The position numbers and the translations under genes were made by a program. Shown in pieces: positions 1 to 32,084 of a DNA stretch of 32,084 nt. The notes below the pieces were generated by a model. It was not told where the DNA came from. It did not search any database and was given only the letters and a program-made list of their open reading frames with translations. Positions within the stretch are counted from its first letter, which is position 1, and each line of letters starts with the position of its first letter. Source of the stretch: Actinomycetes bacterium (GTDB lineage Bacteria; Actinomycetota; CADDZG01; JAHWKV01); assembly GCA_029263075.1 (NCBI GenBank), contig JAJCYE010000067.1, forward strand, positions 1-32,084, read 5' to 3'.

Positions 1-213
1 GAAGCGTTGATCCGTTTTGCCGAGGATCGGGGCCACACGATCCTGGAACTCGCCTTCTCCTGGCTGGCCGCACGCCAACCGGTCGCCACCGTGATCGCAG
101 GCGCCACCTCGCCAGAACAGGTCAAAGCCAACGCCGGGGCGGCCGGCTGGAACCTGACACCGGACGACCTTGCCGGGATCGATACGCTCCTGGAACTCCC
201 GCAGGCCGACTGA
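1..213 (+). CDS. aldo/keto reductase, C-terminal fragment (cut by window edge)
   Basis: The frame is open from base 1 and ends with TGA at 211-213, so only the last 70 residues are visible. They resemble the C-terminal end of aldo/keto reductases: a helix with LELAFSWLAARQPVATVIAGATSPEQV, the usual 'cofactor-binding' segment in which the I-x-G-A-T/S-pattern residues contact the NADPH phosphate, followed by N..A..W.L...D...ID. Members reduce aldehydes and ketones with NADPH in the cytoplasm. The substrate cannot be told because the catalytic Asp-Tyr-Lys-His part lies outside the window. The gene converges on apt with only 18 bp between the stops, and no terminator hairpin is obvious there. Confidence 0.8.
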   Translation, partial: EALIRFAEDRGHTILELAFSWLAARQPVATVIAGATSPEQVKANAGAAGWNLTPDDLAGIDTLLELPQAD

Positions 214-231
214 CGCTTAAACGCGGCGCCG

Positions 232-768
232 TCAGTACCTGATGTGGGTGGCCAACTCGATGCCTTCCAGCTTCGAACGGCCCTTGAGGAACTCCAGTTC
301 GATAAGACAAACCACTGCCACCACGTTTCCCCCCAACCTCCGTACAAGATCCGCTGCCGCCCGGGCGGTTCCACCGGTTGCCAGGACATCGTCGACGATC
401 AGAACCCGCTCCCCGGCGCCTACCGCATCCGAGTGAATTTCCAGGATCGCCTCGGAGTACTCCAGTTCGTAGGACGCGGCTTCAGACTTGTAGGGCAGCT
501 TTCCGTGTTTGCGAATCGGGACGAACCCGGCCTGAAGGCTGCAAGCTACCGGAGCGGCGAGAATAAATCCCCGCGCCTCGATTCCGCACACCTTGTCGAC
601 CAGTCCCCGGTAGGGGACGGAGATGGCTTCGATCACCTCCGCCAACACCACCCCGTCGCCGAGCAACGGTGTGATGTCCTTGAAGTCAATGCCCGGCTTG
701 GGGAAGTCCGGGACACTGCGAATCTTTTTGTGCCAGCCGTGCCGATCGGGCTCGGGTGCCGCGGTCAA
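232..768 (-). CDS. apt: adenine phosphoribosyltransferase
   Basis: Converts adenine and PRPP to AMP and pyrophosphate (purine salvage, cytoplasm). The 178-residue protein has the family length, the N-terminal PDFPKPGIDFKDITPLL segment, GIEARGFILA, and the PRPP-binding loop ERVLIVDDVLATGGTA. The likely start is TTG at 766-768, which overlaps the yajC stop in the sequence TTGA; no Shine-Dalgarno sequence is seen, so translation is probably coupled to yajC. In mycobacteria and relatives the order is yajC-secD-secF-apt-relA; here apt follows yajC directly and an unrelated reductase fragment replaces relA. Identity is secure; the start is less certain. Confidence 0.95.
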   Translation of the reverse strand: MTAAPEPDRHGWHKKIRSVPDFPKPGIDFKDITPLLGDGVVLAEVIEAISVPYRGLVDKVCGIEARGFILAAPVACSLQAGFVPIRKHGKLPYKSEAASYELEYSEAILEIHSDAVGAGERVLIVDDVLATGGTARAAADLVRRLGGNVVAVVCLIELEFLKGRSKLEGIELATHIRY

Positions 769-1109
769 GGGCTGGGCGGCAGGTTGCCGTCCGGGTCGGG
801 CGCCTCCACCGCGGTTTCGATCTCCTCGACGACTTCTTCATCGGTCCCGGCCGACGCCTCAACCTTGCGGCTGATGGCCGACTTGGCGTATCGAATTTCT
901 ATGCCCTCCGAGACTTCCAGGAACACCTGGTCGTCCTCCACCCGGTTCACATAGCCGTAGGCGCCACCGATGGTGACCACTTCGTCCCCGGGGGAAAGTT
1001 CGGACAATAGTGCCGCATGTTCCTGGGCCCTCTTCTTCTGGGGCCTGACCAGCACGAAATAAAAGATGACCATTACGACCATCAACATCAAAAGACTTCC
1101 GGGATCCAT
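765..1109 (-). CDS. yajC: preprotein translocase accessory subunit YajC
   Basis: Small single-pass membrane protein that associates with SecDF and helps SecYEG-dependent export. The 114 residues start with a short periplasmic end and one hydrophobic helix (about residues 6-21), followed by the family signature VRPQKKRAQEH and a cytoplasmic domain with LSPGDEVVTIGGAYGYV. The tail after residue 85 is acidic and proline-rich. A good ribosome binding site (AAGGAG, 4 nt before the ATG) supports the start. The gene overlaps apt by 4 nt. Its usual partners secD and secF are absent from this locus, so they must be elsewhere or missing. It is divergent from the polyphosphate kinase gene. Confidence 0.93.
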   Translation of the reverse strand: MDPGSLLMLMVVMVIFYFVLVRPQKKRAQEHAALLSELSPGDEVVTIGGAYGYVNRVEDDQVFLEVSEGIEIRYAKSAISRKVEASAGTDEEVVEEIETAVEAPDPDGNLPPSP

Positions 1110-1199
1110 CCTGGCTCCTTAGGTAACTCGTTCCTCAACCCCAAGCCTACCGGGCGACCCTTAGCATAGGCGGAGCGCAGGTTAGGTAGTGTGGGTCGT
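1110..1199. promoter_or_regulatory. divergent promoter region yajC / ppk2
   Basis: Ninety bases separate the two divergent genes. On the plus strand TAGTGT at 1187-1192 sits 7 nt before the ATG at 1200, the spacing expected for a leaderless transcript; a second candidate hexamer, TAGGTA, is at 1183-1188. On the minus strand TATGCT and TAGGCT are possible -10 hexamers for yajC, which in contrast has a clear ribosome binding site. No good -35 was found in either direction. Assignment is by eye only. Confidence 0.35.
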
Positions 1200-2003
1200 A
1201 TGAAAACATGGCGAATCGCCCCAGGCAGTTCGGTCTCGCTCGACAGCCTCCCGACCCGCTCCACCGACGGCGCACCCGGCGGCAAAAAAGCGACGAAAGC
1301 CGCGCTTACCGAACTCACCCAACAAATCTCCGATCTGCAGGAACGGCTCTGGGCGGAACACAAACAGAGCCTGCTTGTGGTCCTTCAGGCCATGGATACC
1401 GCCGGCAAAGACAGCACCACCCGGGCGGTCTTTTCGGGGGTTAACCCCCAGGGCGTCAAGGTCGCATCGTTTAAGGCACCCACCTCCACCGAACTCGACC
1501 ACGATTTTCTGTGGAGGATCCACCAAACGGCGCCGGCCCGCGGTGGGATCGTAGTCTTCAACCGTTCGCACTACGAGGACGTTCTCGTGGTCCGGGTGAA
1601 GGATCTGGCCCCCGAACCTGTATGGCGGGAGCGCTATGGGCTGATCAACGCCTTCGAAGATCAGTTGCGGCACGGCGGTACCACCGTGATCAAGTTTTTC
1701 CTCCACATCTCCAAACACGAGCAGGCGGAGCGCCTCCAAGCCCGGCTAGATGAACCCACCAAGCTCTGGAAGTTCAGTGCGAACGACCTGACCGAACGAG
1801 CTCGTTGGGACAACTACCAGAGGGCTTACCAGGAGGCGATAGAACAGACGTCCACCAAACATGCGCCCTGGTACATCATCCCGTCGGACCGCAAGTGGTA
1901 CCGGAACTGGGCCGTCGGCAAAGTGATCGCCGACACTCTTGAGGGCCTGGACCCGCAGTACCCGGAACCGACGGTCCTGGATCCCGACCTGAAAATCGTT
2001 TAG
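1200..2003 (+). CDS. ppk2: polyphosphate kinase 2, class III-type (polyphosphate:nucleotide phosphotransferase)
   Basis: Transfers phosphate from polyphosphate to nucleotides. The 267-residue protein matches the single-domain PPK2 type and is closest in my recollection to the Meiothermus/Deinococcus class III enzymes, which phosphorylate both AMP and ADP. Visible motifs are the Walker A region AMDTAGKDS (residues 64-72), GVNPQGVKVASFKAPT, the Walker B region FNRSHYEDVL (about 120-129), and the C-terminal APWYIIPSDRKWYRNW. ATG at 1200 is chosen; an in-frame GTG at 1191 would add three residues. No ribosome binding site is seen and a -10-like hexamer ends 7 nt upstream, suggesting a leaderless mRNA. 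The 3' end overlaps the convergent methyltransferase gene by 4 nt. Confidence 0.9.
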   Translation: MKTWRIAPGSSVSLDSLPTRSTDGAPGGKKATKAALTELTQQISDLQERLWAEHKQSLLVVLQAMDTAGKDSTTRAVFSGVNPQGVKVASFKAPTSTELDHDFLWRIHQTAPARGGIVVFNRSHYEDVLVVRVKDLAPEPVWRERYGLINAFEDQLRHGGTTVIKFFLHISKHEQAERLQARLDEPTKLWKFSANDLTERARWDNYQRAYQEAIEQTSTKHAPWYIIPSDRKWYRNWAVGKVIADTLEGLDPQYPEPTVLDPDLKIV

Positions 2004-2800
2004 CCGGGGAACCCGGCCACCGAACGGATGGCACGCACCCGCCCCGATTCCAAATTGCGCCGCAGGTTGTCCATCTTCGGGGCCATATCCTTGATCAGCA
2101 GGTGCGGCCCCAGCGGGGACCGGGTGAGTTTGGCGAAGAACGCTGCCCCTTCGGCGGTGAGGTCTTCCCAGTGTTGGACGTGAAAGCCGGCGGCGCTCAA
2201 CAACGTCCGCAACTCGTCTTCGGCAACAAGATGATTTATCGACGGCTCGTCGGCCCAGGGAAGCGGGAAGATCGGGTCCCCGGCTCCTGCAATCAGGTCG
2301 AAGAACGCCAGCCGGCCGCCCGGCTTCAGCACCCGGGCGAACTGGTCGAACAGCCCGGCTTTGTCGGCGATGTTCATAGAGACGTGCATGGTCCAGACCA
2401 CGTCAAAACTGTTTTCCGGGAACGGCAGAGCGAGTGCGTTCCCCTCCTGGATCACTATGCGGTCCTGCAGCCCCACCCGCCGGTTAAGTTCCCCGGCTGC
2501 AGTACAGAATTCGGGGGTCAGGTCCAGGCCGGTGACCAGACACCCGTAGCGGGCGGCCAGCATTCGGGCCGGCCCGCCCAGCCCTGAGCCAACGTCCAGT
2601 ACCACTTCGCCTTCCCGCAGCCCGGCGGCGTCCGCCAGTCCCGCGGTTGCAGAAGGCCCCAGGGTATGAAAGTGATCGACAGGGGTCAGGTCTTCGACGC
2701 TCAGGTGCTCGGGGTCCTTACCGACGGCCAGAAGGCCACCAAAGATCCTCTCGAGCAGATTGCCCTGGGTGTATTGGGTGGCGACCGCTTCGTAGTCCAC
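2000..2800 (-). CDS. class I SAM-dependent methyltransferase, sarcosine/dimethylglycine methyltransferase-like
   Basis: A 266-residue methyltransferase with motif I VLDVGSGLGG (residues 67-76), an acidic loop LDLTPEFC after beta-2, GNALALPFPENSFDVVWTMHVSMNI (motifs II and post-II) and LKPGGRLAFFDLIAG. The N-terminal part (Y..GN..ERI...L) and VDHFHTLG are like those of glycine betaine-forming sarcosine/dimethylglycine N-methyltransferases and related small-molecule methyltransferases, so betaine synthesis is possible but unproven. The start is GTG at 2798-2800; TATTCT on the minus strand (2808-2813) lies 7 nt upstream, as in a leaderless transcript. Convergent with ppk2 (4-nt overlap) and 33 bp downstream of the DUF2905 gene. 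Confidence 0.75.
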   Translation of the reverse strand: MDYEAVATQYTQGNLLERIFGGLLAVGKDPEHLSVEDLTPVDHFHTLGPSATAGLADAAGLREGEVVLDVGSGLGGPARMLAARYGCLVTGLDLTPEFCTAAGELNRRVGLQDRIVIQEGNALALPFPENSFDVVWTMHVSMNIADKAGLFDQFARVLKPGGRLAFFDLIAGAGDPIFPLPWADEPSINHLVAEDELRTLLSAAGFHVQHWEDLTAEGAAFFAKLTRSPLGPHLLIKDMAPKMDNLRRNLESGRVRAIRSVAGFPG

Positions 2801-2833
2801 GACTCCGAGAATAGCCGAGGGCTTCAGTCTGTA

Positions 2834-3055
2834 TCAGCGCCGCCGCAAGAAGAGGTTGAGCAGCAGGGTCAGGATGACCGAGATGACAATACTGGTGCCC
2901 AACGGGAAGTAGAAACGGACGTTGCCTTTCCCGAACTTGAAATCGCCGGGCATCGAGCCCAGCCCGAGTTTGCCGATCAGCAGGAAGATCGCCCCAGCCA
3001 CAACCGCGGTCACGCCGATAACAACCAGAACCTTACCGACGGCTGATGGTTCCAT
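2834..3055 (-). CDS. DUF2905 small membrane protein
   Basis: A 73-residue protein with two predicted transmembrane helices (about residues 6-26 and 48-68) around the conserved loop GLGSMPGDFKFGKGNVRFYFPLGTS, the DUF2905 signature, and a C-terminal run of arginines. Function is unknown. ATG at 3053-3055 is preferred because AGGTG stands 5 nt upstream; an in-frame TTG at 3088 would add 11 polar residues. It follows ruvB by 54 bp on the same strand; as I recall, DUF2905 genes often sit beside ruvAB in other phyla, so membership of the ruv transcription unit is plausible. Confidence 0.85.
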   Translation of the reverse strand: MEPSAVGKVLVVIGVTAVVAGAIFLLIGKLGLGSMPGDFKFGKGNVRFYFPLGTSIVISVILTLLLNLFLRRR

Positions 3056-3109
3056 CACGACACCTGCCCAACTGCCCTCATTCCCCAAAGCAGTGGAACC
3101 GGGACCTGG

Positions 3110-4129
3110 TCATAGCAGCCGGTCTGCGCTCTCCAGGTAACCCATGTGTTCGTAAGCCGGGCCGGTGGCCTGCCGGCCCCGAGGCGTTCTCACGATAAAT
3201 CCTTTGCGTAGCAGGAACGGTTCGTAGACCTCCTCGATGGTATTCGGCTCCTCCCCCACCGCCACCGCCAGGGTGCTCAGCCCAACCGGCTTGCCCCGGA
3301 AACGCTGGATCAGAACCGTGAGGATGGCCATATCCACCTTGTCCAGACCTTCGGCGTCGATCTCGAACAGGCAGAGTGCATCCCGGGCCACCTCCAGGTC
3401 GATCAGCCCGTCGGCCCGCACCTGAGCGTAGTCGCGGACCCGCCTCAACAGCCGGTTGGCGATCCGGGGGGTGCCCCGGGAACGCCCTGCAATCTCCACT
3501 GCGGCATCGTGGGCAACCTGTAGCCCCAGTAGGCTCGCCGAGCGCTTGATGATGTAGAGCAGTTCAGGGGTTTCGTAGTAGTCCAGGCGCCCCAAGAACC
3601 CAAATCTATCCCGCAGCGGGGAGGTCAACAGTCCGGTGCGCGTGGTAGCGCCGATCAGGGTGAACCGGGGCAAATCCAGCCGGATCGAACGGGCGGCCGG
3701 ACCCTTGCCCACCACCAGATCCAGGCCGAAGTCCTCCATCGCGGAGTACAGGATCTCCTCCACCGGCCGGGCAAGGCGGTGGATCTCGTCGATAAAAAAG
3801 ACGTCCCCCTCCTGGAGGTTGGTCAGGATGGCCGCAAGGTCCCCCGCCCGCACCAGGGCCGGCCCGGAAGTGGCCTTGATGCCCACACCCAGTTCGGAGG
3901 CGACGATATTGGCCAGCGTTGTCTTCCCTAAGCCGGGACTGCCGGCGAACAGCAGGTGGTCCGGCGACTCGCCCCGCCCCTTGGCGGCCTCCAGGATGAT
4001 CGAAAGGTGTTCTTTGGTCGCCTGCTGACCGACGAACTCCTGTAGTCGGGTAGGCCGAAGGGACCACTCGATTTCTTCCTCGTCGCCATCCTGTGCCTGA
4101 GCCAGGACTCCCCGCGGCTCGTTGCTCAT
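3110..4129 (-). CDS. ruvB: Holliday junction branch migration helicase RuvB
   Basis: Hexameric AAA+ motor that, with RuvA, drives branch migration of Holliday junctions during recombinational repair. The 339 residues carry Walker [10 protein letters not shown] (63-71; the more usual form is GPPGLGKT), Walker [10 protein letters not shown] (DE at 114-115), sensor 1 LIGATTRTG, the arginine-finger region [10 protein letters not shown], and the winged-helix end [14 protein letters not shown] through [13 protein letters not shown]. The gene starts inside the last 4 nt of ruvA, so translation is likely coupled. Confidence 0.98.
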
Positions 4130-4698
4130 ACGCGGGAGAGCGCCCGGAGGGCGGCCTTGACCATGTCCTCGACCTCGCCCTCGTCGGATCCGAGTTTCTC
4201 CAGGACCTCGGCCAGTTCGGCAGGCGCATAACCCAACCCGACGAGCGCCTCCCGCACCTCCGCCAGTTTGGAGCCGGGCACTTCGAACCCGGAGTCGGCA
4301 ACCCCGAGCTGGGTCTTGAGCTCAAGGATCATTCGTTGGGCGCTACGTTTGCCGACTCCTGGAACCTCTACCAGGGCATCGACATCTGAGGACGTGATGG
4401 CCCGCCGCAGGGCGTCCGGCTTCAGGTGCCCCAACACCGCCAGGGCCAGCTTCGGTCCCACCCCGGTCACGCCGGTCAGGCACCGGAATAGCTCCCGCTG
4501 TTCCATGTCGGGGAAGCCGTAGAGCGCCATGGAGTCTTCGCGGACCACCATCTGGGTCAGCAAACGAACTTTCTCCCCGAGCCGGAGGTTGCGCAGGGTG
4601 GATGAGGACACCGCCACGTAGTACCCCACGCCGCTCACATCCACCTCCACCGCTCCCAGACCAAGTTCGGTGACGGTGCCGCGTACCGATGAAATCAT
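4126..4698 (-). CDS. ruvA: Holliday junction DNA-binding protein RuvA
   Basis: Tetrameric junction-binding partner of RuvB. The 190-residue protein shows the N-terminal OB fold ([13 protein letters not shown] ... YGF), two helix-hairpin-helix motifs ([12 protein letters not shown] and [14 protein letters not shown]), and a C-terminal RuvB-binding domain ([20 protein letters not shown]). A strong ribosome binding site (GGAGG, 5 nt before ATG) fixes the start. It lies 10 nt downstream of ruvC and overlaps ruvB by 4 nt, the classic ruvCAB arrangement. Confidence 0.98.
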
Positions 4699-4708
4699 CC
4701 GTTCCTCC

Positions 4709-5257
4709 TCACTTGACCGCCGTCAGCCCGGCCAGCCGGCGAGAACTGAGGTGGGTGATGGCAACGCCGAGAGCGTCGGCGGCGTCTGCCGAGTCCGGCT
4801 GCGGGAACCCGCCCACCAACCGTTCGACCATGTACTGGACCTGCTTCTTCGTGGCATTACCGTTTCCCACAACCGCCTGCTTGACCTGCAGCGGCGTGTA
4901 CTCGAATACCTCCAGGCCGGACTGGGCGGCCACCAGCAATGCGATCCCGCTGGCCTGCACCGCCGGGACAACGGACAGAACGTTGGCGGCAAAAAACAGC
5001 CTCTCGCAGGCGACGACATCGGGGCGCCAATCGCTCAGGACCAGACGCAACTGCTCGAAGAGCATCATCAGGCGAGTGGGGGTTTGCTGGGTGGGCGAAG
5101 TGGTGAGGGTGCCGCAGGTCAGTGCCTCCAGCTTCCCCCGGGTTTCCTGGACGACGCCGAAGCCCATCCGCGTAAGCCCGGGGTCGATCCCCAGCACCCG
5201 TAACGGTCCGTTGTCTACCCGCAAGTTTTTCCCCAATCGAACAGACGTTTGGTTCAT
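4709..5257 (-). CDS. ruvC: crossover junction endodeoxyribonuclease RuvC
   Basis: Resolves Holliday junctions by symmetric cleavage. In the 182-residue version (ATG at 5255-5257) the four acidic catalytic residues are visible: D25 in LGIDPGLTR, E85 in ACERLFF, and D158/D161 in SADAADALG. The start is uncertain: the ATG has no clear ribosome binding site, while TTG at 5222-5224, 11 codons later, follows GGGG with 6 nt spacing and would give a protein starting close to the family consensus. The frame extends further upstream but that part does not resemble RuvC. Positioned 79 bp after yebC, with ruvA next. Confidence 0.95.
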   Translation of the reverse strand: MNQTSVRLGKNLRVDNGPLRVLGIDPGLTRMGFGVVQETRGKLEALTCGTLTTSPTQQTPTRLMMLFEQLRLVLSDWRPDVVACERLFFAANVLSVVPAVQASGIALLVAAQSGLEVFEYTPLQVKQAVVGNGNATKKQVQYMVERLVGGFPQPDSADAADALGVAITHLSSRRLAGLTAVK

Positions 5258-5336
5258 GATACCCACGGCGGGGACAGAGTTGAGGATTTGCGGGGTGCCG
5301 GTTCGGCTCAGGGATGCTCCAACTGACGCCTGGGTC

Positions 5337-6086
5337 TTAGGCGTTGATCTCCGCCATGATCTCGTCCGAGATCTCAAAGTTTGCGTAGATCTCCTGGACA
5401 TCGTCCTCGTCGTCCAAGGCATCCATAAGTTTGAGTACCTTGTCCGCCGAATCCCTGTCCAGAGGCACGCTGGCGTTGGGTTCCATTGAGAACCTGGCGG
5501 ACTCCGGCTCTATCCCGGCCCCGACGAGCCCGACCTTTAGTTGCTGGAGGTCGGTGGGGTCGCAGGTGACCTGCCAGTAGTCGCCATCCAGGACAATGTC
5601 GTCCGCCCCGGCTTCCATCGCCGCCATCATCAGGTCATCCTCAGTGGCGCTGCCGGCGGGGATCAGCACCACACCCTTTTTGGTGAACATCCAGGCCACC
5701 GACCCGGGGTCACCCAGAGTTCCCCCGTTTTTGGTGAATACCCGGCGCACATCCGCCGCCGCCCGGTTGCGGTTGTCGGTTAGGACTTCAAGGAACACTG
5801 CAACTCCGCCCGGGGCATACCCCTCGTAGGTAAGCGTTTCGTATTTGACGCCTTCCAGGTCACCGGTTCCCCGCTTGACCGCCCGCTCAATGGTGTCGTT
5901 GGGCATGCTGATGGCGCGAGCGCGGGATATGGCGTCGGCGAGGGTGGGGTTGGCGTCGGGGTTTCCGCCACCGTCCCGGGCGGCCACCTCGACCATCCGG
6001 ATGGTCTTGGCGAACAGCTTGCCCCGACGTGCGTCCTTAACTGCCTTTTGATGTTTGGTCGTTGCCCATTTTGAGTGGCCAGACAC
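5337..6086 (-). CDS. yebC: YebC/PmpR/TACO1 family regulatory protein
   Basis: Conserved cytoplasmic protein of 249 residues, the full family length. It has the N-terminal signature MSGHSKWATTKHQKAVKDARRGKLFAK, the middle GPGGVA-like segment GYAPGGVAVFLEVLTDNRNR, and the DPGSVAWMF stretch. Family members were described as DNA-binding transcription regulators; more recent work links them to translation at proline stretches, so the exact role here is open. The gene is 3 nt after pdxT and upstream of ruvC, matching actinobacterial synteny. Confidence 0.96.
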   Translation of the reverse strand: MSGHSKWATTKHQKAVKDARRGKLFAKTIRMVEVAARDGGGNPDANPTLADAISRARAISMPNDTIERAVKRGTGDLEGVKYETLTYEGYAPGGVAVFLEVLTDNRNRAAADVRRVFTKNGGTLGDPGSVAWMFTKKGVVLIPAGSATEDDLMMAAMEAGADDIVLDGDYWQVTCDPTDLQQLKVGLVGAGIEPESARFSMEPNASVPLDRDSADKVLKLMDALDDEDDVQEIYANFEISDEIMAEINA

Positions 6087-6089
6087 GCC

Positions 6090-6668
6090 CTACTCCTTCC
6101 CTGCACACAGATTCTCGACAAACCAGCGATGGATCCTGGCCTCCCCCAGCAACTCGGGGTGAAATGTGGCCGCCAGCATGGTGTTGTTGCGGACCAGCAC
6201 CGGCCGATCGGCGAAGGTTGCCATCACCTCGGCACCTCCGGCGTCGACGATGATGGGCGCCCTTATGAAAATACCCCGGACGGTTTCGTCCAAGCCCCTG
6301 ACTTTGATGTCCGCCTCGAACGACTCGGACTGCCGCCCGTAGGCGTTGCGCTCGACCTGAAGGTCCCAGGTCCCCAGGGCCATCTCCCCGTCGGACACCC
6401 GGTCGGCCAGGATTATGGCACCGGCACAGGTCCCGAATACCGGCATGCCGTTGCGAATCCGCTTGACCAGCGCTTCCCGCATTTCGTACCGGTCGATCAT
6501 CTTCAACATGGTGGTGGACTCCCCGCCGGGAATGATCAACGCATCCACTTGATCCAGATCCAAACACGAGCGGACCGGACTGCGCCGGTACCCGCAGGAT
6601 TCCAGAACCGACAGGTGGGCGGCGAAATCGCCTTGAAGAGCCAGAACCCCTATTTGGGGATCTACCAT
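6090..6668 (-). CDS. pdxT: pyridoxal 5'-phosphate synthase glutaminase subunit PdxT
   Basis: Class I glutamine amidotransferase that supplies ammonia to PdxS for PLP synthesis. In 192 residues: GVLALQGDF at the N-terminus, PGGEST (47-52), nucleophile C81 in GTCAGAI, and the catalytic His-Glu pair H170 and E172 in FHPEL. The start codon lies within the last 7 nt of pdxS, so translation is probably coupled and the two subunits made together. It is followed by yebC after 3 nt. Confidence 0.97.
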
Positions 6669-7546
6669 CCCCTGGTTGCCAGAAGTTTGTCCGCCGGGAC
6701 ATCCCGTAGGTCCACACCTCGCATCGGCTCGCCCAACCCCCGGGACACTTTGGCCAACACGTCCGGGTCGTTGAAGTAGGTGGTGGCTTCAACCACCGCC
6801 CGGGCCATGCGCGCCGGTTGTTCGCTCTTGAAGATGCCGGACCCCACAAACACGCCCTCCGCGCCCAATTGCAGAACCAGCGAAGCATCGGCGGGCGTGG
6901 ACACACCACCGGCGCAGAACAACACCACGGGAAGCCGACCGGTCTCGGCCACCTCCTTTACCAACTCGAACGGGGCCCCCAGGTTCTTGGCCTGGGTCAT
7001 CAACTGTTCGGAGGGAAGAACGCTAAGCCGGCGGATTTCGTCGGTGATCGACCGAAGATGGCGCACGGCTTCCACCACGTTGCCGGTGCCCGCCTCGCCC
7101 TTCGAGCGGATCATCGCCGCACCCTCACCGATCCGGCGCAGGGCCTCACCCAGATTGGTGGCGCCACACACGAAAGGCACTGTGAAGTTCCACTTGTCGA
7201 TATGGAAGCTCTCGTCGGCCGGGGTAAGCACCTCGGACTCGTCTATGAAGTCGACACCCAGAGACTGGAGGATCTGTGCCTCGGCAAAATGCCCGATTCG
7301 GGCCTTGGCCATGACCGGAATAGTGACCGCGGCCATGATCTCGGAGACCTTGTTCGGGTCACACATCCGGGCGACTCCGCCATCCCGGCGGATATCGGAT
7401 GGCACCCGCTCCAGCGCCATTACCGCGCATGCGCCGGCCTCTTCAGCAATCCTCGCCTCATCGGCCGTGGTGACGTCCATAATGACGCCGCCCTTCAACA
7501 TCTCCGCCAGGCCCCGTTTTACCCGGGCAGTTCCGCGCTCAATCAC
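6662..7546 (-). CDS. pdxS: pyridoxal 5'-phosphate synthase lyase subunit PdxS
   Basis: Condenses ribose 5-phosphate, glyceraldehyde 3-phosphate and ammonia to PLP in the deoxyxylulose-independent pathway. The 294-residue TIM barrel has D24 (VIMDV), K81 ([11 protein letters not shown]), K149 in [10 protein letters not shown] and the GGV / [11 protein letters not shown] phosphate-binding elements, all as in the family. The start is GTG at 7544-7546 with GAGGTG 7 nt upstream. First gene of a pdxS-pdxT-yebC-ruvCAB run; TAGAAT on the minus strand at 7577-7582 is a likely -10. Confidence 0.98.
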
Positions 7547-7576
7547 TCAGCTTCACCTCGATCTGTGGAAAAACCA

Positions 7577-7582
7577 ATTCTA
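7577..7582 (-). promoter_or_regulatory. candidate -10 box for the pdxS operon
   Basis: TAGAAT (minus strand) lies about 30 nt upstream of the pdxS GTG, leaving room for the visible ribosome binding site. No TTGACA-like -35 is found at 16-18 nt. The region further upstream is the hairpin-rich stretch described separately. Confidence 0.4.
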
Positions 7583-7759
7583 CCGTGGACCGCCTGCCTG
7601 CTCGGCCGCAGGGGGGCTAGCCCCCCATCACCTTGGAGGCTAGCCGGGTAGCTACCCTACCCGGCGGGTGAAAGTATCGAGTATGCGAGTTGACCGCTCG
7701 CGCCGATCCACAGCCAAGGGAACGCTGATCCTCGGGTCGACGCAATGTCAATCTGAGGC

Positions 7760-7841
7760 GTTGACGGGTAGCATCTTGACGAAAAGGGAGGCGTCCCTAC
7801 GGGACGCCGGGGAGCCCTTTTCGTCTACGATGCTAGTCAAC
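7760..7841. repeat. 82-nt nested inverted repeat (long hairpin)
   Basis: Read outward from the centre: an 8-bp stem (7790-7797 with 7801-7808, 3-nt loop), an 11-bp stem (7778-7788 with 7815-7825), a 7-bp stem (7769-7775 with 7829-7835) and a 6-bp outer stem GTTGAC/GTCAAC (7760-7765 with 7836-7841), separated only by bulges of one to six bases. In total 32 pairs can form. Such a near-complete full-length inverted repeat could be a non-coding RNA hairpin, a protein-binding cruciform or a MITE/REP-like remnant; the sequence alone does not decide. Confidence 0.8.
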
Positions 7842-7856
7842 TGAACCGTCGGTTTA

Positions 7857-7876
7857 GGCCCCCCTCGCGGGGGGCC
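7857..7876. repeat. GC-rich 8-bp hairpin with TCGC loop
   Basis: Perfect stem of GGCCCCCC with GGGGGGCC around a four-base loop. It is very stable if transcribed, but no T-run follows on either strand. It lies about 55 bp upstream of the presumed -10 of the response regulator gene. Confidence 0.7.
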
Positions 7877-7929
7877 GACCAGGCGGATCGCCCGGCGGCC
7901 TCCAAGCCGCTTCGTGGATAGGGGACGCC

Positions 7930-7942
7930 GATAATAGCCACC
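7930..7942 (+). promoter_or_regulatory. candidate leaderless promoter of the response regulator gene
   Basis: GATAAT at 7930-7935 ends 7 nt before the ATG at 7943 and no purine-rich ribosome binding site precedes the ATG, so the transcript may begin at the start codon. No clear -35 is present. If correct, all hairpins in the upstream region lie outside this mRNA. Confidence 0.4.
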
Positions 7943-8629
7943 ATGCAAGAACATCCCGGCCCCCTCAAAGTCCTTATCGCCGAGGACCAGTACCTGCTTC
8001 GTGAGGGGACCCGGCGGCTACTGGAGGAAGAGGGCTTGGACGTTGTCGGAGTCGCGGTCGACTACGACACGGTGCTGTCGCAGACCCGCAAGCTACACCC
8101 CGATGTCGTTTTGATGGACATCCGGATGCCTCCGACGCACACCATGGAGGGCATAAGGGCCGCTCACGAGATCAAGACCGAGTTCCCAGAAGTAGGAGTT
8201 GTCGTCCTTAGTCAGCACGATGACGAAAGCTACGTCTGGGCACTCCTCAAGTCGGGAGTAGCGGGCTACGGCTACCTGCACAAAGTACGGGTCGGCGACG
8301 TGGCGCAGTTGGTCCGGGCCCTCCACGAGGTCGCTTCGGGCGGGTCGGTGCTCGACCCCCGCATAGTCGAACGCCTCCTTGCCCTCCGGTCCCGCAAACC
8401 CGGGTCGGCGCTCGGGCGGCTTACCGAGGCGGAGATGGATGTGTTGAGGCTGATGGCCGAAGGCAAAAACAACGCCCGGGTCTCCCAGGAACTCACGGTT
8501 TCGGTGGGCACGATTGAAAAACGCATCGCCGCCGTCTTCTCCAAATTGGGCCTATCGGAGGAGGCAGAGCTAAACCGTCGGGTTGCCGCCGTCCTGATCT
8601 TCCTCCGGGAGTCGGCCACCGTTCACTAG
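7943..8629 (+). CDS. NarL/FixJ-family two-component response regulator
   Basis: A 228-residue regulator with a receiver domain (about residues 8-130) and a LuxR-type DNA-binding domain (about 160-225). The receiver has the acidic pair E14-D15, phospho-acceptor D59 in VVLMDIRMPP, S90 in VVLSQ and the conserved K114 (YLHK). The C-terminal LTEAEMDVLRLMAEG through VGTIEKRIAAVFSKLGL is a typical LuxR helix-turn-helix. The loop after D59 is longer than in NarL (MPPTHTMEG), a form common in actinobacterial members. The gene is tail-to-tail with the histidine kinase gene (16 bp between them), which is the obvious partner. Targets are unknown; its own upstream repeats are candidates. Confidence 0.93.
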   Translation: MQEHPGPLKVLIAEDQYLLREGTRRLLEEEGLDVVGVAVDYDTVLSQTRKLHPDVVLMDIRMPPTHTMEGIRAAHEIKTEFPEVGVVVLSQHDDESYVWALLKSGVAGYGYLHKVRVGDVAQLVRALHEVASGGSVLDPRIVERLLALRSRKPGSALGRLTEAEMDVLRLMAEGKNNARVSQELTVSVGTIEKRIAAVFSKLGLSEEAELNRRVAAVLIFLRESATVH

Positions 8630-8645
8630 GCCTATTCGGGCCGCG

Positions 8646-10388
8646 TCACGAGTTGATCGGCCCGGGATCTTGCGCCGGATCCAGCGGAATCCGGGCGAGT
8701 ACGGTCACACCTTCGCCCGGGAAGCTCACGATCTTGGAGGATCCACCTACCGCGTTGATGCGGTCGGCCATGTTCTGTAACCCCGAACCCATGGTTTCAA
8801 GTGAAAGGTCGAACCCCGGACCGTCGTCGGAAACCTTCAACACCACCATTTCCGGCTCGTCCTCCAGTGTGACGTTCAGCTTTGCTTCCGGTGCGTGCTT
8901 TTGGGCGTTGGCCATCGCTTCCATAGCCACAAAGTAGAGCGTGCCCTCGATCTCGGGGCTGAACCTTCGTTCCTCGAGTCCGGGCGAGACCTTGAGTTTT
9001 ACCTCCATCGGCAAACGGCTGGCCGAGGTGCGGAGCGCAGCCGCCACCCCCTGGTCACCAAGGACGGTGGGGAAGATGCCGCGGCCCAGGTCCTGGAGGG
9101 CAAATGCCGCCTCCTCGGCCTCGGCGGCCAGGTGCTCCAGCAGAAGCGGGTTCGGAGGATCTTCGGCAGCCGCCAGTTGTTTGATCTTGACCGCCAGGAC
9201 CACGAGTTGCTGCTGCATCCCGTCGTGCAGGTCCCGCGCCACCCGCTGACGCTCCTCCTGTTGGGCCACCAGCAAACGCTTGGACGCCTCCTGGAGGCGC
9301 CGGGTTTTGCCCTGCAGTTCGCCGGTCATCTGCTGGAGCGCCTCCGCCAACCGGCCGATCTCGTTATCCCGGGGAGCGCTGAAGCTGGCCAGCAGATCGC
9401 CCCTGGCTATCCTGGTAGCCGTTCTGGACAGCCCCACCAGCGGCCGGACCAGGGTCCAAAACAGCAACCAGCCCATGACCAGCGCCGCCCCTACCAGCAC
9501 GAACGTCGACAGCAGACGCACCAGCCTGAGCCGCAGGGTCAGGTCTTCGACAGGGTCCGGCACCGCCACGCCTATCGCCGCCGTACCCAGGGGACTCCCG
9601 GGCCCGGCGATCCCCCGGTACATGACGAGCATGCGGTTCCCGCCCACCGTCACCGGCGTGGCCCGGGTCGGGAGTTCTTCGCGGTCCGGGTCCCAGCCCG
9701 GGATCTCCGACGGTCCGAGCCGCACAGTGCTGCCCACTACCTCGTTGTCGGCCACCAGAATGATCTCGCCCTCGTCCCCAAGGGTCTTTCGAAGGTCGTA
9801 GGCCGTGCCGTCCGCGAAGTCCATCCCGCCGAGTAGAACTCCCTGATCCAGCCCGATGGGCGTGGCGACAACCCGCTCGAATTTCCCCGTGCCAAGCCGA
9901 ACCAGTCGAGACGGGGATCCCGAGGCCGCGTCCGCGATGACTTCGGTGCCTTGCAGAACCCGGCCGTCACCGGCGATCCAGGTACCTTCGCCATCGAACA
10001 GGCCCAGCCGGTCGATGCTGAGGGTATCCGAGGTCTGGCTGGTCCAACTCACCAGTTCGGGGTACGAGGAGTTCTCCAGCACCCCACCGACATTGAGTTG
10101 CTCCGACAGGTAGCGCAACACCAACGACAGTGCCCGCTCCCCCTCCTCGTAGGCACCGACCGCCACGCTCAACCGCCGGCTCGTTAGGAGGTCGGCCTCC
10201 TTGGTCAGCTCGGACTTGGTCATCCGCTCTTCCAGCAAGCTGGTACCCGCGGCGGAGATCAGGATCACCGATACCAGGGCGACGAGAAACTCGACCAGAA
10301 TCGATGGGCGGGTCCGGGCCCGGGCCCGCCGGGAGGCTGCCTCGGTCTCTGACTCCCCTGCCCGGGGGCGGCGCACTACAACCGCCAC
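8646..10388 (-). CDS. membrane sensor histidine kinase (HisKA_3 type, HAMP)
   Basis: A 580-residue kinase. An Arg-rich cytoplasmic N-terminus (1-29) leads into TM1 (about 31-52), a roughly 235-residue extracytoplasmic sensor region that may be a Cache-type fold (inference from size and position), TM2 (about 291-314), a HAMP linker (315-367), and a dimerisation helix with phospho-acceptor H388 in ARDLHDGMQQQLV, typical of NarX/DesK-like kinases. The ATPase domain shows the N box (AMEAMANAQKHA, 488-499), DDGPGFD (521-527) and GSGLQNMADRI. The gene begins 9 bp after the solute-binding lipoprotein gene and is surely cotranscribed with it; the NarL-type regulator converges on its 3' end. The lipoprotein may present a ligand to its sensor domain. 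Confidence 0.93.
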   Translation of the reverse strand: MAVVVRRPRAGESETEAASRRARARTRPSILVEFLVALVSVILISAAGTSLLEERMTKSELTKEADLLTSRRLSVAVGAYEEGERALSLVLRYLSEQLNVGGVLENSSYPELVSWTSQTSDTLSIDRLGLFDGEGTWIAGDGRVLQGTEVIADAASGSPSRLVRLGTGKFERVVATPIGLDQGVLLGGMDFADGTAYDLRKTLGDEGEIILVADNEVVGSTVRLGPSEIPGWDPDREELPTRATPVTVGGNRMLVMYRGIAGPGSPLGTAAIGVAVPDPVEDLTLRLRLVRLLSTFVLVGAALVMGWLLFWTLVRPLVGLSRTATRIARGDLLASFSAPRDNEIGRLAEALQQMTGELQGKTRRLQEASKRLLVAQQEERQRVARDLHDGMQQQLVVLAVKIKQLAAAEDPPNPLLLEHLAAEAEEAAFALQDLGRGIFPTVLGDQGVAAALRTSASRLPMEVKLKVSPGLEERRFSPEIEGTLYFVAMEAMANAQKHAPEAKLNVTLEDEPEMVVLKVSDDGPGFDLSLETMGSGLQNMADRINAVGGSSKIVSFPGEGVTVLARIPLDPAQDPGPINS

Positions 10389-10397
10389 GACTACCAG

Positions 10398-11675
10398 CTA
10401 TCCAATCGGGTTCGTCGGCGCGCGCTCCGCCTTTTCCTGGGCGGCCTTGAGGGCAGTCGCCGGATCTGCGCCGTTTCTCATGACATCGCTGAATGCCGAG
10501 TCCCAGGCGCTCGCCGCTTCGGGGAAAGCTTCGATCAGCAGCGGGTAAGCCGTTTCCAACTGCTGGAGGACCACATCCAGAACGGGGTCGTCGAAGAACG
10601 GGTCCAGGTAGACCCGCGGCCGGACCGGAAGGCGTCGCTCCTCTTTGGCCAGACGCAGTGCATGCCGGTCGGCCGTGATGGTTCTCATCAACTCGAAAGC
10701 CAGTTCCCGGTTTTGGGACCCCTTGGGAACAAAAAGGCTGCTCCCCCCGGTTACCGACCCTTGGGTTTGGCCGGTTGTTCCACCGGGCATCAGGGCCGCA
10801 CCGTAACTGGTGCCCAGCGTCTCCCGATCCAGCTTCGCCAGGTCCCACGAACCGGAGGCGTGAGTCACGGAGTTGCCCGAGCGGAATTGCGCCAGGGAGT
10901 CCGCCGATGAGTTGGCGCCCACCGGGGCGAACGCGTAGCCCTGCTGGATCATGCGGGACAGAAAGGACAGCGTTTCCACCACCTCCGGCGAGTCGAGCGT
11001 GAATTCCGGCTTGCCGTCAACTACCGTGACCAACTCGCCGCCGTTGGCCTTTACCCAGCCGTAGGCCGCCCAATAACTGTTGGCCAGCGCAATGACCTTC
11101 TGTGTTCCACCCGCGGCTTTGATGGCGGCGCCGTAACCCTCCAAGTCGGCGAAGGTTGTCGTTTCCGAGGGCTCGGCCAGATTGGCATCATCAAAACTTT
11201 CCGGGCGATAGAACAACACCAGTGCGTTGATGTCCAGGGGAACTCCGTACAGATGATCCCCCCACCGGACATCTGCCACCGCTCCGGGGAAGAACTCTGC
11301 GGGCTGCATCCCGGCCCGCTCCCACAGATCTTCCACCGGTTCGGCCAATCCTTGGGCGCCCGCGGCATACGCGTGCCACTGAACCAGATCCGCCGGATTG
11401 CCGGCGACCACCTGGCTGCGCACCGCCTCCGCCATGTTCCGGATGGGTAGCCGCTCAACATCGACCCGGACGTTGTTGTGGGTCTCCTCAAACTCTTTGA
11501 CTGCCGCCAGGAACGCCGGTCGACTGCCCCAGTCGTCGGTCATCAGCACCTTGAGGCGGGTGGGCGGTGGCGGCACTTCGACCGCCGGTCCCAGCGAACA
11601 GCCCGCGGCCAGCAGGCAAACGGCCAACACGTGAGCAATTCGGGACGCGGGTCCCCCAACAGAACTCTTTGTCAT
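10398..11675 (-). CDS. extracellular solute-binding lipoprotein (ABC sugar-binding, family 1 type)
   Basis: A 425-residue secreted lipoprotein: hydrophobic signal peptide and lipobox LAAGC with lipidated C26, then a mature domain like maltose/sugar-binding proteins (F..A...FE..H.NV.V......; AGNPADLVQWHAYAAGAQG; GVPLDINALVLFYRPESFD; FRSGNSVTHASGSWDL; GGSSLFVPKGSQNRELAFELMR). Such proteins normally feed an ABC importer, but no permease or ATPase gene is near; instead a histidine kinase gene follows after 9 bp. A sensing role, as in the XylFII-LytS type of system, is therefore more likely than transport. The ligand is probably a sugar or other small polar molecule, but it cannot be named. GGGGA lies 4 nt before the ATG. 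Confidence 0.88.
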   Translation of the reverse strand: MTKSSVGGPASRIAHVLAVCLLAAGCSLGPAVEVPPPPTRLKVLMTDDWGSRPAFLAAVKEFEETHNNVRVDVERLPIRNMAEAVRSQVVAGNPADLVQWHAYAAGAQGLAEPVEDLWERAGMQPAEFFPGAVADVRWGDHLYGVPLDINALVLFYRPESFDDANLAEPSETTTFADLEGYGAAIKAAGGTQKVIALANSYWAAYGWVKANGGELVTVVDGKPEFTLDSPEVVETLSFLSRMIQQGYAFAPVGANSSADSLAQFRSGNSVTHASGSWDLAKLDRETLGTSYGAALMPGGTTGQTQGSVTGGSSLFVPKGSQNRELAFELMRTITADRHALRLAKEERRLPVRPRVYLDPFFDDPVLDVVLQQLETAYPLLIEAFPEAASAWDSAFSDVMRNGADPATALKAAQEKAERAPTNPIG

Positions 11676-11716
11676 TTGTCCCCAACGGCGGTTTGGGCGG
11701 GCAGGCCTAGCCGTTA

Positions 11717-11745
11717 CTTATACCTTGAACTGTAAGGGTTGGGAA
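11717..11745 (-). promoter_or_regulatory. candidate promoter of the solute-binding protein / kinase operon
   Basis: On the minus strand TATAAG (11717-11722) is preceded, after 17 nt, by TTCCCA (11740-11745), matching TTGACA at four positions. This would start transcription about 35 nt before the ATG at 11675, leaving space for the GGGGA ribosome binding site. Confidence 0.45.
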
Positions 11746-11752
11746 CCCGGCG

Positions 11753-11856
11753 GCCGAGCGAGGGGCTCGGAGCGAAACGTTTGGGCCCACCTTGTTCGTC
11801 GCCACCGGCAGGACAACTCCACAACCAGGGCGGGACCCTCATGACCGCGACGGTCA
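11753..11856. other. intergenic stretch with two small hairpins, no gene seen
   Basis: The 189 bp between the DUF3048 gene and the solute-binding protein gene hold a 6-bp stem CCGAGC/GCTCGG (11754-11759 with 11765-11770) and a 6-bp stem TGACCG/CGGTCA with a 3-nt loop (11842-11856). The second lies just after the DUF3048 stop codon on the minus strand and might assist termination, but it has no T-run. No open frame here looks like a protein. Confidence 0.4.
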
Positions 11857-11864
11857 CTGGGGTG

Positions 11865-12929
11865 CTACTGGACTGTTACGGCCCGTTCCTGGGAGACCAG
11901 GTGGATAAAGGTGGTACCGGGAGCGAACTCGATGATCTCGCCCGACGAGTCGGTAAAGGTGGTGTTGGCCGTCAGGCTGGGACGGTTCCAGGTGCCGGTC
12001 ACCGAGGTGCCACCACGCAGAACGGTTACCTCGCCGGAGCCGACGACGGTTGTGTCCTGGGTCAGGCTGCCCGATGCGTCCCTGATGGTGCCCGGAACGA
12101 TCTTGACCTTCTGGACCACCACGTTTACTGCACTTACCTGCTTGCCGTTCGCCAGCTTGTGGGCAACCTCGCCGTTGAACCTCAGGTAGGACTTGGAGGC
12201 GGCGTCATAGGTGTACTTCACGGTGTTGGCGTTTGAGTAGGAAAAGCTGACCGAGTTACCAACCGGGGCGGCATCGGTGGCGGGAGCGCCCTCTGCCGGC
12301 GTGGCCGGAGCGGGCGGGTTCAGCACGTCGGCGTTGAACTTCAAGGCTGTCTTAGGCGGTCCATCGGCATCGCCGGTGGCCGCAGACCGCAACTTCTGGG
12401 TGGATGTCATGAGGTTGTAGGGCGCTTTGCGGTCCGAAGCCCGGATGTAGGCATCGCCGTTGGAGCCGTGTTTGAGGTCCCCGATGAACGAGCTACCCGC
12501 GATCTTGGCCAGAACCTGACTGTTGGCTCCGGAATAACCGAGCAAGACCTGACCGAACTCCTCAAGGATGTCCGGATCTACGTTGCGGGCGCTACGAACC
12601 GGGCCGACGCTTTCGGCATCGTTGCAGTGGAAGATGCTCAAAAAACGCGTCAGGCCGCCTTCGCCCAACTCCTCGTAAACGAGATCGGCGCCGTCAACGC
12701 CTGCCTGCGGCCGAGCGGGCGGGGCATTGTCGACCTTGACGGCCAGTGCGGGCCGGCTGATGTCGGTGGTGGTCTCCACGCCGGTAAGCGGGCACAGCGT
12801 GGGAGCAGCAGCCTCGTCCGGCACCGCTTCGTCGCCGTCTCCTGTGCTTGAGGTGTCATTGCTGCAGGCAGCCAAAAGCACAACGAGCAGCAGCAAACAA
12901 AGTGTCTTGATCCGCATGGAGACGAACAT
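11865..12929 (-). CDS. DUF3048 domain lipoprotein (YerB-like)
   Basis: A 354-residue secreted lipoprotein of unknown function. A short basic start, a Leu/Val-rich signal core and lipobox LLAAC are followed by a Thr/Ser/Asp-rich linker. The mature part carries DUF3048 features: PLTG, RPALAVKVDNAPPARPQAGVDGADLVYEE, EGGLTRFLSIFH, VGPVRSARNVDPD and, in the second half, a beta-rich region with YLRFNGEVAHK and VVVQKV. ATG at 12927-12929 is used; ATG at 12915-12917 (four codons later) is equally possible, and neither has a strong ribosome binding site. It follows lemA by 55 bp on the same strand. Nothing in the sequence reveals the substrate; a cell-envelope role fits its location. Confidence 0.85.
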   Translation of the reverse strand: MFVSMRIKTLCLLLLVVLLAACSNDTSSTGDGDEAVPDEAAAPTLCPLTGVETTTDISRPALAVKVDNAPPARPQAGVDGADLVYEELGEGGLTRFLSIFHCNDAESVGPVRSARNVDPDILEEFGQVLLGYSGANSQVLAKIAGSSFIGDLKHGSNGDAYIRASDRKAPYNLMTSTQKLRSAATGDADGPPKTALKFNADVLNPPAPATPAEGAPATDAAPVGNSVSFSYSNANTVKYTYDAASKSYLRFNGEVAHKLANGKQVSAVNVVVQKVKIVPGTIRDASGSLTQDTTVVGSGEVTVLRGGTSVTGTWNRPSLTANTTFTDSSGEIIEFAPGTTFIHLVSQERAVTVQ

Positions 12930-12984
12930 AGCACGCGCTCTTTCATGTTGCAGTCGTGTTTCGGGCAGTTGCAAATCCGCGGAC

Positions 12985-13536
12985 CTAGAACTCAACCTTT
13001 ACCGGGCCCCGGGATCCTTCGTCGATTTCAAAGAAGTCTCTCTTCTCGAAACCGAACATCCCGGCGAGCAGGACATTGGGGAATACCTGAATGAGGTTGT
13101 TGAACCTCAGGACGATGTCGTTGTAGTACTGGCGCGCAAAGGCGATCCGGCCCTCGGTTTGCCCCAACTCCTCCTGGAGTTGGAGGAAACTTTGGTTGGC
13201 CTGCAGTTGCGGGTACGCCTCGGCCACCGCAAACACGGACCGCAAGGCCTGCGTCAAGAAGCCCTCGGCCGCCGCCTGTTCCGGGACACTTTTAGCTTCG
13301 ATTCCCATCGACCGAGCGCGGGTCACCGCCTCAAAGGTTCCTTTTTCGTGGGTGGCGTAGCCCTTGACCGTCTCCACGAGGTTGGGGATCAGGTCGTAGC
13401 GGCGTTTGAGTTCAACGTCTACCCCGCTCCACGCGTTGTCGACCTTGTTGAGGGTGGTACGCATCCGGTTGTAGAGGGAGATGGCGTAGACGGCCAGCAG
13501 GCCGCCGACGATGGACAGGATGATTCCGGTGCTCAT
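12985..13536 (-). CDS. lemA: LemA family membrane protein
   Basis: A 183-residue protein with one N-terminal transmembrane helix (about residues 3-23) and a long helical body, as in the LemA family. Signature segments are SLYNRMRTTLNKVDNAWSGVDVELKRRYDLIPNLV, the AEAYPQLQAN helix, and ARQYYNDIVLRFNN with FPNVLLAGMFGF near the end. The function of LemA proteins is unclear; many sit next to peptidase or TPM-domain genes, which are absent here. The ATG at 13534-13536 is preferred because GGTGG is 8 nt upstream; an in-frame GTG at 13548 lies within that site. TACAAT on the minus strand (13577-13582) is a plausible -10. Probably cotranscribed with the DUF3048 gene. Confidence 0.93.
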   Translation of the reverse strand: MSTGIILSIVGGLLAVYAISLYNRMRTTLNKVDNAWSGVDVELKRRYDLIPNLVETVKGYATHEKGTFEAVTRARSMGIEAKSVPEQAAAEGFLTQALRSVFAVAEAYPQLQANQSFLQLQEELGQTEGRIAFARQYYNDIVLRFNNLIQVFPNVLLAGMFGFEKRDFFEIDEGSRGPVKVEF

Positions 13537-13576
13537 CGTATTAACCACCTTTCAGTTGGACCTCGAGGGCCCGTTC

Positions 13577-13582
13577 ATTGTA
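13577..13582 (-). promoter_or_regulatory. candidate -10 box upstream of lemA
   Basis: TACAAT on the minus strand, 40 nt upstream of the chosen lemA ATG, matches the -10 consensus at five of six positions. No convincing -35 is seen at the expected distance. Confidence 0.4.
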
Positions 13583-13633
13583 CCTACCGGGATGGGCATA
13601 GCCGCCACCGAGAACCGGCCCCACGCCTCCGGC

Positions 13634-14689
13634 TCAAGTGCGCCGACTTTGTTCGTAAACCTCGATGATTTCCGTGGCCAGTACGTCCCAGTCCAGTTGC
13701 CAGGCCCGTTTCCGCCCCCGAGCGATCATGCGGGACCCCCGGTCTTTGTCGGTCAGCACCGAAAGAATCATCGAAGCGGTGGCCGCGGCATCCCCGGCGG
13801 GGGCGTGCAGCGCCACGCCTGCCGCCGCCTCGACGTAGCCGGGAATATCCGAACAGACCACCGGTACCCCCGCGGCGGCGGCCTCGGCCAGAACGATCCC
13901 GAAGGACTCCCCGCCCAGGCTGGGAGCACAAAAGACCGAAGCCGCCCGGTATATACCGGGCAACTCGCCCTGGGACACCGACCCCATGGCGTGGACCCAC
14001 GACGGGACATCCTTGGCGGTCGGACCCACAGCCACCAGTTCGATGGGCATGGTTTCTCGGACCTTCTCCACCGCCTTCACCGCCACGTCCAGCCCCTTGC
14101 GCGGTTCGGGACGGCCGACGAACAGGACGAACGGCTTGCCCCCGGCCAGGCCGGTTGCCGGCTCGGCCTCGGCGAACTCGTTCATCCGGATCCCGTTGGG
14201 GATGTTGCGGTAGTCCCCCGGAAAATACTGTGAAATAAGGTTCAAGGCAGACTTGGAGACCACTATCCGCCCGGAGATCTTCTCCATCAGCAGTTCGAGG
14301 AACGGCTTGGCGGTGGCATAAGCCTTGCTCTTGACCTGCGAGGCGTGGAAGGTGGCAACAATCGGCACCTTCGCCTGGTGAACCGCCAGCATCGAGACAC
14401 TGGGGCTCAAGGGCTCGTGGATGTGCAGCAGGTCCAGATCCCCCACAGCGAAGCGTCTGCGGATCCTCCGGTTGGCTTGGGGCGAAAGACACAGGCGGGC
14501 CACCGAGCCGTTGTAGGGGATGGCGAGGGTACGTCCGGCGTCGAATATTTCAGGTTCGTCCTTGGTGGCGGGAGCGATGATCAAGATCTCAATCCCTTTG
14601 CGTCCCAACGCCTCCGACAGACCCTGGATATGACTCCGGACCCCTCCGGGGTAAGACCAGTCGTAAGGACAGACGAGGCCCACCTTCAT
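13634..14689 (-). CDS. pimA: phosphatidylinositol alpha-mannosyltransferase PimA-like (GT4)
   Basis: Transfers mannose from GDP-mannose to the inositol of phosphatidylinositol at the inner face of the plasma membrane, the first step to phosphatidylinositol mannosides. The 351-residue GT-B enzyme has the family start KVGLVCPYDWSYPGGVRSH (with the GGV loop at 15-17), HEPLSPS, H115 in ATFHASQ, VGRPEPRKGLDV and the EX7E-type motif ESFGIVLAEA. The overlap with the acyltransferase gene (4 nt) and the PI-phosphate synthase gene next to it support PimA over other GT4 enzymes. Confidence 0.93.
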   Translation of the reverse strand: MKVGLVCPYDWSYPGGVRSHIQGLSEALGRKGIEILIIAPATKDEPEIFDAGRTLAIPYNGSVARLCLSPQANRRIRRRFAVGDLDLLHIHEPLSPSVSMLAVHQAKVPIVATFHASQVKSKAYATAKPFLELLMEKISGRIVVSKSALNLISQYFPGDYRNIPNGIRMNEFAEAEPATGLAGGKPFVLFVGRPEPRKGLDVAVKAVEKVRETMPIELVAVGPTAKDVPSWVHAMGSVSQGELPGIYRAASVFCAPSLGGESFGIVLAEAAAAGVPVVCSDIPGYVEAAAGVALHAPAGDAAATASMILSVLTDKDRGSRMIARGRKRAWQLDWDVLATEIIEVYEQSRRT

Positions 14690-15672
14690 GCCTGCACCTC
14701 CCCGACCTGCGGAGGATCGGAGGCCGGCGGAGCGGCCGGGTCCGCTTCGCGCCCCCGGGGTCGCAGGTGGCGCTCGTCCGATGGCCAGTTAGTGGAGAAC
14801 AGGTGCCACTGTTCCGGGGCGGCCCGAACCATCCTTTCAATTGCGTCGGCAGTCACCTGGGCCACCGCGCTGATGTCGGCCTGTTCGTCGCCCGTAAGCA
14901 CATATGGCACATTCTCGAATTGAAGGCGGAACCCGCTGCCGTGTTTGGTTATCGATCCGGCGATCAGGGGCACCTTTTTTTGCACCACCAGCAGGGTCGG
15001 CGACGCCGGGAAGGTGGTTCGTTCCCCGAAGAAGGTGACCCAGATTCCCCGCCGCCCCAGATCCCGGTCCGACACAAGGGCCACGGTTCCCCCGGCGTCC
15101 AGCACCTCCCCCAACCTGACCCGCACCGACTTGCCGTCGCGGGCAGGAAGCACCGTCAGGCCGTGACGTTGGCGGATGCGTGCAAACCACTCGAACAAAG
15201 CCTTGGGCCTCAACACCTCGGCAACGGTGGTGAAGGCCCAGCCCTTCGCACCGACCCAGGCGACCCCGAGGTCGTAGAACCCAAGATGGGGGGTGATCAC
15301 CACCGCGCCCTTGCCTGCGGCGATGGCGTCCTCTATGACCGCCACCGAATCCCCCACCGGCTCCACCATTCCGAGCAACTCGTCGTGGGAATACCGGCCC
15401 AGGCGGAATGTCTCCAGCCAGTACTCGGCGTAGGAGCCGAACGCCGCTTTGACCACCCGGTCCAAATCCTCCGGACCCACCACCCGGCCGAGGTTGCTTT
15501 CTACAGTTTTGCGTTTCCCATGCGCCCGCTTGTACGCGATGCGTCCACCCCACGCGGCGAGGCGATCCGCAACGGCCGGCGGGGTGTGCTCGGCCAGCCA
15601 AGCTCCGGTCCGGTAAGCGAAGTAGACCGCTGCGGGACCGGGTCCGTCGGCGAACGGGCTGGAACTGGTCAT
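14686..15672 (-). CDS. phosphatidylinositol mannoside acyltransferase PatA-like
   Basis: Lysophospholipid acyltransferase-like (HtrB/LpxL-related) enzyme of 328 residues that in actinobacteria acylates the mannose of PIM. It has the HX4D catalytic motif at H129/D134 (TPHLGFYD), VLPARDGKSVRVRL, GGTVALVSDRDLGRRGI with the conserved acidic patch, and FFGERTTFPASPT (the FFG..t..p.Gp type substrate motif with A in place of G). The C-terminal 30 residues are Pro/Ala-rich and unlike the core. ATG at 15670-15672 overlaps the end of the upstream pgsA-like gene by 4 nt, which fixes the start; the frame is open further upstream but runs inside pgsA. Confidence 0.92.
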   Translation of the reverse strand: MTSSSPFADGPGPAAVYFAYRTGAWLAEHTPPAVADRLAAWGGRIAYKRAHGKRKTVESNLGRVVGPEDLDRVVKAAFGSYAEYWLETFRLGRYSHDELLGMVEPVGDSVAVIEDAIAAGKGAVVITPHLGFYDLGVAWVGAKGWAFTTVAEVLRPKALFEWFARIRQRHGLTVLPARDGKSVRVRLGEVLDAGGTVALVSDRDLGRRGIWVTFFGERTTFPASPTLLVVQKKVPLIAGSITKHGSGFRLQFENVPYVLTGDEQADISAVAQVTADAIERMVRAAPEQWHLFSTNWPSDERHLRPRGREADPAAPPASDPPQVGEVQA

Positions 15673-16280
15673 GCCGTCCGGGCCTGGCGCCAAACGTGGG
15701 TGAAGCGCCAAACCACCGTGACCGCCGTCGCCGCCACCAATACGATCAGCCACGGGATCATCTGGTCCAGGATCAGCCCGAAACACAGGATGGTGATCCT
15801 CTCGGGGCGTTCGGCGATTCCGACATTGCACGTATAGCCGAGGCCCTCGGCACGGGCCCTGAGGTAGGAAACCATCAGGCTCAGGATGAGGCCGGTGAGC
15901 GCCAACATGACTCCAAGACGGTTGAAGCTGTACTCAAGACCGGACCCGCCCTGATCGGCCTGGGTGTACAGCCAGATCAGCCCGACAAAGACGACCGCGT
16001 CGGACAGCCGGTCCAGCGTGGAGTCCAGGAACGCCCCGGCTTTGGAGCCCTTGCCGGTGGCCCGGGCCACCGCACCGTCCAGCATGTCGAACAACGAACC
16101 GGCGATCAGGATCAGCCCGCCCAAAAACAGGCTGCCCTGGGCGATAGTCCACGCCGCGACCACGGTAACCAGGAAGCCGATCACCGAGACCATGTTCGGG
16201 GTAACGCCCGCGCGACCCAATCCACCGCCGATTGGGAGAACCACCCGCTGGGTCGCGGCACCGAAGAGTCGTTTGAGCAT
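15669..16280 (-). CDS. pgsA: CDP-alcohol phosphatidyltransferase, probable phosphatidylinositol-phosphate synthase
   Basis: Integral membrane enzyme (203 residues, about five to six helices) that joins CDP-diacylglycerol with an alcohol phosphate. The full CDP-OH motif is present: D65-x2-D68-G69-x2-A72-R73-x8-G82-x3-D86-x3-D90. Because patA- and pimA-like genes follow with 4-nt overlaps, inositol phosphate is the most likely acceptor, as for mycobacterial PgsA1. It starts the PIM operon; its ATG is 81 bp from the divergent EF-G-like gene. Confidence 0.92.
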   Translation of the reverse strand: MLKRLFGAATQRVVLPIGGGLGRAGVTPNMVSVIGFLVTVVAAWTIAQGSLFLGGLILIAGSLFDMLDGAVARATGKGSKAGAFLDSTLDRLSDAVVFVGLIWLYTQADQGGSGLEYSFNRLGVMLALTGLILSLMVSYLRARAEGLGYTCNVGIAERPERITILCFGLILDQMIPWLIVLVAATAVTVVWRFTHVWRQARTA

Positions 16281-16349
16281 AGCTGTCGCCGCTCAATATA
16301 GACCCATGGGTCTTTGAACCCGCGATTACGAAAAGGATAAGGAAAGCAA

Positions 16350-16361
16350 TAAGATTCGCGT
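16350..16361 (+). promoter_or_regulatory. candidate leaderless promoter of the EF-G-like gene
   Basis: TAAGAT (16350-16355) ends 6 nt before the ATG at 16362, the exact spacing at which transcription would begin on the start codon. An AAGGA sequence about 20 nt further upstream is too far away to act as a ribosome binding site. Confidence 0.4.
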
Positions 16362-18455
16362 ATGAAGACTTACGATCCCGAGAAGATTCGAAACATCGTT
16401 CTCCTGGGACACCAGGGGTCCGGAAAGACGACACTGGCGGAAGCGCTTCTTTACGTAGGTGGCACCACCACCCGGATGGGTTCAATCACCGAGGGCAACA
16501 CCGTTTGCGACTTCGAACCCGAGGAGATCAAAAAGACAATCTCGGTGAACCTGGCCCTTGCCCCGTTCGAGTGGAAGGGGTGCAAGATCAACCTGCTTGA
16601 CGCACCGGGCTACGCCGACTTCATCGGGGAAGCGCAGGCGGCAATTCGTGTCGCCGACGCCGCGGTCCTGGTGGTATCGGCCGTCGACGGAATCCAGGTG
16701 CAGCACGAAGCCCTGTGGCGCCTGGCGCGGCGGGCCGGACTCCCGAGCTTCGTCTTCGTCAACAAGCTGGAGCGGGAAAGGGCGGACTTCCACGCCGTCC
16801 TGGGCGCCCTATCCGACCGGTTGGGGTCGGGGTTCGCCCCTTTGGACCTGCCACTGGGCGAAGAGCACCAGTTCCACGGCATCGTCGATGTTTTGAGCGA
16901 AAAGGCCTTCCACTACGGCGCCGCGGGCAAATCGGTGGAGTCGGACATGCTCGAAGACGTGGCCGCCGAGGCCAAACTTTTGCATACCCGCATTCTCGAT
17001 TCGGTGGCCGAAACCGACGACGACCTGCTTGAGAAATACCTGGGCGGCGAGGACCTGACACCCGAAGAAGTTAAAAGCGGGCTCCACAAGGGCGTCTGCG
17101 AAGGCAGGGTGTTCCCGGTCCTGGTCGGGTCTGCCACCAAACTGGTGGGGTTGGACCGGCTGGCGGACATCCTGGTTGAGATGGCGCCCTCACCGGTTGA
17201 GCGGGGGCCGTCCGTAGGGATCAAGCCGGGCACCGAGGAACCCGAGGAGCGTAAACCGAACGCCACCGAACCGCTGTCGGCGTTCGTCTTCAAGACCATT
17301 TCGGACCCCTACGTCGGCCGGATCAGCCTGTTCAAAGTGATCTCGGGCACACTGCGGCCCGACTCCAACGTATTTAACGCCACTACCTCGGCCGACGAGC
17401 GCATCGCACATCTGTTCACACTGCGAGGAAAATCCCAGGAGCCTCAACCCGAGGTGGTAGCCGGCGACATCGGCGCCGTTGCCAAGCTGACCCATACCCA
17501 CAGCGGCAACACTTTGACCGACAAGACGAGCCCCATTGCCTACGAAGATTTGGAGGCGCCGGACCGGGTGCTGGCCAAGGCAATAGTCCCCAAGACGAAG
17601 GGCGACGAGGACAAGCTCATGACCGCACTCTCCCGCCTGCATGAGGAGGACCCGGCGCTGCTGGTCGACCGCAACTCGGAAACCCACCAGACGCTCATCT
17701 GGGGCACCGGCGACACCCACCTGGACATTGCGATGGAACGGCTCAGCCGCAAGTACGGAGTCGACGTGGAGGAGATTCCACTTCGCATCCCCTACCGGGA
17801 GACCATCGCCGGACCGGGCAAGGCCGTCGGACGGCACGTCAAGCAGAGCGGGGGGCACGGCCAGTACGCGGTGTGCAACCTGCAGATCGCCCCTCTTGAG
17901 CGAGGCGCCGGCTTCTCCTACGTCGACAAGATCTTCGGCGGTTCGGTTCCGTCGCAGTTCATCCCCTCGGTGGAGAAGGGCATTCAAAAGACCCTCGCCG
18001 AGGGCGCCGTGGCGGGCTATCCGGTCGTCGATGTTCAGGTCACCCTGGTCGACGGCAAGTTCCACCCGGTCGACTCGTCCGACATGGCGTTCCAGATCGC
18101 CGGCAGCATCGGTTTTAGGGAAGCGGTGGCGGACGCCGGCGTGATGTTGTTGGAGCCGGTCATGGATCTGGAGGTCATGGTGCCGGACTCCTACCTGGGC
18201 GACATCATGGGCGACCTCAACTCCAAGCGCGGCCGGATCCAGGGAACCGAAGGGGTTGCCGGGGGCCGGCAACTGGTCAAGGCGCAAGCGCCCATGTCCG
18301 AGATCGCCCGCTATGCAATCGACCTGCGGTCGATGACCGGCGGCCAGGGCACCTTCCACTCGACCTTCTCCCACTACGAACCCGTGCCGGCCCACCTTGC
18401 GGACAAGATCATCGCCGAGGCCAAACAGGCCAAAGAAACCAAGACCGGCCATTGA
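16362..18455 (+). CDS. elongation factor G-like translational GTPase (FusA2/EF-G2 type)
   Basis: A 697-residue EF-G paralogue with all five domains. G1 is GHQGSGKT (16-23); the switch I threonine is in KKTISV; G3 is DAPGY (80-84) instead of the canonical DTPGH, so the histidine that activates water in EF-G is replaced by tyrosine; G4 is NKLE (134-137) rather than NKxD. Domain IV has GRHVKQSGGHGQYAV and domain V GDIMGDLNSKRGRIQGTE. These changes fit the EF-G-like subfamily widespread in actinobacteria, where the mycobacterial example reportedly lacks ribosome-dependent GTPase activity. It is therefore unlikely to be the main translocase. DUF983 follows with overlapping stop and start codons. 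Confidence 0.93.
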   Translation: MKTYDPEKIRNIVLLGHQGSGKTTLAEALLYVGGTTTRMGSITEGNTVCDFEPEEIKKTISVNLALAPFEWKGCKINLLDAPGYADFIGEAQAAIRVADAAVLVVSAVDGIQVQHEALWRLARRAGLPSFVFVNKLERERADFHAVLGALSDRLGSGFAPLDLPLGEEHQFHGIVDVLSEKAFHYGAAGKSVESDMLEDVAAEAKLLHTRILDSVAETDDDLLEKYLGGEDLTPEEVKSGLHKGVCEGRVFPVLVGSATKLVGLDRLADILVEMAPSPVERGPSVGIKPGTEEPEERKPNATEPLSAFVFKTISDPYVGRISLFKVISGTLRPDSNVFNATTSADERIAHLFTLRGKSQEPQPEVVAGDIGAVAKLTHTHSGNTLTDKTSPIAYEDLEAPDRVLAKAIVPKTKGDEDKLMTALSRLHEEDPALLVDRNSETHQTLIWGTGDTHLDIAMERLSRKYGVDVEEIPLRIPYRETIAGPGKAVGRHVKQSGGHGQYAVCNLQIAPLERGAGFSYVDKIFGGSVPSQFIPSVEKGIQKTLAEGAVAGYPVVDVQVTLVDGKFHPVDSSDMAFQIAGSIGFREAVADAGVMLLEPVMDLEVMVPDSYLGDIMGDLNSKRGRIQGTEGVAGGRQLVKAQAPMSEIARYAIDLRSMTGGQGTFHSTFSHYEPVPAHLADKIIAEAKQAKETKTGH

Positions 18456-18874
18456 AAGAGTTCGAGTCGGTCGGCCCCGGACGGATGATTCTGCGGGGCC
18501 TCACCCGGCGGTGCCCATTCTGCGGCCGGCGCCCGATATTCGACAACTGGTTCAAGCTGAAGGACCACTGTCCCGACTGCGGGCACCGGTTTAACCAGGA
18601 GGAGGGCTTCTACCTGGGGGCCTACGCGCTCAACTTTGCCATCACCGAAGGACTGCTGCTCGCCTGTTTGATCCCCTACATTGTGATCTCGGCCGCCAAC
18701 CCTGACGTCAAGCTGAACGCACTCCCCTTTGCGCTGGTGGCATTGGCGCTGGCGATCATCGGCCCCATCCTCTTCTACCCATTCTCCCGGAGCCTGTGGA
18801 TCGCGCTGGACATGACGCTCAGGGGCGGCCGGAACCTGGACGACTCCTGGAAGGAGCCCCCGCCGAAGGACTAG
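18452..18874 (+). CDS. DUF983 zinc-ribbon membrane protein
   Basis: A 140-residue protein with a predicted zinc ribbon of two CxxC pairs (C21/C24 in RRCPFCGR, C40/C43 in DHCPDCGH), the DUF983 signature EEGFYLGAYALNF, and two membrane helices (about 60-80 and 91-112). Function is unknown. TTG at 18452 overlaps the upstream stop codon and would be translationally coupled; an alternative ATG at 18485 starts at residue 12 and still keeps all conserved parts. Its 3' end converges on the cupredoxin gene with 15 bp between. Confidence 0.85.
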   Translation: MKEFESVGPGRMILRGLTRRCPFCGRRPIFDNWFKLKDHCPDCGHRFNQEEGFYLGAYALNFAITEGLLLACLIPYIVISAANPDVKLNALPFALVALALAIIGPILFYPFSRSLWIALDMTLRGGRNLDDSWKEPPPKD

Positions 18875-18895
18875 GAACGGGCAAGTACCCTAGTC
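18869..18895. repeat. 7-bp inverted repeat spanning two convergent stop codons
   Basis: GACTAGG (18869-18875) can pair with CCTAGTC (18889-18895) around a 13-nt loop. Each arm contains the TAG stop of one of the two convergent genes. No T-run follows on either strand, so a true intrinsic terminator is doubtful. Confidence 0.4.
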
Positions 18896-19651
18896 ATCGT
18901 CCGCCCCCGACCCCTGTGCGCCCTCCTCGCCGGGAGTCCCCTCTTTGCCGGCTTGGCCCTTATTGCCGTCGTTCCCCTCAACGATCATCCCGTCCCCGCC
19001 CACCTGGATGAGGTCGTCGTTGTCCGGGACGTCGACATCGCCGTCGTCATCGCCGGCCGCGCTGCGTGCAACGTCCGACGGGGTGGGCCGGGCGGGTCGG
19101 CGAACTACCGCGGAGGCCCGGGGGGCCGTGTCGGCGGGTGAGATTGAAACCGTGGAGATCGAATCGCCCTCGGCGGAGTAGAAGGCTCCCTGCATTCCCC
19201 TGCCGGCGTGGAATTTGCAGTAAAAGCGGAAAGCTCCCGAGACCGGCAACTGAATCACCATCTCGGCCTCCTCGCCCGGCTTCAGTTGGCGGTGGACCCC
19301 CAACGAGTCAATCGTGAACGTGTGGTCGGCCAGCCCTCCCGGGTTCTTGAGGGTCAAACTCAGGTTGGCTCCGGGGGTCGTTTTGACGAAGGTGGGGTTG
19401 AAGGCAAAGTCTGCCATCGTGAACTCGGCCGTCACCGCGTTGCCCATACCGGTCAGGTCGGAGATCCCCACGTTGTTGACCGGGCCCTCCAGGGCCACCG
19501 GCATGGGCTGAACCGTGGGCGATGGAGCCGGCGAGGCCGTCGGGCTGGGACTGGGGAAAGGAACCTCCTCCCCTGCGACCTGCCCGGCGTTTCGGGTGCA
19601 GCCGGCGGTGGACACCATCACCATCAATGCCACAACAAGTCTTCGCCTCAC
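18890..19651 (-). CDS. secreted cupredoxin-like lipoprotein with collagen-like tail
   Basis: A 253-residue exported protein. The signal peptide ends in STAGC (C18, a slightly unusual lipobox with Thr at -3), followed by a Ser/Pro linker (31-50). Residues about 72-172 form a plastocyanin-like domain with all type 1 copper ligands: H110, C145, H148 and M153, in the spacing C-x2-H-x4-M. After it come an Asp-rich stretch (201-213) and eight uninterrupted Gly-x-y triplets (226-249) before a final DDD. A copper electron carrier or copper-binding surface protein is likely; the redox partner is unknown. Start GTG at 19649-19651 with GGAAAGG 6 nt upstream. Confidence 0.85.
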   Translation of the reverse strand: MRRRLVVALMVMVSTAGCTRNAGQVAGEEVPFPSPSPTASPAPSPTVQPMPVALEGPVNNVGISDLTGMGNAVTAEFTMADFAFNPTFVKTTPGANLSLTLKNPGGLADHTFTIDSLGVHRQLKPGEEAEMVIQLPVSGAFRFYCKFHAGRGMQGAFYSAEGDSISTVSISPADTAPRASAVVRRPARPTPSDVARSAAGDDDGDVDVPDNDDLIQVGGDGMIVEGNDGNKGQAGKEGTPGEEGAQGSGADDD

Positions 19652-19696
19652 AAAGTGCCTTTCCGCCGGGGCAAACCTACCGGGGGTTCCGCGCCG

Positions 19697-19702
19697 ATCA
19701 TA
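19697..19702 (-). promoter_or_regulatory. candidate -10 box of the cupredoxin gene
   Basis: TATGAT on the minus strand lies 45 nt upstream of the GTG start and matches the -10 consensus at five of six positions; TAGGTT at 19674-19679 is a weaker alternative. The 148 bp between this gene and the HIT gene hold no other open frame of note. Confidence 0.4.
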
Positions 19703-19799
19703 GCCAACGGTGAAACCTGAACACCACGGCGCCCCGGCCGTTCGATAAGAAGGTGGAACCCGCCGGGCCTATCACAAGACCCCAGGGGCGAGCGCAGTA

Positions 19800-20285
19800 C
19801 TAGGAGCTTTCGTCCCCGAAGTGCGACTTCAGCCGGACGTACGTTTGCTCCAGCGTCTCGGGCATCACTTTGGTCTCGGCCACGACGGGCATGAAGTTGG
19901 TGTCGCCGGACCATCTGGGGACGACGTGCATATGCATATGTCCGGGCAGACCAGCTCCGGCGGCCGCTCCCAGGTTGGCTCCTACGTTGAACGCCTCCGG
20001 GGACATGGCTGCCTTCAGTGCCTCGATCGACCGGACCGTCAGAGCCATCACATCGTTGCGTTCGTCGACGGTCAACTCCTCCAGGGCCCCGACGTGCCTG
20101 CGGGGGGCTACCAGCAAACTGCCGGCGTTGTAGGGGAACCGGTTCATGACCACCAGGCACCGCTCGGTACGGAGCAGCACGTAGTTGCCTTCGAGATCTT
20201 CGGTTTCGGAGTCCGTACACATAAAGCACCCCTCGAAGTGAGCCGAGGTCACGTACTCCATCCTTTGCCGGAATAGCCGATCCAC
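19800..20285 (-). CDS. HIT family nucleotide hydrolase/phosphorylase
   Basis: A 161-residue histidine-triad protein with the catalytic HMHMHVVPRW (H116, H118, H120). C20-x2-C23 near the N-terminus may bind zinc together with histidines, as in several Ap4A-type HIT proteins. MNRFPYNAGSLLVAPRRHVG is the usual nucleotide-binding strand region. Diadenosine polyphosphates or AMP derivatives are likely substrates. It begins 4 bp after thrS, and the pgsA-like gene is further along the strand, as in mycobacteria (thrS-HIT-pgsA), but here a cupredoxin and two plus-strand genes intervene. Confidence 0.93.
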   Translation of the reverse strand: MDRLFRQRMEYVTSAHFEGCFMCTDSETEDLEGNYVLLRTERCLVVMNRFPYNAGSLLVAPRRHVGALEELTVDERNDVMALTVRSIEALKAAMSPEAFNVGANLGAAAGAGLPGHMHMHVVPRWSGDTNFMPVVAETKVMPETLEQTYVRLKSHFGDESS

Positions 20286-20289
20286 GGGG

Positions 20290-22155
20290 TCAGGCGGGAG
20301 AGATCTGGCGGTCTTCGACCTCTTTTACGATGCCGGCAAGGAACTCTTCCAGGGGGACGCCGCGCTTCTCGTTGCCGCCACGGGGCTTGACCGACAGAGT
20401 GCGCGCCTCCGCTTCTTTGTCGCCCACCACCACCATGTAGGGCACCTTGGATACCTGAGCCTTGCGCACCCGGTTACCCAACGATTGGTCCGAACTGTCG
20501 ACGGTCGCCCGGATTTTGGCCTCTTCCAGGCGGGCCGCAACCTCCCCGGCGTAGTCGTAGTGGCGGTCGGAAATGGGGACCACCGTCACCTGTTCGGCGG
20601 CCAGCCAGGTGGGGAAGGCTCCCGCGTAGTGTTCCAGCAGGATGGCGAAAAAGCGTTCGATCGACCCGAACAGGGCCCGGTGGATCATGAACGGGCGGTG
20701 ACGGGCGCCGTCCTCCCCGACGAACTCCAGATCGAACAGGTTGGGGAATTGAAAGTCCACCTGCAGGGTCGACAACTGCCAGCGCCGGTTCAGCGCGTCC
20801 TTGATGTGGACGTCGATCTTCGGTGCGTAGAAGGCGCCTTCGCCCTCGGCAACGGTGTAGGGGATTCCGGCGGTTTCCAGGGCCAGCCGCAAGGCCTCGG
20901 TTGCCCGGTCCCACTCCTCGGGTTCGCCGACGAACTTTTCGGGCCGGGTACTGAGTTCCGCTTCAAAATCGGTGATCCCGAAGTTGCGCAGAACCTTGAG
21001 CACGAATTGCAGGAGGCTGGCCAGTTCGGATTCCAACTGGTCGGGCATGACAAAGATGTGGGCGTCGTCCTGGGTGAAGCCCCTGACCCGGGTCAGCCCG
21101 TGCAGGACCCCTGAGCGCTCGAAGCGGTAGACCGTGCCGAACTCGAACAGCCGCAGCGGCAACTCCCGATAGGAGCGGGTGCGCGAACCGTAGATCAACA
21201 TGTGCATCGGGCAGTTCATGGGCTTGGGGTAGTAGGTGGCCCCCTCCATCTCCATCGGGGGGTACATACCATCCTTGTACCAGCTGAGATGCCCCGACTT
21301 GGCGAAGAGAGCTTCTTTGGCCAGGTGGGGGGTGACGACAAATTCGTAGCCGGCCGCTTCATGCTCAGACCGGGAGTAGTCCTCCATGATCTTGCGGATC
21401 AGGCCGCCTTTGGGGTGGAACACCGCCAGCCCCCCACCGATCTCGGGCGGGAAGCTGAACAGATCCATCTCGGGACCCAGCTTGCGGTGGTCGCGCTTGA
21501 GCGCCTCCTCCAATCGCCACAGGTACTGCTCCTGGGCCTTGGGCGACTCCCACGCGGTGCCGTAGATCCGCTGGAGCATGGGGCGTTTTTCGTCACCCCG
21601 CCAGTAGGCGGCGGAGCTACGGGTCAGCTTGAACGACTTGATCCGCCCGGTCGAAGGAAGGTGCGGCCCCCGGCACAGGTCGACGAATTTGTCGCCGTTC
21701 TTGTAAAGCGAAACCTTGTCGCCGATGACCCCCTGCTCGGATGCCTCCGGGTCCATCTCGCTGATCCACTCGGACTTGTACGGCTGGTCTTTAAACAGTT
21801 CCGCCGCCTCGGCTATGGATACCTCTTCCCGGGAAAACGGCTGATCCTCTTTGATGATCTCGGTCATCCGGGCCTCAATCTTCTCCAGGTCCTCCGGGGT
21901 GAAGGGGCGACCGATGTCGAAGTCGTAGTAGAAGCCGTCCTCAATAGGCGGGCCGCCGGCGTACTTAGCGCCCGGCCAAAGCGACAAGACCGCCTGCGCG
22001 AGCACATGGGCAGTGGAGTGCCGCAGCACCTGGCGGCCGAGGTCGTCCTTTTGGAGGAGAACCACCGAATCACCCTCTGGGGGGCGCGACAGGTCAAACA
22101 GCGTTCCATCTGCCACCATGTAAACAACCGCGTCTTTACGTCTCGGATCACTCAT
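20290..22155 (-). CDS. thrS: threonyl-tRNA synthetase with shortened TGS domain
   Basis: Charges tRNA-Thr. In the 621-residue version (ATG at 22153-22155) the editing domain has H46/H50 (RHSTAHVLAQAV) and C161/H165 (DLCRGPHLP); the catalytic core has zinc ligands C315 (KPMNCPMHM), H366 (TQDDAHIF) and H492 (FMIHRALFGS), motif 2 YRFERSGVLHGLTRVRGF, and a full anticodon-binding domain. Only about 48 residues precede RHSTAH, against about 70 in E. coli: VADGTLFDLSRPPEGDSVVLL aligns with the second half of TGS while the first half is missing. Sixteen bases separate its start from the divergent methyltransferase gene. Longer in-frame starts exist inside that gene but do not restore TGS. Confidence 0.96.
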   Translation of the reverse strand: MSDPRRKDAVVYMVADGTLFDLSRPPEGDSVVLLQKDDLGRQVLRHSTAHVLAQAVLSLWPGAKYAGGPPIEDGFYYDFDIGRPFTPEDLEKIEARMTEIIKEDQPFSREEVSIAEAAELFKDQPYKSEWISEMDPEASEQGVIGDKVSLYKNGDKFVDLCRGPHLPSTGRIKSFKLTRSSAAYWRGDEKRPMLQRIYGTAWESPKAQEQYLWRLEEALKRDHRKLGPEMDLFSFPPEIGGGLAVFHPKGGLIRKIMEDYSRSEHEAAGYEFVVTPHLAKEALFAKSGHLSWYKDGMYPPMEMEGATYYPKPMNCPMHMLIYGSRTRSYRELPLRLFEFGTVYRFERSGVLHGLTRVRGFTQDDAHIFVMPDQLESELASLLQFVLKVLRNFGITDFEAELSTRPEKFVGEPEEWDRATEALRLALETAGIPYTVAEGEGAFYAPKIDVHIKDALNRRWQLSTLQVDFQFPNLFDLEFVGEDGARHRPFMIHRALFGSIERFFAILLEHYAGAFPTWLAAEQVTVVPISDRHYDYAGEVAARLEEAKIRATVDSSDQSLGNRVRKAQVSKVPYMVVVGDKEAEARTLSVKPRGGNEKRGVPLEEFLAGIVKEVEDRQISPA

Positions 22156-22171
22156 ATAAGGCCATTGTTCC

Positions 22172-23254
22172 ATGTCCCCAGAGCTGCTGTACCTGCTGCG
22201 ACGCCGGATCCGAGCCGCCGGGCCGATAAGGTTCGACGAGTTCATGGAGCTGGTCCTGTACAGCGACCCTCACGGTTATTACCGCAATAACGTGCCCGGC
22301 GGGGACTCCGACTACCAAACCTCCCCCACCCTTTCGCCTTGGTTCGGCCTCCTGGTCACCCAAGAAATACAGGCGGTCTGGGAGGGGTTGGGGTCACCGG
22401 CGGAGTTCACGGTCGTTGAGGTCGGCGGCGGCAACGCCGACCTGGCAGCAGCAGTGGTCGACGCCGCCGAGGGAGAGTTCGGTAACGCCCTCAAGTGGGT
22501 ATACGTGGAGCCCCTCGACTCGGTGGCCGCGATGCAACGGGCACGGTTCGGGTCGTCGGAGAAGTTCTCCTGGATCGGCGATCTCGACGAACTCGCGCCG
22601 GTGACCGGGGTAATCCTGGCCAACGAAGTCCTGGACAATTTCCCATTCCGGATCTTCGAGGTCGCCAAAGACGGAGTGGTCGAGATCCGGGTTGGCTTCA
22701 CCCGCCACAACCTGCACGAGGTTCGTTTCCCGGTGGGTCCCGAGATCGCCGAACAGCTAGCGCCGGCGTTGGAACACCTGGACCCCGGAGACCGCCTGGA
22801 GGTGAGGTCCGGAATCAAGGAGTGGATGGCGAAGGCGGCCCGGGGACTGGCGGAAGGCCGGTTGATAATTGTCGATTACGGCGACCTTGAGCCGGAAACC
22901 TGGACCCGGCACCCTTCGGGTTCCATGGTCACCTACCGGCAGGGGGAGCTGGGCAAAGATCCGTTCGAGGAGGTCGGGGGCTCGGACATCACCGCCCACG
23001 TCAACTTCTCCGCGGTGGCGCGGGCCGCGACCGACGCCGGACTGGAACTGCTTGCGCTGCAGACCCAGAAGGGCTGGCTGGAGTCGCTGGGCCTCAAAGA
23101 ACTCGTGGCCGACTTTCGGCGACGGGAAGCCGAAGCCCAAGCCGGGGGCCAGCATCCCGAATACCTCAGGATCATGGCGCAGAGGTCCAAAATCGAACTG
23201 CTGGCGGCGCGGGGCGGCCTGGGGGACTACCTGGTGTTCGGCGCCAAGAAGTAG
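22172..23254 (+). CDS. MidA/NDUFAF7 family (DUF185) SAM-dependent methyltransferase
   Basis: A 360-residue protein of the COG1565 family. Signatures are an N-terminal FDEFMELVLYSDPHGYY, the YQTSPTLSPWFG segment (48-59), motif I VVEVGGGNADLA (81-92), ILANEVLDNFPFRIFE (the conserved NELLDalP-like block) and LIIVDYGD. Eukaryotic members methylate an arginine of complex I; bacterial targets are not established. The ATG is supported because the conserved region begins only about 15 residues later. TATAAG at 22155-22160 could be a -10 giving a 5' leader of only a few bases. The gene is divergent from thrS. Confidence 0.85.
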   Translation: MSPELLYLLRRRIRAAGPIRFDEFMELVLYSDPHGYYRNNVPGGDSDYQTSPTLSPWFGLLVTQEIQAVWEGLGSPAEFTVVEVGGGNADLAAAVVDAAEGEFGNALKWVYVEPLDSVAAMQRARFGSSEKFSWIGDLDELAPVTGVILANEVLDNFPFRIFEVAKDGVVEIRVGFTRHNLHEVRFPVGPEIAEQLAPALEHLDPGDRLEVRSGIKEWMAKAARGLAEGRLIIVDYGDLEPETWTRHPSGSMVTYRQGELGKDPFEEVGGSDITAHVNFSAVARAATDAGLELLALQTQKGWLESLGLKELVADFRRREAEAQAGGQHPEYLRIMAQRSKIELLAARGGLGDYLVFGAKK

Positions 23255-23308
23255 CTCCCGCGTTCAGGTTCTAAACGACCCGGGGACCGGGAACCCAGCG
23301 ACACTTGA
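23255..23308. other. convergent intergenic gap with a weak hairpin
   Basis: A 5-bp stem CCCGG/CCGGG with a GGA loop (23279-23291) can be extended by GGTT (23267-23270) pairing with AACC (23292-23295) across a one-sided bulge. No T-run follows. It could slow transcription between the two convergent genes, but evidence is thin. Confidence 0.25.
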
Positions 23309-24103
23309 TCACCTCGGCCGAAACCGTTTCATCGCCTCCACAACACCATCGGCGATTCGTCCCGGCCGCTCTCCGATGCCCAGAACCATTGCCGGGTCGC
23401 ACCGGGGGTCCACCTCCACCACTTTTGCCTGCGCCGGCACCCAGACGCCGTCGTGAACCAGCCCCCTCAAGATCCCCGCCAGCGGGGCCTGCAACTCATC
23501 TAAGTCGATGAAGGCCACAACCTGGCCCGCATCCACCTCGTCGGCAATCGAACAATCGGTCCTGAAGATCCCGGATTTCGGGGCGTAGATGAACCGTTCC
23601 CGGGCGTGGCCCCCGTAGATCCGCGGCTCTCCGGCCAGTTCCTTCGTGCGGCCCGAGGTAAGGACCTTGCCCAGGTCGTCGCCCCACTGGGTCTCTACAA
23701 CCACCGTCGTGGTCATCCCCGCCTCGAAGTTGGGGCCCAGGCCCACGGTGAACGACGCCAGTTCGACCTGGCTCTCGGGGTGGGCGTGTTTGCGCATACG
23801 TGCGTCTATGAGCACGCCCGGGTGGAGGAATCGCAACACTTCGAAGAGGTCTCCCAAGAAGATGGGGATGCCCTCCCGGGCCTCGATCGCTGCAGCCAGG
23901 AGTGCCGGGTCCCGGTAGCAGGTTCCGATCACGCCCTCCAGGGCTGCGGAGCCGGAGAACGCGGCATCGGTGAACGACATGCCTCGCCTCGGCGCCGCCG
24001 GGGACGGCTCATCGTTAATCCAGACCCGGTGACCGTCCTGGAAAAGACGGTGGGCAACGGCGGACCCGACGTCGCCGATACCCCGTATACAAACCGATGT
24101 CAT
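23309..24103 (-). CDS. yqeB: YqeB/EF2563 family protein (selenium-dependent molybdenum hydroxylase system)
   Basis: A 264-residue protein matching the family architecture: an N-terminal Rossmann-like segment VCIRGIGDVGSAVAHRL, a PRRGMSFTDAAFSG-type block followed by LEGV, PGVLIDARMRKH, TVGLGPNFEAGM, VVETQWGDDLGKVL, ERFIYAPKSGIFR, a swivelling biotinyl-like region ending in GILRGLVHDGVWV, and VDPRCDP with a final IADGVVEAM. Family members occur with SelD and YqeC in organisms with selenium-dependent molybdenum hydroxylases; none of these partners is in the window. Several motif residues are altered relative to the consensus I recall. ATG at 24101-24103 is chosen since an upstream in-frame ATG at 24127 lies in a terminator loop. 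Confidence 0.8.
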   Translation of the reverse strand: MTSVCIRGIGDVGSAVAHRLFQDGHRVWINDEPSPAAPRRGMSFTDAAFSGSAALEGVIGTCYRDPALLAAAIEAREGIPIFLGDLFEVLRFLHPGVLIDARMRKHAHPESQVELASFTVGLGPNFEAGMTTTVVVETQWGDDLGKVLTSGRTKELAGEPRIYGGHARERFIYAPKSGIFRTDCSIADEVDAGQVVAFIDLDELQAPLAGILRGLVHDGVWVPAQAKVVEVDPRCDPAMVLGIGERPGRIADGVVEAMKRFRPR

Positions 24104-24112
24104 CGGGAACTC

Positions 24113-24143
24113 AAAAAGCCGGCCCATCGAGGGCCGGCCTTTT
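24113..24143 (-). terminator. intrinsic terminator after trxA, immediately before yqeB
   Basis: An 8-bp perfect stem (24118-24125 with 24131-24138) with a 5-nt loop is followed on the minus strand by five T residues (complement of 24113-24117); a run of four T also follows on the plus strand. It stands 14 nt after the trxA stop and the T-run ends about 9 nt before the yqeB start. Confidence 0.8.
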
Positions 24144-24160
24144 GATTCAATCGATACGGC

Positions 24161-24520
24161 CTATACGTCGGCCGGAGCCGCTGCGGGCTCGGCGGCCGGA
24201 AGGAACTTCTCGATAGCGCCGAGGATGGCGCTGGCCGGACGAGCGCCGACCACACGTGCCGCCTCGTTGCCGTCTTTGAACAGGACCAGCGACGGGATCG
24301 ACATGATTCCGTATTCACCCGTTACGCGGGGGTTGTGGTCGATGTTCAGCTTGACCACCTTCATGCGACCGGTGAGGTCACTCGAAAGCTTCTCAACCTC
24401 CTTCGCGACAACCCGGCAAGGGCCGCACCACTCCGCCCAAAAGTCAACGAGTACCGGAGTGTCGGAGTCGAGCACGGCTTCCTGAAAATCGCCGTCGGTT
24501 ACTTCCTTAAGATTTCCCAT
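24161..24520 (-). CDS. trxA: thioredoxin
   Basis: A 119-residue cytoplasmic thioredoxin with the redox-active WCGPC (C32, C35), VLVDFWAEWCGPC context, the cis-proline in MSIPSLVLFKDG, and a short Ala/Pro-rich C-terminal tail not usual in the family. ATG at 24518-24520 fits the common N-terminus (VTDGDFQEAVLDSD); ATG at 24538 and 24559 are in frame but add unlike residues, and none has a strong ribosome binding site. Its transcript appears to end at the hairpin between it and yqeB. Confidence 0.95.
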   Translation of the reverse strand: MGNLKEVTDGDFQEAVLDSDTPVLVDFWAEWCGPCRVVAKEVEKLSSDLTGRMKVVKLNIDHNPRVTGEYGIMSIPSLVLFKDGNEAARVVGARPASAILGAIEKFLPAAEPAAAPADV

Positions 24521-24703
24521 ATTCTGGATAGACCCCATCACACATCCCGTGAGCCACAACTATCGGCTCAATCTGCTCGGATGGCCGGGGCCTTCCTCCT
24601 CTCTCTCGTATGTAGAAGCGAACCGACCCACCTTTTATTCCCGTGGGCGACTCCGCCGGCCGACAGAACCTATTTACAACGTCGAATACCAGTTAATCAT
24701 CTA
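24521..24703. other. 183-bp gap upstream of trxA, presumed to hold its promoter
   Basis: The part next to the gnd stop (about 24655-24715) is clearly richer in A and T than the surroundings. On the minus strand TAAATA and TGGTAT-like hexamers occur there, but no pair with a good -35 and 16-18 nt spacing stands out. No open frame or RNA gene was recognised. Confidence 0.3.
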
Positions 24704-25570
24704 TCAACTCTTAATCTCGTGCCCACCAAACTCCCGGCGGAGAGCCGCGACGACCTTCATGGCGAACGACTCCTCCTGCTGGGAAACAAAACGGGCGAAC
24801 AGCGCGGCTGAGATGGCCGGTGCCGCAACCCCGGTGTTAACCGCCTCCAGAACGGTCCAACGGCCTTCTCCCGAGTCGGCGGCAAATCCCTTCAACTCGT
24901 CCAGGTCCGGATCCCGCTCGAACGCCGTTGCCGCCAGGTCGAGCAACCACGACCGCACTACCGAACCCTGCTTCCATACGCTGGCCACCTGAGCCAGATC
25001 CAGGTCGAACTCCTTTGACGCCCTCATGATTTCAAAGCCTTCACCGAAGCTCTGCATCATCCCGTACTCAATGCCGTTGTGGACCATCTTCACGAAGTGG
25101 CCGGCCCCCGGAGGACCCACCAGGGCGTAGCCGTTGGGCGGCGCCAGGGTCTTGGCCAGTGGCTCGATGATGGCAAAGGTGTCCGGTTGGGCGCCGACCA
25201 TCAGCGAGTACCCCTCGGTCAGTCCCCAAATGCCGCCTGAGGTACCTGCGTCGGCCCAACGGATGCCCTTCTCCCCCACCTCGGAGGCCCGGCGGATGGT
25301 GTCGCGGAAGTTGGAGTTGCCTCCGTCGATAAGCACGTCCCCCGGTCCCAGCAGCTTGCACATCTCATCGATGTTGCTCTGGGTGACGTCGCCCGAAGGC
25401 ACCATCAGCCAGACGACCCGGGGCGACGGAAGCTGGCTCACCAGATCCGCCAGATCTTTGGCCTGCTCGGTGTTGGAACGGGAGTAGCCGATCACCTCAT
25501 GGCCGTCGCGCTCCAGGCGCTCTTTCATGTTGCCGCCCATCCGGCCCAGACCTACCAGTCCGATCTTCAT
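24704..25570 (-). CDS. gnd: 6-phosphogluconate dehydrogenase (decarboxylating), short form
   Basis: Oxidises 6-phosphogluconate to ribulose 5-phosphate and CO2 (oxidative pentose phosphate pathway). At 288 residues it belongs to the short bacterial type, well below the roughly 470 residues of E. coli Gnd. The Rossmann motif GLVGLGRMGGNM starts at residue 4; further motifs are LIDGGNSNFRDT, the substrate loop DAGTSGGIWG, and the catalytic lysine in GHFVKMVHNGIEYGMMQ. Its start overlaps the end of the transaldolase/isomerase fusion gene by 4 nt, so the two are made together. The third residue of the nucleotide loop does not allow a firm choice between NAD and NADP. Confidence 0.93.
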   Translation of the reverse strand: MKIGLVGLGRMGGNMKERLERDGHEVIGYSRSNTEQAKDLADLVSQLPSPRVVWLMVPSGDVTQSNIDEMCKLLGPGDVLIDGGNSNFRDTIRRASEVGEKGIRWADAGTSGGIWGLTEGYSLMVGAQPDTFAIIEPLAKTLAPPNGYALVGPPGAGHFVKMVHNGIEYGMMQSFGEGFEIMRASKEFDLDLAQVASVWKQGSVVRSWLLDLAATAFERDPDLDELKGFAADSGEGRWTVLEAVNTGVAAPAISAALFARFVSQQEESFAMKVVAALRREFGGHEIKS

Positions 25571-28203
25571 GACATCACCTCTCGTAGTTGTTCCAGAGTG
25601 ACCCTGGCCACGCGTCGACCGGCCTGCTGGAGACTGCGGTAGTCCCCCAGGGCCTGCGCTTTGATCAGGTCACCGAATGAGTACGTTGCGTGCGGAATGG
25701 CCAGGTCCTCGCCCATGTCGGTGTCGACAACCTGGATGAACACCCCCGAGTCCGTACCCCCTTTGTGAAGCTGCCCGGTCGAGTGCAGGTAGCGGGGACC
25801 GAATCCCACCGTCGTCGCCACCTTGTGGGTATCGCGGAGTTGCAGGCGGGCCTGCTGAAGCGCCTGTTCGGTTTCGTCGGTGCGGTCCAGGTAAGCGAGG
25901 ATCGCCACGTAGTCACCCGGTTTGATGGACTCCAGGAGTGGCCCCAGGTCATCCCGGCCCGGATCTTCAAAACCGCCGGAGTCCAGGATCACCTTGGTGG
26001 CCTCTTTGGCCTGCGCTACGTTGGGCTGGTCGAACGGGTTGATCCCCAAGAGGTGCCCGGCGACCGCAATCGCGAACTCCCAACGGAAGAACTCCCCGCC
26101 CAGGTCGGACGGGCGGTTGTAGTCGATTTTCACCACCGGGTGGCCGGCCGCGGCAAGTGCGTCCAGACCGGGCACGTCGCCCAGCGACACGAACAAACGG
26201 TCGGAACCGTAACTTTCCGGCGGCCCAAGGTCCTCCCCGACCACCGGGAGAATCCCCTTGCCTTCCTTCCCGGTGGACTCGGCGATAAGCTGCTCCACCC
26301 AATCGCCCAGGCTGGCGACCTCATCGGGCAGCACGATGGTGATTTTGTCCCGTCCCAGGCCGGCGGCTATACCTTGGGCGATACCCAACCAGGCCCCCGG
26401 GTTCTGATCCACCGGCACGCAGTAGTGAGAGGCACATGCCATCTCCTCGGCGTCGTCCAGGATCGCGTTCAGGTCCACCCCGGCCAGCGCCGCGGGCACC
26501 AGCCCGAACAGCGACAGCGCCGAGTACCGGCCCCCGATGTCCGCCGGGTTGAGAAAGACCTTGCGGAACCCCATAAGGCCCGCGAGGCGAGCCAGACGAG
26601 TCCCTGGATCGGTGATGGCGATGAACTGCTGCGGGTTGTTGACCAGTTCGAAGAAGTAACCGAAGTGCGAGATCGACTCCGTGGTGGTCCCGGACTTGGA
26701 GGCCACGATGAACAATGTCTTGTCGAGCGGCAAACTGTCGCGCAACCGGGCGATGGTGCGAGGGTGGGTGGAGTCCAGAACCAGCAGCTTCAGCCCCTCT
26801 TCGCTGGAGAACGATTTGCGGAACACCTCCGAGACCAACGAAGAACCGCCCATCCCCAGGACCACCGCATGGGTAAACCCGTCGGCCTTGGCGGTTTTGG
26901 TCAACTCGGTTAGTTCGGGAACCCGGTCCATCATGGCGTCGGCGACAGTGAGCCAGCCCAGCCGATCGGTGATCTCGGTCGGGTCCTGCTTCCAGACGGT
27001 GTGGTCCTTGCGCCAGATGCGGGCGACAACGTCCGATCCGGCGACCTCGGCGGCCGAGGCTTCAACCGCCGCGGTCAACGAGGGGTCCAAATCGGCTTCC
27101 CAACGAACCCGGCCGGCGCACACCCGCTCGACCTTCTCTTGAAGAGTCTTGAGCAGGGACGCGAAGTCCTTTTCGAATGCCGCGATCCCATCGCCCTCGA
27201 GTTTGGCGGCGACCTCCTCCAGGTTGATCCCGTTGTCGGCCAGACCGGTCAAGACCGAAATCGCCTCGCCGACCCCGGCGGAGACCGAGTCCTGTTTGGT
27301 GGCGCCGTGGTCCAAGAACGCCTCCATCGTCTGTTGGGGCATGGTGTTCACGGTGTCGGGACCTATCAGCTCTTCGATGTAGAGGGTGTCGGGGTAGGCC
27401 GGGTTCTTGGTCCCGGTAGATGCCCAGAGCGGCCGCTGCACATTGGCGCCGGCTGCAGCGAGCTTTTCCCAACGGGGGCCGGAGAAGATGTGCTGGAAGC
27501 GCTGGTAGGCCATTTTGGCGTTGGCAACCGCAACCCTGCCCCGCAGCGGGGAGTTGTCCGGCAGGAGAGCATCTACTGCAGAGTCGACCCGGGAAACAAA
27601 AAACGAGGCAACGGAGTTGATTCCGTCAATCGGCAGGCCGGCATCCTTGCGCAACTCCAGCCCGCTGACGTAAGCCTCGGCAACTTTCTCGTAGCTCCTG
27701 ACCGAGAACAACAGGGTGATGTTCACATTGACCCCGGCGGCGGTCAACTCCTCCACCGCGTGCGCTCCCTCGGCGGTACCGGGCACCTTGATCATCACAT
27801 TGGGCCGGTCGATCTGGGCCCACAATTGTTTGGCCTTGGCGACGCTTCCTGCGGCGTCGTGGGCCAGGGACGACTCCAGTTCAAAGGAGACGAAGCCGTC
27901 CTTGCCCCCGGTCTTTTGGTACACGGGAGCAAACACTGTTGCCGCGTCCTGGATGTCTTTGAGAGCAAGTTCGTAAAAGACATCTACCGCGTCGCGCTCT
28001 TCCAGAGAGATCTGGGCGATTGCCTCGTCGTAGTCGGACGATCCGCCGATGGCCTTTTTGAAGATGCTGGGATTGGAAGTTACGCCGGTGATTTCCCACT
28101 CGTCGATCATTCTTGCCAACTCGCCGCCGGTGATCAGGCCCCGCCGGAGAAAGTCCAGCCAGATAGCCGTTCCGGCCTGGTGTAGCTGTTGCAGTCGGTT
28201 CAT
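25567..28203 (-). CDS. tal-pgi: bifunctional transaldolase / glucose-6-phosphate isomerase
   Basis: An 878-residue fusion. Residues 1 to about 370 are transaldolase: TGVTSNPSIFKKAI, the Schiff-base lysine K139 in NVMIKVPGT, VNVNITLLFS and RPLWASTGTKNPAYPDTLY. After a linker, about 390-878 resemble glucose-6-phosphate isomerase: VVLGMGGSSLVSEV, VASKSGTTTES, FGLVPAALAGVD, and the ESTGKEGKGILPV stretch. Each half joins glycolysis to the non-oxidative pentose phosphate pathway, and gnd follows with a 4-nt overlap. Such fusions are known in actinobacteria and a few other phyla. ATG at 28201-28203 has GGAGG 5 nt upstream. Confidence 0.94.
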   Translation of the reverse strand: MNRLQQLHQAGTAIWLDFLRRGLITGGELARMIDEWEITGVTSNPSIFKKAIGGSSDYDEAIAQISLEERDAVDVFYELALKDIQDAATVFAPVYQKTGGKDGFVSFELESSLAHDAAGSVAKAKQLWAQIDRPNVMIKVPGTAEGAHAVEELTAAGVNVNITLLFSVRSYEKVAEAYVSGLELRKDAGLPIDGINSVASFFVSRVDSAVDALLPDNSPLRGRVAVANAKMAYQRFQHIFSGPRWEKLAAAGANVQRPLWASTGTKNPAYPDTLYIEELIGPDTVNTMPQQTMEAFLDHGATKQDSVSAGVGEAISVLTGLADNGINLEEVAAKLEGDGIAAFEKDFASLLKTLQEKVERVCAGRVRWEADLDPSLTAAVEASAAEVAGSDVVARIWRKDHTVWKQDPTEITDRLGWLTVADAMMDRVPELTELTKTAKADGFTHAVVLGMGGSSLVSEVFRKSFSSEEGLKLLVLDSTHPRTIARLRDSLPLDKTLFIVASKSGTTTESISHFGYFFELVNNPQQFIAITDPGTRLARLAGLMGFRKVFLNPADIGGRYSALSLFGLVPAALAGVDLNAILDDAEEMACASHYCVPVDQNPGAWLGIAQGIAAGLGRDKITIVLPDEVASLGDWVEQLIAESTGKEGKGILPVVGEDLGPPESYGSDRLFVSLGDVPGLDALAAAGHPVVKIDYNRPSDLGGEFFRWEFAIAVAGHLLGINPFDQPNVAQAKEATKVILDSGGFEDPGRDDLGPLLESIKPGDYVAILAYLDRTDETEQALQQARLQLRDTHKVATTVGFGPRYLHSTGQLHKGGTDSGVFIQVVDTDMGEDLAIPHATYSFGDLIKAQALGDYRSLQQAGRRVARVTLEQLREVMS

Positions 28204-28409
28204 CCCCACCTCCGAAAAAGCTGGCGGCAGGCGTTCGAAAAGGCGGCCTGGACCAGCGTTGGTTGCCTTACCCCGTTAACGGCCGGTGTTGCGCAGGCCT
28301 GGGACCGGCTCTCGCTTCTGACGGGGGTGACTCTTCCCAAGCTTAGTGCCACATTCGCCCACCGGCATGTGGCTGGAACATGAACGTCGTCCCTGGGACA
28401 CTGTTACCC
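28204..28409. other. divergent intergenic region, no gene recognised
   Basis: About 200 bp between the transaldolase/isomerase fusion and the O-methyltransferase gene. It should hold both promoters, but no convincing -35/-10 pair was found on either strand and no remnant of transketolase, the usual upstream neighbour, is seen in any frame. Confidence 0.4.
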
Positions 28410-29045
28410 ATGAATCTTCTCCCCCAAGACGTTGCCGGTTATGTCCGGAACCTGGCCGCTCGCTCCGACGACCCCGTGCTGTTGGAGATGGAAACCCTTG
28501 CGGCGGAGCGCAAATTCCCGGCAGTCGGCCGTGAGGTCGGGGCGACGCTGGAGATGCTGGCCCGTTCCATCGGTGCCCGCAGGGTGTTCGAACTGGGGTC
28601 GGGGTTCGGCTTCTCGGCCTGGTGGTTCGCACGGGCGGTCGGTCCGGACGGCGAGGTGACGCTGACGGACGGGGACCCCGCCAACACCGCCCGGTCACGG
28701 GAGTTCCTCGGCAAGGCCGGTCTTTCGGATCGGTGCCGGTTCGTGACCGGAGATGCGATAACGGCCCTGGGGGCAACCACCGGGGAGTTCGACATCGTCT
28801 ACTGCGACATCGACAAGACCGGCTACCCGGCGGCCTTCGCTGCGGCCGCCGAGCGAGTCAGGGTGGGCGGCTACTACATCTGCGACAACGCCCTCTGGTC
28901 GGGGAAGGTGGCCGATCCGGCCAACACCGAACCGGAGACCATGGCGATCAGGGAGCACAATCAAGCGGTCTTCGCCGACCCGAAGTTCCTCCCGACCATC
29001 AACCCCATCCGGGACGGCGTAATCACGGCCCTGCGGATCAGGTAG
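28410..29045 (+). CDS. O-methyltransferase (family 3, caffeoyl-CoA O-methyltransferase-like)
   Basis: A 211-residue SAM-dependent methyltransferase. Motif I is VFELGSGFGFSA (59-70), the acidic end of beta-2 LTDGDP, and FDIVYCDIDKTGYPAAFAAA holds the metal/substrate-binding Asp region; YYICDNALWSGKV matches the GG.iv.DN.L..G block of this family, in which divalent metal aids catechol-type O-methylation. The natural substrate is unknown. ATG at 28410 fits the family start (LPQDVAGYVRNL); an in-frame ATG at 28380 adds ten residues. Monocistronic, upstream of a tRNA gene. Confidence 0.85.
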   Translation: MNLLPQDVAGYVRNLAARSDDPVLLEMETLAAERKFPAVGREVGATLEMLARSIGARRVFELGSGFGFSAWWFARAVGPDGEVTLTDGDPANTARSREFLGKAGLSDRCRFVTGDAITALGATTGEFDIVYCDIDKTGYPAAFAAAAERVRVGGYYICDNALWSGKVADPANTEPETMAIREHNQAVFADPKFLPTINPIRDGVITALRIR

Positions 29046-29058
29046 GCCGCCGGGGGCC

Positions 29059-29064
29059 TATAAT
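29059..29064 (+). promoter_or_regulatory. -10 box of the tRNA-Val gene
   Basis: A perfect TATAAT, in the context GGCCTATAAT, 31 nt before the first base of the tRNA. No good -35 hexamer is seen at 16-18 nt. The same ten bases precede the PLP decarboxylase gene. Confidence 0.6.
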
Positions 29065-29095
29065 TCCTGGACGGCCCCTTTTCGGCCGCAGTCCC

Positions 29096-29167
29096 GGGCG
29101 CGTAGCTCAGCGGGAGAGCGCTGCCTTCACACGGCAGAGGTCACAGGTTCGAAACCTGTCGTGCCCA
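29096..29167 (+). tRNA. tRNA-Val (anticodon CAC)
   Basis: A full cloverleaf can be drawn: acceptor stem GGGCGCG with CGTGCCC (one G-T pair), D arm GCTC...GAGC, anticodon stem CTGCC/GGCAG with loop TTCACAC giving CAC at 29128-29130 (reads GTG, valine), T arm ACAGG-TTCGAAA-CCTGT and discriminator A at 29167. The 3' CCA is not encoded and must be added by the CCA-adding enzyme. No integrase or repeated 3' end nearby. Confidence 0.95.
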
Positions 29168-29250
29168 CTGCATTCGGAGCTTCACCACTCCTCATCCCCT
29201 CGCCCACGCCGTACCGGCGCCGGATAGGTGGTCTTCAGGCCTTGCCCGGC

Positions 29251-29484
29251 CTACCCTTTGGATGAAGGCCCATCTGAGTACTCGAACACGGCTTCCAGTG
29301 GCCGCCCCAGTGCCTGGGCAATCCGGAATGCCACCTCCAAAGAGGGTGAGTACTTGCCGAGTTCAATGGCGTTGATCGTCTGCCGGGTCACGCCCACCCT
29401 CTCCGCCAACTCCCCCTGGGTGATCTCCCCTGCGGCAAAGCGCAGGGCCCGGATCCTATTGGTAACTTCGGTGGGCTTGGCCAA
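29251..29484 (-). CDS. XRE-family helix-turn-helix regulator
   Basis: A 77-residue DNA-binding protein made almost entirely of one XRE/Cro-type helix-turn-helix (about residues 22-41, [20 protein letters not shown]) followed by [19 protein letters not shown] and a short tail EAVFEYSD. It lies 3 bp after a small membrane protein gene on the same strand. Small regulators of this kind (YvaO/Rv-like, about 70 residues) are often paired with a multi-pass membrane protein; the regulator likely controls the pair. Confidence 0.88.
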
Positions 29485-29487
29485 ACC

Positions 29488-29907
29488 TCAGACTCCCCGC
29501 CGGTAGAGAAGGATCCTGGTCCCCCCGGAGCTCAATTCGGCCAGCACCCATCCGGCCAGCAGAGCGTGCGCCACGAAGAAGTACGGCGCCTCGGCCATCG
29601 CCAGCACCAGACCCGCAAACACGCCCACCGCCAGCACGTAGCCCCCTACCCGCTCTCCGCGCAAGCTGATCCAGCGGTCACGTTCGTCGTGGTCGTTCGC
29701 CTCTTTCAAGTTGGTGAGGGCAAGCACTATGTGGCTGGCCGCTGCCAGGATTACCAAAGGCACAACTGCAACGATCAATAGCGGCTGGTACACGATCTCG
29801 TCGACCGGCGCGCCGGACATCCGCTGCCCGACGACCGTGAAATAAACCCCATAGACGACGGCCAGAATTGCCGTCATCACTATCGAACTCTTCTCCTGAA
29901 ACGCCAT
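29488..29907 (-). CDS. four-helix membrane protein of unknown function, paired with XRE regulator
   Basis: A 139-residue protein with four predicted membrane helices (about 8-26, 40-64, 87-106 and 108-127) and a charged loop between helices two and three (NLKEANDHDERDRWISLRGERVGGY). The DERD..I..RG..VG pattern resembles the DUF2178-like proteins commonly encoded with small XRE regulators, but I cannot assign a family firmly. The ATG is supported by GGGAGAG 3 nt upstream. On the minus strand TTTACT and CTAGAC are separated by 18 nt upstream and may form its promoter. Confidence 0.75.
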   Translation of the reverse strand: MAFQEKSSIVMTAILAVVYGVYFTVVGQRMSGAPVDEIVYQPLLIVAVVPLVILAAASHIVLALTNLKEANDHDERDRWISLRGERVGGYVLAVGVFAGLVLAMAEAPYFFVAHALLAGWVLAELSSGGTRILLYRRGV

Positions 29908-30018
29908 CTGCTCTCCCGTCCATGTCTAGAATGTTTGACAGACCCAGAGTAAAGCAAACCCGACTTCCTGTACAGTCTCTTTTACATCTGGCAAAGCCTA
30001 CCCTCCCGATCACCGGCC

Positions 30019-30030
30019 TATAATCCTCAG
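30019..30030 (+). promoter_or_regulatory. leaderless promoter of the PLP decarboxylase gene
   Basis: TATAAT at 30019-30024, in the context GGCCTATAAT, ends 6 nt before the GTG at 30031; no ribosome binding site is present, so transcription probably begins at the start codon. No TTGACA-like -35 is found. Confidence 0.55.
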
Positions 30031-31416
30031 GTGTCCGACTTTGGCGACCTCGCTCGGTGGACGGCCGACCGGGTCGCCGCCTACCGGGCGAGCCTGCCTG
30101 ATCGTCCGGTGGCCCCGTTGGTAGACCCCGGACACCTTAGGGCGAACCTGGGCGGAGACCTCCCCGACGCCGGAACCGCAGCCGCAGAGGTCGTTAAGCA
30201 ACTGGCCACAGCAGTCGAGCCCGCTTTGGTGGCTACCGCCGGCCCGAGGTTTTTCGGGTTCGTCGTCGGCGGCGCTCTCGAGTCCGCCACCGCAGCCGAC
30301 ATGCTGGCTGCCGGCTGGGACCAGATTGCTTTCAACTTCACCACCTCCCCGGCCGCCGCCATCGTGGAGGACATTGCCGGAGGCTGGCTCAAAGATCTGT
30401 TCGGTATCCCGGCTTCGGCGTCCTTCGGGCTGGTAACCGGAGGGCAGGTAGGCAACAACGTGGCCCTGGCCGCAGCCCGCCACGCCGTCCTGGCCGGGGC
30501 CGGCTGGGACGTTGAAGAACGCGGGCTGATGGGCGCACCACAGGTGAGGGTGGTTGCCGGCGAGGAACGTCACGCAACAATCGACCGCGCCCTCAGGCTG
30601 CTGGGCCTCGGAACCGCGGCCATTGAGCCGGTTCCCTCCGGCCCCAACGGCGCCATCGACCCAGCCGCCCTGGCCGGAATCCTGGCCGGCGGTCCCAAGT
30701 GCCCGACCATCGTTTGTCTCCAGGCGGGCAACGTCAATACCGGGGCCTGCGACGACCTTGTCGCGGGCTGCAAGGCCGCCCGCCGCCACGGGGCATGGGT
30801 CCACGTCGACGGCGCCTTCGGGTTGTGGGCGGCAGCCAGCCCGGCAACCAGGCATCTCGTGGAGGGCATCGAACTCGCCGACTCCTGGTCGGTCGACGGG
30901 CACAAATGGCTGAACGTCCCCTACGACTCCGGCTACGCCTTTTGCGCCCACCCCGAGGCGCATAGGGCATCGATGGCGTTCAACGCGGCCTACCTGACCG
31001 GGCACGGCGACGGCGCCCAACGGGCACCCGCAGACTTTGTGCCCGAGTCGTCCCGCCGGGCCCGTGGTTTCGCCACCTGGGCGGCCCTGAGAGAGCTGGG
31101 CAAAGACGGGGTGGCGGAGTTGGTCGACCGCTGCTGCGGGCACGCCCGGCGGCTCGCCGGGGAACTGGCGAAACTGGATGGCGTGCAAATCGGCAACCGC
31201 GTCGAACTAAATCAGGTCCTGGTGGACTTCGGATCGGACGACCGGACCGAACTGGTCATCCGGGCGGTTCAGCAGGAGGGAACATTCTGGGCGGGCGGGA
31301 CCACCTGGCGGGGTCGCCGTTATATGCGTCTGTCGGTCTCCAACTATTCGACCAAAGACAACGACGTGGACCGGACTGTCGACTCGATCAGGCGGGCCGC
31401 CGCGGCCGCTGGATAG
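30031..31416 (+). CDS. PLP-dependent group II amino acid decarboxylase family protein
   Basis: A 461-residue fold-type I enzyme related to aromatic-L-amino-acid/glutamate decarboxylases. The PLP lysine is K292 in DSWSVDGHKWLNVPYDSGY; D260 in WVHVDGAFG binds the pyridine nitrogen; H181 in EERHATI stacks on the ring; and FGLVTGGQVGNN forms the phosphate cup. The N-terminal PRFFGFVVGGALESATAADML is like family members that have lost strict substrate preference, so the amino acid cannot be named. A TrpB2-type gene follows 69 bp later. The GTG start is supported by the adjacent -10 box. Confidence 0.88.
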   Translation: MSDFGDLARWTADRVAAYRASLPDRPVAPLVDPGHLRANLGGDLPDAGTAAAEVVKQLATAVEPALVATAGPRFFGFVVGGALESATAADMLAAGWDQIAFNFTTSPAAAIVEDIAGGWLKDLFGIPASASFGLVTGGQVGNNVALAAARHAVLAGAGWDVEERGLMGAPQVRVVAGEERHATIDRALRLLGLGTAAIEPVPSGPNGAIDPAALAGILAGGPKCPTIVCLQAGNVNTGACDDLVAGCKAARRHGAWVHVDGAFGLWAAASPATRHLVEGIELADSWSVDGHKWLNVPYDSGYAFCAHPEAHRASMAFNAAYLTGHGDGAQRAPADFVPESSRRARGFATWAALRELGKDGVAELVDRCCGHARRLAGELAKLDGVQIGNRVELNQVLVDFGSDDRTELVIRAVQQEGTFWAGGTTWRGRRYMRLSVSNYSTKDNDVDRTVDSIRRAAAAAG

Positions 31417-31473
31417 GCCCGGAACTAGGAACCGGTCCCCACGCACGATTTAATGACTCCCCGACACTCGAAC

Positions 31474-31480
31474 AAGGAGG
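31474..31480 (+). promoter_or_regulatory. strong ribosome binding site of trpB2
   Basis: AAGGAGG, 5 nt before the ATG at 31486. It decides against the in-frame ATG at 31453, which has no such site. Confidence 0.85.
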
Positions 31481-31485
31481 CAGAG

Positions 31486-32084
31486 ATGGCGGCCGATTCC
31501 ACCCACTTCACGCTCGACGAAAGCCAGATCCCGGCGGCCTGGTTCAACGTCATCCCATCGATGCCCACGCCGCCATCGCCCCCGATCCACCCCGCAACCA
31601 AACAGCCCGTCGGTCCCGACGACCTGGCGCCGCTGTTCCCGATGGCGCTTATCGGCCAGGAAGTAACCACCGACGAGTGGGTGGACATCCCGGGGCCGGT
31701 CATGGACGTCTACAAGATGTACCGGCCCACACCGGTGGTGCGGGCCCGCCGGCTGGAGAAGCTTCTCGGAACCCCGGCGCGCATTTACTACAAGTACGAA
31801 GGTGTATCGCCGGCCGGCTCCCACAAACCCAATACCGCCATCGCTCAGGCCTACTACAACAAGGCCGAGGGAGTGAAACGCATCTCCACCGAAACCGGCG
31901 CCGGCCAGTGGGGCAGCGCGATATCCATGGCCTGCGCCTTCTTCGACCTTGAGTGCCAGGTCTACATGGTGCGCGCCAGCTACAACCAAAAGCCCGGCCG
32001 GAGGGTGATGATGCAGACCTGGGGCGCCCGGGTAACCGCATCGCCGTCGGAGGAAACCCAGGCGGGCAGGTCGATCCTTGCCGG
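31486..32084 (+). CDS. trpB2: tryptophan synthase beta chain, TrpB2 type (5' part, cut by window edge)
   Basis: The frame runs open to the last base, giving 199 residues of a protein usually about 430-450 long. It matches the TrpB2 subfamily: the start with [45 protein letters not shown], and the PLP lysine K114 in [11 protein letters not shown], then [11 protein letters not shown] and [14 protein letters not shown]. TrpB2 enzymes make tryptophan from indole and serine and, unlike TrpB1, generally do not pair with the classical TrpA. It lies behind a PLP decarboxylase gene on the same strand; no trpA is visible, though the downstream side is outside the window. Confidence 0.94.

Follow-up and report, generated by a model that had tools for sequence, protein, structure and literature searches.

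A solute-binding lipoprotein, a DesK/NarX-type kinase and a NarL-type regulator as a probable three-component sensor in Actinomycetota

The closest described counterparts of the locus studied here are sensors in which a solute-binding protein (SBP) reports to a kinase. In Ruminiclostridium cellulolyticum, CuaD–CuaS–CuaR is a proven design consisting of a family-1 lipoprotein SBP, a kinase and a regulator, and it is the SBP, not the sugar, that the ectodomain of CuaS was shown to bind (PMC10384115). XylFII–LytS likewise has an SBP reporting to a histidine kinase and gives a precedent for an SBP:kinase heterotetramer (PMC9769921, PMC10384115), while GlnH–GlnX–PknG of Corynebacterium and mycobacteria is an actinobacterial case of an SBP used for transmembrane signaling (PMC9769921). 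One SBP does both jobs, transport and sensing, in the systems for chitin in Vibrio and citrate in Bordetella (PMC10384115). Several of the known SBP–kinase sensors control transporter genes for the same solute, often encoded nearby.

We analyzed a 32 kb contig (32,084 nucleotides, the whole of which we call the window) from a 2.4-Mb actinobacterial genome, where an SBP gene, a kinase gene and a regulator gene form a module:

7943..8629, + strand: NarL/LuxR-type response regulator (REC and GerE HTH), 228 aa; Pfam Response_reg, GerE
8646..10388, - strand: DesK/NarX-type sensor histidine kinase, 580 aa; Pfam HAMP, HisKA_3, HATPase_c
9489..10304, - strand: kinase sensor region with flanking transmembrane (TM) helices, probably dCACHE-like; weak dCache_1, dCache_3 and CHASE4 matches in relatives
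10398..11675, - strand: family-1 type solute-binding lipoprotein, 425 aa; Pfam SBP_bac_8/SBP_bac_1, lipobox

The SBP and kinase genes share a strand, with the kinase second after a 9-bp spacer, and the kinase and regulator genes converge with 16 bp between their 3' ends. Coordinates and Pfam domains thereby confirmed the gene positions, order, 9-bp spacing and convergent regulator described in an earlier note on this DNA. An extracytoplasmic SBP is encoded with a kinase and a regulator as a conserved unit, the arrangement of a three-component system. The neighbors are ordinary actinobacterial housekeeping genes: yebC, pdxT and pdxS on one side and DUF3048, LemA, GT4 glycosyltransferase and PIM acyltransferase genes on the other. 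No transporter gene was found among the window ORFs scanned, flanking genes included. Elsewhere in the window, we observed a transaldolase–phosphoglucose isomerase fusion (25570–28209, - strand) adjoining a 6-phosphogluconate dehydrogenase gene. On the sequence evidence, we give a probability of roughly 80% to the SBP, kinase and regulator forming one dedicated three-component sensory system.

The SBP matched the Pfam families SBP_bac_8 (1.4e-34) and SBP_bac_1 (3.5e-30) and carries an N-terminal lipobox (..CLLAAGC..) with its cysteine at residue 26; a lipobox was present in the SBPs of all 26 relatives examined. The closest solved structures are sugar- and oligosaccharide-binding proteins (Lin1841 and others), and the fold of the SBP is well established from sequence alone. 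In maltose-binding protein (MBP), we take W62, E111 and W230 to line the pocket, and the positions aligned to them, W100, N150 and W277, are conserved in 13, 15 and 15 of 15 relatives, respectively. This pattern is consistent with a working sugar-type pocket, although the residues do not give the identity of the ligand. In a tree with 21 comparison SBPs, the module SBPs formed one clade (support 0.999), and the same query detected a MalF-like permease in the flanking sequence retrieved for 17 of the 21 comparison SBPs and for none of the 26 module loci.

In the kinase, a first TM helix, a large extracytoplasmic domain (about residues 55–280) and a second TM helix, with the helices called from hydrophobic stretches and not by a TM predictor, are followed by HAMP (E 3e-10), HisKA_3 (1.1e-7) and HATPase_c (3.1e-8). 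H388, N494 and the DDGxGF motif are invariant across five relatives, and the catalytic residues are intact; the closest solved structures are DesK and VraS. The regulator combines Response_reg (E 2.5e-20) with GerE (1.6e-9), and its phospho-acceptor D59, K114 and acidic pocket are conserved in 15 relatives. The pairing of HisKA_3 and HATPase with REC–GerE is that of a DesK/NarX kinase and a NarL-type regulator.

No Pfam family matched the ectodomain of the window kinase itself. Among the sensor domains of 15 relatives, dCache_1 matched three (best E 8e-4), and dCache_3 and CHASE4 were also weak matches. An AlphaFold2 model of the sensor domain, built from two input sequences, reached a pLDDT of 39, so that its order of helices and strands is read from a low-confidence model. 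A Foldseek search with it returned mostly dCACHE domains, including that of LuxQ, all with E above 0.4, and because of the low pLDDT we set these matches aside as evidence. The extracytoplasmic domain is probably dCACHE-like.

Co-occurrence in relatives was the check that the earlier note had named for its reading of the genes as a probable three-component sensor. We searched Actinomycetota, many of whose genomes are drafts, with two profiles, one built from the kinase extracytoplasmic region alone and one from the SBP alone. Among 397 genomes of the phylum, the sensor profile gave 16 matches, 15 of them in genomes carrying all three genes; the sixteenth (G333, E 1.7e-6) was an unrelated protein with neither SBP nor regulator and was discarded. 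The SBP profile recovered these 15 genomes and no others at scores of at least 512 bits; the best remaining SBP reached 139 bits. A second class behaved likewise: of its 66 genomes, each profile selected the identical 22. Altogether, 26 genomes carry the module; they belong to 12 genera and three families (f1, f11 and f28). The co-occurrence was obligate: SBP, sensor domain and regulator came together without exception in the genomes searched, in support of the three-component reading. Relatedness among the genomes inflates the raw co-occurrence, and several contigs end near the module, limiting checks of the flanks.

Gene order was equally constant. The SBP gene precedes an adjacent kinase gene on one strand in all 26 loci, and a convergent regulator is present in all 25 complete loci, with the 3' ends of kinase and regulator ranging from 16 bp apart in the window to 219 bp overlapping. 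At 15 loci, the SBP stop and a start codon of the kinase gene lie in a 4-bp overlap, which points to translational coupling. The recurrence of the three-gene arrangement in 26 genomes of 12 genera is more than expected by chance. Other HisKA_3 kinases served as a control: where a regulator could be detected, five were co-directional and two convergent, with 13 of the 25 control loci unscored because the kinase lay on a strand that was not read; given this limited control, we do not claim the convergent layout to be unique. In most f11 and f28 loci, the 3' end of the regulator gene is overlapped on the opposite strand by the kinase ORF for 150–219 bp, very often exactly 165 bp. Such conserved tail-to-tail overlaps, seen at L035, L077–L086 and L133–L143, could be a source of antisense transcripts.

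Beyond the module, the conserved gene cluster proposed earlier dissolved: the flanks differ between families, and only the three genes keep company. They are pdxS and DUF3048 in the window genus; a SURF1-like gene or an amine-oxidase/DUF1365/CMAS cluster, plus a molybdopterin oxidoreductase, in f11; and glutamine synthetase and an Fe–S oxidoreductase in f28. The amine-oxidase/DUF1365/CMAS genes form a divergent lipid-modification cluster beside the regulator at four f11 loci (L079, L081, L082 and L083; domains were scanned in L081 and one L082 gene, and homologues in L079 and L083 were identified by BLAST) and are possible candidate targets of the regulator.

The trees indicated co-inheritance. 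Those of the SBP and the kinase, computed for 25 loci, agreed closely (r = 0.958), with 19 of 22 splits in common and no strongly supported conflict. Regulator trees agreed less sharply and conflicted strongly with the kinase tree at one point. Part of the agreement between SBP and kinase reflects shared ancestry; the flanking genes nonetheless differ.

The earlier note had also stated that no permease or ATPase accompanies the genes. This held for the window and, within the available flanks, for 24 of the 26 module loci, where ABC transporter genes are absent, but failed in two genomes of one genus, g131 (G172 and G407), in which an ATPase and two permeases (K-F-G) lie directly upstream of the SBP gene. 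The permeases resemble PotB and PotC and not maltose permeases. The transporter genes were annotated at three loci:

L086, 9223-12242 (-): PotABC-like ABC transporter K-F-G
L142, 8375-11114 (-): PotABC-like ABC transporter K-F-G
L164, 6252-9303 (-): PotABC-like ABC transporter K-F-G

At L164, the transporter stands without the module, and the fetched stretch contained no module-type SBP. In G249, also of g131, the transporter lies between the same glutamine synthetase and Fe–S genes and all three module genes are absent, whereas G259 of that genus has kept SBP, kinase and regulator and lacks the transporter. Within g131, where either state may be ancestral, presence and absence of the SBP follow those of the kinase and regulator. 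The best permease homologues scored at most 121 bits in module genomes outside g131, compared with 422–556 bits within it. In the window, the SBP is not encoded with the permeases and ATPase that mark a CUT1 import system, and the sole CUT1-type transporter found in that genome has its own SBP plus an alpha-amylase, an arrangement that recalls the Cua system, in which sensing and transport have separate SBPs.

The PotABC-like genes directly upstream of SBP and kinase in G172 and G407 make a transport role possible in some lineages, and the SBP may have begun as a transport protein or serve transport as well. Such a dual-role protein, for which single SBPs provide precedents (PMC10384115), would feed an ABC transporter, encoded elsewhere or, in g131, upstream, and also report its occupancy to the kinase. 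Against this stand the 24 loci lacking K-F-G genes, the module without a transporter in G259 and the gap in permease scores between g131 and the other module genomes, and we consider the dual role unlikely, though worth keeping in mind. The kinase itself could be the receptor: small molecules are common direct ligands of Cache domains, and the lipoprotein might then be an auxiliary or inhibitory subunit that has lost ligand binding. The sensor domain does evolve at a higher rate (mean column identity of 43%, compared with 57% in the SBP) and could in this way track a changing ligand. The better-conserved extracellular part is, however, the SBP, including the three residues aligned to the MBP pocket, which makes a kinase with its own ligand rather improbable.

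By chance, an ordinary orphan SBP gene may also have become the neighbor of a two-component pair with which it has no connection; transport is the normal role of family-1 SBPs, and the link between SBP and kinase is known here from sequence. Chance adjacency is hard to reconcile with the obligate co-occurrence, the same gene order across 26 genomes, 12 genera and three families with differing flanks, the 4-bp overlaps, the matching trees and the co-loss of the genes; this explanation is already disfavored, and we give it very little credence. Since scattered actinobacteria have retained the module as a unit that lacks a transporter, the SBP is most likely sensory, a member of an import-type protein family that would here report what is outside the cell.

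In a dedicated three-component system of this kind, the lipid-anchored SBP would bind an external solute where it is held on the outer side of the membrane. The solute is most likely a small carbohydrate or a compound resembling one. The SBP would dock on the ectodomain of the neighboring kinase, which is probably of the dCACHE type. Docking is predicted to alter the kinase through the second TM helix and HAMP, with the signal presumably passing inward; the DesK/NarX-type kinase would then phosphorylate the NarL-type regulator, which would change the transcription of its putative targets.

We also searched for regulatory elements. In families f11 and f28, the palindrome GTGGTGCTAGCACCAC lies 35–160 bp upstream of the start of regulator homology, and its core inverted repeat occurs upstream of the regulator at 16 of 25 loci, where shuffled sequences gave no more than 4. 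A total of six exact copies were found across 21 genomes, all at the module (L077, L078, L083, L086, L133 and L142); the palindrome is absent from the window. It may be a candidate autoregulatory operator of the regulator. One-mismatch copies elsewhere were no commoner than a reversed control pattern, and we therefore claim no regulon. Another short inverted repeat, found ahead of the SBP gene at 6 of 26 loci, was barely more frequent than in shuffles and was dropped. A GGAACCG box stands ahead of the regulator gene in f1 and f11 alike. The window contains one further element:

7681..7852, + strand: conserved structured intergenic element, about 170 nt, between the divergent pdxS and regulator genes

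It includes a hairpin (7760–7841) with a z-score of -6.55, has counterparts of about 80% identity in two sister genomes and shows four covarying pairs across the three sequences. It is single-copy in three genomes of the window genus, with only one marginal match elsewhere, and matched no Rfam family. The element is a putative promoter region or an RNA of no known family and a candidate part of the module at most.

In a literature search of incomplete coverage, we found no paper on this arrangement in actinobacteria or on the palindrome. We lean towards regarding the loci as an undescribed monophyletic actinobacterial group, in which a sugar-type SBP would act purely as the external receptor for a DesK/NarX kinase and a NarL regulator, with evidence of separation from a transporter in g131 and possibly a GTGGTGCTAGCACCAC operator. 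The SBP tracks the kinase in evolution, and in g131 the module and the transporter have been separated in both directions, making that genus a natural setting for asking how a transport receptor turns into a pure sensor. In a poorly studied part of the actinobacteria, the module further provides a NarL-type two-component system with a defined receptor that can be put to the test.

Among known proteins, the CUT1 sugar-transport SBPs (Lin1841, 5ysb; GacH, 3jzj) share the fold and sequence family of the module SBPs but serve ABC importers, whereas the module SBPs form their own kinase-linked clade. GlnH–GlnX–PknG uses an SBP_bac_3 amino-acid SBP, the 4HB sensor GlnX and a Ser/Thr kinase as output, in contrast to the histidine kinase and regulator of the module. 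XylFII perceives xylose and docks on a four-helix bundle, whereas the module pairs a family-1 SBP with a sensor of Cache-like appearance. CuaDSR shares the most with the module: a family-1 SBP lipoprotein dedicated to sensing, an adjacent two-TM HAMP kinase with a large extracytoplasmic part, modeled in CuaS as a long helix with two beta-sheet modules (PMC10384115), and a response regulator. The Cua kinase is of class I, however, and its YesN/AraC regulator controls the cuaABC-cbpA transport operon, whereas the module, in Actinomycetota, has a HisKA_3 kinase, a GerE/NarL regulator encoded convergently and usually no nearby transporter. We rejected orthology to CuaDSR on the classes of kinase and regulator, which place the module outside the Cua family though it would work alike; by analogy, CuaDSR is its closest working precedent.
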